A stretch of 64,000 bases of DNA. It comes from Polynucleobacter necessarius. Its GTDB lineage: Bacteria > Pseudomonadota > Gammaproteobacteria > Burkholderiales > Burkholderiaceae. The stretch covers positions 1,732,309 to 1,796,308 of the forward strand of contig LT606947.1 of NCBI GenBank assembly GCA_900095165.1, written 5' to 3'. Position numbers and translations under genes: made by a program. Shown here in pieces: positions 1-64,000 of this stretch (positions are counted from its first letter, which is position 1; each line of letters starts with the position of its first letter). The notes beneath the pieces are model-generated. The model was not told the DNA's origin. It worked only from the letters and a program-made list of their open reading frames with translations, and did no database searches.

Positions 1-198
1 TACGGAGATATTGCCAAGGTGATTAGGGGTGGTCCGCGTGCTGTTGGAACTGCTTGTGATGCTAATCCTTACCCCTTAATTACACCCTGTCACAGAGTGG
101 TTTCCGCGCAAAGAGTTGGTGGGTTTATGAAGGAAGATGCTCCAGGGCTTTATCGCCAAATCAAAATTTGGCTTTTGAAGCACGAGGGTGCGCTTTAA
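1..198 (+). CDS. ogt: Methylated-DNA--[protein]-cysteine S-methyltransferase, C-terminal part
   Basis: The window opens inside this reading frame; 65 codons are visible and it ends at TAA 196-198. The family repairs O6-alkylguanine by moving the alkyl group to its own cysteine in a suicide reaction. The visible part carries the signature ITPCHRV (active-site Cys at visible residue 30), preceded by a YGDIA segment and the RAVGTA helix and followed by the GG and LLKHEG elements usual at the end of Ogt/MGMT. The stop overlaps by 4 bp the stop of the convergent squalene-synthase-like gene. The N-terminal half lies outside the window, so full length and start cannot be judged. Confidence 0.88.
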   Translation, partial: YGDIAKVIRGGPRAVGTACDANPYPLITPCHRVVSAQRVGGFMKEDAPGLYRQIKIWLLKHEGAL

Positions 199-1184
199 GG
201 ATTTTTTGTCGACAGTTTTCTGAGTTGCTTAGATGTTAAGTAAAAGAACGCTTTCATCAGAAGCGGATTGCTTGCTGCAATCTTTGTAAAGGCATAGAAC
301 AGCCAAACGGTATTTCTAGAAAGCTTCACTTCAGATTTATTGCTAAATTCTTTCTTGGCGGCAATTTTTTCAAGCGTCATGACTGCAAGACCAAAAGCAA
401 GAAAGCAGAAGCGTCTCATGCCTACTTCATTTGATGGAATCAACAGAATGTAGCTCATAGAGTCTTGCAGCTTTTCATGGGCAATATTGAGTAAATTACC
501 TTGACTCATTGAGGCTGGTTTCCAGGAGACACCGCGTGCACGATCTTCTGGCGAGTCTTTCAGAATATTGGTCATTTGCAGGGCCTGACCAAAGGCGATG
601 GCCAGCTGCTCATGCCCTTTAATCTGCTTTGCAAACCCAATGGAGTAATTGCTAAAGATGCTTGTGAGTAGCTCTCCAACTACGCCAGCCACTACGTAAC
701 AATACTGCTCAAATTCAGCGATGTCTTTTAGCCCTGCTTGCGTTTGTCTGCTGTGGAAATGGGACATGCCGTCAGACATGATCGAAACGCAACGACTAAT
801 GGCTGTCTGATCTATATCGGGGAAGGTATGCAAAATTCGAAGAACGGTAGGAGTATGAGCAATTAAATCGAGCTCATCGATATTGGAGTGGTCCTTCAGG
901 GCATCTAGACAGGGGCTTACAAAAGCCTCTACCGGAATCATTCCTAGAACTGCTTCCAAAAATAGCTTAGATAAGCTCTGCTTCTCTGTTGGGCTGAGTT
1001 CAGCTGCATCTTCGATGGTGTCGACAATTCGACACAGTAAATAGGTGTTACCAATCACTACCTCAATTGCTGGAGGCAGGAGGGGGATGGTAAGTGCAAA
1101 AGTACGCGATACAGAACCCAGGATCGCCTTTTGATAGATCAGATCGCTATTGAAGTTCTCTTTAGGGTGTGGGGCAGAATTCAC
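195..1184 (-). CDS. Squalene/phytoene synthase family protein
   Basis: A 329-residue trans-prenyltransferase of the squalene/phytoene synthase family, which condenses two prenyl diphosphates head to head. The SRTFALTIPLLP segment near residue 26, the first Asp-rich motif DTIED near residue 55, the YCYVVAGVVGELL helix near 160 and the second Asp-rich region NILKDSPEDRARG near 205 are all present. RTFALTIPLLP resembles farnesyl-diphosphate farnesyltransferase (squalene synthase) more than phytoene synthase. The start is GTG (1182-1184); no in-frame ATG lies between it and the upstream stop, and no clear Shine-Dalgarno is seen. No hopanoid or carotenoid genes are adjacent, so the product (squalene, dehydrosqualene or phytoene) cannot be decided here. 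The farnesyl diphosphate would come from the isoprenoid pathway that also feeds the IspB gene 5 kb away. Confidence 0.8.
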   Translation of the reverse strand: MNSAPHPKENFNSDLIYQKAILGSVSRTFALTIPLLPPAIEVVIGNTYLLCRIVDTIEDAAELSPTEKQSLSKLFLEAVLGMIPVEAFVSPCLDALKDHSNIDELDLIAHTPTVLRILHTFPDIDQTAISRCVSIMSDGMSHFHSRQTQAGLKDIAEFEQYCYVVAGVVGELLTSIFSNYSIGFAKQIKGHEQLAIAFGQALQMTNILKDSPEDRARGVSWKPASMSQGNLLNIAHEKLQDSMSYILLIPSNEVGMRRFCFLAFGLAVMTLEKIAAKKEFSNKSEVKLSRNTVWLFYAFTKIAASNPLLMKAFFYLTSKQLRKLSTKNP

Positions 1185-1292
1185 CCATGAATTATGTCAG
1201 ACCAGTCCATCCAAATTTGTCTCTTATGGATTAAATGCCATAAGTAACAAGGTCATATAATTTGACCAAATTCCTGAAGGAGAAATTGGGCG

Positions 1293-2710
1293 ATGTTGAT
1301 TTGGTTTGTCATCATCTATTGGGTGGTATCTGTAGGCATTGGTCTTTGGGCTGCGCTACGGGTCAAAAACACTGCTGACTTTGCTGCGGCTGGTCATAGC
1401 CTCTCTTTGCCGATTGTGACTGCTACGGTATTTGCTACCTGGTTCGGCTCTGAAACCGTTTTAGGTATCCCTGCCACTTTTTTAAAAGAAAGGCTTGGCG
1501 GAATCGTATCCGACCCTTTTGGCTCTTCTATGTGCCTGATTTTGGTCGGACTCTTTTTTGCCCGCCATTTCTACAACCGCCGGATGCTGACGATTGGCGA
1601 TTTCTTTAGAGAAAAATACGGTCGTACTGTTGAGGTTTTGGTGGCTCTCTGTATTGTGGTTTCCTATTTGGGTTAGGTGGCTGCGCAGATTAAAGCTTTA
1701 GGCCTTGTCTTTAATGTTGTGTCTGAAGGCAGCATTTCTCAAACGGGCGGTATGTTAATTGGTGCAGGTAGTGTGTTGATTTACACGCTCTTTGGCGGCA
1801 TGTGGTCTGTGGCTATTACTGACTTCATTCAGATGATCATCATTGTGGTGGGCATGCTTTACATTGGTGGGGAGATGACCGTTCAAACTGGCGGTGTTGG
1901 CGTTGTCTTGGAGCACGCCGCTGCTGCTGGACAGTTCTCCAATTTCTGGCCGGATCTGAATCTCGCCTCTATCTTGGGCTTCGTGGCTGCCTTATGCACC
2001 ATGATGTTGGGCTCTATTCCACAGCAAGATGTATTTCAACGAATCACGTCCTCCAAGAACGTCAATATTGCAGTGCAAGCAGCTTTATTGGGCGGTGTGC
2101 TGTATTTCATATTCGCATTTGTTCCGCTATATCTAGCTTATTCAGCGACCATTATTAGCCCTGATTTAGTGAAACAGTATCTTGATACGGATCCGCAAAT
2201 GATTTTGCCGAAGCTGATTCTGAATCATGCACCACTGATTGCGCAGGTAATGTTCTTTGGTGCCTTACTATCGGCCATTAAGAGTTGCGCTAGTGCAACC
2301 TTGCTTGCTCCGTCCGTTACCTTTGCTGAAAATATAGTCAGGAGTTTCTTTAAACACTTGTCCGATAAGGACTTATTAAAAGTGATGCGTATCACTGTGT
2401 TTTGTTTTGCGGTGGTTGTTACTTTTTTTGCAATTAACTCCCATTTATCTATTTTTAAGATGGTTGAGAATGCCTACAAAGTGACCTTAGTTGCTGCTTT
2501 TGTACCACTGGCTTTTGGGGTGTATTGGTCCAAAGCCAATTCTTTGGGTGGTCTATTGGCGGTAGTGGGTGGCCTGACTGTCTGGATTAGCTGCGAGGCT
2601 CTTGCCACTCAAGCTATTCTCCCTCCCCTCAATTAGCAGGCCTGATGGCCAGCATTATTGGCATGCTTTTGGGTGGCTTAGTGCCCCGTGCCAGATTGAT
2701 TGCGAGTTAA
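1293..2710 (+). pseudogene. Sodium:solute symporter (SSS family), broken by an amber stop and a frameshift
   Basis: This is a multi-helix permease of the sodium:solute symporter family (GSETVLGIPATF, YLG.VAAQIKALG, GSIPQQDVFQRI segments). The start ATG 1293 has a good ribosome site (AAGGAG, 1277-1282). Two lesions interrupt it. TAG at 1674-1676 stands, in frame, where a Trp (TGG) is expected between SYLG and VAAQ. Near 2621-2628 one C seems to be missing from a CCCTCCCC tract; reading one base further restores a plausible tail (QLAGLMASIIGMLLGGLVPR) ending at TAA 2708-2710. A single-base error could explain either lesion, but two in one gene favour a true pseudogene. The substrate is not predictable. 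Confidence 0.85.
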
Positions 2711-2811
2711 TTTAAATTGCTTAAATATTAGGCACAATATTTTGTTGCACCGCAAAATATTCTCCTCTAATATGACACTAATTAAAAATTTTTTATCTTT
2801 ATGGAGTTTTT

Positions 2812-3832
2812 ATGAAAATCTGTGTGATCGGTGGAGGGGGCGCAATTGGCGGTTACCTTGCTGTCATGTTGGCGCGAGCTGGCAATGACGTCACGGTTGT
2901 AGCGCGTGGTGCCACATTAGCCGCCATTAAAGAGCGCGGCCTTGCATTAATTATGGATGACCAGTCTGAGCCATTGATGGCGCAGGTGAAGGCTGTTGAA
3001 AAAATCCGAGATGCTGAGACTCCAGACGTGGTGATTTTGGCAGTAAAGGCGCATCAGGTTGAGCCGATCATTCAGGATCTCGCTGCAATCATGGGCCCAG
3101 AAACCATTTTGATTCCGATGCAAAACGGAATTTCTTGGTGGTACTTCCAGAAGCTGGGTGGTGATTATCAAGATCACTCCGTTGAAACAGTCGATGCTGG
3201 TGGTGTTGCTAAGAATGCAATTAATCCAAACAACATTATTGGTTGCGTAGTGTATCCGGCTACCTTTACCCAAGCTCCTGGCGTAATTCGTCACGTAGAA
3301 GGCAATCGCTTCCCATTGGGTGAGTTGGATGGTGAGCAGACTGAGCGCATTCAAAAAGATGTCTGAAATGATGTCAGCAGCTGGATTTAAATCACCAATC
3401 CTAGAAGATATTCGCTCTGAAATTTGGCTGAAGTTATGGGGCAATATGACCTTCAATCCAATTAGTTCCTTGACTCACAGAACATTGGAAGGCATTTGCC
3501 AATATCCACTGACTAAAGAGTTAGCGCACAACATGATGGCTGAAGCACAAACGATTGCCGAGAAATTGGGTGTGACTTTCCGCGTGGATATTGAGCATCG
3601 TATTGCAGGCGCTGAAAAAGTTGGCAAGCATAAAACATCGATGTTGCAAGACTTAGAAGCAGGTCGTAGCTTGGAGATTGATGCCTTATTGGGTTCTGTG
3701 ATTGAGCTTGGCAAGATTACAGAAACGCCAACGCCTTGCCTCAACACGGTCTTTGCATTGACGAAATACCTTGATGAAAATGTTCAGGCCTCCAAAGGAA
3801 GTTTGGCTTTGCCATCTGTTTCAGGTTACTAA
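2812..3832 (+). pseudogene. panE: 2-dehydropantoate 2-reductase (PanE/ApbA family), frameshifted
   Basis: The family reduces ketopantoate to pantoate with NADPH in pantothenate/CoA synthesis. The N-terminal part has the Rossmann start MKICVIGGGGAIGGYLA and the ILAVKAHQ and MQNGISWW segments. The C-terminal ketopantoate-reductase domain continues one frame later (EIWLKLWGNMTFNPISSLT, then EIDALLGSVIELGK). The frames switch at an A5 tract (3353-3357); removing one A would join them into a protein of about 339 residues, normal for the family. As written, the first frame stops at TGA 3364-3366 and lacks the substrate-binding domain. The gene may be a paralogue rather than the main PanE. It is followed by a strong terminator and lies just after a broken transporter. 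Confidence 0.85.
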
Positions 3833-3856
3833 GTATCTACAGCACTTGAGTATTAA

Positions 3857-3894
3857 AAAACCCCTCACCATGATTAGTGGTGAGGGGTTTTGTT
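3857..3894 (+). terminator. Rho-independent terminator after the panE-like gene
   Basis: A perfect 14-bp stem (arms 3857-3870 and 3878-3891, core CCCCTCACCA/TGGTGAGGGG) with a 7-base loop and T-rich 3' side. The arm starts with A residues, so it could also terminate the convergent gene ending at 3931. Confidence 0.9.
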
Positions 3895-3930
3895 TTAAAA
3901 CTCTGGTTTTAGATTTGCGAATTAGATGGC

Positions 3931-4698
3931 TTATTCAAAACGATTATCTAAGCGTCCAACACCATCAATGATGATGCTGACGTTACTGCCGGGTTTCATT
4001 GAGCCAACTCCAACAGAGGTACCGCAAGCGATGATGTCGCCAGCTTGTAGTGGAACATCTTGAGATGTCAGACTGACCAATTTTGCTGGCGGGAAAATCA
4101 TCTCAGCGATGGGGTAGTTTTGACGTTCTTGATCATTCAAAATAGTTTTAATTGTTAACTTGCTTGGATCTACATCAGTAGTGATGTAGGGGCCAAAGAC
4201 GCCAAAGGTGTTAAAGCTCTTAGAGCGCGTCCACTGCGCGTATCCAGGGTCGCGATTCAAAATTTCAATTGCTGTGACATCATTAATGCAGGTGTAACCA
4301 AAAATTGCAGCAGCAGCTTGCGCTTCATCCACTTCATGACAGGCTTTGCCGATGACAATTCCGAGTTCGCCCTCATAAACAATTTTTCCAGAGTAGGACT
4401 TTGAAGTGCGAATAGTTTGATTGGCTGCTAAGAAGGAGTTATTGCCTTTGAGAAAATACAAAGGCTCAGCTGGTACCGCATGCTCAAGCTTAGTGACAAG
4501 CGCATGAAAGTTATCAACCATAGCAACCATTTTGGATGGGGTACATGGGGTATCAATAGTGACATCAGATAGCTTTAATGTCTCACCAGTAGACTGGGGG
4601 TTATTAAATAGATCGCCCGTGTATACAGCAATTTGATCACCTTTTACTTGCCCAAAACCAGATGTGCCTTGATGTTGAAACCTGAGCCATTGAGCCGT
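3931..4698 (-). CDS. Fumarylacetoacetate hydrolase (FAH) family protein with apparent ATG-to-ACG start
   Basis: A FAH-superfamily enzyme (hydrolases, decarboxylases and hydratases of diketo acids). The VYEGELGIVIGK segment supplies the Glu-x-Glu metal ligands, CINDVTA the Asp ligand, and the C-terminal LQAGDIIACGTSVGVG segment is typical. Coding similarity continues upstream of the first ATG (at 4530) without a stop, through WLRFQHQG..GFGQVKGDQIAVYTGDLF, to ACG at 4696-4698. That codon sits 8 bases behind an AGGAG site, exactly where an ATG would be expected. I infer that ATG mutated to ACG. Translation may start weakly at ACG, or at the internal ATGs near 4530, giving a 199-residue protein without the N-terminal domain. 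The substrate is unknown. Confidence 0.72.
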   Translation of the reverse strand, partial: TAQWLRFQHQGTSGFGQVKGDQIAVYTGDLFNNPQSTGETLKLSDVTIDTPCTPSKMVAMVDNFHALVTKLEHAVPAEPLYFLKGNNSFLAANQTIRTSKSYSGKIVYEGELGIVIGKACHEVDEAQAAAAIFGYTCINDVTAIEILNRDPGYAQWTRSKSFNTFGVFGPYITTDVDPSKLTIKTILNDQERQNYPIAEMIFPPAKLVSLTSQDVPLQAGDIIACGTSVGVGSMKPGSNVSIIIDGVGRLDNRFE

Positions 4699-4754
4699 AA
4701 TGAATTCTCCTGATAGTTAATATTTGATAAGCAATATCTTACAGAGATGGATTG

Positions 4755-5678
4755 ATGACTAAGAATTCTGAATTGCTGTTTGCACCCGAATTGCACCAGC
4801 CAGTTCGCTATATTGAGCGCACGCGTAATTACTATCTTGGATTGTGGTATGAAACGCCGTATGTTTGGGCGCATTACATAGATGTGCCTTTTGCTCCCTT
4901 GCAAAAGCCACTCAATCAATCGATCTTAGGTTTGGTCACTACAGCAGTGCCTTTTGACGCCAGCAAAGGCCCCCAGGGGCCTGGGGCAGCTTATAACGCT
5001 GCGGCCAAGTTTTATGAGCCTTATGTTCGCTCGATTGATGAGGATGCAGACTTACGCATTGCGCATGTTGGTATTGATCGGCGTAATGCCGACATGCAGG
5101 ATAGCAGTTGTTGGTTTCCATTGGATGCGGCAAAACGCGCTGTTGCAAAGGGCCGCATTCACACTCTGTGTAAACATTTTTATGGGCTACCAACCAATCG
5201 CAGTCAACGTCATACCTTAGAGATTGATGCGCCGTTGATCCTTCGTAAGATGCGCGCAGATCAGGTTGACGTTGCTGTATTGATTCCGAATTGCCCTATC
5301 TGTCACCAAAGTCAAAGTTTGTTAGCGCGCTATTTGGAGGCTGCCGGCATTCCAACAGTCATCATGGGCGCAGCGAAAGATATTGTGGAGTATTGCGGGG
5401 TACCACGTCTGCTCTTTAGTGACTTTCCGCTGGGCAATGCCGCGGCATTGCCCAATAATGTGCAATCGCAAGACTCCAATTATGAATTAGCTCTGCGTTT
5501 ACTTGAGGGCGCGCCGGGACCAAGAACAACAGTGCAATCCCCTTTAGTTTGGGCTTCTAATCCTGCATGGAAATTAGATTATTTCAATTTGGAGCGACTC
5601 AGTGCAGAAGAAATTGCGCACTTGCGTGATGAGGCAGAAAAAGCGCGCAATATCAGAGTAAAAAGTGTTGGTGCTTAG
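4755..5678 (+). CDS. Glycine/sarcosine/betaine reductase selenoprotein B-like protein (Cys form)
   Basis: About 307 residues resembling the GrdB/PrdB-like family found as single genes in proteobacteria. Visible marks are the early LGLVTTAVPFD strand, the LRIAHVGIDRR block, LDAAKRAVAKGRI and, near residue 182, the IPNCPICHQS motif, where families related to glycine and D-proline reductase B subunits carry selenocysteine or cysteine before Pro-x-Cys. Here the position is Cys. No partner subunit (GrdA/GrdC) is nearby, so a complete amino-acid reductase is not implied and the function is unknown. The start is ATG 4755. The gene is divergent from the FAH-family gene (56 bp apart), and its stop overlaps the convergent ispB by 4 bp. 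Confidence 0.6.
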   Translation: MTKNSELLFAPELHQPVRYIERTRNYYLGLWYETPYVWAHYIDVPFAPLQKPLNQSILGLVTTAVPFDASKGPQGPGAAYNAAAKFYEPYVRSIDEDADLRIAHVGIDRRNADMQDSSCWFPLDAAKRAVAKGRIHTLCKHFYGLPTNRSQRHTLEIDAPLILRKMRADQVDVAVLIPNCPICHQSQSLLARYLEAAGIPTVIMGAAKDIVEYCGVPRLLFSDFPLGNAAALPNNVQSQDSNYELALRLLEGAPGPRTTVQSPLVWASNPAWKLDYFNLERLSAEEIAHLRDEAEKARNIRVKSVGA

Positions 5679-6679
5679 GTCTGTCTAGATAAAGAGTAAT
5701 AGCACAAGGCGTGTAATGCTGATGTTGCCTCGTTTTCAGGGAAGTCTTTAAGATATTCAAGGGCGAGATCAACCTCTCGTTTTGCGGCAGCTTGGGTGTA
5801 ATCCAAGGCGCCAGAATTTTGAACTACGCTCAGAATTTGTTGGAACACATCATCCGGTAAATCTTGATTTTGTTCGATTGCGGCGCGAACCAGTAAGCGT
5901 TCTTCTGTACTGCCATATTCAAGCAGGTAAATGAGTGGTAATGTAGGCTTACCCTCCCTTAAATCATCGCCAGCATTTTTCCCCATTTGGGATGCATCGG
6001 CGGTGTAATCGAGAAGGTCATCCATTAATTGGAAAGCAGTGCCAATGTGGCGACCAAAAGCTGCGGACCGCTCTCTTTGCTTGGCATCGGTCCCGGCCAA
6101 AATTGCCCCAAGCTCTGTAGATGCTTCAAATAACTTAGCAGTTTTATATCGAATCACCCGCAAATAGCTTTCTTCATCTACTTCTGGGTCATTCATGTTG
6201 AGGAGTTGTAAAACTTCCCCTTCAGCAATGGTATTGGTTGCATCGGACAGGATTTCCATCGCCCGCAGGTCATTGGGCCCAACCATCATCTGAAAGGCCC
6301 TGGAATAGAGGAAATCACCCACCAGTACGCTTGCAGCGTTACCAAAAGCGGCATTGGCAGTCTCACGACCCCTTCTTAGGGTCGATTCGTCGACAACGTC
6401 ATCATGCAGGAGTGTGGCTGTATGGATAAATTCCACTACAGCCGCTAGTTCTAGGGCATGAGGGGTTTCTTTACCGTTGGCTAAGGCTTTGCTTACTAGG
6501 AGCAAAAGGGCTGGCCGAACCCGTTTTCCGCCCGCCTGGATGATGTAAGTGGAGATTTGGTCGATTAAAGCTACTTTTGAGGCTAATCGTAGGCGAATAA
6601 CCTCATCTAAGGCCTTGAAATCTAAGGCTATTGGGGCCAAAATTTGGCTTAATTCATTGGTTTTGACAATGCTCGTCAT
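5675..6679 (-). CDS. ispB: Octaprenyl diphosphate synthase (polyprenyl synthetase)
   Basis: A 334-residue all-trans polyprenyl diphosphate synthase that extends farnesyl diphosphate with isopentenyl diphosphate to make the ubiquinone side chain. The first Asp-rich motif LHDDVVDES is at residues 91-99 and the second, MDDLLDYTAD, at about 219-228; the GGKRVRPALLLL segment near residue 50 binds substrate. Length is normal. It is divergent from rplU, a very common arrangement in beta- and gammaproteobacteria, with a shared promoter region of about 75 bp (6680-6754). Its stop overlaps that of the GrdB-like gene. Confidence 0.95.
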   Translation of the reverse strand: MTSIVKTNELSQILAPIALDFKALDEVIRLRLASKVALIDQISTYIIQAGGKRVRPALLLLVSKALANGKETPHALELAAVVEFIHTATLLHDDVVDESTLRRGRETANAAFGNAASVLVGDFLYSRAFQMMVGPNDLRAMEILSDATNTIAEGEVLQLLNMNDPEVDEESYLRVIRYKTAKLFEASTELGAILAGTDAKQRERSAAFGRHIGTAFQLMDDLLDYTADASQMGKNAGDDLREGKPTLPLIYLLEYGSTEERLLVRAAIEQNQDLPDDVFQQILSVVQNSGALDYTQAAAKREVDLALEYLKDFPENEATSALHALCYYSLSRQT

Positions 6680-6754
6680 GCAAGATACAATAATCAGCTT
6701 AGCTCATCCAAGGTGGATTAGCTTAAATGTAGATATTAATTGAGGTTTCAAACC

Positions 6755-7066
6755 ATGTACGCGGTCATAAAAACCGGTGGCAAACAGTATAAAGTTGCTG
6801 CAGGCGAAAAATTGAAAATAGAACAAATACCAGCGGAAATCGGCAGCGAAATCACTCTTGACCAAGTCTTAGCCGTAGGCGAAGGCGCTTCACTCAAATT
6901 GGGTGATCCATTGGTTAATGGTGCAGCTGTGATGGCCACTGTCGTCTCCCAGAGACGTCACGATAAAGTGACAATCTTTAAGATGCGCCGTCGCAAGCAT
7001 TATCAAAAGCACCAAGGCCATCGTCAGAATTACACAGAAATTCTGATTAACACGATTAAAGCCTAA
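6755..7066 (+). CDS. rplU: 50S ribosomal protein L21
   Basis: A 103-residue L21, which binds 23S rRNA in the large subunit. It begins [19 protein letters not shown] and ends with the basic [17 protein letters not shown] segment, both diagnostic. The ATG at 6755 is chosen over an upstream TTG in frame because it gives the universal L21 N-terminus. It starts the operon rplU-rpmA, with rpmA 33 bp downstream and a terminator after rpmA. Confidence 0.98.
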
Positions 7067-7099
7067 TTTAGGCTAACGGCTAAATAGCAGGAGAAAGAT

Positions 7100-7360
7100 A
7101 TGGCACAGAAAAAAGGCGGCGGCTCGACACGAAATGGCCGCGACTCAGAATCGAAACGCTTAGGCGTTAAAGTTTTCGGTGGCGAGCAAATCAACGCTGG
7201 TAGCATCATCATTCGTCAACGTGGTACACGAGTACATCCGGGTATGAACGTTGGTATTGGTAAAGATCACACTTTGTTTGCCTTAGTTGACGGACAAGTG
7301 GAATTTGGCGTTAAGGGTGCTTTGAAGAAAGCCCAGGTTTCAGTTCTCCCGCGTTCATAA
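7100..7360 (+). CDS. rpmA: 50S ribosomal protein L27
   Basis: An 86-residue L27, whose flexible N-terminus reaches the peptidyl transferase centre. [20 protein letters not shown], with the usual Ala-Gln-Lys-Lys-Gly start, and the later [12 protein letters not shown] block are diagnostic. A ribosome site (GGAGA) lies just upstream of ATG 7100. Standard second gene of the rplU-rpmA operon, ending in a terminator that abuts obgE. Confidence 0.98.
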
Positions 7361-7418
7361 GACGCCTGACTGAGACACGTTTGATTCAGATTAATTCCGA
7401 ATTTAACTCTTAGGAACA

Positions 7419-7444
7419 GGCCTCGCTAAGCGAGGCCTTTTTTA
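7419..7444 (+). terminator. Rho-independent terminator between rpmA and obgE
   Basis: A perfect 8-bp stem GGCCTCGC/GCGAGGCC (7419-7426 and 7430-7437) with a 3-base loop and a run of seven T. The next gene starts only 3 bases after the end of this feature, and the only GAGG that could act as its ribosome site (7432-7435) lies in the 3' arm. Confidence 0.92.
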
Positions 7445-7447
7445 TTC

Positions 7448-8542
7448 ATGAAATTTATAGACGAAGCTCGTATTGAAGTCATAGCTGGCCAAGGTGGCGC
7501 CGGGAGTGCCTCTATGCGCCGCGAAAAGTTTATCGAATTCGGTGGCCCCGATGGTGGTGACGGCGGTAAAGGCGGAAGCGTTTGGGCTACTGCTGATCGC
7601 AATATCAATACCTTGATTGACTATCGCTACGCTAAAACGCATACCGCAAAAAATGGTGAGCCTGGTCGTGGCGCTGATTGCTATGGTCGCGCAGGTGATG
7701 ATATTGAGTTGCGTATGCCAGTTGGCACAATCATTTCTGATTACGAAACTGGTGAGCCAATTGCCGACTTAACCACTCATGGTGAACGTCTTTGTTTAGC
7801 GCAAGGCGGTGTTGGTGGTTGGGGAAATATTCACTTTAAGAGTAGCACGAACCGCGCTCCTCGCCAAAAAACGAATGGCAAAGAGGGTGAGCGTCGTAAA
7901 TTGAAATTAGAGCTTAAGGTATTGGCTGACGTTGGTTTGTTGGGAATGCCTAATGCGGGTAAATCAACATTGATTACTGCCATCTCTAACGCGCGACCAA
8001 AGATTGCAGACTATCCATTTACAACCTTGCATCCAAATTTGGGTGTAGTGCGTGTTGGTGCTGAGCGTAGCTTTGTGATTGCCGATATTCCAGGATTGAT
8101 TGAGGGCGCTGCAGAAGGTGCAGGCTTAGGTCATCGCTTCTTAAGGCACTTGCAGCGCACTGGTGTGCTGTTACATTTAGTCGATATTGCACCATTTGAT
8201 GACAATATTGATCCAGTGGCAGATGCTGTTGCTATCGTGAATGAGTTACGTAAGTACGATGAAGCTCTGGTTGAAAAGCCACGTTGGTTGGTGCTGAACA
8301 AAGTCGACATGATTCCTGAGGAAGATCGCAAGAAAGTAGTTGCGGACTTTATTAAACGGTTTAAGTGGAAAGGCCCTGTTTTTGAGATCTCTGCTTTAAC
8401 AGGTTTGGGTTGCGATAAGCTGTGCTATTCATTGCAGGATTATTTAGACTCTATTCGTAAGGATAGGGATGATGAAGATGAGCGTGCCGCTGATCCGCGT
8501 TATCAAGAGCAAGCCCAGCCAGAAGATAAAACTCCAGATTAA
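7448..8542 (+). CDS. obgE: GTPase Obg/CgtA, ribosome-associated
   Basis: A 364-residue Obg GTPase involved in 50S subunit assembly and stress signalling. The glycine-rich Obg fold is at the N-terminus ([20 protein letters not shown], then [12 protein letters not shown]). The GTPase domain follows with P-loop GMPNAGKS near residue 166, switch region [19 protein letters not shown] and SAL. The C-terminus is acidic and charged ([13 protein letters not shown]), as in proteobacterial Obg. The start codon sits directly behind the rpmA terminator, so expression relies on read-through or on a promoter inside the upstream operon. Confidence 0.96.
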
Positions 8543-8571
8543 GTGGTAGTAATTTGGGACTCGCATTTGAT

Positions 8572-9354
8572 ATGAATACTCAGAAATCCAAACGAATCGT
8601 AGTGAAGGTAGGCTCTAGTCTGGTTACCAATAATGGTGAAGGCTTGGATCGTGCTGCAATCGGCATGTGGGCGGAGCAAATGGACACCTTGCTAGCTGCT
8701 GGCCATGAGGTATTGATGGTGAGTTCCGGTGCTATTGCTGAGGGCATGCAACGTCTTGGCTGGAGTAAGCGCCCAACAGAAATTCATCAACTACAAGCTG
8801 CGGCTGCGGTGGGGCAGATGGGATTAGTACAGGTTTATGAAAGTTGTTTTGCGCGCTTTAATTTACGCAGCGCCCAAGTGTTATTAACTAATGCAGACTT
8901 AGCGCATGCAGAACGTAATGCCAATGCTAAGGCGACTTTAGATACATTGTTAAAGCTCGGCGTTGTTCCAATCATCAATGAAAACGATACCGTAGTTACT
9001 GATGAAATTAAATTTGGTGATAACGACAGCCTTGCCGCATTAGTTACCAACTTAATTCATGCAGATTTATTGGTAATCCTGACTGATCAAGTTGGATTGT
9101 TTACTGCTGATCCGCGTCAAGTTGCCTCTGCCACTCTTTTGAGTGATGCGATTGCAAGTGATTCTGCTTTAGAAAAAATGGCTGGCGGTGCCGCAAGCGA
9201 GCTAAGTAAGGGCGGCATGCTGACTAAAGTGTTGGCCGCAAAAGTTGCTGCTCAAACGGGCGCTGCGACTGTCATTGCCTCTGGGCGTGAGCCTCAAGTT
9301 CTCACTCGCTTGATGAATGGCGAGAAAATTGGTACATGCCTAACCGCTAATTAA
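8572..9354 (+). CDS. proB: Glutamate 5-kinase, without PUA domain
   Basis: The first step of proline synthesis, ATP + L-glutamate to glutamyl 5-phosphate. About 260 residues forming one amino-acid-kinase domain: [13 protein letters not shown] at the start, [10 protein letters not shown] near residue 50, INENDTV and [12 protein letters not shown] in the middle, [13 protein letters not shown] near the end. Proteobacterial ProB usually carries an extra C-terminal PUA domain of about 100 residues; here the protein stops at [11 protein letters not shown] and only 30 bp separate it from the convergent next gene, so the PUA domain is absent. ATG 8572 is preferred to a TTG at 8554. proA, the next enzyme of the pathway, is elsewhere in the window (50870-52156). 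Confidence 0.92.
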
Positions 9355-9384
9355 GTAAGCGTCAAAATCCACTCAATACTGGTT

Positions 9385-9954
9385 TTAATTGATTACGCCA
9401 AATGAATTGGTTGGTTTTGTCTGTCCAGTAAACCCATTTGGGTTCAGTGACTGAATAATGTTTTTGATGTTCTTTTCTTGTGAGTTGAAGTTACAAAATG
9501 CGCCCTGTGCCAATGCGGCTTGGTAACGAGTTGCCGTGTTGTCTTTGATCGGGTTCCAATTAGAGAGCGGATTTTCTTTCCAAGCGCCATTCTCAAATGT
9601 GCCGTACAAACACCACTGGAATGAATCGCAACGAATGCCTTCGTATTGAACTTGGCTGTTGCCATTAGGGCTTGTCAAAATAACGGTATATCTCGTGATG
9701 TCATCGTTACCCATCAAAATAGAATCCGTATCAACTGCAAACTTAAAGATGGTTTGTTGCGATACATAAAAAGGCTGAATAGTTGCTTTATTGGGGGGAT
9801 TAAGTGGCATTGCTGTCGCACCCTCTTTAAAAACCATTGGTGCAAAAGGGTCGACTCCACTTTCCAGGGGGTCACCAGCACATCCTATTAGGGCCAATCC
9901 CAAAGCTAGCATGAGGATGGAAAGTCGAGGACTGTAAATAGAGAGTTTCATCAT
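9385..9954 (-). CDS. CNP1-like family lipoprotein
   Basis: A 189-residue exported protein: a hydrophobic signal segment with lipobox LIGC (Cys at residue 25) points to lipid anchoring in the envelope. The [26 protein letters not shown] segment and the following [13 protein letters not shown] are characteristic of the CNP1-like family (first described in Neisseria), of unknown function. The gene starts inside the end of rppH (4-bp overlap), so the two are co-transcribed, as in other Burkholderiales. Confidence 0.82.
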
Positions 9955-10550
9955 AGCTTACCAGTAGGTTTTATTTCTTTGGACTCGTCTTCCTCACCCC
10001 CACCATACAGGGATTGAAATAGGTCGAGCGGAGATCCCCAGGCAAGTTGCTGCATACGCATGCCACGGGACAGGTAACGTGCAAGCTCGGAAAGGGCTAA
10101 TTGATAAACTTCGCGCTTGAAATCAATGACGGAGTCTAGTTGAATCCAAAAAGGAACCCAGCGCCAGGCGTCAAATTCGGGATGTTCAGTGGCGCGTAAG
10201 TGAATATCGCTATCTAGGCCCACTAAACGCAGTAAAAACCAGATTTGCTTTTGGCCACGATAACTCGCGCGATGATTTTTGGAGGTATGTTGGCGACGCA
10301 AGAACTTCTCAGGGACGTCGTAACGAAGCCAGTCCCTAGTTCGTCCAATAATTTGGACATGTTCCGGTAGCAAGCCCACTTCCTCATGCAATTCGCGGTA
10401 CATGGCCTGCTCTGGGCTCTCACCATGCTGAATCCCGCCCTGCGGGAACTGCCACGAATGCTGCCCAACGCGTTTTCCCCAGAAAACCTCGTTATGGCTG
10501 TTGAGGAGGACTATGCCGACATTGGGTCGATACCCTTCACGGTCAAGCAT
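9951..10550 (-). CDS. rppH: RNA 5'-pyrophosphohydrolase (Nudix)
   Basis: RppH removes pyrophosphate from 5'-triphosphate mRNA ends and so starts decay. The protein begins [17 protein letters not shown], the standard RppH N-terminus; an in-frame upstream extension is rejected because the ATG at 10548-10550 has a GAGG site 9 bases before it. The Nudix box [20 protein letters not shown] lies at about residues 38-57 and is complete. About 199 residues. Divergent from proS with 50 bp between them, and translationally coupled to the CNP1-like gene. Confidence 0.95.
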
Positions 10551-10600
10551 GAGATCGTGCCTCAAATCCTTTAAAATCAATGATTTGATTATAGCCATAC

Positions 10601-12343
10601 ATGAAAGCTTCACAGTCATTTCTCGCCACGCTAAAAGAAGCCCCTTCCGACGTTGAGGTGGTTTCGCACAAACTGATGGTGCGTGCTGGTTTAATTCGCA
10701 AGCTCAGTGCAGGCATCTACAACTATTTGCCCTTGGGCTTGAAGTCCATTCGTAAGGTGGAAAACATCATCCGCGAAGAAATGAATCGCGCTGGTGCAAT
10801 CGAATTGCTCATGCCAATGATTCAGCCTGCAGAGTTGTGGCAAGAAACAGGTCGCTGGGAAAAGATGGGGCCTGAGTTACTTCGTATTAAAGATCGCCAT
10901 GACCGTGACTTTTTGATTCAGCCAACCTCTGAAGAGGTGGTGACTGATTTAGCGCGTAATGAAATCAAGAGTTACAAACAGTTGCCGGTTAATTTCTATC
11001 AAATTCAGACGAAGTTCCGGGATGAGCGTCGTCCACGTTTTGGAATCATGCGTGGTCGCGAGTTCAGTATGAAAGATGCTTATTCGTTCGATCGCGATAC
11101 CGAAGGATTAAAGAAGTCTTACCAAATCATGTTTGATGCTTACACTCGTATCTTCAAGCGTATGGGTTTGAAGTTCCGTGCAGTGACAGCAGATAACGGC
11201 GCCATTGGTGGATCAGGTAGTCAAGAGTTTCATGTGATTGCTGATACCGGTGAAGATGCAATTGTGTATTGCCCGAGTTCGGATTACGCTGCCAATCTAG
11301 AGGCTGCTGAATCAGTCTCATTAATTGCGGTACGTGGTGCTGCAACTCAAGTAATGACAAAGGTCGCAACACCAAATCAAACAAACTGCGCAGAGGTTGC
11401 CAAATTTTTAAACTTGCCACTAAAGCAGACTGTCAAGTCATTACTGTTTGCTGCCGATCAAGAAGAGGGCCCAGCTAAATTATTTATGGTGCTGGTGCGC
11501 GGTGACCATGAGCTCAATGAAATTAAGGCAAGCAAGATTCCTGGCATGGCTGAATCTCGCTTTGCAAGTGAGTCGGAGATCAAGCAGACCTGTAATGCAT
11601 CAGCGGGCTACTTAGGCCCTGTTGGAGTCAGTGCTGATGTAATCATAGTTGCAGATCGTACTGTTGCCAATATGACTGATTTTGTATGCGGCGCTAATAA
11701 TGCTGGTCATCACTTAACTGGCGTGAACTGGGGCCGAGATTTGCCAGAGCCTTTAGTAATGGATTTGCGTAATGCCGTAATCGGCGATCTTTCGCCTGAT
11801 GGCAACGGTGTTGTCGACATTTGTCGCGGTATTGAAGTGGGCCATGTATTTCAACTGGGTACACGTTATTCCGAAGCGATGGGTTGTACTTACTTAGATC
11901 AACAAGGTAAAGCGCAGCCAATGGTGATGGGTTGCTATGGAATTGGCGTGACTCGTTTGCTAGGCGCTGCAATTGAGCAAGGTAACGACGAGCGTGGAAT
12001 TATTTGGCCGATTTCAATGGCGCCATTTGAAGTAGTGATCTGCCCAATGGGTTACGAAAAATCCGAAGCTGTCAAAGCTGCTGCTGATCAATTGCATGAT
12101 GAATTGCTAGCGGCTGGAGTAGATGTGGTGCTCGATGATCGTGGAGAAAGACCTGGCGCGATGTTTGTTGACTGGGAGTTAATCGGCGTTCCGTTTCGCG
12201 TCGTGATTGGCGATCGTGGTCTTGCAGATGCTCAAGTGGAATTTAAAGGTCGTACTGATCTTGAATCAGAAAATATTCCGTTGGCAGAAATTAAAGCAAA
12301 AGTGATTGCTGTGGTTGATGCTGCTAAGAAACTGGTTTCTTAA
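10601..12343 (+). CDS. proS: Prolyl-tRNA synthetase (class II, bacterial type with editing domain)
   Basis: 580 residues, the length of the bacterial ProS form with an inserted Ala-tRNA(Pro) editing domain. Class II motif 1 is around residues 60-80; motif 2 includes [26 protein letters not shown] near 135; the insertion spans roughly 230-390; motif 3 is in [17 protein letters not shown] near 445; the anticodon-binding domain follows (ICPMGYEK..., [22 protein letters not shown]). Complete and normal. Convergent with ffh, 18 bp between the two stops. Confidence 0.97.
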
Positions 12344-12361
12344 ATCTAATGCTGCTAACAA

Positions 12362-13744
12362 TTATTTTTTAAAGAGTCCGCCAATACCCTTGGCGGCTCC
12401 CTTGGAGGCCGTGGATGCCATTGTGCGCGCCATCTTGCCGCCCTTGAACTGTTTCATCATGGTTTGCATTTGCTCAAACTGCGCCAATAGGCGATTCACT
12501 TCCTGAACTTCGACGCCTGCACCAGCCGCAATGCGACGCTTGCGAGTGGCCTTCAGTAATTCAGGTTTCGCACGCTCTTTTGGCGTCATGCTATCAATAA
12601 TGCCGCGCATGCGTCGTGTTTGCTTATCGGCAGCACTTAAGTTTGTTTTGGAGGCTGCTTGTGCCATATGGTTTGGTAATTTATCCATCAAGCTTGCCAT
12701 GCCGCCCATCTGCTGCATCTGCGCCAGTTGATCGCGGAAGTCGCCTAGATCAAACCAACCTTTAGAAATCTTGCTGGCTAACTTTTCTGCTTTAGTAGCG
12801 TCGACGTTTTGTTGGGCTTGTTCTACTAAGGCAAGAATATCGCCCATACCCAAAATACGGTTTGCCATGCGGTCGGCATCGAATGCTTCGAGGCCATCCA
12901 TCTTCTCGGCAACACCAATGAATTTGAGTGGCACGCCGGTAACTTGACGCACGGAGAGTGCAGCACCGCCGCGTGAATCACCATCAAGTTTAGTAAGAAT
13001 TACGCCGGTGAGTGGTAGAGCTTCATGGAAGGCTTTGGCCGTGTTGACAGCATCTTGACCCAGCATGGCATCAACTACAAACAAGGTTTCAATTGGATTT
13101 AGATTAGCGTGCAAGGTTTTTATTTCTTGCATGAGTGCTTCATCAATACCGAGACGACCAGCTGTATCCACCAAGAGCACATCAAAATAATGGCGACGTG
13201 CCCAATCTAAAGCGGCGGCGGCAATTTCACTTGGCTTTTGATTGACATTGCTTGGGAAGAATTCAGCACCCACTTGTTTGCTGACGGTTTCTAGCTGCTC
13301 GATAGCCGCAGGTCGATAGACGTCGCAAGAAACAGTGAGGACTTTCTTTTTCTTCTTCTCTTGCAAAAGCTTGGTCAACTTACCAACAGAAGTGGTTTTA
13401 CCTGCGCCCTGCAAGCCAGCCATCAGGATTACCGCTGGTGGTTGGGTGGCTAGGTTGAGTTCACCACTTTGGGAGGTGTCGCCACGCATGACCTGAGCAA
13501 GTTCACGCTGTACAACGCCTACAAGCGCTTGGCCTGGGCTGAGGCTGCCAACCACTTCTTCGCCAAGGGCTTTAAATTTAATTTGTTCTAATAGAGATTT
13601 AACGACAGGAAGCGCAACGTCAGCCTCCAATAAGGCTAGGCGGATCTCCCGCAGCATTTCTGCGGTGTTTGCTTCAGTGATGCGAGCTTGTCCTCGCATT
13701 GTTTTAACAACACGAGATAGGCGGTCGGTGAGATTCTCTAGCAT
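12362..13744 (-). CDS. ffh: Signal recognition particle protein Ffh
   Basis: A 460-residue SRP54 homologue that binds 4.5S RNA and signal sequences and delivers nascent membrane proteins to FtsY. The N domain is at 1-90, the G domain has P-loop GLQGAGKTTSVGKL near residue 109, then DTAGRLGID and TKLDGDSRGGAALS, and the methionine-rich M domain follows from about 330 (MQQMGGMASLMDKLP, RIAAGAGVEVQEVNRLL). Complete. Divergent from the CcsA-like gene with only 20 bp between the starts, so their promoters must overlap or lie inside coding sequence. Confidence 0.97.
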   Translation of the reverse strand: MLENLTDRLSRVVKTMRGQARITEANTAEMLREIRLALLEADVALPVVKSLLEQIKFKALGEEVVGSLSPGQALVGVVQRELAQVMRGDTSQSGELNLATQPPAVILMAGLQGAGKTTSVGKLTKLLQEKKKKKVLTVSCDVYRPAAIEQLETVSKQVGAEFFPSNVNQKPSEIAAAALDWARRHYFDVLLVDTAGRLGIDEALMQEIKTLHANLNPIETLFVVDAMLGQDAVNTAKAFHEALPLTGVILTKLDGDSRGGAALSVRQVTGVPLKFIGVAEKMDGLEAFDADRMANRILGMGDILALVEQAQQNVDATKAEKLASKISKGWFDLGDFRDQLAQMQQMGGMASLMDKLPNHMAQAASKTNLSAADKQTRRMRGIIDSMTPKERAKPELLKATRKRRIAAGAGVEVQEVNRLLAQFEQMQTMMKQFKGGKMARTMASTASKGAAKGIGGLFKK

Positions 13745-13764
13745 TTATCGATTAGACTTTCCAG

Positions 13765-14613
13765 ATGGATATTTTAGATTACTCAGGCTCGGGATGGCTC
13801 CCATCTGCACTTTATTTACTTCTTTTGGTCTTTTTAAGTTCGCGACCTAAGGGGAAGATTGAGTCATCGGCTTTTACAGGCTTGGTTCAGACATTCATTC
13901 TCCTCATTTTGCTGGTGCATGGAATTCAGTTGCACGACTCGGTCTTTACGCCTGAGGGCTTTGTTTTTGGCTTCGCTCAGGATCTATCCCTCATTGCTTG
14001 GATTGGTCTCGCTTTTTATTGGTTTCAGTCTTGGTTTTTACCAATCTCGAGTTTACGCTGGTTGGTTTTGTGTTTTGCGCTGATTTGTTCCGCATTACCC
14101 GCCATTTTCTCTGGCACTCTGATTTCTCCAAAAGCTGTCTCTGACCCTTGGTTTAAGGGGCACTTTATTGTTGCCACTATTTCAGTTGGGCTTTTGAGCT
14201 TGGCTGCGTTGCATGCTATGTTAATGAGTGTTCAGGACAGAGCATTGCATCGCCAGTTGGCCATCATTCCCAATAGTCGTCTAGCGCATTGGCTAGAGGA
14301 TTTGCCCCCCTTAATGACAATGGAAAGTTTGCTTTTTAATTTGCTCTATGTGGGTGTTGCACTGCTGACCTTGACTGTATTTTCTGGCCTGCTCTTTTCG
14401 CAAACATTGTTTGGTAAGCCACTTGTTTTTGATCACAAGACCATCTTTGCATTGATCTCCTGGTTCTTATTTTCTGGCCTCCTAATAGCGCATTGGCGGG
14501 CTGGCTTGCGTGGCCGGGTAGCTGTTCGTTGGGTCTTGAGTGCTTATACCGCCTTGCTCCTGGCCTATGTCGGCAGTAGATTTGTTTTGGAAATCATTCT
14601 TCAGAGAGCGTGA
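13765..14613 (+). CDS. CcsA/YpjD-like cytochrome c assembly family membrane protein
   Basis: 282 residues with about eight hydrophobic segments. The order (paired with ffh on the opposite strand) and the WFKGHFIVATISVGLLSLAALHAML block, with LLFNLLYVGVALLTLTVFSG and DHKTIFALISWFLFSGLL, match the cytochrome c assembly protein family (CcsA/YpjD type). Conserved His residues within or near membrane segments (H at GHF, HAM, DHK, AHW) could bind haem. In this group the true substrate is unproven. Followed 4 bp later by the AmpD-type gene, so probably one transcript. Confidence 0.8.
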   Translation: MDILDYSGSGWLPSALYLLLLVFLSSRPKGKIESSAFTGLVQTFILLILLVHGIQLHDSVFTPEGFVFGFAQDLSLIAWIGLAFYWFQSWFLPISSLRWLVLCFALICSALPAIFSGTLISPKAVSDPWFKGHFIVATISVGLLSLAALHAMLMSVQDRALHRQLAIIPNSRLAHWLEDLPPLMTMESLLFNLLYVGVALLTLTVFSGLLFSQTLFGKPLVFDHKTIFALISWFLFSGLLIAHWRAGLRGRVAVRWVLSAYTALLLAYVGSRFVLEIILQRA

Positions 14614-14617
14614 TGTT

Positions 14618-15433
14618 TTGATTAAGTGGCTTCTACTATTTGCTGGCGCAGGTGTTTTGTACCTTTGGATAAAAAGGACAAAACAGGGAAAGCTCAACAT
14701 GGATGAAGCTGCCAAGACTAAGGCTGAACATAGCAAGGTTTCTGAGCCTGAAGTGATTGTGCAGTGCCAGCACTGTTCGGTACATCTTCCAAAATCTGAG
14801 GCAATCAAACAAGAGGATCGCTTTTATTGTTCTCAAGAGCACTTGAATAGTTTGGATGCTCGGGGTTGGATTGGTTCTGTTGCTTGGCGGAGCTCACCCA
14901 ACCAAGATGTTCGACCAGAAGGCCTTGCGCCGGATTTGGTGGTGATTCATCACATCAGCTTGCCACCTAGCGGTTTTGTGGACCTCAGTTCCACCCAATT
15001 TATTGTGGATTTTTTTCAAAATAAGCTGGATTCATCGTTACACCCTTATTTTGAAGAAATTGCCGATCAAAAGGTATCCAGCCATTTCTTGATTTCACGT
15101 AGTGGTGAGGTTTTTCAGTTCGTTTCTACCCAAAACAAAGCCTGGCATGCTGGCGTGTCATCCTTCTTGGGTCGTGAAAAGTGCAATGATTTTTCAGTTG
15201 GTATTGAATTAGAGGGCGACAGCGATCATCCTTTTGAGGATATTCAGTATTCGGCTCTTGCTAAATTAAGCTCCCAATTAAGTGCCGTTTACCCCAATCT
15301 TCAATTTGCTGGACATAGTGATATTGCCCCTGGCAAAAAAACAGATCCAGGGGTTCAATTTAGTTGGCAAAAGTTCCAGGCAAAAAGTGACATCCCAGCC
15401 AAAAAACTACCCTTTGGTTTAGATCCAAGATAG
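14618..15433 (+). CDS. ampD: N-acetylmuramoyl-L-alanine amidase (AmpD type) fused to a membrane-anchored zinc-ribbon-like N-terminus
   Basis: AmpD cleaves anhydro-muropeptides in the cytoplasm during cell-wall recycling. Here, taking TTG 14618 as start, residues 3-18 form a membrane segment followed by IKRTKQGK (positive side, suggesting the rest stays cytoplasmic). A small Cys/His cluster follows (C50-x2-C53, C71-x3-H75; sequence QCQHC and YCSQEH), resembling the short PP0621-type proteins often encoded just upstream of ampD. The amidase domain starts near residue 84 with GWIGSVAWRSSPNQD, has metal ligands in VVIHHISLPP and AGHSDIAPGKKTDPG, and ends at 271. The two parts are in one uninterrupted frame. 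No ATG is available at the start. Confidence 0.85.
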   Translation: MIKWLLLFAGAGVLYLWIKRTKQGKLNMDEAAKTKAEHSKVSEPEVIVQCQHCSVHLPKSEAIKQEDRFYCSQEHLNSLDARGWIGSVAWRSSPNQDVRPEGLAPDLVVIHHISLPPSGFVDLSSTQFIVDFFQNKLDSSLHPYFEEIADQKVSSHFLISRSGEVFQFVSTQNKAWHAGVSSFLGREKCNDFSVGIELEGDSDHPFEDIQYSALAKLSSQLSAVYPNLQFAGHSDIAPGKKTDPGVQFSWQKFQAKSDIPAKKLPFGLDPR

Positions 15434-15589
15434 GTCTCTAAAGTAGTATGTGAGCACACGCTCACTTTCTTGCCATTTGCCTAAAAAGGGCTAAAAATTT
15501 CGCACCAAAATAGCCCATAAATTACTGGAATACCTAGGAAAAATACTTATAAATATTCGTGAGAAATGTCTTACTAAATTCAGAATATT

Positions 15590-15636
15590 TCCCTATACTT
15601 AGTGTCAAATGCACTTCGAGACACTAGATGTAGTGT
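15590..15636 (+). promoter_or_regulatory. Tandem NrdR boxes in the nrdAB promoter
   Basis: Two 16-bp NrdR-type sites start at 15590 and 15621, exactly 31 bp (three helical turns) apart. The second, ACACTAGATGTAGTGT, matches the palindromic consensus in all but two positions; the first, TCCCTATACTTAGTGT, keeps the CTATA core and the AGTGT half. A possible -10 hexamer TATACT (15594-15599) lies inside the first box. This spacing is the known NrdR arrangement, so repression of nrdAB by NrdR-ATP/dATP is expected; the nrdR gene is not in the window. The rest of 15434-15706 is AT-rich with no gene. Confidence 0.85.
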
Positions 15637-15706
15637 TTGAATACAACAATACCCTATTGTTTTTTAATGTTTTTTGTCCAAATAACTATATATAAGCAGG
15701 AAAAAT

Positions 15707-18673
15707 ATGACATATGCCAATCCCCAGACAGCAGGACAGACTGCCGGCGCTAATAATCCAGGAATGAATCCTTCCGAAGCCATGAATCAAGCCGCATCGG
15801 CTGGCTTTGTAGCTGGTGGAGTTGGTGGCGGCCAGGCTACCCAATTGTCCGATTACAAAATCATTCGCCGCAATGGTTCGGTGGTGGCATTTGAGCCATC
15901 CAAAATTGCCATTGCAGTTACCAAAGCATTCTTGGCGGTTAATGGTGGTCAGAGTGCGGTTTCTGCACGCGTTCGCGAACAAGTAGAGCAATTAACTCAC
16001 TCAGTAGTGCGCGCCTTGTTGCGTAGTCGCCCAAATGGCGGCACTTTCCATATTGAGGATATTCAAGATCAGGTTGAGGTGGCATTGATGCGTAGTGGTG
16101 AGCACAACGTTGCTCGTGCCTATGTTCTTTATCGTGAAAAACGTAATCAAGAGCGTGCAACACAACAAGGCATTACTCAAGAGACTCAAGCCGCAACCCA
16201 AGCTGGTGAGTCTGGCATCAAGGTAACTGACAACGGTGTAGAGAGGTGGTTGGATATGGCTGCCTTGCGCATCATTATTGAGGCCGCATGTGAAGGTCTC
16301 GGCAATAACATTGATGCAAGTCCAATCATCACTGAAACCATCAAGAATTTATATGATGGCGTGCCAATGGCTCAGGTGTACGACTCTGCAATTTTGGCCT
16401 CACGTACTTTGATTGAAAAAGATCCCGCTTATAGTCAAGTAACTGCACGCATCTTGATGCATATGATTCGTAAAGAAATTTTAGGTCGCGAAGTACTACA
16501 GAGTGATATGCAAGCTGAGTACAGCACTTACTTCGTCAAGTACATCAACGAAGGTATTTCTGCTGAGTTGTTAGATCCACGTATGCGTGAGTTTGATCTC
16601 CCGCGCTTGGCTGCCGCTTTGAACGCCAGCCGCGACTTGCAATTTAACTACCTCGGTTTGCAAACTTTGTATGACCGTTATTTCTTGCACATTGAAGATC
16701 GTCGCATTGAGATGCCACAAGCCTTCTTTATGCGCGTTGCAATGGGCTTATCTTTGAATGAGTTAGATCGTGAGCGTCGTGCAATTGAGTTCTATGAAAT
16801 CCTATCTACATTTGATTTCATGTCCAGCACACCAACCCTGTTTAACTCAGCGACAACACGCCCACAGTTATCAAGCTGCTACTTAACAACTGTGGATGAT
16901 GATCTTGACGGCATCTATGAAGCGTTAAAAGAGAATGCACTCTTATCTAAGTTTGCCGGCGGTTTAGGTAATGACTGGACTAACGTTCGCGCCTTGGGAA
17001 GTCACATCAAAGGCACTAATGGCAAGTCACAAGGTGTGGTGCCTTTCTTAAAGGTGGTGAACGATACAGCGGTTGCTGTGAATCAAGGCGGTAAGCGTAA
17101 AGGTGCAGTTTGTGCGTACTTAGAAACATGGCACTTGGATATTGAAGAGTTTCTCGAGTTACGCAAAAACACGGGTGATGATCGTCGCCGTACGCACGAC
17201 ATGAATACATCTAACTGGATTCCAGATTTGTTCATGAAGCGCGTGATGGAAGGTGGTGAGTGGACATTATTCTCCCCTTCAAATACACCTGACTTGCATG
17301 ACAAATTCGGTAAGGCTTTTGAAGAGGCGTATGTTGCCTATGAGAAAAAAGCGGATGCTGGTGAGCTGAAGCCATTCCGTCGTATTCCTGCACAACAATT
17401 GTGGCGCAAGATGTTGGGTATGTTGTTTGAAACTGGCCACCCATGGATCACATTTAAAGATCCTTGCAATATTCGCAGCCCACAACAACACATCGGTGTA
17501 GTTCACTCTTCTAACTTGTGTACTGAAATTACCCTGAACACAAACGAAAGTGAAATCGCAGTATGTAACTTAGGTTCTGTGAACTTGACAGCGCATATGA
17601 CTACAGATGCGTCCGGCAAGATGATTTTGGATCACGAGAAGCTCCAGAAAACAATTCGCACTGCAATGCGTATGTTGGACAACGTGATTGATATCAACTA
17701 CTACGCTGTTGCTAAAGCGCGTAACTCAAATTTGAAGCATCGTCCAGTTGGTATGGGTATCATGGGCTTCCAAGATTGCTTGCATATGCAACGCATTCCT
17801 TACGCTAGCGATGAGGCAATGAAGTTTGCGGATTCATCTATGGAAGCAGTGTGCTACTACGCTTACCAAGCATCTAACGAATTGGCTGAAGAGCGTGGTG
17901 TTTACAGTACATATAAGGGCTCTTTGTGGGCCTGCGGCATTCTTCCGCAGGACTCAGTAGCCTTGTTGGCAGCAGAGCGTGGTGGTTACCTTGAAGTAGA
18001 TGGCTCTTCCACTATGAATTGGGATGGCTTGCGTGCTCGCATCAAGCAGCACGGTATGCGCAACTCTAACTGTGTGGCAATTGCACCGACTGCAACGATT
18101 TCGAACATCGTTGGTGTTTCGGCTTGTATCGAGCCTACATTCCAGAATTTGTTCGTGAAATCTAACCTCTCAGGTGAATTCACCATGGTTAACGAGTACC
18201 TGGTGCGTGATTTGAAAGATCGCGGCCTTTGGGATGAAGTCATGATTGCTGACTTGAAGTACTTTGACGGCACTTTGTCTAAAATTGATCGTGTTCCACA
18301 GGATTTGCGTGATTTGTATGCTACTGCATTTGAAGTAGAGCCAAGCTGGTTGGTTGAAGCTGCCTCGCGTCGTCAGAAGTGGATTGACCAGGCACAGTCA
18401 CTCAACATCTACATGGGTGGTGCATCAGGCAAGAAATTGGATGACACATACAAATTGGCTTGGTTGCGCGGTCTAAAAACTACGTACTACCTCCGCACAA
18501 TGGCTGCAACGCACGTTGAGAAATCTACTGTTACAAGCGGTCAGCTAAATGCTGTGTCTAGTGGCGGCGGCGTGAATGGAGCTGATGCTGCAGCTGCACA
18601 AGAAGCGGATGGTCCAGTTTGCACAATGCGCCCAGGTGATGCTGGTTTTGAAGAATGTGAAGCATGTCAGTAA
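15707..18673 (+). CDS. nrdA: Ribonucleoside-diphosphate reductase, class Ia alpha subunit
   Basis: 988 residues; reduces ribonucleotides to deoxyribonucleotides with NrdB. A low-complexity Ala/Gly/Gln N-terminus (1-45) precedes an ATP-cone allosteric domain (from IIRRNGSVVAFEPSKIAIAV to about 145). The catalytic barrel has LSSCYLTTVDD (redox Cys), NLCTEITLNT (radical-site Asn-Cys-Glu) and NLGSVNL, then ATISNIVGVSACIEPTFQN. The C-terminal FEECEACQ carries the redox Cys pair that receives electrons from thioredoxin or glutaredoxin. Start ATG 15707 has an AGCAGGA site. nrdB follows after 45 bp. Confidence 0.97.
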   Translation: MTYANPQTAGQTAGANNPGMNPSEAMNQAASAGFVAGGVGGGQATQLSDYKIIRRNGSVVAFEPSKIAIAVTKAFLAVNGGQSAVSARVREQVEQLTHSVVRALLRSRPNGGTFHIEDIQDQVEVALMRSGEHNVARAYVLYREKRNQERATQQGITQETQAATQAGESGIKVTDNGVERWLDMAALRIIIEAACEGLGNNIDASPIITETIKNLYDGVPMAQVYDSAILASRTLIEKDPAYSQVTARILMHMIRKEILGREVLQSDMQAEYSTYFVKYINEGISAELLDPRMREFDLPRLAAALNASRDLQFNYLGLQTLYDRYFLHIEDRRIEMPQAFFMRVAMGLSLNELDRERRAIEFYEILSTFDFMSSTPTLFNSATTRPQLSSCYLTTVDDDLDGIYEALKENALLSKFAGGLGNDWTNVRALGSHIKGTNGKSQGVVPFLKVVNDTAVAVNQGGKRKGAVCAYLETWHLDIEEFLELRKNTGDDRRRTHDMNTSNWIPDLFMKRVMEGGEWTLFSPSNTPDLHDKFGKAFEEAYVAYEKKADAGELKPFRRIPAQQLWRKMLGMLFETGHPWITFKDPCNIRSPQQHIGVVHSSNLCTEITLNTNESEIAVCNLGSVNLTAHMTTDASGKMILDHEKLQKTIRTAMRMLDNVIDINYYAVAKARNSNLKHRPVGMGIMGFQDCLHMQRIPYASDEAMKFADSSMEAVCYYAYQASNELAEERGVYSTYKGSLWACGILPQDSVALLAAERGGYLEVDGSSTMNWDGLRARIKQHGMRNSNCVAIAPTATISNIVGVSACIEPTFQNLFVKSNLSGEFTMVNEYLVRDLKDRGLWDEVMIADLKYFDGTLSKIDRVPQDLRDLYATAFEVEPSWLVEAASRRQKWIDQAQSLNIYMGGASGKKLDDTYKLAWLRGLKTTYYLRTMAATHVEKSTVTSGQLNAVSSGGGVNGADAAAAQEADGPVCTMRPGDAGFEECEACQ

Positions 18674-18718
18674 GCTATTTGCTAGCTGATCCAGAAAAAT
18701 AAGAATTAGGAGAGATTT

Positions 18719-19912
18719 ATGTTGAATTGGGAAGAAGAAGTTGCCCCAGCACTAGCGAAAGCTGGTCTGGCACCGCAACCAGTAGCAGCGGAAACCCAGC
18801 GTCCGCAACCAGATCAAGTTGCAATTGCCGCCCCTCAAAATGTTGCACCTGCACCTGCACCTGTGCAAGCTGTTTCATTGGCTGGTGGCGCAGCATTGCG
18901 TGTCAATGCTGCCGATAAGCGCGTGATTAATGCCAAGACTGACGTAAACCAGTTGGTTCCATTTAAATATAAGTGGGCTTGGAAGAAATATTTGGCTGGT
19001 TGTGCAAACCATTGGATGCCGCAAGAGATCAATATGAATCGCGATATCGCGCTTTGGAAAGATCCTAATGGCTTAACTGAAGATGAGCGTCGCATCATTA
19101 AGCGCAATCTCGGTTTCTTCACAACGGCAGATTCTTTGGCGGCAAACAACATTGTTTTGGGCACTTATCGTCATATTACCGCCCCAGAATGCCGTCAATA
19201 TCTATTGCGCCAGGCATTTGAAGAAGCAATTCATACTCACGCGTACCAATATATTGTGGAATCTTTGGGCTTAGACCAGAGCGAAATCTTTAATGCTTAT
19301 AACGAAATCGAGTCAATTCGCGCTAAAGATGAATTCTTAATTCCTTATATTGATGTGTTGACTAACCCAAATTTCAAAACTGGGACATTGGAAGCTGACC
19401 AAACATTGCTGCGATCATTGATCGTTTTTGCTTGCGTGATGGAAGGTTTGTTCTTTTATGTTGGTTTTACGCAAATACTTGCAATGGGTCGTCAAAACAA
19501 AATGACGGGTGCTGCTGAGCAGTATCAATACATCCTGCGCGATGAGTCTATGCACTGCAATTTTGGTATTGATTTAATTAATCAAATCAAGCTGGAGAAC
19601 CCGCAGTTATGGACTTCTGCGTTCAAAGACGAGGTCAAATCTATCTTCAAAAAAGCGGTTGAATTAGAGTACTGTTATGCAGAGGATACGATGCCTCGCG
19701 GAGTGCTCGGATTGAACGCGCCGATGTTCAAAGAGTACCTAAGATACATCTGTAATCGCAGATGTTTGCAAATAGGACTTGACGCAATGTTCCCAAATGA
19801 AGAGAATCCATTCCCATGGATGTCAGAAATGATTGATCTGAAAAAAGAGAGAAACTTTTTTGAGACACGCGTTATTGAGTATCAAACTGGCGGTGCGCTA
19901 AGTTGGGAATAA
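18719..19912 (+). CDS. nrdB: Ribonucleoside-diphosphate reductase, class Ia beta subunit
   Basis: 397 residues; carries the diiron-tyrosyl radical cofactor for NrdA. Residues 1-70 are Ala/Pro/Gln-rich linker-like sequence, not part of the catalytic fold. The ferritin-like domain follows with ligands in [28 protein letters not shown] (Glu and His plus the radical Tyr region) and [18 protein letters not shown] (Glu and His). The C-terminal tail ends TGGALSWE, acidic/aromatic as needed for docking on NrdA. AGGAGA upstream of ATG 18719. Shares the NrdR-controlled transcript with nrdA. Confidence 0.97.
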
Positions 19913-20245
19913 GTAGTTAATTAAAAAGCGCATGGCCGGCTAAATAGGAGATTAGACGGTTGGATAGTTTTAAAAGTCAGCAAAACCAGACTCAAATCCG
20001 AAAACCCTTATTCAATGGTATCTGGGCTATTCTCTCTATTTTTTCCAACAAATTTAAGAAGCCGTTGTCCTTTGGGGCCACGGCTTTTTTTCAGGATTCA
20101 TTAGCGTGCAGCACTTAGCATCAAGCCGCGCGCCGATGAATGGCTCGCTCGTCGGCTCCAATCGGTTGCAAAACCAGGCGGAAATGAATGGTCGGGTCTT
20201 CTTAATCGGTAGTTTGTACTAATCCTCACGTGAAGGAGCATTGCT
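19913..20245. other. Intergenic stretch between nrdB and the histone-like gene
   Basis: 333 bp with a terminator (20060-20091) and no recognised gene. A 52-codon open frame starts at TTG 19960, 9 bases after an AGGAG, and runs to TAG 20118; it crosses the terminator and its product resembles nothing I know, so it is not called. The last 150 bp should contain the promoter of the histone-like gene; a ribosome site (AAGGAG, near 20233) lies before its ATG. Confidence 0.6.
20060..20091 (+). terminator. Probable terminator of nrdAB
   Basis: Six-bp stem AGCCGT/ACGGCT (20060-20065, 20080-20085) around a 14-base loop that can pair further internally (GGCC-type), followed by a run of seven T. It lies 147 bp after the nrdB stop. 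Confidence 0.7.
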
Positions 20246-20455
20246 ATGGCAATCGCCAAGAAAAAAGTTGCTGCAAAGAAACCAGCTGCAAAGAAAAAAG
20301 TAGCTGCTAAAAAAGTAGCTCGTAAAGTAGCTGCTAAAAAAGTAGCTCGTAAAGTAGCTGCTAAGAAGCCTGCTGCTAAAAAAGTAGCTCGTAAAGTAGC
20401 TGCTAAGAAGCCTGCTGCTAAAAAAGTAGCTCGTAAAGTAGCAAAAAAAAAGTAA
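20246..20455 (+). CDS. Histone H1-like Lys/Ala-rich DNA-binding protein, shortened by a frameshift
   Basis: 69 residues, nearly all Lys, Ala, Val, Arg and Pro (MAIAKKKVAAKKPAAKKK and repeats of KVARKVAAKKPAAK). Proteins of this kind (histone H1-like, common in Burkholderiales) coat DNA non-specifically through their basic tails. The frame ends at TAA 20453-20455 directly after an A9 tract (20443-20451). With ten A the frame would run on through a further 41 codons ending in the conserved-looking tail LNPAAAWPFPTGTRP (stop 20575-20577). The basic part is intact, so the short form may still bind DNA. Confidence 0.82.
   Translation: MAIAKKKVAAKKPAAKKKVAAKKVARKVAAKKVARKVAAKKPAAKKVARKVAAKKPAAKKVARKVAKKK
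20315..20442 (+). repeat. Tandem repeat inside the histone-like gene
   Basis: The unit beginning GTAGCTCGTAAAGTAGCTGC recurs at 20315, 20342, 20384 and 20426, i.e. with periods of 27, 42 and 42 bp, all multiples of three. The copies are nearly identical at DNA level, so repeat number could change easily and vary the length of the basic tail. Confidence 0.85.
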
Positions 20456-20577
20456 GTAAGCCTGCTGCGAAGAAAGCGGGCAAAGCTGTAAAAAAGCCCG
20501 TGGCTAAAAAAACTGCCGCTTCAACAACGTTGAATCCTGCTGCTGCTTGGCCCTTCCCAACTGGCACACGCCCATAA
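20456..20577 (+). pseudogene. Displaced C-terminal part of the histone H1-like gene
   Basis: Read one frame away from the upstream gene, this stretch encodes KPAAKKAGKAVKKPVAKKTA followed by the tail LNPAAAWPFPTGTRP and TAA. The same composition and direct continuity show it belonged to the histone-like protein. It would be translated only if one base is gained in the A9 tract, for example by polymerase slippage. Confidence 0.8.
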
Positions 20578-20603
20578 GCCCTGCTTGTAGACGTGTGAAG
20601 TTC

Positions 20604-20631
20604 AAAGGGATCTCATAAGAGATCCCTTTTT
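20604..20631 (+). terminator. Rho-independent terminator after the histone-like gene
   Basis: Perfect 11-bp stem AAAGGGATCTC/GAGATCCCTTT (20604-20614, 20619-20629) with a 4-base loop and T residues after it. The A-rich left arm means it may also serve the convergent kinase gene ending at 20658. Confidence 0.92.
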
Positions 20632-20657
20632 ATTGCCACTTCCAAGAATTATTGGTT

Positions 20658-21617
20658 TTAGAGGACAAATCCAAACGCTGATTTGAATTGAGTGGCGATT
20701 TCATCTTTGCTCATTTGATGATTTTGTGGTCCCTGGTGGGTAATTTTGATTGAGCCCATTAAGCTGGCTAATCGGCCAGTAGTTTCCCAGTCCATGCCAT
20801 TTTCTAATCCAAACAGCAAGCCGCCCCGGAATGCGTCACCGCAACCAGTTGGATCAACCACTTTTGCTGCTGGTACCGGTGGAATGGCAATGCATTTACC
20901 TTCAAAGTAGATATCTGCGCCTTCAGCACTCTTAGTTACGATCAAGGCTTTCACTCTTTCAGCTACTTTTGCCAAGCTCAGACCTGTTCTTTGGGAAAGC
21001 ATTTCGCCTTCATAGTCATTTACGGCGAGATAACTCGCAATATCTACGAGCTCTAGGAGTTCTGGACCATTGAACATAGGTAAGCCCTGTCCCGGATCAA
21101 ATACAAATGGAATGCCTGCTTCAGCTAGTTGATGGCAGTGCTCCCACATTCCTTGACGACCATCTGGGGCGACGATGCCAAACTTTGCCGCACCTTTAGC
21201 ATTCTTGCTGCGTTCGGCAACTACGGTAGAGACTTGGTTTAGATGAGATTCGCCCATTGCGCCAGGATGAAAAGCGGTAATTTGATTATTGGCTTGATCG
21301 GTAGTGATCATCGCCTGAGCCGTGAATGCTTGTTCAATTTGACGAATATGCGTTGGATCAATCTTGAGTTGTTTGAGGCGATCAAGGTACGGGGCTGCAT
21401 CACCGCCTACCGTTGCCATGATGATGGGGTCGCCACCAAGTAGGCTCAGGTTGTAGGCAATATTGCTTGCGCAGCCACCGAATTCACGACGCATTGTAGG
21501 GACGAGGAAGGCAACGTTGAGGATGTGAATTTGCTCTGGCAGGATTTGATCGGCAAATTTGCCTTCAAAGTTCATGATGGTGTCGTAAGCGATGGAACCG
21601 CAGATCAAGCTGGCCAT
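20658..21617 (-). CDS. PfkB-family kinase, adenosine-kinase-like
   Basis: 319 residues of the ribokinase/PfkB family. MASLICGSIAYDTIMNFEGK, REFGGCASNIAYNLSLLGG (substrate-binding Gly-Gly and Asn) and the signature VDPTGCGDAFRGGLLFGLENG with catalytic Asp near residue 260 are all present and intact. The overall form (NIAYNL, FDPGQGLPMF) resembles the bacterial adenosine kinase-like branch, but sugar specificity cannot be settled from sequence alone. It is the last gene of the minus-strand run prmA-kinase, 57 bp after the PrmA fusion gene. Confidence 0.82.
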   Translation of the reverse strand: MASLICGSIAYDTIMNFEGKFADQILPEQIHILNVAFLVPTMRREFGGCASNIAYNLSLLGGDPIIMATVGGDAAPYLDRLKQLKIDPTHIRQIEQAFTAQAMITTDQANNQITAFHPGAMGESHLNQVSTVVAERSKNAKGAAKFGIVAPDGRQGMWEHCHQLAEAGIPFVFDPGQGLPMFNGPELLELVDIASYLAVNDYEGEMLSQRTGLSLAKVAERVKALIVTKSAEGADIYFEGKCIAIPPVPAAKVVDPTGCGDAFRGGLLFGLENGMDWETTGRLASLMGSIKITHQGPQNHQMSKDEIATQFKSAFGFVL

Positions 21618-21674
21618 AAATAATTACTTTCTAATAAAAATCAATTGGAATAAGTGTGAATTAGAGTTTGCAAT

Positions 21675-23222
21675 CTATTTTTCATGGTAAAAAATTCTGA
21701 CGCGATAGCCGGCAGCATTTTGTGGGAGGGAAATTGGCAAAGCGGACGAAAATATTTCACCGGAAGGAGCGCCATGACGCAAAAAATCCGGATGCGACTC
21801 TTGCCAAGCGGTTGGTAACCACTCTTGTGGTGAAAATTGAATCGTTTTAATCCCCGATTCCTCTGCATCAGTAAGAGAAATTTCTAAATTTGTGAATAAA
21901 ACCGGCATTGCAAGACGATTTTGTATTTCGACTTGCAGCACTGATTGATTTGAAGCGTTTTTAAGGCTCTCTCGCGCATTTTCAGGTGAAATGGTAACCG
22001 AAGTTATTTTCCAAGCAGCAAAATCGCTTACAGAGCGATTTACGCACCCTAGTGCACGACACAATTGCTCATCAAACTTCTGTAAAAGAGAAAAGCTACT
22101 TGTTGCAATCGCAGAAGAGCTGCCATCCACACGTGTTGCTAGTGTTGGCAGTAGAGAGTTTCTAAAAAGATGCTCGCCAAAAATAATGAGCAAGAGGAAA
22201 AAAGCACTAAAAAGGATTAATTTAGGACTTTTTTTTTGAGCCGGCACCGAAGTGTCTATGTTTTTGGCGTTCACGCTCGCTTTGTAAGCTTGTTCAGGTA
22301 GCGTGCCGTGCAAACAGACCCAGCCTTCACTTTCTTTCCAAACGGAAAGAGTTAGCCACTGACTATAAGTTGCAATAACTTCCTCTGCTTGGCGAGCAAG
22401 AACGCCTGAGAGAACAATTTCCCCCCCTGGGCGCATCTTATTTACCAATGCAGGCGCTAAAACTTGTAGTGGATTAGCCAAAATGTTGGCCATCACGATG
22501 TCGTATTTAGTTTCTGCGGCGAGTTCTGGCGCATTTTCGTTGGGCAGAACAAAGCTAATGATCGTATGGTTGATTTCTGCATTGCTGCGAGCTGCAACCA
22601 TGGCTTGTGGATCGATATCAGTACCTACAACTGGTTTACACCCCAGTTTCGCAGCGGCAATAGCTAGAATTCCAGATCCACAACCGTAATCGAGCAAACT
22701 TTGATTCGAAAGATGTGTATTTTGTTCGAGCCAAAGTAAGCAAAGGTGCGTAGTGGGGTGGCTGCCAGTGCCAAATGCCAAACCCGGATCTGCCGCTAAG
22801 CAAATTGCATTCGGGTCAGTGGGCGCTTCATGCCAAGAAGGTACTACCCAAATACGCTCACCAATTTGAATTGGGGCGAATTGACTTTGCGTTAGGCGAA
22901 CCCAGTCTTGTTCTTCGACAATCTTTTCTTGCGGGGCTGGAAGATTGAATCCCGCTTCTTTGAGTGAGGCGAGTAGTTCATGGATGAAGTTCACCGCATC
23001 CGAATCATCAATCTCTGGATTAAAGAGCGCAGTTACCGAAGAACGATCCCAGGCCTGCACTTCAGGTGAGAGTCCTGGCTCGCCATAAAGTGGGTTTTCA
23101 TCGTAACCACCTGCAGCATCATCTTCAACAGTGACGGAGAGTGCGCCCACTTCCAGTAGGACATCACCCAAAGGCTCTGCGATCTCTGCTGGGACCGTGA
23201 AAACAAGTTCACGATAGGACAT
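21675..23222 (-). CDS. prmA: Ribosomal protein L11 methyltransferase PrmA fused to a DUF3426 membrane protein
   Basis: 515 residues in one frame. Residues 1-306 are a full PrmA, which trimethylates ribosomal protein L11: N-terminal L11-binding domain (MSYRELVFTVPAE...), GTGSHPTTHLCL at 151-162, SAM motif DYGCGSG at 178-184, NILANPL at 246-252, end of fold at GWVCLHG near 306. A linker (307-334), a membrane segment (LILFSAFFLLLIIFG, 335-349) and a DUF3426-type domain follow (WKITSVTISPE, LQVEIQNRLAMPVLFTNLEISLTD, QEWLP). In other betaproteobacteria a separate gene after prmA encodes a zinc ribbon, a membrane segment and DUF3426; here the prmA stop and the zinc ribbon are missing, which suggests an in-frame deletion joined the two. 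Confidence 0.88.
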   Translation of the reverse strand: MSYRELVFTVPAEIAEPLGDVLLEVGALSVTVEDDAAGGYDENPLYGEPGLSPEVQAWDRSSVTALFNPEIDDSDAVNFIHELLASLKEAGFNLPAPQEKIVEEQDWVRLTQSQFAPIQIGERIWVVPSWHEAPTDPNAICLAADPGLAFGTGSHPTTHLCLLWLEQNTHLSNQSLLDYGCGSGILAIAAAKLGCKPVVGTDIDPQAMVAARSNAEINHTIISFVLPNENAPELAAETKYDIVMANILANPLQVLAPALVNKMRPGGEIVLSGVLARQAEEVIATYSQWLTLSVWKESEGWVCLHGTLPEQAYKASVNAKNIDTSVPAQKKSPKLILFSAFFLLLIIFGEHLFRNSLLPTLATRVDGSSSAIATSSFSLLQKFDEQLCRALGCVNRSVSDFAAWKITSVTISPENARESLKNASNQSVLQVEIQNRLAMPVLFTNLEISLTDAEESGIKTIQFSPQEWLPTAWQESHPDFLRHGAPSGEIFSSALPISLPQNAAGYRVRIFYHEK

Positions 23223-23249
23223 GCTTACTCCAAATCGGCATCAATTGAC

Positions 23250-24620
23250 CTAAGACTTCGGGTTGCCGCGACTTGCGGCTTGCTCTTCGAGGCGATGCTC
23301 CAGATAGTGAATGCTAGTTCCGCCTTCCATGAAATTCGGATCCAGCATTAGCTCGCGATGTAGCGGCACATTGGTTGTAATGCCGTCAATCACCATTTCA
23401 GAAAGTGCAATTTGCATGCGACGAATCGCTTGTTCGCGAGTATTGCCGTAAGAAATCAACTTGCCGATCATCGAATCGTAATTGGATGGCACAACATAAC
23501 CGCTATATGCATGTGAGTCGACACGAATTCCAGGACCGCCTGGCATGTGGAACGAACCAATTTTGCCTGGGCTCGGTGTGAACTTAAACGGATCTTCTGC
23601 ATTCAGACGACATTCAATGGCGTGACCACGGAAAACAATGTCTTTCTGGCGATAACTGAGTTTTAAGCCTGCAGCAATACGAATTTGTTCTTGAACAATA
23701 TCAACACCAGTAATCATTTCGGTGACTGGGTGCTCTACTTGAACGCGGGTATTCATCTCAATAAAGAAGAATTCACCGTCTTCATACAAGAACTCGAAAG
23801 TGCCAGCGCCACGGTAATCAATTTTTCTACAGGCTTCTGCACAGCGTTCACAAATCTTCGCAATCAAGCGACGATCAATGCCTAGTGCTGGAGCTTCTTC
23901 AATCACTTTTTGGTGGCGACGTTGCATTGAGCAATCACGCTCGCCCAACCAAATAGCATTGCCATGGGTATCGGCCAAAATCTGAATCTCTACGTGACGA
24001 GGCTTTTCTAAAAACTTCTCCATATAGACTTCTGGGTTGCCAAAAGCGCGACCAGCTTCTTCTTTGGTCATATTGACCGCATTCAGAAGGGCGGCTTCGG
24101 TGTGTACTATACGCATACCGCGACCACCACCACCAGCAGCAGCTTTAATGATGACTGGATAGCCAACACGCTTTGCTGTAGTGATAATTTCTTTTGGGTT
24201 GTCAGGCAGCGCACCTTCAGATCCGGGAACGCAAGGTACACCCGCTTTAATCATGGCGCGCTTGGCCGAAACCTTATCGCCCATCAGTCGGATTGAAGCA
24301 GCAGTTGGACCAATAAATGCAAAGCCCGATTTTTCAACACGTTCAGCAAAGTCTGCATTTTCAGAGAGAAAGCCATAGCCTGGATGGATCGCTTCAGCAT
24401 CAGTCACTTCCGCCGCCGAAATAATGGCAGGCATATTGAGGTAGCTGAGTGGTGATGGAGCAGGTCCAATGCAGACCGCTTCATCTGCGAGCTTCACATA
24501 TTTAGCTTCTTTGTCTGCAGTTGAATAGATCACCACAGTTTTAATTCCCAACTCGCGACATGCGCGTTGGATACGGAGAGCAATTTCTCCGCGATTGGCA
24601 ATCAGAATCTTATCGAACAT
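23250..24620 (-). CDS. accC: Acetyl-CoA carboxylase, biotin carboxylase subunit
   Basis: 456 residues; carboxylates the biotin on AccB using ATP and bicarbonate, the first step of fatty-acid synthesis. [20 protein letters not shown] opens the biotin carboxylase N-domain; [12 protein letters not shown] near residue 160 is the ATP-grasp glycine loop; [16 protein letters not shown] and [16 protein letters not shown] carry catalytic residues. The C-terminal domain is complete. It lies 52 bp after accB in the order aroQ-accB-accC-prmA. Confidence 0.97.
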
Positions 24621-24672
24621 ATCGGCTCTGAGTTAAGTAACGGTGGATTGGAATGGATCTAATAGAGATCTA

Positions 24673-25125
24673 TTAAGCAATGATGAACAGCGGCTGATCA
24701 AATTCAACGCCTTGGCCGTTCTCACACAGAATTTGCTTAATGACACCAGCCTGTTCGGATTCGATCTCATTAAGGAGCTTCATCGCTTCAATAATGCACA
24801 GGGTTTGACCCACTTTGACTGTATCGCCAACTTTGACAAAGTCTGGAGACTCAGGATTTGGAGCACGATAGAAGGTTCCCACCATTGGTGAGCGAGCCAC
24901 AAAACCAGTTTCAGCAGGCGCTTCTTCAGCAGCTGGTGCGGCAACAGCGGGCGCAGCTTGCATTGCCTGAACCGGTGCTGGATTGGCGTAAACCACTTGA
25001 CCGGCAGGAGCTGGAGACCCAGCATTCACAATGCGAACACGATCTTCACCTTCATTCACTTCTAATTCCGAAATTCCTGATTCAGAAACGAGGTCGATTA
25101 GGGTTTTTAGTTTTCTCAAGTCCAT
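24673..25125 (-). CDS. accB: Acetyl-CoA carboxylase, biotin carboxyl carrier protein
   Basis: 150 residues: an N-terminal segment MDLRKLKTLIDLVSESGISE, an Ala/Pro-rich linker (about 40-72) and a C-terminal biotinyl domain from ARSPMVGTFYRAP. The biotinylated Lys is in EAMKLLNEIE near residue 116. The TFYRAPNPESPDF 'thumb' region is present. Co-transcribed with accC. Confidence 0.97.
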   Translation of the reverse strand: MDLRKLKTLIDLVSESGISELEVNEGEDRVRIVNAGSPAPAGQVVYANPAPVQAMQAAPAVAAPAAEEAPAETGFVARSPMVGTFYRAPNPESPDFVKVGDTVKVGQTLCIIEAMKLLNEIESEQAGVIKQILCENGQGVEFDQPLFIIA

Positions 25126-25161
25126 GGAAAGGCTTCCTCTCTTGTAATTCTTAATTAATCT

Positions 25162-25611
25162 TTATTTTTGTAAACGTGCAATTGCTGCTTGTAAGGCCAA
25201 TTCGTATCCAATTGCCCCTAATCCGCAGATCACGCCAGTGGCGATATCCGATAAATAGGAGTGTTTGCGGAATTCTTCACGCTGATGAATATTAGATAGG
25301 TGCACTTCCGTGAATGGGATAGCAACCCCAGCCAAGGCATCACGTAAGGCAACACTGGTATGGGTAAAAGCGCCTGGATTAATGATGATGAAATCCACAT
25401 CATCTTGTTTGGCTTTTTGAACTCGGTCAATCAGTTCGCCTTCATGATTACTTTGGAAGGTGGGTAGATCGACTGAGTGAGTCTTGGCAATTGCGCCAAG
25501 TTTTGTATGAATATCTTCCAGGGTGGTTTTACCGTAAACCTCTGGCTCACGAGTGCCTAGCAGATTGAGGTTTGGGCCTTGAATAACGAGAATTGAAGTA
25601 TTTTTCGACAT
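25162..25611 (-). CDS. aroQ: 3-dehydroquinate dehydratase, type II
   Basis: 149 residues; third step of the shikimate pathway. Type II marks are [16 protein letters not shown] (active-site loop with catalytic Arg and Tyr), [14 protein letters not shown], the substrate-binding [16 protein letters not shown], and [14 protein letters not shown]. Length is normal. It is the first gene of the minus-strand run aroQ-accB-accC-prmA-kinase, so the operon promoter should lie in the 25612-25861 gap. aroE is also in the window (31422). Confidence 0.96.
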
Positions 25612-25861
25612 AAATCGATATTTTTAGAGGCAGTTAAGTTTAATTAAATTAATAAAGCATTTCTCTAAAACTGCTTATTTCATGAAGAATCCTCTTCACC
25701 AAGCACAGGGAAAGTATACCCCCAGAATATGATGGCAAGTCCAAAAAATAGGGGGTAAATTTGCTATTTTTTATGATTTTAAGAGCAGATATTGCAAAAT
25801 TTAGGTGCAAAATATCGCATTTTTGCCAACGCGATCACTAGTGAATAGTTCTTAAAGATTC
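25612..25861. other. AT-rich intergenic region upstream of aroQ-accBC
   Basis: 250 bp without a gene. On the minus strand a -10-like TATACT (25713-25718) lies about 95 bp upstream of the aroQ start and follows a GGGGG run; a weak -35 (GACTTG, 25736-25741) is 17 bp further. GCAAAAT occurs twice near 25794-25813 and GATATT pairs with AATATC around it, giving a weak hairpin that may end the TlpA-like transcript. No gene remnant was recognised. Confidence 0.35.
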
Positions 25862-26389
25862 TTATAAAGCTGATTTAATGGCTTTTCTGAGCTCTTCTTC
25901 GCTTATCTTCCCTAATTTTCTGCTAGTAGCTTTACCTTGAGCATTAATAACGATTGTGTAGGGAAGGGCGCCTTGACTGTTCCCCATTTGCTTGGATAGA
26001 TTGCTGCCCTCTAGTCCGCCAATTACGATGGGGTAAGAAACTGTGGTTTTTTCAAGGAATTCACGAATATTGGATGGTGAATCGATACCGATGCCGACAA
26101 ATAAGACATTTTGAGTTTTAAACTCTGCTTGTAATTTGTCTAAAGTCGACATTTCTTCGACGCAAGGAGGGCACCAAGAGGCCCAAAAGTTCATCACGAG
26201 GACTTTTCCTCGCCATTGTTCGGTATCAACCGATTGTCCGTCGGGTGTTTGCCATGGGTTGGCAAAAAAAGCTTTGATAGCGGGGTCACTTGCGAGATCT
26301 GTTTTGTAAATCCACTGCGAAGTGAGGGCTCCTGCAATAAGCGCTGCGAGACTAATTGCGATGATGCTAATCCACTGTCTTCGGTTCAT
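25862..26389 (-). CDS. TlpA-like thioredoxin-fold protein, membrane-anchored
   Basis: 175 residues. A single N-terminal membrane anchor (IIAISLAALIAGALTSQWIY, about 9-28) exports the rest to the periplasm. The redoxin domain has WRGKVLVMNFWASWCPPCVEEM with the active pair Cys-Pro-Pro-Cys near residues 72-75, LFVGIGIDSPSNIREFLEK and the cis-Pro loop GALPYTIVINAQGK. Such proteins reduce disulfides, often for cytochrome c maturation; the CcsA-like gene in the window could be a functional relative, but no direct link is visible. The gene is divergent from mpl (26 bp). Confidence 0.9.
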   Translation of the reverse strand: MNRRQWISIIAISLAALIAGALTSQWIYKTDLASDPAIKAFFANPWQTPDGQSVDTEQWRGKVLVMNFWASWCPPCVEEMSTLDKLQAEFKTQNVLFVGIGIDSPSNIREFLEKTTVSYPIVIGGLEGSNLSKQMGNSQGALPYTIVINAQGKATSRKLGKISEEELRKAIKSAL

Positions 26390-26415
26390 TGCTACTCCTT
26401 AGCTAAAATTCCCCA

Positions 26416-27822
26416 ATGCATATTCATATCTTGGGCATTTGCGGTACTTTCATGGGCGGCATTGCCGCAATCGCTCGGCAGGTCGGACATCGCGTAACTG
26501 GCTGTGATGCCAACGTGTATCCACCAATGAGTACTCAGCTTGAAGCCCAGGGCATTGAGCTCATCGAGGGATTCTCGCCCGATCAATTATTACAGTTTGA
26601 GACGATGCCGGATTTATTTGTAATCGGCAATGTTATTTCTCGAGGCAATCCGCTGATGGAAGCCATCCTCAGTCAAGGCCTTCCCTATACATCTGGACCA
26701 CAGTGGCTGGGCGAACAGGTTCTGTTTGGTCGACATGTCTTCGCTGTTGCTGGAACGCACGGTAAAACAACTACTTCTGCAATGCTGGCTTGGATTTTGG
26801 AATTCAATGATTACAAGCCTGGCTACTTGATTGGTGGAGTGCCATTGAATTTCACGGTATCTGCTCGTCTGGGTGAAAGCAAATACTTTGTGATCGAAGC
26901 GGATGAATACGACACGGCGTTTTTTGATAAGCGCAGTAAGTTTGTTCACTATCGTCCGCGCACTGCTTTATTAAATAATCTCGAGTTCGATCACGCCGAT
27001 ATCTTTGCTGATCTTGCTGCAATCGAAACGCAGTTTCATCATTTAGTGCGTACGGCACCGAGTAACGGTCTTGTTGTAGTTAATGGTGAAGAACCTGCTC
27101 TAGAGAGAGTCATCACACGAGGTGTTTGGGCACCTGTTGAAAGGTTTGGCCAAGATAAAAATAATGCCTGGTCTTTAATTTCTCAAGCAGCGGATGGCTT
27201 TATTGTTTTGCAGAATGGTGAAGAGCTTGCAACGGTTACCTGGGCTCCCGACTCCGGCGTGATGGGTCGACATAATCAGCTTAATGCATTAGCGGCGATT
27301 GCCTCAGCCAATCACATTGGTATTTCGCCGGCTGATGCAGCGCATGCACTTGCCGAGTTTAAGAATGTGAAACGTCGTTTAGAAACAATTGGTGTGGCAA
27401 ATGAAGTTACGGTCTACGATGATTTTGCACATCACCCCACAGCAATTATTACTACGGTAGATGGCTTGCGTCGCCGTGTAGGGCAGTCTCGAATTTTGGC
27501 AGTCTTGGAGCCGCGTTCTAATACGATGAAACTCGGAGTGATGAAGGCGCAACTACCGAACAGCTTAGAGGCGGCGGATAAGATTTTTGCTTATGGCGCT
27601 AGTGCTGGTAAAGATTCTTTAGGTTGGAATTTAAGCGAAGTCTTAGCCCCATTAAATGCAAAGAGTGACAATCGTGCTGCAGCCTTTGATGATCTATCTG
27701 CTTTGGTTAAGGCTGTTGCAAATGAAGCAAAGCCTGGTGATCACATTCTGGTGATGAGCAATGGCGGTTTTGGTGGCATCCATCAAAAAATATTGACTGC
27801 AATTCAAGAGAAAGAAAAGTAA
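26416..27822 (+). CDS. mpl: UDP-N-acetylmuramate:L-alanyl-gamma-D-glutamyl-meso-diaminopimelate ligase
   Basis: 468 residues of the Mur ligase family; re-attaches recycled tripeptide to UDP-MurNAc. The N-terminus [20 protein letters not shown] is typical of Mpl rather than MurC; the P-loop is [16 protein letters not shown] near residue 115, with [16 protein letters not shown] and the Mur C-domain segment [12 protein letters not shown] downstream. Together with the AmpD-type amidase in this window, cell-wall recycling appears retained. The stop overlaps the start of the SDR gene by 1 bp. Confidence 0.95.
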
Positions 27823-28556
27823 TGAGTATGAGACTAAAAAATAAGGTAGCGATCATTACTGGGGCCGCAAAGGGCATTGGCTTCGCAACAGCAAAGCGCT
27901 TTGCCCAAGAGGGTGCAAAAGTCATGATTGCGGATGTGAACCCTGAGGCCGTGAAGGCTACGGTTGATCTCATTCCAGGCTCAGAAGCCTATGCCATGAA
28001 CGTGACCGATCGTGCAAGCGTTGAGGCGGCTGTTGATCAAATCATGCAGCGTCACGGACGCATTGATATCCTCATTAATAATGCTGGCATCACACAGGAT
28101 GCTCGCTTGGTCAAAATGACGGAAGCGCAATTTGATACGGTGATTGATGTTAATTTGAAAGGTGTATTCAACTGCACCCAGTTGGTAGTACCGCACATGT
28201 TAGAGGCAGGCAAAGGTGCCGTTGTTAATGCTTCAAGCGTTGTCGGTATCTATGGAAACTTTGGCCAGACAAATTATTCCGCCACGAAATTTGGTGTTAT
28301 TGGTTTTACTAAAACTTGGGCGCGTGAATTGGGTGCAAAAGGTATTCGGGTAAATGCAGTGTGCCCAGGATTTATTGCTACTGAAATGGTTAAAGCCATG
28401 CCAGAAAATATTCTGAAGGATATTGAAAGACGTAGTTGGTTGGGCTGCTTGGGTACTCCTGAAGAAATGGCGAACGTGTATTTATTCTTAGCGAGCGATG
28501 AAGCCAGTTATGTCAATGGCGTAGCACTTGAGGCCAGCGGCGGGATATCTCTCTAA
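27822..28556 (+). CDS. Short-chain dehydrogenase, FabG-like 3-oxoacyl reductase
   Basis: 244 residues of a classical SDR. The NADP-binding motif [16 protein letters not shown] is near residue 14, NNAG at about 85, catalytic Ser in NASSVVG near 139, and YSATK (Tyr-x3-Lys) near 152, followed by [13 protein letters not shown]. The sequence looks like FabG or a related acetoacetyl-CoA reductase, but this position (after mpl, away from fab genes) suggests an accessory paralogue. The ATG overlaps the mpl stop, so translation is coupled. Confidence 0.85.
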
Positions 28557-28559
28557 GCC

Positions 28560-30535
28560 ATGCATCTTTTATATGAAGAGGGTGGTGACATCAAGGTCGC
28601 CACAGTCCAGTCTGCCTCGGGCGCTGGAGATGCTGAATCTTGGCAGGCGACGAGCCTGTCCGGAAAAAAAGATCAAGCTAAAAGCCAAAGAAGTTTGGCT
28701 ACGTTTTGAAAATCCAGAATCGCAAGCGTTAATGGATGAGGCGAATACTTTATCTAAGGAGATTGATCTGCAGTTCTTATGGGATTGTGCGCCTGATGAG
28801 AAATTTAGTTTGGTCGATGTTGCTCAAGAATACTTTGGCGCGCAAGCCAGCATTTCGCAACAGACAGCATTAGCCATTGCCTTACAAGGCGCACCGGTAT
28901 TTTTCCGACGCAAAGGGCGCGGACATTTTCAAAGGGCACCTGTAGAACAGTTGCAGGCTGGTCTGGCTGCACTCGAGCGCAAGCAAAAAGAATTAGAGCA
29001 GCAGGCTGCGTGGCAAAAAGAGTTGGTAGCTGGCGTATTTCCAGAAACGCTCCAGTCTCAAGCAAATCAACTCCTGTTTTCTCCGGATAAAAATACCTCT
29101 GCCTATAAAGCACTGATTGCAGCGTGCACCGAATCAGGAGAATCACCCGCCCAATTAATGATCCGCTGTGGTGCGATTGATTCACCTTTGTAATATCACC
29201 AGGGGATGTTCTTAAAAGCCCATTTCCCTCGGAGCGCTCAACATAGCCATAGTTTGGGGGTTGAGCAAGCCGCATTAGATGCTGCTATTTCAGAGTTGCC
29301 TTTGGCTGAAGTGACCGCCTTCTCGATTGATGACTCAGGCACCACTGAAATTGACGATGCTTTATCAGTTACTGCGCTTGAGGGTGGCAGCCATCGTATT
29401 GGCATTCATATAGCAGCATCGGGCCTGGTGATTGCTAAGGATGACGACTTGGATAAGATCGCGCGCACTCATATGTCCACGGTATATTTCCCTGGCGACA
29501 AGATTACGATGTTGCCCGACACAGTGATTTCACAGTTCTCATTGGATGAGGGTGCCGCTCGCCCAGCTTTATCGATCTATGTGGACATCGATGCGACTGG
29601 AGTAGTAGACAAAGAGACTCTGCAGTTGCGTGCTGAGATGATTCCCATGGGTCCAAATCTGCGCCTCGAGAATTTGGAGCATCTAGTAACGGAAGAAAGT
29701 TTGGCTGATGAATCAGCCAACTATGCTTATCGTCAGGAGCTCAGTGTGTTGTGGGGTGCCGCAAAGTTATTGCATGCAGGACGCCAGGAACAGCGGGTGG
29801 TGAATGGATTGCGTGCTGAGCAGTTAGGAGTCTTGGATCCCAATGCCTTGGCGAGAGACTTTCATTTTCAAATCAGAGAAGTTGATGGCTCACAGCGAGT
29901 AGACATTATTCCTCGTCAACGCGGCTCCATTCTCGATACCATCGTTGCTGAATGGATGATTTATTGCAATAGTGCATCAGGACGCTTATTGGCAGATCAT
30001 GGAATTCCCGGTTTGTTCCGTACTCAAAAGGGCTGGGGCCCTTTGCGCACACGTATGCAGACGACACCTGGTCCTCATGAAGGATTGGGCTTGGTGTACA
30101 TCGCCATTGCGTCGCTATTCAGATTTAGTGAATCAGTGGCAGTTAATTGCCATAGCCAAGCATGGCATCACCGCCAAGATGGTGGCGCCATTCCCACCGC
30201 GAGACGCTGCTTTGATGGGCATCGCTGCTGATTTTGAAGCTTGCTATTCAGCCTACGGTGAATACCAGGACCGCCTTGAGAAATATTGGTGTTTGCGCTG
30301 GGTTGCTCAGGATGAAGTTCCTAAGCAAGTCTTTGTGAGGCACCTCAAAGAGGGTATGTCGCGCGTTGAGCTGGTGCCTTTACATCTCCCGGTTCCAGAG
30401 TTGGCCACTCACCCGCGGATGACTCGAGCTGAAGTGAGTATTGCTGATGTAGATCTTCTGCAGCTCACTGCGGGAGTGCGAGTGCTGCATATCGAAACGC
30501 CAGAAGTGCCTGAGAGTGATGCAAGTCCCACCTAA
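28560..30535 (+). pseudogene. rnb: RNase II (RNB family) exoribonuclease, broken in three places
   Basis: A 3'-5' exoribonuclease of the RNB family, recognisable over its whole length: MHLLYEEGGDIKVATVQSAS at the start, AFSIDDSGTTEIDDALSVT (catalytic Asp cluster), STVYFPGDKITMLP, FRTQKGW, and TSPLRRYSDLVNQWQLIAI. Three lesions separate these parts. An extra A in an A7 tract (28664-28670) shifts the frame; TAA 29191-29193 stands in frame between DSPL and YHQGMFL, probably from TCA; and near 30089-30100 a small deletion shifts the frame just before CTSPLRRY. No functional enzyme can be made without three corrections. It keeps its usual place before the tonB-like and aroE genes. Confidence 0.93.
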
Positions 30536-31379
30536 GCTGATTCAGCTAGTTGCTCGTTTAGATGATAGCTGGCCTCGCTATCCATTTGGTTATGCCTTGG
30601 GCCTCTCGATTTTGGCCCACCTGATCTTTCTATCGTTTCGCTGGGGCCTTGGTGAAATAGAAAATCGTCGTTTGAATACGCCTCTGAGCATTGTCTTGGT
30701 CAATGCTAGCAATCAAGTGGCACCTAAGCAGGCTAATAAATTGGCTCAGGCAAATTTGCATGGAGGTGGCAATACTCCCAATCAAGATGCGAGCGCATTG
30801 CACCGGGCAAGGCTTGGAGCGGATGCCCGCCTTGAGGTTCTGGAAAAACAACAAAAACAAATGCTGGCCAAGCTTGAAGCGGATCGAGCGCTAGCGGGCG
30901 GTCGTAAAAGTGGTGATGAGAAAAAAGCCACGCCGCAACTGAACTCTCTAGAAGCTGAATTAGCGAAGCGTTTGCAGGTTAATGGGCGCGAGCCTCGTCG
31001 TAAAGTCTTGACGGGGGCTAGTACGAAGGCGGTTGTATTTGCCCAATATTACGACGCCATGCGTCAAAAGATAGAGGCTTATGGAAGCGCATTTTTTCCA
31101 TGCGCTAATGGTCGGCCTTTATATGGCAGCTTGGTGATTTTCGTGAGCGTCGATGCACAGGGACGGATTGCTAATAATGCCCAGGGTAAAGAGGGTTTAA
31201 GTATTGGGCGCAGTTCTGGCAATCCTGAGTTGGATCGCCAGGCCTTGGCGATTGTTCGTGCTTCCGCCCCCTTTGGAGTTTTCCCTGCAGAAATGCGCAA
31301 TCAAATTGATATCTTGGATTGGGTTTCGACTTTTGATTTCACGAGAGATGGATCTGATCGCCTAGATCTACGTCCTTAA
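30519..31379 (+). CDS. TonB-like energy transducer protein
   Basis: About 286 residues. One membrane segment near residues 25-42 (FGYALGLSILAHLIFLSF, containing the Ser/His seen in TonB anchors), a coiled-coil-prone charged stretch (about 105-165, RLEVLEKQQKQMLAKLEADR) and a C-terminal TonB-type domain (VIFVSVDAQGRIANNAQ, SSGNPELDRQALAIVRASAPFGVFP). Its start lies inside the last codons of the rnb pseudogene (17-bp overlap), so it may have lost translational coupling but could still be read from the same transcript. ExbB/ExbD are not in the window. Confidence 0.8.
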   Translation: MQVPPKLIQLVARLDDSWPRYPFGYALGLSILAHLIFLSFRWGLGEIENRRLNTPLSIVLVNASNQVAPKQANKLAQANLHGGGNTPNQDASALHRARLGADARLEVLEKQQKQMLAKLEADRALAGGRKSGDEKKATPQLNSLEAELAKRLQVNGREPRRKVLTGASTKAVVFAQYYDAMRQKIEAYGSAFFPCANGRPLYGSLVIFVSVDAQGRIANNAQGKEGLSIGRSSGNPELDRQALAIVRASAPFGVFPAEMRNQIDILDWVSTFDFTRDGSDRLDLRP

Positions 31380-31421
31380 TTCAGTAGACATCACTCAATT
31401 TTCGCTTATCCTGTAGTCATT

Positions 31422-32330
31422 ATGAGTCAAGCCACTTCCGCTGAATTGCATACTGATCCCAGCCAATTTCCTGGTGTGGATGTCTATGTGGTCGTCGGTA
31501 ATCCAATCTCACACAGCAAATCGCCCGCCATTCATAAGCGGTTTGCTGAGCAGTCAAATCAAAAAATGCTCTATGGACGCTTGCAGCCTGGACTTGATCA
31601 ATTCAAAGCTGCTGCACAATCTTTCTTTGCTGCTGGTGGCAAAGGGGTGAATGTCACCGTGCCATTTAAGTTGGATGCCCAGGCGTTTGCAGACGTATTA
31701 ACATCGCGGGCACAGCTGGCTGGCGCTGTAAATACTCTACGTATTGAAGATGGAAAAATCTTTGGTGATAACACTGATGGCGCTGGTTTAGTTAGAGACC
31801 TATTGGCACAGGGTATCCAGATCAAAGAGGTCCGAATTCTATTACTGGGAGCAGGCGGTGCGTCGCGCGGAGTGCTTGGCCCATTGCTAGAGCAGTCACC
31901 GAAAGAATTAATGATTGCCAATCGATCCAATGCCAAGGCCAATGAATTGACTCGTTTGTTTGGTGGCTTGGCTAGCTCACTGGGTGTTGCACTACAAGCG
32001 GTTTCTTTAAGTGATCTTGAGGATGGTGGTAAGACGACATCCCCTTTTGGTCTGATTATTAATGCCACTGCTGCGGGCCTATCTGATATATCGCCGATTA
32101 GTGATGCGGCAGCAAGCAATATTTTTATTCCCAAATCTTTCGCCTATGACATGGTCTACGGCAAAGTCACCGCCTTTATGCAACAAGCATTACATCGCGG
32201 TGCTAGGGTAAGCGATGGTCTGGGCATGCTAGTAGAGCAGGCTGCTGATGCCTTTTTGATTTGGCGCGGCGCTACGCTTGCTGATGCGATTGATCCTCGC
32301 GCCGTATTGGCAGAGCTTCGCACTTCCTAG
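31422..32330 (+). CDS. aroE: Shikimate dehydrogenase
   Basis: 302 residues; reduces 3-dehydroshikimate with NADPH. Substrate-binding VGNPISHSKSPAIHKRFAEQ near residue 25, catalytic Lys in TVPFKLDA, NTDGAGLVRDL near 115, the NADP glycine motif LLGAGGASRGVLGPL near 142 and NATAAGLSD are all present. The length is slightly above E. coli AroE because of an N-terminal extension of about 17 residues. Sits in the conserved order rnb-tonB-aroE-mtgA. Confidence 0.96.
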   Translation: MSQATSAELHTDPSQFPGVDVYVVVGNPISHSKSPAIHKRFAEQSNQKMLYGRLQPGLDQFKAAAQSFFAAGGKGVNVTVPFKLDAQAFADVLTSRAQLAGAVNTLRIEDGKIFGDNTDGAGLVRDLLAQGIQIKEVRILLLGAGGASRGVLGPLLEQSPKELMIANRSNAKANELTRLFGGLASSLGVALQAVSLSDLEDGGKTTSPFGLIINATAAGLSDISPISDAAASNIFIPKSFAYDMVYGKVTAFMQQALHRGARVSDGLGMLVEQAADAFLIWRGATLADAIDPRAVLAELRTS

Positions 32331-32347
32331 TTTCTAGCTGAGCTTCG

Positions 32348-33088
32348 ATGCGCTGGCTTTCTTACCTTCTGAAATGTTTGCTTGGTGGTTTTGTTGCCAT
32401 GCAAATGTACTTTGTAATTCAGATTGGATTATGGGCGGCACTGGATCCAAGTAGTACTGCATTTCAGAGGGCGGAACGTTGGCGTCTTTGTGGCTTATCC
32501 TGGTCTTGCTCAGTACAGTCATCTTGGGCCCCTTACGAAAAAATCTCAGCTAATCTCAAGCGTGCAGTCTTGGTGAGTGAGTATGACATCTTCTTTCCGC
32601 ATATGGGTGTGCGAGTGGAGGATATGCAAAAGGCATGGGCTAAAAATTCACAGCTCAATCAACAGGGTGGTAAATCAAAAACCGCTTTACGTGGTGGTTC
32701 CACAATTACGCAGCAACTGGCGAAGAATCTTTTTCTCTCTTCTGAGCAGAATTATTTTCGCAAAGTGCAGGAGTTGATTATTACGGGCCTACTTGAGGGC
32801 ATGCTATCTAAGCAGAGGCTGTTCGAGATTTATCTCAATTCAGTAGAGTGGGGCGAAGGTATTTTTGGAGTTGGTGCCACCTCTCAACATTACTATGGAA
32901 TAAAACCAGCATCACTTGATCGCGAACAGGCAGCAGCCTTAGCCTCTGCATTGTCTGCGCCGAAGTGTTTCGATAAAGCGCAGCATTGCCGTAAAGCAAA
33001 TATTCATTTCCCTACAAGACAAGACTTTATTTTGGAAAATATGGATAGAGTAGCTTTAGCGCCCACTGCGAAATCAAAAGCTCGTTAG
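32348..33088 (+). CDS. mtgA: Monofunctional peptidoglycan transglycosylase
   Basis: 246 residues with one N-terminal membrane anchor (LLKCLLGGFVAMQMYFVIQIGL) and a GT51 domain that polymerises lipid II on the periplasmic face. Motifs: VSEYDIFFPHMGV carrying the catalytic Glu, GGSTITQQLAKNLFLS, RKVQELIITGLLEGMLSKQRLFEIYLNSVEWGEGIFGV. No transpeptidase domain follows, which defines MtgA. It ends 2 bp before the stop of convergent pyrF. Confidence 0.94.
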   Translation: MRWLSYLLKCLLGGFVAMQMYFVIQIGLWAALDPSSTAFQRAERWRLCGLSWSCSVQSSWAPYEKISANLKRAVLVSEYDIFFPHMGVRVEDMQKAWAKNSQLNQQGGKSKTALRGGSTITQQLAKNLFLSSEQNYFRKVQELIITGLLEGMLSKQRLFEIYLNSVEWGEGIFGVGATSQHYYGIKPASLDREQAAALASALSAPKCFDKAQHCRKANIHFPTRQDFILENMDRVALAPTAKSKAR

Positions 33089-33090
33089 CT

Positions 33091-33936
33091 TTATTGACCA
33101 GCTGCAGCTCTTAATGCATCTCTCGTGGTGATAGCCACTTTTCTAGCTGCCTCAGCAAAATCATTTCCTGAGCTCGCGTATAAGATTGCTCTGGAAGAGT
33201 TAATCATCATGCCAGTACCTGGTTTATTAGCGATGCCGCCAGCCTTAACGCTGGCATCGATATCGCCACCTTGAGCACCAATGCCTGGAATGAGCAAAGG
33301 CATTTCGCCCACAATCGCTCTTACCTTAGTAATTTCTTCGGGAAAGGTTGCGCCAACTACGAGGCTGATTTGATCGGAGGTATTCCATTTCTGTGCGGCC
33401 AGCTTGGCAACATGCAGGTAAAGCGGTTCGCCATTGGGAGCCACATTCAAGAACTGAAGGTCAGGGCCCCCTGGATTTGAGGTGCGACATAAAACAATCA
33501 CACCCTTGCCAGCATGCTTTAGGTAAGGCTCGATCGTATCAAAGCCCATGTAAGGGTTCACGGTAACTGCATCCGCGCCATAACGTTCAAAAGCCTCTAA
33601 GGCATAGTGGTCGGCAGTGCTGCCGATATCACCGCGTTTGGAGTCAAGGATGACAGGGATATTGGGATATTTATCTTTGAGGTATCTAGTCAGCTTTTCT
33701 AGTTGGGCTTCAGCTCTTTGGGAGGCGAAGTAGGCGAACTGGGGCTTAAAGGAGCAGACGGTATCCGCAGTGGCATCAGCAATCTCGCGGCAGAACTCGA
33801 AAATCCCGTCAGACTTACCCTGTAATGCGGCGGGCAAGCGCTTGGGATCTGGATCAAAGCCCACACACAACATACTGCCTTGGGAAGCCCATGCGGACTG
33901 GAGTTGTTGGATAAAGGTATTTGGGCTGGAGTTCAT
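33091..33936 (-). CDS. pyrF: Orotidine 5'-phosphate decarboxylase
   Basis: 281 residues; last step of UMP synthesis. [21 protein letters not shown] and the catalytic [18 protein letters not shown] (Asp-Lys-Asp network) mark the longer type-2 PyrF subfamily, as do [23 protein letters not shown] and [10 protein letters not shown]. Complete. Divergent from corA (74 bp). Confidence 0.95.
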
Positions 33937-34010
33937 TGGGATTAAACTTATTTTAGTGAAACTGTCATGAGCTATAGGATAAACTAGCGACCATTCCTTA
34001 GGAGTTCATC

Positions 34011-34982
34011 ATGATCAACTTGTTCGTCCTGCAAAATGGCCGCCTCTCTCAAGAGCAAGTGGAAGATCGCAATGAATTGTTGCAATACTCCAACCCTATC
34101 TGGATCGATGTAGTTGACTCCGAAGAGGAAGAGCTTCTATGGATTAAAGAGACTTTCGGTGTTCTTTTGCCTGAATTAGATGATTTGGGTGACTTAGAAG
34201 CTTCTGCGCGTTATTTCGAGGCAGATGACGGCCATCTTCATATTCGCACCGACTTTCTTTTGGATGAAGAAGAAACTTCTCGTAACGTACGAGTTGCTTT
34301 CGTGATGACCAAGCAAGTCTTGTTCTCTATTCATGATGAAGATTTGCCGGTGTTCCGCTTGGTGCGTTTGCGTGCGCGTTTGCGCCCAGGCTCAGTAAGC
34401 AATGCAAAAGACGTTTTACTTGACTTGTATTCCACTGATGCTGAGTATTCTGCCGATGCTTTGGAGGAGGTTTATGAAAACCTCGAGCAAGCAGGTAAGC
34501 GCGTTCTGCAAGATGACATTACTGATAACGATGCAGAAGAAGTACTTGAAACGATTGCTAAGGAAGAAGATACCAACGGACGTATTCGTCGTAATGTCAT
34601 GGATACTCGCCGTGCATTGTCTTTCTTGATGCGCAGCAAATTATTGTCTGATGAGCAGCAAGAAGAGGCTCGTCAGATTTTGCGAGATATTGATTCGCTA
34701 GAAAACCATACTGCGTTCTTGTTCGATAAGATTAACTTTTTAATGGATGCGACAGTCGGCTTCATTAACTTAAACCAAAGTAAGATCATTAAAATCTTCT
34801 CGGTGGTATCGGTTGCCTTAATGCCACCTACTTTATTGGCCAGTGTGTGGGGTATGAACTTCCGATACATGCCTGAACTTGAAGAGACTTTGGGTTATCC
34901 AGTCGCCATTATCTCTATGGTGATTTCAGCGATGATTCCATTGGGCTACTTCCGTCACAAGGGCTGGCTAAGCTCACGCTAG
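34011..34982 (+). CDS. corA: Magnesium/cobalt transporter CorA
   Basis: 323 residues. A large cytoplasmic domain rich in acidic residues and helices (1-260) is followed by two C-terminal membrane segments (IIKIFSVVSVALMPPTLLASVW and VAIISMVISAMIPLGYF). The selectivity motif Gly-Met-Asn is in VWGMNFRYMPEL between them. The final KGWLSSR is basic, as usual. Complete, with its own ribosome site (TAGGAG) before ATG 34011. Confidence 0.96.
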   Translation: MINLFVLQNGRLSQEQVEDRNELLQYSNPIWIDVVDSEEEELLWIKETFGVLLPELDDLGDLEASARYFEADDGHLHIRTDFLLDEEETSRNVRVAFVMTKQVLFSIHDEDLPVFRLVRLRARLRPGSVSNAKDVLLDLYSTDAEYSADALEEVYENLEQAGKRVLQDDITDNDAEEVLETIAKEEDTNGRIRRNVMDTRRALSFLMRSKLLSDEQQEEARQILRDIDSLENHTAFLFDKINFLMDATVGFINLNQSKIIKIFSVVSVALMPPTLLASVWGMNFRYMPELEETLGYPVAIISMVISAMIPLGYFRHKGWLSSR

Positions 34983-35001
34983 TTTTTTTAGGATTAGCCC
35001 T

Positions 35002-35526
35002 CTAGGCGTTTTTAGGTTTAAGTATTTCTAGAAATTGAGAGAGCGCAAAATCGCGCGCTTGTTCCCGCACGATTTGACGATCACCGTTGAAATGCTTAGT
35101 TAATGTACTGGTGTTGATGGCATCAATACCAGTAGCCTCTTTAATTGCCCAGCCAAAGCAAACGGTGCCAACTGGTTTTTCAGGTGAACCACCTGTTGGC
35201 CCAGCGATGCCAGTAATGGAGATTGCGGCGTTGACGTTCGCATTGCGAAGCGCTCCCTCAGCCATCGCTTTAGCCACTTGTTCGCTGACTGCGCCAAAGG
35301 ACTCAATGGTTCCCGCTGGGACGTCTAGGCATTCAGATTTTGCGGCATTGCTATAGGTAATGTAGCCTCGCTCAAGCCAATCACTTGAGCCTGCTAAATC
35401 CGTCAGGGTTGCGCAGACAAGGCCGCCAGTACAGGATTCGGCTAGTGCAATTTTCCAAGTTCGGCTTGTTAAAGTCAGCGCCACAGCTCTCGCCAGTTCA
35501 TGCTGGGGATCGTTATTATTTTTCAT
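35002..35526 (-). CDS. pncC: Nicotinamide-nucleotide amidohydrolase (CinA C-terminal family)
   Basis: 174 residues, the single-domain form that deamidates nicotinamide mononucleotide to nicotinic acid mononucleotide in pyridine nucleotide recycling. ALAESCTGGLVCATLTDLAGSS near residue 29 holds the catalytic Ser; AISITGIAGPTGGSPEKPVGTVCFGWA is the second signature. Its start overlaps the end of pgpA by 4 bp, and pgpA overlaps thiL by 4 bp, so the three form one tightly coupled operon. Confidence 0.92.
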   Translation of the reverse strand: MKNNNDPQHELARAVALTLTSRTWKIALAESCTGGLVCATLTDLAGSSDWLERGYITYSNAAKSECLDVPAGTIESFGAVSEQVAKAMAEGALRNANVNAAISITGIAGPTGGSPEKPVGTVCFGWAIKEATGIDAINTSTLTKHFNGDRQIVREQARDFALSQFLEILKPKNA

Positions 35527-36104
35527 GAGATGTAGCTCAATCCAGTATGTAAAAGCGTAATGGTGAGTAGAGTGAAAAATGCTGCAGCTAAATCGTCAGC
35601 AATGATTCCGAAGCCACGCCAAAGTATTAAACCAAAATTGGATGGAGAGGAGTTATTGATGCCTTCTAAGTGTTTAAAGTGTCGATCAATCATTCCAATC
35701 GGCCCAGGTTTCACAGCATCAAAAAATCGGAATAGTGTAAATGCCAAAATCTGCATCCATAAGTTTGCTGGCATGATGAAGATCAACACAAGCCAGAAAG
35801 CGACAACCTCATCCCACACAATTCCGCCAAAATCTTTTTTGCCTAACTCTTCGCTGACTTGTCCGCAGATCCAGCAGCCCAGCAGCATTCCAATTCCAAT
35901 GATCCACAGCCAAGCTTCGGTAGACAGAAAATACTCGCCTATTAAGAATGCGGCCCAAGCCCACAGCGTTCCTGCGGTACCAGGGGCGACTGGTGCCAAA
36001 CCACTGCCCATGCCGAATGCAAGGGTGCGACTAGGTTTACTAAATACCCACTTGAAGTTGGGGGTCAATGTGGAGAGGCCTGGTGAATTTGTTTGGGCAT
36101 TCAT
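35523..36104 (-). CDS. pgpA: Phosphatidylglycerophosphatase A
   Basis: 193 residues; dephosphorylates phosphatidylglycerol phosphate in the inner membrane. FGMGSGLAPVAPGTAGTLWAWAAF, DFGGIVWDEVVAFWLVLIFI and FRFFDAVKPGPIGMIDRHF (acidic residues for metal binding) are the PgpA signatures. Three or four membrane segments are visible. The order thiL-pgpA-pncC is common in proteobacteria. Confidence 0.94.
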   Translation of the reverse strand: MNAQTNSPGLSTLTPNFKWVFSKPSRTLAFGMGSGLAPVAPGTAGTLWAWAAFLIGEYFLSTEAWLWIIGIGMLLGCWICGQVSEELGKKDFGGIVWDEVVAFWLVLIFIMPANLWMQILAFTLFRFFDAVKPGPIGMIDRHFKHLEGINNSSPSNFGLILWRGFGIIADDLAAAFFTLLTITLLHTGLSYIS

Positions 36105-37124
36105 GCGAAGTGATCAAAAGATTTCAGCAGTAAATTTGCTTCTTGAGCGTTTAATGCTTTTCCATCCCTACCAACGATGAGTATCTCAGGTGCTGAGTGC
36201 TGCATGGATTTGATGTTACCAATTTGAGTCAGTAGAAGATTGAGGTCAGCACTTATTTTGGTAATGACGTCTCGTTTATCACTTGGAGCGGTAAAGCACA
36301 GCTCGTAATCGTCCCCGCCATTCGCTGAATATTGATTTTGAATTTCCGGGGTTTGTTTGCGCAGTGTGGCAGATTTTGGAATCCTCTCCAAAAAGATTTC
36401 TGCATCTTTGTTTGACAGTCTGAGGATATGCTTCAAATCACCCAAGAGGCCATCAGAAATATCTAAAGCGGAATTGGCGACCTCTTTCAAGGCAAGACCT
36501 AAATTCACTCTAGGGGTGGGTTGATGCATGCGCGCCTCAATAAGTGCTAAATCATCTTTTGATAATTCAATTTCATGACGCAGTGTAGCAAGTGTAAGTC
36601 TGGCGTCACCAACGGTTCCCGAAATCCAAATGTCATCACCTTCCAATGCCCCTGATCTGCGAATGGCTTTGTCTCTTGGAATGCTGCCAAAGGCGGTGAT
36701 ACAAATATTGAGTGGGCCAGCAGTGGTGTCGCCACCAACCAGGGGGCAGTTATATTCATTTGCAATGACAAATAAACCGCTGCTAAAGGCCTCTAGCCAG
36801 CTTGGATTAGGCTCTGGCAATGCCAGCGCTAAGGTAAAGCCTAAAGGCTTGGCGCCCATAGCTGCTAGGTCTGAGAGGTTGACGGCTAGGGCTTTCCAGC
36901 CCAGCCACTCCGGGCTGGCATCTGGAAAAAGGTGTCGTCCAGAGACCAGCATGTCGCTGGTGATCGCAATTTCTTCTGTGGGGTCGATTTTGAGTAGAGC
37001 GCAGTCATCACCAATCCCCAGCTTCACTGAGCTGGGGATTCTTGGCGAGCATGAGTTCCGACTGCGTTTTGAAGAAACGCTGAATCAGGTCAAATTCGCC
37101 GATCGGGGATACTTGAGATTGCAT
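36101..37124 (-). pseudogene. thiL: Thiamine-monophosphate kinase, frameshifted near the N-terminus
   Basis: ThiL makes thiamine pyrophosphate from thiamine monophosphate. From KLGIGDDCALLKIDP onward the enzyme is complete (SDMLVSGRHLFP, ALAVNLSDLAAMGAKP, GGDTTAGPL, DISDGLLGDL, GGDDYELCF). The true N-terminus is in another frame: from ATG at 37122-37124 one reads GEFDLIQRFFKTQSELMLAKNPQLS and then runs into a stop at 37012-37014. The frames meet at 37024-37029, the loop of a perfect inverted repeat. A GTG at 37025-37027 could start a form about 33 residues short that keeps the GIGDD metal site. Whether that form works is open. Confidence 0.85.
37013..37040. repeat. Perfect inverted repeat at the thiL frameshift
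   Basis: Arms AATCCCCAGCT (37013-37023) and AGCTGGGGATT (37030-37040), 11 bp each, enclose the 6-base loop TCACTG. The thiL reading frame changes inside this loop. There is no T-run, so it is not a terminator. Confidence 0.9.
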
Positions 37125-37196
37125 ACCCCATTTTATGGCTCTTGGGAGTCTTCCATCAAAAAGGAATAGAATTGGAAGCTTGAATACGTCTGATTG

Positions 37197-39536
37197 ATGA
37201 GTGAACTAATGAGTAAACCAAGCAATAGCAGCAAAGAACAACAAATAGCAGATTTAAGAGCAGCTGCTCTCCACTATCACGAGTTTCCTGTTCCAGGAAA
37301 AATCGAAATCGCCCCAACAAAGCAGTTAACTAATCAGCGAGACCTCGCATTGGCTTACACGCCTGGTGTTGCTGCGGCCTGCGAAGAGATTGCTAAAGAT
37401 CCTGCCAATGCATTCCGCTACACAGCGCGCGGCAATTTAGTTGGCGTGATTACCAACGGTACTGCAGTCTTGGGTCTGGAAAATATTGGACCATTGGCAA
37501 GTAAGCCAGTGATGGAAGGTAAGGCAGTTCTCTTTAAGAAATTTGCTGGCATTGATGTTTTCGATGTCGAAGTGAATGAAAACGATCCAGATAAGTTGGT
37601 TGAAATTATTGCTGCACTTGAGCCAACTTTTGGCGGTATCAATTTAGAGGACATCAAAGCCCCAGATTGTTTTGTAGTCGAGCGCAAGTTACAGGCGCGC
37701 ATGAAGATTCCGGTCTTCCATGATGATCAACATGGAACTGCGATCGTGGTTGCTGCTGCGATTCTCAACGGCTTGAAAGTCGTTGGTAAAGATGTCGGCA
37801 ATGTGAAGTTAGTTACTTCGGGTGCTGGCGCAGCTGCTTTGGCTTGCTTAGATTTATTGGTTGATCTTGGTATTCCACGTAAAAATATTTGGGTTACTGA
37901 TTTGGCTGGTGTTGCCTATAAGGGCCGTAAAGAGTTGATGGATTCAGAAAAGGAGCCGTTCTGTCAAGAGACAGAATTGCGCACGCTAGATCAAGCGATT
38001 GAAGGCGCCGATATTTTCTTAGGTCTTTCTGCTGGTGGTGTGCTGAAACAAGACATGGTGAAGAAGATGGCGCCTAAGCCATTGGTCTATGCCTTGGCAA
38101 ATCCAACACCAGAGATTCTTCCTGAAGAAGTAAAAGAAGTTCGTCCTGATGCTGTGATGGCAACTGGTCGCACTGATTATCCAAATCAAGTGAATAACGT
38201 GTTGTGCTTTCCGTTCATCTTCCGTGGCGCATTAGACGTAGGTGCAACCACCATTACGCGTGGCATGGAAGTCGCGGCAGTTAAGGCTGTGGCGGAGTTG
38301 GCACAAGCTGAACAGAGCGAAGTAGTGACCTCTGTGTACGGTATTGAGAGCTTGTCTTTTGGGCCAGAGTATTTGATCCCGAAACCATTTGATCCACGTT
38401 TGATTACTGTCATTGCGCCTGCAGTTGCTAAGGCAGCGATGGATGATGGTGTTGTTCAACGTCCAATTAAAGACTTTGATGCATACCGCAATCAGTTGCA
38501 ACAATTTGTGTATCACTCAGGTACTTTGATGAAGCCACTATTTAGCATTGCTAAACGTGTGCCTGCCGCACAAAAACGTATCGTGTTTGCTGAAGGTGAA
38601 GATGAGCGTGTATTACGTGCAGTGCAAATCATTATTGATGAGCATTTAGCGACACCAATTTTGATTGGACGCCCTGCAGTGATCGAGCATCGCATTGGTA
38701 AGTTTGGCTTGCGTATCAAAGCTGGCGAGGACTTTGAGATTGTGAACCCTGAAAACGATCCGCGCTATCGTGATTTCTGGCAAACCTATTTAGCCTTAAC
38801 TGAGCGCAAGGGTGTTACTGAATCTTTTGCCAAGCTAGAGATGCGTCGTCGCAATAGCTTGATTGGCTCGATCATGATTAGCAAGGGAATGGCTGATGGC
38901 ATGATTTGCGGTACGGTTGGTAATTCAGCTACGCATTTGAAATACATTGATGAAGTAGTTGGCCTTGAACCGGGTGCCAATGTTTATGGCGCAATGTCTG
39001 GATTAATTTTGCCGGGACGCCAAGTGTTCTTGTTAGATACCCATGTCAACATTGATCCAACTGCAGAGCAATTGGCTGAATTGACCTTGATGGCTGCAAG
39101 TGAAATGCGCAAATTAGGTTTGGCGCCTAAGGTTGCGCTCTTGTCACATTCCAACTTTGGTTCAAGTGGCGCTCCTTCCGCAGTCAAAATGCGTGAAGTG
39201 TTGGCGTTGATTCAAAAGGCAGATCCAACTCTCGAGGTGGATGGTGAAATGCATGGCGATAGCGCTTTGGATGAAACCATTCGCGCCAGCACAGTTACTT
39301 CATCTCCTTTAAAAGGCGATGCCAACTTGCTAGTGTTGCCAAATATTGATGCTGCCAACATTTCCTATAACTTACTAAAGACTGCTGCTGGTAACGGTAT
39401 TGCAATCGGCCCATTACTCCTAGGGGCAGCTAAGCCGATTCATATTTTGACGCCATCAGCTACTGTGCGTCGTATCGTCAATGTCACCACTTTGGCGGTA
39501 GTTGAGGCAGCAAGTAACGCTAGAGGTGTGATTTAA
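37197..39536 (+). CDS. maeB: NADP-dependent malic enzyme with phosphotransacetylase-like domain
   Basis: About 779 residues; oxidative decarboxylation of malate to pyruvate with NADPH. The malic enzyme half (1-430) has the Tyr-containing [34 protein letters not shown], the metal site [15 protein letters not shown] and NAD(P)-binding [17 protein letters not shown]. The second half (about 445-780) resembles phosphate acetyltransferase ([36 protein letters not shown]); in MaeB this domain is regulatory rather than a working Pta. Complete. ATG 37197 is chosen; ATG 37209 is an alternative. Confidence 0.95.
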
Positions 39537-39553
39537 GCCGTAAATGTAGTTTT

Positions 39554-39617
39554 TTATTTATGTTAGTTAGCAATAACTAACATAAATAATTATTATATAA
39601 ATCAACGGTTTATATAA
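39554..39617. repeat. Two consecutive AT-rich inverted repeats between maeB and the barstar-like gene
   Basis: The first has 16-bp perfect arms (39554-39569 and 39574-39589) with loop GCAA. The second has 9-bp arms TTATATAAA/TTTATATAA (39593-39601, 39609-39617) around TCAACGG. The first may end maeB transcription, though no clear T-run follows; the second lies about 60 bp before the barstar-like start and could overlap its promoter. Confidence 0.8.
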
Positions 39618-39674
39618 AATGCACTGTAATTGGGCTTGATTTGATGGCGTGTTAAGGGTAACCTGGCACCCATT

Positions 39675-40295
39675 ATGAATAATCGCTCTGAAAATGGCAC
39701 TACAGTAGGCTTCGATGAACACAGTCGAGCTGAAAGTTGGGATAGCAATGATCGACTTGAAACCGAGTCATCTGCTGCCAACATTTATGCCGAGGGTGGT
39801 TTATCTCGTTTACAAACCTATGCAGCAAATCAAGTTTCGGGGAAAAAAGTGACAGCTTCTTGGCGTGCCGCTTTGGCCGTTCGCGATGCCGGACCGCCGG
39901 CAATGTTGCGCAGTGTGCGCCCTAATATCGTGCAATCTATTCGTGCTTTCCGCACTCCTGATCTTCAGGAAGCCGCTACAGAGCTTGGCCAACATTTCAT
40001 TTACGCAAATTGTGCAAATGCGATGACTAAAGGCGAAGTGTTAGAAGCGATTGCGATTGCCTACACATTTACCAAGCAACAGGCGAAGAATTTTGATCCT
40101 TTGTTGGATGCTTTGACAACTACTGTTGATAAGTCTGGTCCACAGCCTGGTTTCGTAGTGGTGCTTGAAGGTTTGCCTTGCACACAGAAGTTTGACAAAG
40201 AAGCTCGTGAGACTCTGTTGGATGTGTTCCGTGATGCTGTGGACTTCTGGTCTGAGCGTCGTACGCCCTATCGCGTGTTCTACTCTTTTGTCTAA
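39675..40295 (+). CDS. Barstar-family (barnase inhibitor-like) protein
   Basis: 206 residues. The first 100 are polar, low in recognisable motifs. The last 100 resemble barstar: an N-terminal FIYANCANAMTKGEVLEAIAIAY helix, then FDPLLDALTTTVDKSG, the strand GFVVVLEGLPC and a final helix with FRDAVDFWSERRTPYRVFYSF. Barstar proteins bind and inhibit barnase-type RNases in the cytoplasm. No barnase-like gene is seen on either side, so it is an orphan here; a role other than antitoxin is possible. Followed by a bidirectional terminator. Confidence 0.72.
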   Translation: MNNRSENGTTVGFDEHSRAESWDSNDRLETESSAANIYAEGGLSRLQTYAANQVSGKKVTASWRAALAVRDAGPPAMLRSVRPNIVQSIRAFRTPDLQEAATELGQHFIYANCANAMTKGEVLEAIAIAYTFTKQQAKNFDPLLDALTTTVDKSGPQPGFVVVLEGLPCTQKFDKEARETLLDVFRDAVDFWSERRTPYRVFYSFV

Positions 40296-40337
40296 CACTC
40301 GCTATAAGTAATGAAGCGGTAAGGTAGTAAATCAGCA

Positions 40338-40364
40338 AAAATCGCCTCTATTTGAGGCGATTTT
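40338..40364. terminator. Bidirectional terminator between the barstar-like gene and rsmE
   Basis: Eleven-bp stem AAAATCGCCTC/GAGGCGATTTT (40338-40348, 40354-40364) with a 5-base loop. A-rich on one side and T-rich on the other, so it works in both directions. Its right arm encodes the last residues of RsmE. Confidence 0.85.
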
Positions 40365-41109
40365 GCATTTCTGGATTCCAAATGCTATGAACAGCTGTTA
40401 TCGCTACAATTCCAGCGGTCTCAGTTCGTAATACCCGATTACCCAAAGAAACAATCTGATAACCAGCAGCCTGAGCTTGAGCCTCTTCTTCTGGAGAGTG
40501 TCCACCCTCGGGCCCAATCATCAAAATAACATCCTGTGGCGGACTTTCGATAAGTACTGAATACAAGCTTTTGTCGGTATTTGGTCTTAAAAGAAGCTTA
40601 AGTTTGGTTTTGTGTGGCTTTTGTAGATAAGCTTCAAAACTTTGAACTGGCTCTACTGAAGCTAAAACTGTGCGATCACATTGTTCACAGGCCGCTTGCA
40701 CAATGCCCTCCCAGTGGAGGAGGCGATTTTGAGCCCTCTCAGCATCGCTAGAGCGAGTCAATTTGATGGCTGAGCGCTCACATTGCAGTGGTGCAATGAA
40801 TTGAACGCCGGTCTCTATGGCCTTTTCTACCGCCCAATCCATCTTGTCGCCACCAGCTAAGCCTTGCGCCAAGGTAATGGCATAAGGGCTCTCACGATGG
40901 GTATCCAGGTGAATATCACTTAACTCGGCTTCCCCGGATTTATTGCCCAGGGAGAGGAGTTTGGCTTTGGCAACCTGGCCTTTTCCATCAAAGATGGGGA
41001 AGAATTCTCCGATCTGAACACGGCGGACGCGCAAGTGATGCGCGAGCTCAGGAGTGAGGGTATTTGGCTTTTGGATTTCCCATGGGCCGGGAAGATAAAA
41101 TTGAGGCAT
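40348..41109 (-). CDS. rsmE: 16S rRNA (uracil-1498-N3)-methyltransferase
   Basis: 253 residues of the SPOUT class. An N-terminal PUA-like domain (LAHHLRVRRVQIGEFFPIFDGKG) precedes the knotted SAM domain with DWAVEKAIETGVQFIAPLQCERS, LMIGPEGGHSPEEEAQAQ and the knot LGNRVLRTETAGIVAITAV. All are RsmE signatures. The final codons overlap the terminator hairpin. Divergent from tkt (43 bp). Confidence 0.95.
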   Translation of the reverse strand: MPQFYLPGPWEIQKPNTLTPELAHHLRVRRVQIGEFFPIFDGKGQVAKAKLLSLGNKSGEAELSDIHLDTHRESPYAITLAQGLAGGDKMDWAVEKAIETGVQFIAPLQCERSAIKLTRSSDAERAQNRLLHWEGIVQAACEQCDRTVLASVEPVQSFEAYLQKPHKTKLKLLLRPNTDKSLYSVLIESPPQDVILMIGPEGGHSPEEEAQAQAAGYQIVSLGNRVLRTETAGIVAITAVHSIWNPEMQNRLK

Positions 41110-41152
41110 TACTGAAATATAGCTAATTAATTTTCCAGAGACCCAATTTACG

Positions 41153-43147
41153 ATGTCAAACCTTCAAATTCGTATGGCAAACGCCATTCGCGCCTTATCC
41201 ATGGATGCAGTTCAACAAGTCAATTCCGGCCACCCTGGAATGCCAATGGGTATGGCTGATATTGCAGTTGGTCTTTGGAATGAGCATTTGCAACATAACC
41301 CAACTGATCCGCTTTGGATGAATCGCGATCGCTTTGTTTTGTCGAATGGTCATGGCTCGATGTTGTTGTATTCCTTGTTGCATCTGACTGGCTATGACTT
41401 ACCAATGAGCGAGTTGAAAAACTTTCGTCAGTTACATAGCAAAACTGCAGGACATCCTGAATATGGAATTACTCCCGGCGTAGAAACAACTACTGGTCCT
41501 TTGGGTCAAGGTATTTCTAATGCGATTGGTATGGCGCTGGCAGAAAAATTATTAGCGCAAGAATTTAATCGCCCAGGCCACGATATTGTTGATCACTACA
41601 CCTATGTATTTTTAGGTGATGGTTGTTTGATGGAAGGCATTAGTCATGAAGTCTGCTCATTGGCTGGCACACTCAAGCTGAATAAACTGATTGCGCTATG
41701 GGATGACAATGGCATCTCCATTGATGGCAAGGTTGTTTCTTGGTTTAACGAAGATACGCCAAAGCGTTTTGAGGCTTATGGCTGGAATGCGATTCGTGAT
41801 GTTGATGGCCATGATGCAGAGGCTGTGTCTGGCGCAATCGCCAAAGCCAAGAAGAGTGACAAGCCAACTTTGATCTGTTGCAAGACAGCGATTGGTCAAG
41901 GCTCGCCGAATATGGCTGGTAGCGACAAGGTGCATGGTTCCCCATTGGGCGCAGCTGAAATTGCCGCAACTCGCGTTGCATTGAACTGGCCATATGCCCC
42001 GTTTGAAATTCCGAAAGATATCTACGATGCTTGGGATTTCAAAAAGCGTGGTCAAGCTGCTGAGCATGAGTGGAATAAAGAATTCCAAGCCTACAAAAAT
42101 AAATATCCAGAACTGGCTTCTGAATTACAGCGCCGTATGCAAGGCGAGCTGTCTAAAGATTTCTCCAAGACTTTGGATGTATATTTAAAAACTTGTGAAA
42201 CCAAAGCAGAAACCATTGCTACTCGTAAAGCAAGTCAAAATGCCATCGAGGCATTAGCTCCTGCATTGCCAGAATTTATGGGTGGCTCTGCTGACTTAAC
42301 GGGTTCTAATTTAACTAACTGGGCTTCATGTAAAGCTGTACGTGGTGACCAATGGGGTAACCACATTAATTACGGTGTGCGTGAATTTGGTATGAGTGCC
42401 ATCATGAACGGTATCGCTTTGCATGGTGGGTACATTCCATTTGGCGGCACATTCTTAACTTTCTCTGATTACAGTCGCAATGCATTGCGCATGGCGGCAT
42501 TGATGAAGTTGCGTAGCATCTTTGTCTTTACCCATGATTCGATTGGTTTGGGTGAGGATGGTCCTACACATCAATCTGTTGAGCATGTAGCGAGCCTGCG
42601 ATTGATTCCGAATTTAATGGTTTGGCGTCCATGCGATACCACTGAGAGTGCGGTTGCATGGGGCGCTGCAATTGAACGTAAGCATGGTCCAAGCGCTTTG
42701 ATCTTCAGTCGTCAAAACTGCCCATTTGTGTCTCGCAATAGACAACAAGTAAAAGATATTGCGCGCGGTGGATATGTATTGCGTGATCCAAAGAAGTCGA
42801 AGATCGATGCAGTGATTATTGCTACGGGATCTGAGATTGCTTTAGCGTTGCAAACTGCTGAGCGTTTAGAGGGTGAGGGTTTTGGAGTTCGCGTAGTGTC
42901 GATTCCATCAACGACAGTATTTGATCAACAAGATGCTGCTTACAAAGCAAAAATCTTGCCGGCTGACGTTCCGCGCATTGCTGTTGAAGCAGGTGTGAGT
43001 GATTTCTGGTGGAAGTACGGTTGCGCAGCAGTGCATGGGGTCGATACCTTTGGTGAATCAGCTCCAGCATCGGTGCTCTATGAATACTTTGGTTTAACAG
43101 TCGATCAGATTGCTAAAACTGTGAAGCAATGCATCGCCAAGAAATAG
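41153..43147 (+). CDS. tkt: Transketolase
   Basis: 664 residues; thiamine-pyrophosphate enzyme of the pentose phosphate pathway. Signatures: [38 protein letters not shown], the TPP motif [30 protein letters not shown], the [14 protein letters not shown] loop and the C-terminal [12 protein letters not shown]. Intact, which means the cell must obtain thiamine pyrophosphate although thiL in this window is damaged. gap follows after 56 bp in the same direction. Confidence 0.97.
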
Positions 43148-43203
43148 AAAAGACAAGAAGCAAAGTATTTATTTAAGAATTCAAAATTAGCAAGGGGAAT
43201 GGA

Positions 43204-44232
43204 ATGACAATTCGTGTCGCAATTAACGGTTATGGTCGTATTGGTCGCATGGTCTTACGTGCTTTGTATGAAGATCAAGTCAATGGCAAGCCAAAACGTG
43301 ATATCAAAATCGTGGCGATTAATGCCATGAGTGATATCGACATTAATGCGCACCTGACGCAATATGATTCTGCGCACGGTCGTTTTCCTGCTGAAGTAAA
43401 AGTGGACGGCGATTGCATGGTGGTCAATGGCGATCGCATCAAAATGTTCTCAACCCGCAATCCTTTAGAAACATCTTGGGGTGAGTTGGACGTAGATTTG
43501 GTGCTCGAGTGCTCAGGTAAATTCACTTCAAAAGAAAAAGCCATGGTGCATATCTCTCAGGGCGCGAAGAAGGTGCTGATTTCTGCTCCAGGCGAAAAAG
43601 ATGTGGATGCCACAATCGTTTACGGTGTTAATCAGCAAGTTCTGAAGCCAAGCGATGTCGTGGTTTCTAACGCGAGCTGTACGACCAACTGTTTAGCCCC
43701 GCTAGTTAAGCCATTGCTAGAGAAGATTGGTATTGAGTCTGGTTTGATGACCACGATTCATGCATTTACTAATGATCAGGTCCTGACTGACGTGTATCAC
43801 AAGGATATGCGCCGTGCGCGTTCTGCTGTGACCAGCATGATTCCAACTAAGACGGGTGCTGCAAAAGCAGTTGGCTTGGTATTGCCAGCTTTGGCGGGGC
43901 GCTTTGATGGTTTTGCAATGCGCGTGCCCGTCATTAACGTTTCTGTTGTGGATTTAACCTTTGCTGCCAGCCGCGCTACTAGCGTGGACGAAGTGAATTC
44001 AATCCTCAAGACAGCGAGCGAGGGTGAGTTGAAGGGTATTTTGGGTTTCAATACCTTGCCTTTGGTTTCCATCGACTTCAATCACGATCCACGCCCAAGT
44101 ATTTACGATGCCTCTCAGACTCGCGTGTCAGCAGATGGCAAGTTAGTCAAAGTCTTGGCTTGGTATGACAACGAGTGGGGCTATTCAGTCCAAATGCTCA
44201 ATGCTGCTGAAGCATTGATGGCTGTAAAGTAA
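43204..44232 (+). CDS. gap: Glyceraldehyde-3-phosphate dehydrogenase
   Basis: 342 residues. Rossmann start [20 protein letters not shown], catalytic Cys in [18 protein letters not shown] near residue 160, catalytic His in [10 protein letters not shown], then [18 protein letters not shown] and [13 protein letters not shown]. An insertion [10 protein letters not shown] near residue 26 is usual in Burkholderiales. Probably in one transcript with tkt; a strong terminator follows. Confidence 0.97.
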
Positions 44233-44284
44233 ATAATTGATTGGGTTTCAACGCTAAAAGCCCTTAAATTCTTGTTTTAGACGT

Positions 44285-44312
44285 AAAAAAGACCTCAATT
44301 GAGGTCTTTTTT
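44285..44312. terminator. Bidirectional terminator between gap and fur
   Basis: A perfect 28-bp palindrome with AAAAAAGACCTC/GAGGTCTTTTTT arms and an AATT centre, giving A-rich and T-rich sides. It sits between the convergent genes gap and fur. Confidence 0.93.
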
Positions 44313-44338
44313 CATTATCTGAGCTTATCTTTCAAATA

Positions 44339-44797
44339 TTAGGATTTTGGCTTATTGCGGCAATTCTTCTTTTGGCAGTGACCATACATCGCCAAAGAGT
44401 GTTTCTGGAGCTTAAAACCGAGGTTTTTGGCGATATCGCGCTGTCTTTTCTCAATTGCCTCATCAACAAACTCTTCAACATTACCGCAATCTAGGCAAAC
44501 CAAATGATCGTGATGCTGCCCCTCATTTAGCTCATAAATAGCCCTACCATCTCCCTTGCTTGACTCAAAATGACTGCGGAGCAAAAGCCCTGCTTGTTCA
44601 AACTGGATGAGTACCCGATACACCGTGGCTAAACCAATTTCTTTGTCATCCTTGGCTAAGGCCATGAAGACGTCTTCGGCGCTAAAGTGCGTGCCACCAT
44701 TTTGATGAAAAAAGTCCAAGATTTTCATGCGTGGACCGGTCGCCTTGAGGCCAATATCGCGTAAATCTGCTGGAGTGGGGTTTTGGTTCATATTCAT
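44339..44797 (-). CDS. fur: Ferric uptake regulator Fur
   Basis: About 152 residues. The N-terminal winged helix (LRDIGLKATGPRMKILDFF, FSAEDVFMALAKDDKEIGLATVYRVLIQFEQAGLL) and the C-terminal dimerisation/metal region (EGQHHDHLVCLDCGNVEEFVDE with the HHDH cluster and Cys-x2-Cys) are standard for Fur. The start MNMNQNPTPADLR (44795-44797) is preferred; an extension upstream would run into bamE. Divergent from bamE with 43 bp between. A second Cys pair lies in YGHCQKKNC near the end. Confidence 0.95.
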   Translation of the reverse strand: MNMNQNPTPADLRDIGLKATGPRMKILDFFHQNGGTHFSAEDVFMALAKDDKEIGLATVYRVLIQFEQAGLLLRSHFESSKGDGRAIYELNEGQHHDHLVCLDCGNVEEFVDEAIEKRQRDIAKNLGFKLQKHSLAMYGHCQKKNCRNKPKS

Positions 44798-44840
44798 GAG
44801 TTTGGGAGCTAAAATCAATGCCTTAATGATACGGCCTGCC

Positions 44841-45563
44841 ATGCAAAATTGCCCTCAACTTTTTACTCGTCTATTGAACTCCATTTCTGGGGTTTTTGGC
44901 CTCGCTCGGTCTGGACTAGTTATTGCCACTGTTAGTTCAGTAATCATCGCTACTGGATGTACCAGTGCTGTAGACGAAACCCAGCGTGCTTGGATGAATA
45001 AAGTCTTTAGACCATACGTTCCTGATGTGGTGCAGGGTAACTTCATTTCAAGCGAGCAATACGTCAAGTTACAAATTGGTCAGAGTCGTGAGCAGGTTCG
45101 TCAAATTCTGGGAACACCTTTGCTTGCTAGCTATTTCCACGCCAATCGCTGGGATTACGTTTTTGAATTTAAGCGTTCCGGTCAGGTGATGGGTAAAGAG
45201 CGTCGCGTCACCGTATTTTTCGAAGGCGATAAATTAGTTAAGTTCCAGGGTGATGCCTTGCCAACTGAAGTGGAGTTGGTTGCCGAGATTGATGGCTATG
45301 CAAAAACTAAACGTTCATTCTGGGACGTTATGACGGGCTCGAATAAACCCCCAGTTACCCCGCCTTTGCAGCAGCCAGAGTTGCTGGTACCTAGTCCAAC
45401 CAATAATTTGCCAGCTGGCACACCTGTGCCTGCGGCTCCAACCAGCAGTTCATTTTGGGGCTTTTTTAGCTTTTCAAAAAAATCACCAGATGCTCAGCCT
45501 GAGCTTCAGCCCTTAGGCCCAGACGCCCTCAATATTCCGCAGCAGGCTACTGAAGCGAAGTAA
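44841..45563 (+). CDS. bamE: Outer membrane protein assembly factor BamE (SmpA/OmlA)
   Basis: 240 residues. A long signal segment ends in lipobox IATGC (Cys near residue 40), giving an outer-membrane lipoprotein. The SmpA/OmlA fold is YVKLQIGQSREQVRQILGTPLLASYFHANRWDYVFEF and the following strand with RVTVFFEGDKL. The last 80 residues are Pro/Ser-rich and low-complexity, longer than in E. coli BamE. The order fur<>bamE-dapB is typical. Confidence 0.93.
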   Translation: MQNCPQLFTRLLNSISGVFGLARSGLVIATVSSVIIATGCTSAVDETQRAWMNKVFRPYVPDVVQGNFISSEQYVKLQIGQSREQVRQILGTPLLASYFHANRWDYVFEFKRSGQVMGKERRVTVFFEGDKLVKFQGDALPTEVELVAEIDGYAKTKRSFWDVMTGSNKPPVTPPLQQPELLVPSPTNNLPAGTPVPAAPTSSSFWGFFSFSKKSPDAQPELQPLGPDALNIPQQATEAK

Positions 45564-45627
45564 AGATAAAGTTGTGTTGAGGTCGAGTGGTTTTTTCGAC
45601 AACCTTTAATAAGAAACGAAGATACGA

Positions 45628-46431
45628 ATGATGAAAATCGCAATTGCTGGTGCAACCGGCCGCATGGGAAAAATGTTGATCGAGGCTGTGCTCAATTGCT
45701 CAGATACTGAGTTGGTTGGCGTCTTAGAGCATGAATCTTGCCCACTACTGGGTGAAGATGCTGGTGCGTTCTTGAGTAAAAAAACTGGCGTAGCAATTAC
45801 ATCGGATATTACGAAAGCTTTAACTGGCGCTGAGTTTTTAATTGACTTCACGCGACCAGAAGGCACGATGGCCCATTTAGCTGTGGCGCAAAAGACCGGC
45901 AGCAAAATGATTATCGGAACCACTGGTCTAAATCAGGAACAAATCAATAGTCTTAAGAAAGCCTCAGCAAATTTAGCAATTGTGTTTGCTCCAAACATGA
46001 GCGTTGGTGTCAATGCCACATTCAAATTATTAGAAATAGCTGCAAAGATGTTGAACGAAGGTTACGACATTGAAATCATTGAAGCCCATCATCGTCATAA
46101 GGTGGATGCCCCGTCGGGTACCGCACTCAGAATGGGTGAAGTGATCGCCGATGCGCTTGGTGAGAAATTGGATGATGTTGCTGTGTATGCCCGCGAAGGT
46201 CACACCGGCGAGCGCACGGCGGGCTCGATCGGTTTTGCCACTATTCGTGGTGGAGATATTGTGGGTGATCACATCGTCTTATTTGCAGGCGAGGGTGAGC
46301 GCATTGAGATTAGTCATAAGTCTTCTAGCCGTCAGTCTTATGCACAAGGCTCATTACGCGCTGCACGCTTCTTGCAGGGTCAGAATTCCGGTTTATATGA
46401 CATGCAAGATGTTCTTGGCCTACGTAAGTAA
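45628..46431 (+). CDS. dapB: 4-hydroxy-tetrahydrodipicolinate reductase
   Basis: 267 residues; lysine and diaminopimelate synthesis. [19 protein letters not shown] at the start binds NAD(P)[14 protein letters not shown] near 75, [13 protein letters not shown] near 100, [17 protein letters not shown], and the substrate/catalytic signature [23 protein letters not shown] near 150. Complete. The second Met codon (45631) is an equally possible start. Confidence 0.97.
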
Positions 46432-46482
46432 ATGCAGTAAATCAATTTAGTAAAACAGAATAGAAGAAAAGAGTTGTATTGA

Positions 46483-49155
<2,673 letters not shown>

Positions 49156-49191
49156 ATCGCTAACGAATTATTTTGAATAGAAACTAAACAC

Positions 49192-49719
49192 ATGCGCGTA
49201 AATCACTTTCGACGTACTCTGCTTGGGCTTCTCGCCTTAGCTCCAGTCAGTGGTTTGATAGCCTGCGGCTATCGCTTACGTGGCATGGTCGATTTGCCAT
49301 TTAAGGTTATTGCAATCACTGGTAACCCATCGCCACCATTACGTGCTGATTTGCAAACAGCCATCTTGACTGGTACCGATGCAAAGGTCGCTATTAATCC
49401 TAAAGATGCTGATCTCATCCTAGAAATCACTAGTGATTTAAATGGCCATGAGATCTTGGCCTACTACTCGAATGGCCAGGTCTCAGCCTATCGCCTAAAT
49501 ATCCGTGTTGAGTTTAGGGCACATGACAATGCTGGGGCTGACGTGGTACCTGAAGTTGAAATCTACATGACTCGAGATATAGACTTCTCGGTATCCACTG
49601 TTTTGGCGACCGATGTCCAAGTGCAGCAGTTCTTGACTCAGATGCGTAGAGATCTGGCGGTACAGATTCTACGTCGTGTTTCTGTGTCTGCTCGAGTGCT
49701 GCAGGCTAAAAGCTTTTAA
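49192..49719 (+). CDS. lptE: LPS-assembly lipoprotein LptE
   Basis: 175 residues. Signal peptide RRTLLGLLALAPVSGLIACG with lipobox Cys near 25, followed directly by GYRLRG, the usual LptE start after the Cys. The rest is the mixed alpha/beta fold that plugs LptD in the outer membrane (DADLILEITSDLNGHEILAYYSNGQVSAYRL, then TRDIDFSVSTVLATDVQVQQF). Position between leuS and holA is conserved across proteobacteria. Confidence 0.93.
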   Translation: MRVNHFRRTLLGLLALAPVSGLIACGYRLRGMVDLPFKVIAITGNPSPPLRADLQTAILTGTDAKVAINPKDADLILEITSDLNGHEILAYYSNGQVSAYRLNIRVEFRAHDNAGADVVPEVEIYMTRDIDFSVSTVLATDVQVQQFLTQMRRDLAVQILRRVSVSARVLQAKSF

Positions 49720-49738
49720 AGAATGACGAGCAAATCGC

Positions 49739-50800
49739 ATGGTTAAGAGCGATGCCCTGCTGGTTCATTTGAAGTCACTTAATTCTGCGGCTTCCTTAAA
49801 GCCACTCTACATATTTAGTGGTGATGAGCCCCTCCTCATGATGGAGGCAATGGATCAGTTGCGTGCCACTGTTAAAAAAATGGGTTACACCGATCGTGAA
49901 GTCTTATTGCAAGAGCGTGAGTTTGATTGGAGCGCCTTGTTAAGTGCCGGCCAAACCATGTCTTTGTTTGGAGATAAGCGCTGGGTAGAGTTACGTATAC
50001 CAACCGGTAAGCCTGGCCGTGATGGTGCGGACGCACTCAAGCAGTTCTCCGCTCAAATCGAGTCTCAGTCAGTAGGTCCCGAAGGACCGGATACGATTTT
50101 TTGCATCATTCTCCCTAAATTGGATGGCAAGACTAAAACTTCTGCCTGGTTTAGCGCTTTGGATGAAGCTGGTATGGCTATTCAGTTGGATTCTTTGGAT
50201 CGCACGCAATTGCCGCAATGGATCGCGGGGCGTCTAAAGAAGCAAGGGCAAGAAGTGCAGTCGGGTCCAGACGGCCAACGCGCCTTAGCTTTTATTGCTG
50301 AGCAGGTAGAGGGCAACTTCATTGCCGCTCACCAAGAGATTCAGAAGTTAGGTTTATTGCATCCTGCTGGTGTGCTGACCGAAGAGCAAATCCGGTCAGC
50401 CATTTTGAAGGTGGCTCGCTATAACGTTTTTGAATTAACTGAGGCGATGTTGGCTGGTGATTTACCACGCCTCAATCGCATGTTAGATGGCCTCAAAGGT
50501 GAGGGTGAGCCTTTAGTCTTGATTCTGTGGAGCGTAACTGAAGAGCTTCGAATACTATCAAAACTGAAGGCAGCAAGTGATGCCGGAGAGTCTGTACAGA
50601 ACTTGATGCGCGCTAACCGCATTTGGGGCAATAAAGAGCGTTTATATCCTATGGCTCTCAAGCGGGTACAGCCTTTGAAGTTGCGCAGAGCGATGCAGGT
50701 GGCTGCAGGTTTAGATCGTCAAGCTAAGGGATTGCATGCGGCGGAATTGCCGGCAGATCCTTGGGATGGCTTGCGTTTGGTGGGTAACTTATTGCGCTAG
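49739..50800 (+). CDS. holA: DNA polymerase III delta subunit
   Basis: 353 residues; the clamp-loader wrench that opens the beta clamp. LKPLYIFSGDEPLLMMEAMDQLRA opens the family, then SLFGDKRWVELRIPTGKPG, FCIILPKLDGKTKTSAWFSAL, the lid region RLKKQGQEVQSGPDGQRALAFIAEQVEGNFIAAHQEIQKL and the collar LILWSVTEELRILSKLKAA. Complete; 19 bp after lptE. Confidence 0.94.
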   Translation: MVKSDALLVHLKSLNSAASLKPLYIFSGDEPLLMMEAMDQLRATVKKMGYTDREVLLQEREFDWSALLSAGQTMSLFGDKRWVELRIPTGKPGRDGADALKQFSAQIESQSVGPEGPDTIFCIILPKLDGKTKTSAWFSALDEAGMAIQLDSLDRTQLPQWIAGRLKKQGQEVQSGPDGQRALAFIAEQVEGNFIAAHQEIQKLGLLHPAGVLTEEQIRSAILKVARYNVFELTEAMLAGDLPRLNRMLDGLKGEGEPLVLILWSVTEELRILSKLKAASDAGESVQNLMRANRIWGNKERLYPMALKRVQPLKLRRAMQVAAGLDRQAKGLHAAELPADPWDGLRLVGNLLR

Positions 50801-50869
50801 ATGAGTCTAGATTGAAGATTGAAGATTGAAGCTTAGATAAAACAATATTAATTTAGACACAACATAGAT

Positions 50870-52156
50870 ATGAGTAATTCAACAAATACTATTCAGCAAA
50901 TGATGCAAGATATTGGCCGACGTGCTCGTCAGGCCTCACGCGCAATGGCGCGGGCATCCAGCGAACAGAAAAATCAGGCCTTATTACATATCGCGAAGTT
51001 GGTTCGTGAGCGCTCTGAAGAAATTCAGCGCGTGAATGCGCTTGATGTTGCTCGAGCCAAAACCAATGGTCAAGATGCTGCATTTATTGACCGACTCACT
51101 ATGACCCCGAAAACAATTGAGTCCATGGCCTTGGGTTTAGAGCAAATTGTTTCCCTGGAAGATCCGATTGGCAAAATAACGCCATTACAAAAACAGACTT
51201 CCGGTATTGAACTCGGTCAGATGCGTGTCCCACTCGGTGTGATTGGCATTATTTATGAGTCCCGCCCAAACGTCACGATTGACGCAGCAGCGTTATGTTT
51301 GAAATCTGGCAATGCCGTGATTTTGCGCGGCGGTTCTGAGGCGATTGATTCAAATGCCTTATTGACGCAGCTGATTCAAGAAGGCTTAGATGCAGCTCAT
51401 TTACCAATGGATGCAGTACAGGTTGTGACCACCACAGACCGCGCCGCCGTTGGTGAAATGATCACCATGACTGAATATATTGATGTGATCGTGCCACGCG
51501 GTGGTAAGAGTTTGATCGCCCGCTTGATGGCGGAGGCACGTGTACCGATGATTAAGCATTTGGATGGTATTTGCCATATCTATATTGATGCGGATGCGAA
51601 TGTCGCAATGGCAATCAAGGTGTGTGATAACGCTAAGACCCAGCGCTATGCCCCTTGCAATGCAATGGAAACGCTCTTGGTCAACAAAGCTATTGCACCT
51701 CAAGTCTTGCCAGCGCTTTGTAAGATCTACCAAGACAAGAGCGTGGAGTTGCGTGTTGATGACCAAACCCGAAACACTCTTGAGGCTGCAGGATTCAAAA
51801 ATCTAGTTAATGCCACTGAAGAAGATTGGCAAACAGAATATTTGGCACCAATTTTGTCAATTAAGACTGTTGTCGATATGAATGAGGCAATGAGCCATAT
51901 CGAGCAATACGGCAGTAAACATACTGATGCCATCATTACCAATAATCAAGCGAAAGCTAATCGCTTTTTGCGTGAAGTCGATAGTGCCAGCGTGATGGTT
52001 AATGCTAGTACTCGCTTTGCGGATGGTTTTGAGTACGGGCTTGGTGCGGAGATTGGTATTTCTAATGACAAATTACATGCCCGTGGCCCTGTGGGCTTAG
52101 ATGGCCTCACTTCTCTCAAATATATCGTCATGGGTCATGGCGAAATTCGTACTTAA
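50870..52156 (+). CDS. proA: Glutamate-5-semialdehyde dehydrogenase
   Basis: 428 residues; second step of proline synthesis after ProB (8572 here). [32 protein letters not shown] near 120-150, [28 protein letters not shown], and the catalytic Cys region [15 protein letters not shown] are present, with the C-terminal [17 protein letters not shown] short AGATTGA triplication lies just upstream (about 50811-50829). Confidence 0.97.
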
Positions 52157-52206
52157 TCAATTCTGATTAGAGAACGATAAAAAATACAGAACGGAAACTA
52201 CTTATC

Positions 52207-52632
52207 ATGGGCAACGCATATTTATGGGCTAAGACTTTTCACATTGTCTTGATTGCCTCATGGTTCGCAGGCTTGTTTTACCTCCCGCGCATCTTTGTAA
52301 ATCTAGCTGATGAAAAGAGTCCTGAGGCTTATGCACGTCTGCTCGGCATGGCTGATCGACTCTTTCGTTTCATGACAATTTTGGCGGTACCTGCAGTCTT
52401 GTTGGGTCTGACACTTTGGCTGCATTTTAAGATTGGTACTGGTGAGGTTTGGATGCATGCCAAGATGTTCTTTGTCATCCTAGTTATTGGCTATCACCAT
52501 GCTTGCTGGAGTTTGCTGAAGAAGTTTCGCAATGGAGTTAATGCTCGTTCAGGAGTTTGGTTCCGCTGGTTTAACGAGGTGCCTGTCATTCTTCTGTTAG
52601 TCGTGACGGCCTTGGTAGTGATTAAGCCTTAA
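52207..52632 (+). CDS. hemJ: Protoporphyrinogen IX oxidase HemJ
   Basis: 141 residues with four membrane segments. WAKTFHIVLIASWFAGLFYLPRIFV at the start contains the conserved His (near residue 12), and WMHAKMFFVILVIGYHHACW carries the His and Lys residues of the HemJ (UPF0093) family. It performs the penultimate step of haem synthesis in bacteria without HemG/HemY. hemL lies 2 kb downstream. Confidence 0.92.
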   Translation: MGNAYLWAKTFHIVLIASWFAGLFYLPRIFVNLADEKSPEAYARLLGMADRLFRFMTILAVPAVLLGLTLWLHFKIGTGEVWMHAKMFFVILVIGYHHACWSLLKKFRNGVNARSGVWFRWFNEVPVILLLVVTALVVIKP

Positions 52633-52701
52633 CACTGACCCCTAACCAACTGTTTGATTGCCCTTATTTTTTTACTTCACCTTTTTTAGATTGCTAGCCT
52701 C

Positions 52702-54168
52702 ATGAGATTTTTTGTTGTTTGTCCAGGCGGACTGGAAGTGCCTCTTGCAAAAGAGCTAGCAAGTATTGCGCACCGTGCTGACTGTAAATCCTTGGGTGTT
52801 TGGGTGATTGATCCTACGCCTACCAGTCCAACTGGTGGAGTAGGATTAGCGGCACCAATTTCTGCTGCGATGGCTCTGAATCTACATTCAAGAATTGCAA
52901 GCCGAGTTTTGCTGCAAATGGCTGAAGCCCCATACCGCCAGGAAGAAGATTTATATAAGCTGGCTAGTGGATTGGCTTGGGAAGAGTGGTTTTCGTCAAA
53001 GCAAACCTTGCGAGTCGATGTCACTGCACATCGTTCGCCATTGAAGAGTTTGAATTTCGCAACTTTGAAGATCAAGGATGCGATTGTGGATCGCTTGCGT
53101 GATGTGACTGGTGGCCGCCCAAGTATTGATACTGCATTTCCGGATGTGCGTGTACAAGCCCATCTGACTGCAACGCATGTCACTATCTATCTAGATACTT
53201 CTGGCGAGGCCTTATTTAAACGCGGCTGGCGTGATGAAAAAGGTGATGCGCCTTTAAAAGAAAATCTGGCAGCTGGAATTTTGTCAATTACTAGTTGGAA
53301 ACCTACTCAAACCTTATTTGATCCGATGTGCGGAAGTGGAACCTTTTTGATTGAAGCTGCACAAATGGCTTTGGCTATTCCGCCAGGTGCTATTCGGGCT
53401 GGCATGTATGGTGATGATGCTAAGCCGAGTAGGTTGGCCTATCGCCCTTTAGTCACTTCGGTACATGGTTTCGGATTTCAGAGGCTTAAACCCTTTAATG
53501 AGGCTGCTGAACAAAAACACTGGATTTCTCTGAAAGATGCTGCTCATGCTGAAATGATGGAGAAGCGTAAGCAGTTCCCGGATTCAGAATCTCTAGACAT
53601 TAGCGGTGGCGATATTAATGAGCGCCTAGTGGCAATGTTTAAAGGTAATTGGCAACGCGCTCAATTGCCTGGCTTGCCAGTGACGCGCCAGATTGATGCT
53701 TTGGCTAGTAAGCCACCAGAAAATGCTCAAGAGGGTGTAATGCTATTGAACCCGCCGTATGGTGAGCGCTTAGTCATCAAGGGTGGTCGAGGCCAGGATC
53801 GTGCTGCGAGCGGCGATATGGAGCGCGATTCCTATGAGCATGTTGAAGAGCCAGAAGACCGCTATGCGTTTAATTTGGAAACGGGTCGTCAGAGTGCTAA
53901 ACGCTCTAGCCGTGAATCGCTTAAAAAGTTACAAGCTCAAGAAGAGCAAGATCCTAAGTTTGTGGAGTTCTTGCGGCAATTTGGTCGGCACCTCAAGGAT
54001 GCTTTTGGCGGCTGGAATGTCTTTGTATTAACGGCAGACATGGCATTGCCAGGGCAGTTGCGTATCAAGGAATCCAAGCGCACCCCTTTATTTAATGGCC
54101 TGCTGGAATGTCGTCTCTTTAAATTTGAGATGCATCAAAAACGTGTAGTTTCAGCAGATTTAAAATAA
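52702..54168 (+). CDS. THUMP-domain class I rRNA guanine-N2 methyltransferase (RlmL N-terminal-half type)
   Basis: 488 residues. Ferredoxin-like/THUMP region at 1-165 (MRFFVVCPGGLEVPLAKELASI, LRVDVTAHRSPLKSLNF, VRVQAHLTATHVTIYLDTSGEALFKRGWR), then the methyltransferase: DPMCGSGTFLIEAAQMALAIPPG (SAM site near 210) and LLNPPYGERL (catalytic NPPY near 350). A charged insertion (about 365-420, EHVEEPEDRYAFNLETG...) follows. It equals the RlmL half of E. coli RlmKL without the RlmK half, so m2G2445 of 23S rRNA is the likely target. Confidence 0.85.
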   Translation: MRFFVVCPGGLEVPLAKELASIAHRADCKSLGVWVIDPTPTSPTGGVGLAAPISAAMALNLHSRIASRVLLQMAEAPYRQEEDLYKLASGLAWEEWFSSKQTLRVDVTAHRSPLKSLNFATLKIKDAIVDRLRDVTGGRPSIDTAFPDVRVQAHLTATHVTIYLDTSGEALFKRGWRDEKGDAPLKENLAAGILSITSWKPTQTLFDPMCGSGTFLIEAAQMALAIPPGAIRAGMYGDDAKPSRLAYRPLVTSVHGFGFQRLKPFNEAAEQKHWISLKDAAHAEMMEKRKQFPDSESLDISGGDINERLVAMFKGNWQRAQLPGLPVTRQIDALASKPPENAQEGVMLLNPPYGERLVIKGGRGQDRAASGDMERDSYEHVEEPEDRYAFNLETGRQSAKRSSRESLKKLQAQEEQDPKFVEFLRQFGRHLKDAFGGWNVFVLTADMALPGQLRIKESKRTPLFNGLLECRLFKFEMHQKRVVSADLK

Positions 54169-54191
54169 AAAAATAGACAAGGAAGACGGTG

Positions 54192-54362
54192 ATGGAATTC
54201 AAAACATACATGTGTTTAATTTGCGGTTGGGTTTATGACGAAGCTACTGGCCTGCCGGAGGAAGGTATTGCGCCGGGAACACTTTGGAAAGATGTGCCGA
54301 TGAACTGGACATGTCCTGGGTGCGGTGCTCGCAAAGAAGACTTTGAGATGATGGCAATCTAA
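54192..54362 (+). CDS. rubA: Rubredoxin
   Basis: A short gene of 56 residues. Two knuckles, YMCLICGWVYDEATG (Cys-x2-Cys at 8 and 11) and WTCPGCGARKEDFEMM (Cys-x2-Cys at 41 and 44), bind one iron; the PEEGIAPGTLWKDVP segment between them is the rubredoxin signature. A small electron carrier whose partners are not in view. A GGAAG ribosome site precedes ATG 54192. It sits immediately before hemL, as in other Burkholderiales. Confidence 0.96.
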   Translation: MEFKTYMCLICGWVYDEATGLPEEGIAPGTLWKDVPMNWTCPGCGARKEDFEMMAI

Positions 54363-54415
54363 TTACTCTAAATCAATTCACTACTAAAAAACTTTAGCGA
54401 AAGCAGGGCAGCATC

Positions 54416-55708
54416 TTGGGACAAAACGAGATCTTATTTGAACGTGCGCAAAAGACTATTCCGGGTGGCGTGAACTCGCCAGTGCGCGCTTTTCGTCAGG
54501 TGGGTGGTACGCCCTGTTTTGTTGCTAAAGCCAAAGGCCCTTATTTCTGGGATGCCGAAGGTGCGCGCTACATTGATTTGATTATGTCTTGGGGTCCCAT
54601 GATTGCAGGCCATGCGAATCCAGAAGTGGTTGAGGCGGTTAAGCAGGCTGCAGAAACCAGCTTTAGTTACGGCGCTCCTACCGAAGGTGAAATTGAATTG
54701 GCGGAACGTATCTGCCAGTTAGTTCCGAGCATTGAACAAGTGCGTATGGTCTCGAGTGGAACTGAAGCCACTATGAACGCACTGCGTCTTGCGCGTGGCT
54801 ATACGGGTCGTGATCTCATTATTAAATTTGAAGGTTGCTATCACGGTCATGCTGATAGCTTGCTCGTTAAGGCAGGTTCTGGCCTCTTGACCTTTGCAGA
54901 CTCTACTCAAAATGCACCCTCTTCTGGTGGTGTGCCGCATGATCTGGTGAAACATACTTTGGTATTGCCATATAACGATGTGGCGGCACTAAAGGAAGTG
55001 TTTGAGAAGCAGGGTGATCAGATTGCTGCAGTCATTATTGAGCCCATTGCCGGCAATATGAACCTCATCAAGCCATCAGCTGAATTTCTGACAACGCTCC
55101 GTCAGTTGACTAGCCAGCATGGCAGTGTATTAATTTACGATGAAGTGATGACGGGTTTTCGGGTGGCATTAGGCTGTGCACAATCCTTGCAAGGCATTAC
55201 TCCCGACCTTACTTGTCTTGGCAAGGTCATGGGCGGTGGTATGCCGATGGCTGCCTTTGGTGGCAAGAAAGAAATCATGTCTAAGTTAGCTCCGCTGGGT
55301 AATGTGTATCAAGCAGGCACCTTATCGGGTAATCCGGTGGCCGTAGCTGCAGGCCTAAAGACTCTCGAGATTATTTCGCGAGAAGGTTTCTATGAGCGCT
55401 TGACTGGCCAAACTGAAAAACTCATGGCTGGTTTAAAGATTGCTGCCGATGAAGCGGGTGTGCCGTTCGCTGTGGATAGCGTTGGCGGTATGTTTGGCTT
55501 TTACTTCGCCAACGAAGTTCCAACGTCTTTTGAAGCAGTGACTAAAACTGATATCGAAGCATTTAAGAAATTCTTCCACTTGATGCTCGATCAAGGAGTG
55601 TACTTGGCACCTTCTGCTTATGAGGCTGGATTTACTTCTATTGCGCATGACAATGCCGTACTTGATGAGATCATCGCTGCAGCAAAATCTGCATTTAAGA
55701 AGTTATAA
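54416..55708 (+). CDS. hemL: Glutamate-1-semialdehyde 2,1-aminomutase
   Basis: 430 residues; makes 5-aminolevulinate in the C5 haem pathway. [20 protein letters not shown] at the start, [52 protein letters not shown] and the PLP-Lys motif [18 protein letters not shown] near 265 are all present. The only usable start is TTG 54416, 7 bases after AGGGCAG; no in-frame ATG exists before the conserved region. Confidence 0.96.
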
Positions 55709-55741
55709 GAGAATTTCTTAGTAAATGGTTGCTAGTCAGCA

Positions 55742-56581
55742 TTACATTCTGAGTGGATGGTCGTAACCAGTCACCTGAATAATTTCCGGCTTCTTACTCG
55801 CTTTACCTGACTCTGGAATTTTCATGGCGGTGAGTTTGCCACCCCAGACGCAACCTGTATCTAGTCCAATGACATTCCCGTGCCGAAGTAGTCCTAGGGT
55901 TGACCAGTGTCCAAAGTAAATTAGGGAGTCTTGCGTTTTTCTCTTGGGAGTTTTGAACCAGGGAATGTAACCCTTCGGGCCATCTTCAAAACCTTCCTTG
56001 CTTTCAAACTCCATGGTGCCGGTGGGTGTGCAAAAACGAATGCGGGTGAGTGCATTAGTAATGACGCGCAAACGCTCATAGCCTCTAAGGGAATTGCTCC
56101 ATTTATTAGTGGTATTACCATACATATTCGCTAAAAAATCTTTATAGGATTTTTTGCGAAGTGCTTTTTCCACTTCTTGTGCGCATTCAATTGTTTGTTG
56201 CAGGTCCCATTGAGGCAGCACACCGGCGTGGACAGTCAATACCTTGCCATTGCTTAATGCCATTGGACGATGGCGTAACCAATGGATTAGCTCGGCTCTA
56301 TCATGCGCATCCAAGATCGGTTGCACGGTATCAATGCCTTTGGTCTTACGTAGTCCGGCATCTACTGCAAGCAAATGGAGATCATGATTTCCTAGAATGC
56401 ACTCAATGCGCTTTTCTTCTTGTAATTGTTTTAAGTGGCGCAGGGTGCCTAAGGAGTCAGGACCTCGATTCACAAGGTCGCCCAAAAAAATCATCTTAGA
56501 CTTAACTGGGAGTTTTTTGACGAGCGCCTTCAAAGAGGGCGCACACCCCTGAATATCACCGACGGCATAGATCTTGCTCAT
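55742..56581 (-). CDS. apaH: Bis(5'-nucleosyl)-tetraphosphatase, symmetrical
   Basis: 279 residues of the calcineurin-like phosphoesterase family; hydrolyses Ap4A to two ADP and can remove Np4 caps from RNA. Metal motifs VGDIQGCAPSL (start), LGDLVNRGPDSLGTLRHL and LGNHDLHLLAVD appear in order, with LTVHAGVLPQWD and YFGHWSTLGL later. Complete. Same strand as phrB, 45 bp apart. Confidence 0.96.
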   Translation of the reverse strand: MSKIYAVGDIQGCAPSLKALVKKLPVKSKMIFLGDLVNRGPDSLGTLRHLKQLQEEKRIECILGNHDLHLLAVDAGLRKTKGIDTVQPILDAHDRAELIHWLRHRPMALSNGKVLTVHAGVLPQWDLQQTIECAQEVEKALRKKSYKDFLANMYGNTTNKWSNSLRGYERLRVITNALTRIRFCTPTGTMEFESKEGFEDGPKGYIPWFKTPKRKTQDSLIYFGHWSTLGLLRHGNVIGLDTGCVWGGKLTAMKIPESGKASKKPEIIQVTGYDHPLRM

Positions 56582-56626
56582 ACCCTATCTTAAAGCGGAA
56601 TGAACTAAAGCCCACAATTAAGTTGT

Positions 56627-58108
56627 TCAATTCTCAGAGGCCACCTTTTTCACTACGCTGTAGCGCACCAAGGTCTTCTTGCGTGCTTCATCATGATTAA
56701 CAACTGGAAGTGGATAGTCACGACCCAAAAGAATGCCAGCAGCTTCTAGTTCGATATGACCAGCTTCCCAAGGTGCATGAATCGATTTCTTAGAGAGCTT
56801 GTCGAGCTGCGGTAAATAGCGACGGATAAATTTTCCCTCGGGATCAAACTTTTGGGATTGGGTGATCGGATTGAAGATACGGAAGTAGGGTTGCGCATCG
56901 CATCCTGAAGAGGAGGTCCATTGCCATCCACCATTATTGGAAGATAGTTCAAAGTCATTAAGGTGTTTTGCAAAATACATTTCACCCCAGCGCCAATCAA
57001 TTCCTAAGTCTTTAGTGAGAAAGCTAGCCACTACCATCCGAAGGCGGTTGTGCATATATCCACTTTGGTTGAGTTGGCACATGGCCGCATCAACTAATGG
57101 ATAGCCTGTTTTGCCATCACACCAAGCTTTAAATAACTTTTTAGCGGTGGCACCGCTTTCCCATTCGATATTGTCATAGTCTGGCTTGAAGGCGGCACCC
57201 TCAGCAAGGCGTGGATGATTAGCTATGATCATGAAATAAAAATCACGCCAGATCAGCTCGCTTAACCAGATCGTTGCACCCATGCTACCTGCCAGCATCC
57301 TGCGGTGTGCTTCGCGCACCAAGCCTCGGATGGATAGCATGCCAAAACGTAAGTGGGTCGAGAGATAGCTCACACCTTTAATTGCCGGAAAATCTCGACC
57401 GATTTGGTATTGATCGATTCGGTGGAGGAAGTCCTCCAGGAAGCTTTGTCCACCCTCAGATCCAGGAGGGAGATAGGCCTCAATGCCTGTTGGGCTAAAG
57501 CCCATAGACTCTAGTGATGGGAAGGGGGATACCAAGGCATTTGGAATGGCTGCGAACTGCCCTTTTTTAGGAGTGCAGTCATAGGCGGCAATATCTTTTT
57601 CTTGTAACGTTTTAAGCCAATTATTTTTGTATGGCGTGAAGATGGAAAACACAGTATTAGAGTTGGTGAGAATTTCTTTCTTCTCAAAAATGACCTGATC
57701 CTTGAAGGTCTCCAATTCAATACCAAGCTTCTCTAGTGACCTGGCTACAGAGGCATCGCGGGCAATTGCTGATGGTTCGTAGTCATGATTGGTGTAAACG
57801 GTGTTGACACACAAAGTCTCTGCAATCTTCGGAATGCATGTGGTGGGCTTGCCAAACTGAACAATCAGTCCGCCACCTTTTTTGCGTAATTGCTCATCGA
57901 TTTGCTGGAGACCTTGCCATATAAAGTCCAGGCGTCGATCATGCTTCAGACCGCTTGCATCTAGATCTTCTACTTTCAGCGGATCCAGAATGTCGGTATC
58001 AAAGATAAATGCTAGCCAAACTTGGGCATGATTTTTCAGGGTGTGATGAAGGGCGGCGTTGTCGTAAAGACGCAGGTCGCGACGGAGCCAAACGAGAGCT
58101 TTTTGCAT
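56627..58108 (-). CDS. phrB: Deoxyribodipyrimidine photolyase
   Basis: 493 residues; light-driven repair of cyclobutane pyrimidine dimers. The N-terminal antenna-binding domain opens KALVWLRRDLRLYDNAALHH; the FAD domain holds TGYPLVDAAMCQLNQSGYMHNRLRMVVASFLTKDL and WRWGEMYFAKHLNDFELSSNNGGWQW, the class I photolyase signature with conserved Trp and Asn. The protein looks intact, which is notable if the organism lives inside a host. Confidence 0.95.
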   Translation of the reverse strand: MQKALVWLRRDLRLYDNAALHHTLKNHAQVWLAFIFDTDILDPLKVEDLDASGLKHDRRLDFIWQGLQQIDEQLRKKGGGLIVQFGKPTTCIPKIAETLCVNTVYTNHDYEPSAIARDASVARSLEKLGIELETFKDQVIFEKKEILTNSNTVFSIFTPYKNNWLKTLQEKDIAAYDCTPKKGQFAAIPNALVSPFPSLESMGFSPTGIEAYLPPGSEGGQSFLEDFLHRIDQYQIGRDFPAIKGVSYLSTHLRFGMLSIRGLVREAHRRMLAGSMGATIWLSELIWRDFYFMIIANHPRLAEGAAFKPDYDNIEWESGATAKKLFKAWCDGKTGYPLVDAAMCQLNQSGYMHNRLRMVVASFLTKDLGIDWRWGEMYFAKHLNDFELSSNNGGWQWTSSSGCDAQPYFRIFNPITQSQKFDPEGKFIRRYLPQLDKLSKKSIHAPWEAGHIELEAAGILLGRDYPLPVVNHDEARKKTLVRYSVVKKVASEN

Positions 58109-58186
58109 AGCCCCTATATTAGGGCTTATTCAAGAGCTTCGCTTGGCTTGCGAGTAATATCCTTCTTATTAATAGACTGATAGCCA

Positions 58187-59005
58187 ATGGATACTTTATT
58201 TTTCATTTTTTCAAAAGTAGTGCAGTTTTGCATTGAGCCCATCAACTGGGTGATCGTTTTTGTAGCGCTCAGCTTGTTATTTTTGAGTCTTAGAAAACCC
58301 CATCTGTGTAAACGATTCTTGCTGTTTGCTTTGGTGGATTTATTGCTAGTTGGATGGCTACCCACTTCTGAAGTCTTTTTAAGGACTCTTGAAGATAGTG
58401 TTCCCAAGGCTCAAATTGCACAGATGTCAGAGACAGACTTTGGAGGGATCATTATTTTGGGTGGTGCCATTGAGGGTGGCGAGATTGCAGTTGATCGTGG
58501 AGAGATATCAATTTATTCCTCGGCTGAGCGAGTCACCAAAGCCTTTGAGCTCATTCGAAAGTACCCCGATATCCCTTTTATCTTTAGCGGTTTCTCCGGG
58601 CGCCTTTCTCCCAATGGCATTTCTGAGGCGGATGCCTTCAAGCGGCTGGTAGCGGAGCAGGGCTTGCCAGATAAGAATGCCCATTATGAAAATCAATCTC
58701 GTAATACCTATGAGAATGTCCTATTAATGAAGCCGATGATCTTGGAGTTGGGGTCTAGGGGCGCCAAAGAAGCTGATACATCCCCAAAACCATGGTTGCT
58801 GATTACTTCAGCCTCACACATGTACCGCTCAGTAAAGATTTTCCAAAAACAAGGGTTTGAAGTAATCCCTGTTCCGGTGGATTACCAAACTGGGCAAAGA
58901 TTGCATTGGGGTCCTTTTGATTTGCTGGAGGGGGCAAAGCAATGGAATAACCTCCTGCATGAGGCGGTGGGTCTTCTAGCCTACTGGATCACTGGAAAGA
59001 TCTAA
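58187..59005 (+). CDS. YdcF/ElyC-like DUF218 family membrane protein
   Basis: 272 residues. Two N-terminal membrane segments (FCIEPINWVIVFVALSLLFLSL; FLLFALVDLLLVGWLP) precede a periplasmic DUF218 domain: GGIIILGGAIEGGEIAVDRGEISIYSSAERVTKAFEL, PDIPFIFSGFSG, NARYEN-type motif ENQSRNTYENVLL, LLITSASHMYRSVKIFQKQGFEVIPVPVDY. This form resembles ElyC, linked in E. coli to undecaprenyl-phosphate use and envelope integrity; the exact role is not established. Divergent from phrB. Confidence 0.82.
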   Translation: MDTLFFIFSKVVQFCIEPINWVIVFVALSLLFLSLRKPHLCKRFLLFALVDLLLVGWLPTSEVFLRTLEDSVPKAQIAQMSETDFGGIIILGGAIEGGEIAVDRGEISIYSSAERVTKAFELIRKYPDIPFIFSGFSGRLSPNGISEADAFKRLVAEQGLPDKNAHYENQSRNTYENVLLMKPMILELGSRGAKEADTSPKPWLLITSASHMYRSVKIFQKQGFEVIPVPVDYQTGQRLHWGPFDLLEGAKQWNNLLHEAVGLLAYWITGKI

Positions 59006-59037
59006 CTAGGGCAGGGAATTCGGTAAAATAAACCCAC

Positions 59038-59703
59038 ATGAACACGGCTAAAAAAGCCCCTGTGGGTCAAGCTACAACATCCACTCAGACTTCCCAAGCT
59101 ACTGCTGTTGGGTCCCCAATAGCTTATTCTGCAGATCATCTAGCAAACCAATTCCTTGTTGCCATGCCTGGAATGGTTGATCCCAATTTTGCAGGTTCAG
59201 TTATCTATCTTTTTGAGCATACCGAACGCGGTGCAATGGGCTTGGTAATTAATCGCCCAACCGAGCTCGATATGGGTGCCTTATTTGAAAAAATTGAGGT
59301 CAAGCTGGAGGCTGAGCCAGTATCTGAACAACCGGTCTATTTTGGTGGTCCAGTACAAATCGAACGTGGTTTTGTCTTGCACGAGCCGACTACAGAGATA
59401 GTCTACAGCTCCTCTTTGGCCGTTCCAGGTGGTTTGACCATGACTACATCTAAGGATGTACTTGAGGCTGTAGCAACCGGTTCTGGGCCTAGTAAATTCT
59501 TAATGACCTTGGGTTATGCGGGTTGGAGTGCGGGCCAGCTTGAGGAGGAAATCACCCTCAATGGCTGGATCAATGTTCCCTTATCCCAGAAGCAAATGAT
59601 TGAGATTATTTTTAATACCCCCTCTAGCCAGCGCTACGAGAGGACGATGAGTCTTTTAGGTTTTGATCCATCCCATCTTTCTGGCGAGGCAGGACATGCC
59701 TGA
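59038..59703 (+). CDS. YqgE/AlgH family protein
   Basis: 221 residues. An N-terminal polar tail of about 35 residues (Thr/Ala/Gln-rich) precedes the YqgE fold: LANQFLVAMPGMVDPNFAGSVIYLFEHTERGAMGLVINRP, then VYFGGPVQIERGFVLHEP and GYAGWSAGQLEEEITLNGWI, all family signatures. Function unknown; annotated in Pseudomonas as the AlgH regulator without a defined mechanism. The gene overlaps ruvX by 8 bp and heads yqgE-ruvX-pyrR-pyrB. Confidence 0.92.
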   Translation: MNTAKKAPVGQATTSTQTSQATAVGSPIAYSADHLANQFLVAMPGMVDPNFAGSVIYLFEHTERGAMGLVINRPTELDMGALFEKIEVKLEAEPVSEQPVYFGGPVQIERGFVLHEPTTEIVYSSSLAVPGGLTMTTSKDVLEAVATGSGPSKFLMTLGYAGWSAGQLEEEITLNGWINVPLSQKQMIEIIFNTPSSQRYERTMSLLGFDPSHLSGEAGHA

Positions 59704-60121
59704 GGGCATTAAGAAGGGCGTAGAGCTGACGGTCATGGCCTTTGACTTCGGGACGAGACGTATTGGTGTTGCTGTTGGAAATACTCTGACCAAAGCTGGC
59801 CAGCCATTGAAGATTATTGAGGAGCCATCTGAGGATGTGCGATTTAAGGCTATTCAGGCCCTCATCAAAGAGTGGCAGCCAAATCAGCTGGTTGTGGGGC
59901 TACCGTGTCACCCTGACAGTACCGAGCATGAAATGAGTGCCAAGGCCCGCCGCTTTGGTAATCAGTTGCACGGACGCTTTCAGTTGCCAGTGGAGTGGGT
60001 GGATGAGCGCTACACCTCGGCTGTTTTAGAGGGTGATCCCGATATGCGAGACAATTTGGATGCCGAGTCTGCGGCCTTGATTTTGGAGCAGTATTTCCTT
60101 GAAAAGAATTGGATTAGTTGA
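59696..60121 (+). CDS. ruvX: Putative pre-16S rRNA nuclease / Holliday junction resolvase-like protein YqgF
   Basis: 141 residues of the RNase H-like fold. TVMAFDFGTRRIGVAVGNTLTKAGQPL carries the first catalytic Asp, QLVVGLPCHPDSTEHEM the second motif, and VEWVDERYTSAVLE the third acidic site. Needed for 16S rRNA 5'-end maturation in E. coli. ATG 59696 is chosen because an upstream TTG-started extension would lie inside yqgE. pyrR starts 1 bp after its stop. Confidence 0.94.
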   Translation: MPEGIKKGVELTVMAFDFGTRRIGVAVGNTLTKAGQPLKIIEEPSEDVRFKAIQALIKEWQPNQLVVGLPCHPDSTEHEMSAKARRFGNQLHGRFQLPVEWVDERYTSAVLEGDPDMRDNLDAESAALILEQYFLEKNWIS

Positions 60122-60122
60122 G

Positions 60123-60629
60123 ATGAATGCAGAGCAGTCCTATCTGAAATTACTAGAGGCTTTGAGTCAGCGTAAAAAGGCCGGCGATTCATTTGAGTTG
60201 GCTGGTCTTGCAATGGGCGGAGCTTGGATTGCAGAACGTTTAGCTGCGGATTTAAATCTTCCCCACTTTGGCGTGATTAATGTGGCCTTTCATCGAGATG
60301 ACTATGCCGAAAAGGGAATGACAGCGCTAAGTACTGCCAGCACGATGTCTACCCATCTTCCTTTTGAGGTGAATGGCGCAAACGTGATTTTAATTGATGA
60401 TGTTTTGCTCACGGGTCGTACAGTTCGTGCAGCGCTCAATGAGTTATTTGATTTTGGTAGACCTGCGCAAGTGGAATTGATGGTTTTGGCAGATCGCGAG
60501 AACCGTGAGCTGCCGATCTCTGCTGACTTTGTAGGCGAGCAAGTGAGCGTTCTCGATAATCAAATATTAGTTTTAGAAAAAGATGATGCTGGCAAGTTCA
60601 ACTTCCAGCTAGAGGAGCACGCAGCATGA
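60123..60629 (+). CDS. pyrR: Bifunctional pyrimidine operon regulator / uracil phosphoribosyltransferase PyrR
   Basis: 168 residues with a type I phosphoribosyltransferase fold. The PRPP loop [21 protein letters not shown] near residue 96 and the hood [19 protein letters not shown] are clear. In Gram-positives PyrR binds pyr mRNA; in proteobacteria this role is less certain and no attenuator is visible upstream. Stop and pyrB start overlap (ATGA). Confidence 0.92.
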
Positions 60630-61606
60630 GCGAAATAAACGACTTGGTAAACGCCCCGGTAAATCAATTCAATGCTGCTGGCGAGTTAACTCATTTGTTG
60701 ACTTTAGAGGGGTTACCAAAAGAGCAGATTTTGCATATTTTGGATACTGCTCAACAATTTGTGAGTGTGACTGATCCAGCTAGAGAAGTAAAAAAGGTTC
60801 CGCTGCTTCGCGGTAAAAGCGTATTCAACCTGTTCTTTGAAAACTCTACCCGAACTCGCACTACTTTTGAGATTGCTGCTAAGCGTTTATCGGCAGATGT
60901 GATTAATCTAGATATCTCTACATCTTCCACCGCAAAAGGCGAAAGTCTTTTGGACACGATTGATAACTTAGTGGCAATGCAGGCGGATATTTTTGTAGTA
61001 CGTCACAGCGTTTCTAGGGCGCCGATTGAAATCGCTCAACACATCCCTGCGCACGTCCACGTTGTCAATGCCGGTGATGGTAGCCATCAGCATCCGACTC
61101 AAGGCTTGTTGGATATGTATACGATGCGCCACTTCAAGAAGGGCTTTAGTGGGCTTAAGGTAGCGATTGTGGGTGACATTGTGCATAGCCGGGTTGCTAA
61201 ATCCAATATCTGCGCATTGAGAACCCTAGGTTGTACAGATATTCGTGCGATTGGACCTGAGAGTCTTTTACCAAGTGATTTGGATATGCTGGGAGTTAAG
61301 GTGTTTCATAGCATGGAGGAGGGGCTTAAAAGCGTGGACGTTGTCATGACCTTACGTATTCAGAAAGAGCGCATGGAAGCTGGTCAAGTTCCAGAGGGCG
61401 ATGCTTTTTTCAAGCAGTACGGCTTAACTCCATCACGCTTAGCCTTAGCTAAACCCGATGCTATCGTGATGCATCCAAGTCCCATGAATCGCGGTGTAGA
61501 GATTGATTCTGCAGTTGCTGACGGCCCTCAGTCCGTGATTCTCAATCAGGTGACTTTTGGGATTGCGGTGCGGATGGCGGTGATGTCGATTGTTGCCGGT
61601 AACTAG
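60626..61606 (+). CDS. pyrB: Aspartate carbamoyltransferase catalytic subunit
   Basis: 326 residues; carbamoyl phosphate + aspartate to carbamoyl aspartate. The carbamoyl-phosphate site [19 protein letters not shown] is near residue 72, [17 protein letters not shown] near 150, and [14 protein letters not shown] near 290. Complete. In related genomes pyrC usually follows; here the next genes are glycosyltransferases. Confidence 0.97.
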
Positions 61607-61629
61607 CCCTCGTTACGAATCATTTGCTA

Positions 61630-62970
61630 ATGCAAAAAAAGAACTGGTTAATCCTGTCGCATGGTTTCAATATGGATGGTCGTGCATCCAGTCTCACCAT
61701 CACCGATAAGATTCCCTATTTATTAGACGCTGGCATTAAGCCGCATGTCTTCAGTGCAATTACGGGCATTAAGGATGCTCGTTTTCCGCACAAGCAATTT
61801 TTAGCTTGGGGTCCAGCAGCTTTTCGTTTTGATTTTCGCCATTGGATTGCAAATCAGTATGGTCGTGGTATTTTTTATAAAGTTTCTACGGGCTTAGTTT
61901 CATTGCTGCTTGCCCCGTTTATCGCTCTAGAGAAATTTTTTCTTGGTTACTCTAGTCAGTGGTCTTGGGCTATGCCAGCTTATGCACATGGCTTGAAGCT
62001 GATCCGTGATGGTAAGGTTGATTTAATCTATTCGACCGGGGGCGCTTGGTCTGCGCACTTGGCTGGTTTATGGCTGAAGAAAAAAACAGGTTTGCCATGG
62101 ATTGTCGAAATTCATGATCCCTTGGTGATTCGCAAGAATCTGAATGATACAGGTTTTGATAAGCCCAAGAATCGTGATGCGCAATTTCGTCAATACCTTG
62201 AAAGGCAAATTTGTAAATATGCGGATTTAGCTTGGTGGTTTACGGATGGTGCCCTGCGTTACGCAAAGATTCGCAATGCTAATCTCAATACCCCAAAGAA
62301 TGCCCATGGTTTTATGCTGCTCCCGGGTGCGGAGCCACCAGGAGGGTTGAGTGAGCCTGAGATGCATCAGTATTCAGATCATTTAAATTTATGTCACTTT
62401 GGATCACTGGCGAATGATCGTTCACTATCCACCATCCTGAATGCCTTGGTTCCGTTATTTAGTAAGTATCCAGAGGCGAGAGAATCTATACGGGTGCATG
62501 CCTATGGCGCACCCCTAGATCCTTTAACTGTAGACACACTAAAAAGCCTCCAGTTCGACGATCTATTGTTGGCGCATGGTCGCTTGGAGAGAGATCTTGT
62601 AGCAGGTAAGTCTGGCAGAGAGCGTGTAGTGGAAAAGATGCAGTCAGCCGATGTGCTGATTTTGTTGCATGGTAACGATGAGTGGTGCGCTGAATACATT
62701 CCTTCCAAGCTCTACGACTATCTTTGGGCGGGTAGGCCGATTTGGGGTATTACCCATCGTAACCCCCAGCTAGACCAGATGTTGCTAGATCGGGGCGCTT
62801 ACTTAAGTCCACAGAGTGACCAGCAGGCTGTGGGACTCGCTTTAGAAAGAATCTGGCTAGATTGGAAGGCTCGGCAATTGATAGAGCCCAAGTGGCTACC
62901 GTTTGGAGTTGATCAGGCTGCGTATAGAATACTTTCAGAAGTTCATGCACTCACCGAAAGAAACGTTTGA
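61630..62970 (+). CDS. Glycosyltransferase (GT4-like, GT-B fold)
   Basis: About 446 residues. The layout suits a GT-B glycosyltransferase: WLILSHGFNMDGRASSLTI opens the first domain, DLIYSTGGAWSAHLAGLWLKKKTGLPWIVEIHDPL resembles acceptor-side strands, and LNLCHFGSLANDRSLSTILNAL starts the second, nucleotide-sugar domain. SADVLILLHGNDEWCAEYIPSKLYDYLWAGRPIWG carries the Glu-x-x-Pro-Ser-Lys type motif usual in GT4. Donor and acceptor are unknown. ATG 61630 preferred over TTG 61624; no strong ribosome site. The stop overlaps the following gene by 4 bp, so these belong to one cluster. Confidence 0.72.
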   Translation: MQKKNWLILSHGFNMDGRASSLTITDKIPYLLDAGIKPHVFSAITGIKDARFPHKQFLAWGPAAFRFDFRHWIANQYGRGIFYKVSTGLVSLLLAPFIALEKFFLGYSSQWSWAMPAYAHGLKLIRDGKVDLIYSTGGAWSAHLAGLWLKKKTGLPWIVEIHDPLVIRKNLNDTGFDKPKNRDAQFRQYLERQICKYADLAWWFTDGALRYAKIRNANLNTPKNAHGFMLLPGAEPPGGLSEPEMHQYSDHLNLCHFGSLANDRSLSTILNALVPLFSKYPEARESIRVHAYGAPLDPLTVDTLKSLQFDDLLLAHGRLERDLVAGKSGRERVVEKMQSADVLILLHGNDEWCAEYIPSKLYDYLWAGRPIWGITHRNPQLDQMLLDRGAYLSPQSDQQAVGLALERIWLDWKARQLIEPKWLPFGVDQAAYRILSEVHALTERNV

Positions 62971-63866
62971 AAGATCTGGTCCTTTACTGTAAGTCGTATC
63001 GCAATGATTTTCTTAGGCTGAAAAGACTTTTTGCATCTATTGAGAAATACAATCTCAATCGAATCTCTTTTTATGTCTCCACTCCCAGAGTTGATTATGA
63101 TCTCCTCATCAACATATTGGGCAATAGTGGTTTTATTTGGGTTGCAGATGAAGACATTGTTGCTGCAAATCCCCGTGCAAATGTCCAGAAATATCAATCT
63201 ATGCATGGCGGTCTTTCTCAGGCAATTGTGAAATCTGAATTCTGGCGACTTGGAGTTGCTGAGAGTTATTTATGCTTAGATTCTGACTGTGTATTTATTC
63301 GTCCTTTTGGTAAAAAAGATTTTTTATTTTCTGAATCGATACCTTATACCGTTTTGCATCAGAATAAGGAATACTTTCAATTGGCGATTAATCGTGGCAA
63401 GGAGGGGGTGGCTCAAAATTTACGTGCTGAAGCTCGTAGAGTGCAGCACTTATTTGAGCGCGATGGCCCTGAATTTTATTGTGCTCCAGCACCATTTGTT
63501 TGGTCAGCCAAGGTCTGGGATTCTCTAGATAAACAGTATCTTGAACCTCGAGAGATTACGCTTTGGGATTTGGTGAGCCCTGAGCATCCTGAAACTTTAA
63601 TATATGGAGAAGCTCTCCTAAAATATGGAGCCATTCCTGTAGTTGCAATTGAACCTTTATTTAGGGTGTATCACTATGATTGGCAATATTTTTTAATGAG
63701 GCGACTTGGGGAAACCGAAGGGAAGCTTGCTATCAATTATTTGGGGGTCTTATATCAGTCAAATTGGGAATCTAATCTTCATTTTGTGGGGGGGATTAAG
63801 CCTTTGCCATCTCGATTCATAAAGGGCATAAAGCGCATGTACCGTTATTTACAGAGTTATATTTAA
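62967..63866 (+). CDS. DUF6492-like putative glycosyltransferase
   Basis: 299 residues. KDLVLYCKSYRNDFLRLKRLFASIEKYN, FYVSTPRVDYDLLINIL and YLCLDSDCVFIRPF (a Asp-Ser-Asp, DxD-like metal/nucleotide-sugar motif near residue 100) suggest a GT-A-like sugar transferase of the DUF6492 type. AEARRVQHLFERDGPEFYCAPAPFVWSAKVWDSL follows. It starts at TTG 62967 overlapping the previous stop, with a weak GAAAGA site, and its TAA overlaps the ATG of the next gene. Substrate unknown. Confidence 0.7.
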   Translation: MKDLVLYCKSYRNDFLRLKRLFASIEKYNLNRISFYVSTPRVDYDLLINILGNSGFIWVADEDIVAANPRANVQKYQSMHGGLSQAIVKSEFWRLGVAESYLCLDSDCVFIRPFGKKDFLFSESIPYTVLHQNKEYFQLAINRGKEGVAQNLRAEARRVQHLFERDGPEFYCAPAPFVWSAKVWDSLDKQYLEPREITLWDLVSPEHPETLIYGEALLKYGAIPVVAIEPLFRVYHYDWQYFLMRRLGETEGKLAINYLGVLYQSNWESNLHFVGGIKPLPSRFIKGIKRMYRYLQSYI

Positions 63867-64000
63867 TGTCAGATATACAAATATTAGTCATCTCATTGGC
63901 GGGTTCGGATGAGCGCAAAAAAAAGGTTCAATCTGAGCTTGATAAAACAAAATTCACGTGGCGATTTTTGGAAGCTGTGAGAGGTTCTTCTTTGGAAAAG
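63866..64000 (+). CDS. Glycosyltransferase family 25-like protein, N-terminal part
   Basis: Only 45 codons are in the window. ILVISLAGSDERKKKVQSEL followed by FTWRFLEAVRG is the usual start of family 25 (LOS/LPS galactosyltransferase-type) enzymes. Its ATG shares a base with the previous stop, so it is the third gene of the overlapping glycan cluster. The rest is beyond the window. Confidence 0.65.
   Translation, partial: MSDIQILVISLAGSDERKKKVQSELDKTKFTWRFLEAVRGSSLEK

Follow-up and report, generated by a model that had tools for sequence, protein, structure and literature searches.

A gene for a histone H1-like protein in Polynucleobacter necessarius is split by a frame break. Judged from its layout and its retention across the genus, this break represents a programmed frame transition that has been conserved in the gene of a nucleoid protein. 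Most of the related species examined retain the split, and the histone is therefore very probably produced in two versions, one short and one tailed. As the means of crossing the break we favor, with moderate confidence, a programmed -1 ribosomal frameshift in the H1-like histone gene. What the sequences show directly is the layout, the fact that it is conserved, and that the tail is coding in the -1 frame.

The histone gene and its frame break

The window, i.e., the entire 64,000-nucleotide stretch of DNA analyzed, belongs to a genome of 1,893,413 bases that occupies one contig and is 99.99% complete. A comparison with insect endosymbionts, drawn in the first-pass annotation of this DNA, does not fit a genome of this completeness and size (1.89 Mb), nor a layout that is kept across the genus. 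The histone gene sits downstream of nrdA and nrdB (15707-19912), which were named by reading their ORFs; named relatives of nrdB, at 92-94% identity, are from Polynucleobacter. A putative Shine-Dalgarno-like element, GAAGGAGC (20232-20239, + strand), lies ahead of the histone's ATG, with AAGGAG preceding this start codon at 20246. The 0-frame ORF (20246-20455, + strand) encodes the short form, a K/A-rich, H1-like histone of 69 aa (7.3 kDa, pI 12) in which 27 of 69 codons specify lysine. It closes with GCA AAA AAA AAG TAA, and the protein ends in KKK.

As expected of H1-like histones, a Lys/Ala repeat body and an AAAWPFPTG tail adjoining nrdB are present. Profile searches covered the short form and G104, a relative in which body and tail share one frame. 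The short form matched Pfam HC2 (PF07382) at 25.3 bits (E = 1.8e-5; below the curated cut-off of 40) and NCBIfam NF038053 (hist_H1_lk_Burk, a histone H1-like DNA-binding protein) at 21.3 bits (E = 2.6e-4; below the cut-off of 80). G104 reached 70.9 bits against NF038053 (E = 1.6e-19; cut-off 80), matching to the last position, 195, and 35.7 bits against PF07382, i.e., close to the cut-off of 40 and under it. Near-identical 42-bp repeats, suggested earlier as a means of varying protein length, proved to be real: a tandem array of 2.7 copies with 100% matches spans 20330-20442 (+ strand), and the 0-frame protein ranges from 49 to 122 aa over 106 genomes of the genus, with repeat number varying its length.

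The first-pass annotation had also placed the gene off-frame at a run of nine A, and the sequence bears this out. The run (20443-20451, + strand) is followed by a single G and, at 20453-20455, by the 0-frame TAA, whereas the tail lies in the -1 frame. Read in the 0 frame, this segment holds two overlapping, in-phase -1 heptamers, A_AAA_AAA (20443-20449) and A_AAA_AAG (20446-20452), the stop falling directly after the second. Another TAA at 20457-20459 closes the third frame, so that the two stops together form TAANTAA, where N is G, C or T. The tail, VSKPAAKKAGKAVKKPVAKKTAASTTLNPAAAWPFPTGTRP (20452-20577, + strand, with its stop at 20575-20577), was recognized by translation and conservation; it contains the conserved motif LNPAAAWPFPTGTRP and meets no stop until 20577. 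Fusion to the body gives a long form of 110 aa with a computed mass of 11.4 kDa. Re-reading base 20452 yields the same protein as a tenth A would. Since a ribosomal -1 shift and an A10 transcript both lead to an identical long protein with a KKK-V junction, protein mass, which had been proposed as a check, cannot separate the two mechanisms.

Distribution and history of the break

The genus sample comprised 151 genomes drawn from a larger group. The WPFPTG tail pattern matched 140 of these, and two others, G017 and G119, were added by inspection, giving 142 genomes that were read; the nine genomes in which no locus was recovered are 56-85% complete. In 112 of the 142, a run of A8, A9 or A10 is followed by G, a 0-frame TAA and the tail in the -1 frame, a recurrence by which chance is rejected. 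Indeed, the expectation in the earlier annotation that both short and long proteins are made is strengthened by this recurrence, the frame being very likely crossed. An ATGGC start could be traced for the 0-frame ORF in 106 of the 112, the other six having no start in the DNA examined. Because the 112 were chosen by pattern (A6 or more, GTAA, N, TAA), counts of heptamer and stop within them are true by construction; five genomes with a site (G129, G103, G106, G011 and G084) were set aside before the 112 were reached, and G017 was counted apart. A pattern-free recount of 141 loci found 10 with no start in the DNA examined, 22 in frame and 109 with body and tail in different frames. Of these 109, two need another shift and 107 need -1, and AAAAAAG precedes the 0-frame stop in all 107, as AAAAAAG-TAANTAA in 105 and as AAAAAAG-TAG in two (G139 and G068).

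Among the 112, the run is A9 in 106, A8 in five and A10 in one, differences that arise from substitutions in the preceding codon and leave frame and phase unchanged. The W, P, F, P and T of the tail are invariant as amino acids in 112 of 112, and the minor fraction, averaged over the last 15 columns of the tail, is 0.008 at the first codon position, 0.004 at the second and 0.171 at the third. These comparisons point clearly to purifying selection on the tail in its -1 frame. Fourfold-codon diversity in 93 genomes was 0.12 near the site (10 columns), as against 0.32 in the tail (9 columns) and 0.28 in nrdB (28 columns), a comparison of few columns from related sequences in which a quarter of the nrdB columns were equally low.

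The remaining 30 genomes include 22 that are in frame, among them G106 (A7, reached by a deletion that places it in frame), G011 (one extra base) and G029 (module absent). G129 and G103 have A8 through deletion at the slip site, and a -1 shift would not rescue them; the shortened runs of G129, G103 and G106 are either homopolymer read errors or real variants. G084 carries a second indel within its tail, and in G110 and G003 the tail frame is open up to the contig edge. The breaks in G139 and G068 look more like upstream indels. In G068, translation passes in frame through A10, and the repeat letters AAAAAAGTAGC beyond it then yield A_AAA_AAG TAG with the tail in -1; this was dropped as an independent slip site, the same letters being the common repeat read one frame off after A10, and G068 may represent an indel, a read error or a shifted slip site. 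G017 reads AGA AAA AAG TAA, a run of only A6 that keeps the exact heptamer; TAANTAA is lost there, and both the 0-frame gene and the tail are open. Its genome has a 1.55-Mb contig, and its histone is diverged, with K to E changes and a WPSPTG tail. From its size alone G017 is possibly an endosymbiont lineage, and its tail may indicate relaxed selection.

Of 64 loci beside nrdB, mostly from other Burkholderiales, 53 have the tail in one open frame of at least 100 codons; in the other 11, no tail was found by pattern. Considering that the tail is kept in the -1 frame here and mostly fused to the body in other Burkholderiales, it is old and presumably functional, and the break is derived relative to other genera. 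When 398 genomes of the family were scanned for the same break with a gapped pattern, the 25 matches all belonged to this genus; many members that carry the break were also missed, which makes this a weak negative for other genera. We compared the distribution of the break with nrdB trees, one of 77 rows, in which break-carrying rows more than 97% identical had been thinned from 94 to 44, and a second of 128 rows made with FastTree. In the 77-row tree, a deep branch (support 100/100) sets off a basal group, to which G141, G006 and G032 belong, and the break occurs on both sides of this branch. The remaining genomes, whose internal branching is mostly open, contain two in-frame clades (of 8 and 10 genomes), and the in-frame G116 is basal; six changes are needed on the nrdB tree to account for the broken and in-frame states. 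The letters AAAAAAAAAGTAAGTAAGCC occur on both sides of the deep branch. Since shared letters thus surround the site on either side, one old origin followed by several later closures seems preferable to the alternative of two origins.

Mechanism of the frame transition

In the ribosomal frameshift that we favor, most ribosomes would stop at the TAA (20453) and release the 69-aa protein, tail-less and purely basic. A fraction would slip back one base with tRNA-Lys(UUU) on AAA AAG (20447-20452), or perhaps one codon earlier on A_AAA_AAA, and would continue in -1 to give the 110-aa protein with its ancestral C-terminal motif. Slipping would be made more frequent by the immediately following stop codon and perhaps by an RNA stem further downstream, and the purpose would be to set the ratio of tailed to tail-less histone. 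The ribosome as slipping machine, this ratio and a role for the tail are what we infer. The ribosome is favored by the A_AAA_AAG heptamer, the adjoining stop, the presence of a single tRNA-Lys gene (UUU) among the 37 tRNAs of the window genome, and the heptamer of G017, kept with only A6. In E. coli, according to sections of PMC4066793 and PMC5009743, few motifs for a ribosomal -1 shift are stronger than A_AAA_AAG, which is very shift-prone with one tRNA for AAA and AAG. However, Lys-Lys-Val is frequently encoded in this gene as AAA AAA GTA, which becomes A_AAA_AAG TA when the frame is displaced by one; since such codons give both heptamer and stop, these two features are not independent evidence for the ribosome.

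An upstream Shine-Dalgarno stimulator was sought and rejected, no SD-like element being found 6-17 nt upstream of the slip site in any of the 112 genomes. Downstream, folding suggested a candidate hairpin (stem 1; 20460-20481, + strand) of 7 bp with an 8-nt loop, beginning 7 nt after the heptamer, and a distal stem, GCGGGC/GCCCGT (stem 2; 20476-20501, + strand), that would compete with it. The 68 nt after the heptamer folded with a z of -2.71 relative to dinucleotide shuffles. In 53 distinct sequences, which are related and not independent, the fold was better than the mean of same-peptide shuffles in 48 with genomic codon use (mean z -1.2; p <= 0.05 in 12), in 50 with the gene's own codon use (p <= 0.05 in 11) and in 40 when a sequence's own codons were permuted (mean z -0.42; p <= 0.05 in two). 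Stem 1 was fully paired in 71 of the 87 equal-spaced genomes among the 112, and its changes mostly break pairs; stem 2 retained all six pairs in 82 of the 87, with one change on both sides (G019). Given the moderate shuffle values, a stem 1 without paired changes and a competing stem 2, the case for a single clear downstream hairpin as stimulator, or for the stems in that role at all, is suggestive only. Codon choice in this region is peculiar: over the 80 codons upstream, alanine is encoded by GCG in 11 of 3181 cases, but at column 10 in 91 of 91; proline is encoded by CCC in none of 798 cases upstream but in 97 of 110 at column 17. The in-frame relative G104 also has CCC GCG, so this choice is not specific to the shift.

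Programmed transcriptional slippage, in which RNA polymerase would add one A at the A9 run and the A10 mRNA would encode the same 110-aa protein, had been put forward in the first-pass annotation. We retain it as a live rival, possible although considerably less probable than the ribosomal shift: the kept A9 speaks for it, and the A_AAA_AAG-TAA arrangement together with the A6 of G017 removes it from the lead. The ninth A falls outside the minimal heptamer and is nevertheless kept in 107 of the 112 through three different preceding codons (GCA, GTA and GAA), as would fit selection on run length; where alanine precedes the run, its codon is GCA in 92 of 97 cases, whereas further upstream GCA makes up 95 of the 1131 alanine codons that precede Lys. 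Passages of PMC5009743 describe nine A as a classic slippage run and slippage on nine A or T as efficient in bacteria. Slippage could also, by loss of one A, still rescue the A8 of G129 and G103, it would agree with TAANTAA closing both other frames, and the heptamer would be automatic from the codons AAA AAA GTA. In contrast, G017 has only A6 and five genomes have A8 through GCT, and slippage gives no role to the stop directly after AAG or to the downstream stems. The ninth A does not decide between the mechanisms, since it also completes the upstream in-phase heptamer A_AAA_AAA.

Elsewhere in coding sequence, runs of at least eight A are avoided, which speaks for slippage. A9 is not rare as such in the window (two seen, 4.0 expected in shuffled DNA). 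In ORFs of at least 120 aa sampled from the window genome (735 kb of 864 kb), A9 or longer was seen once where synonymous-codon shuffling gave about 10; A8 was seen 11 times (22 expected), and T8 was strongly avoided (three seen, 26 expected). The A_AAA_AAG phase was only mildly avoided (27 seen, 38 expected; z -1.7), a point against the ribosomal reading, and AAAAAAG in the AAA_AAA_G phase was over-represented (115 seen, 79 expected). The only run of at least nine A inside the sampled ORFs lies at 22229-22237 (- strand), within a 515-aa ORF (21675-23222, - strand) that joins PrmA to DUF3426; a comparable stretch in six relatives has AQKK or PQKK where the two parts meet. At the window genome's own dnaX locus, no AAAAAAG occurs on the gene's strand.

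It is conceivable, although we consider it improbable, that the frameshift is a regulated sensor and does not set a fixed ratio. The many lysines of the body depend on a single tRNA-Lys, and tandem Lys codons at the end of the body form the slip site. Low levels of charged tRNA-Lys or slow ribosomes would then cause more slipping and shift the nucleoid protein from the tail-less toward the tailed form, with the tail (AAAWPFPTG) as a handle through which a partner protein or turnover would exert regulation. If true, recoding would tie the chromatin state of a freshwater bacterium to the status of lysine or of translation. Also improbable is a mixed output in which A9 slips during transcription and the heptamer during translation; the ninth A and the heptamer are indeed both kept, but simpler models suffice. 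That the gene is broken or misassembled, with the tail no longer made, is very unlikely. G106, G011 and G029 are in frame unlike their close kin, and these, with the two A8 deletions, indicate that the site mutates or is misread at times. Nevertheless, sequencing error or decay was ruled out by the sharing of the break among 112 of 142 genomes, and a dead tail would not remain intact across the genus with changes almost only at third positions. Least probable of all is reinitiation, with the tail as a separate small protein started inside the gene: TTG or GTG codons occur in the tail frame of 89 of the 112 genomes, but the other 23 have no ATG, GTG or TTG anywhere in that frame, which rules out a separate ORF, and the tail belongs to one long open frame in most of the nrdB-side loci described above.

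Relation to known recoding systems and histones

Well-supported frameshift sites in ordinary bacterial chromosomal genes are few. One survey (PMC4066793) arrived at 56 candidate clusters of non-mobile genes in which a heptamer is conserved, and synonymous change was reduced in only two of them. Full-text literature searches on frameshifting in histone or H1-like genes and in Polynucleobacter, largely of non-subscription articles, turned up no title or abstract opening that describes this case; PMC9227772 concerns chlD, and the main text of a second survey (PMC3711429) contains neither 'histone' nor 'Polynucleobacter'. As far as these searches go, the kind of event is known and a histone is new as its subject. 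Our results also suggest that many Polynucleobacter genomes have this histone truncated, or labeled as broken, by automatic annotation.

In E. coli dnaX, a Shine-Dalgarno stimulator lies upstream of the frameshift site, and the histone site differs in having no such stimulator in 112 of 112 genomes. The two are alike in A_AAA_AAG, one tRNA-Lys and two C-terminal forms, as dnaX (tau/gamma) is described in parts of PMC5009743 and PMC3711429. The dnaX shift gives the shorter protein (PMC3711429, in part), whereas here the shifted product is predicted to be longer. In comparison with insertion sequences, the histone is a chromosomal gene beside nrdAB; we noticed no transposase among the neighboring ORFs listed, and the evidence for structure is weaker. 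In insertion sequences that use A_AAA_AAG, the shift extends the 0-frame product. Clusters of these elements combine A_AAA_AAG with downstream structure, according to sections of PMC4066793.

Among histones, the in-frame members of NF038053 are of the same family and occupy the same place after nrdB; in these, the tail is read with the body, whereas in the present gene the frame break separates the two. To our knowledge, Chlamydia Hc2 (HctB) lacks a WPFPTG tail. Like the protein described here, which matches Pfam HC2, it has Lys-rich repeats whose number varies protein length, and the opening of the abstract of PMC2848022, from which this is taken, mentions no frame break.

Thermus thermophilus dnaX shares with the histone gene a run of nine, a conserved gene and short and long forms, as set out in portions of PMC5009743 and PMC3711429. 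In Thermus, however, slippage is proven, while the run in Polynucleobacter terminates in a -1 heptamer, which G017 retains at A6. Combining an A9 run with the phased heptamer of dnaX, the histone site offers a clean case in which to tell transcriptional from ribosomal slipping, and its natural variants (A6, A8, A10 and closed frames) provide a ready experimental set.
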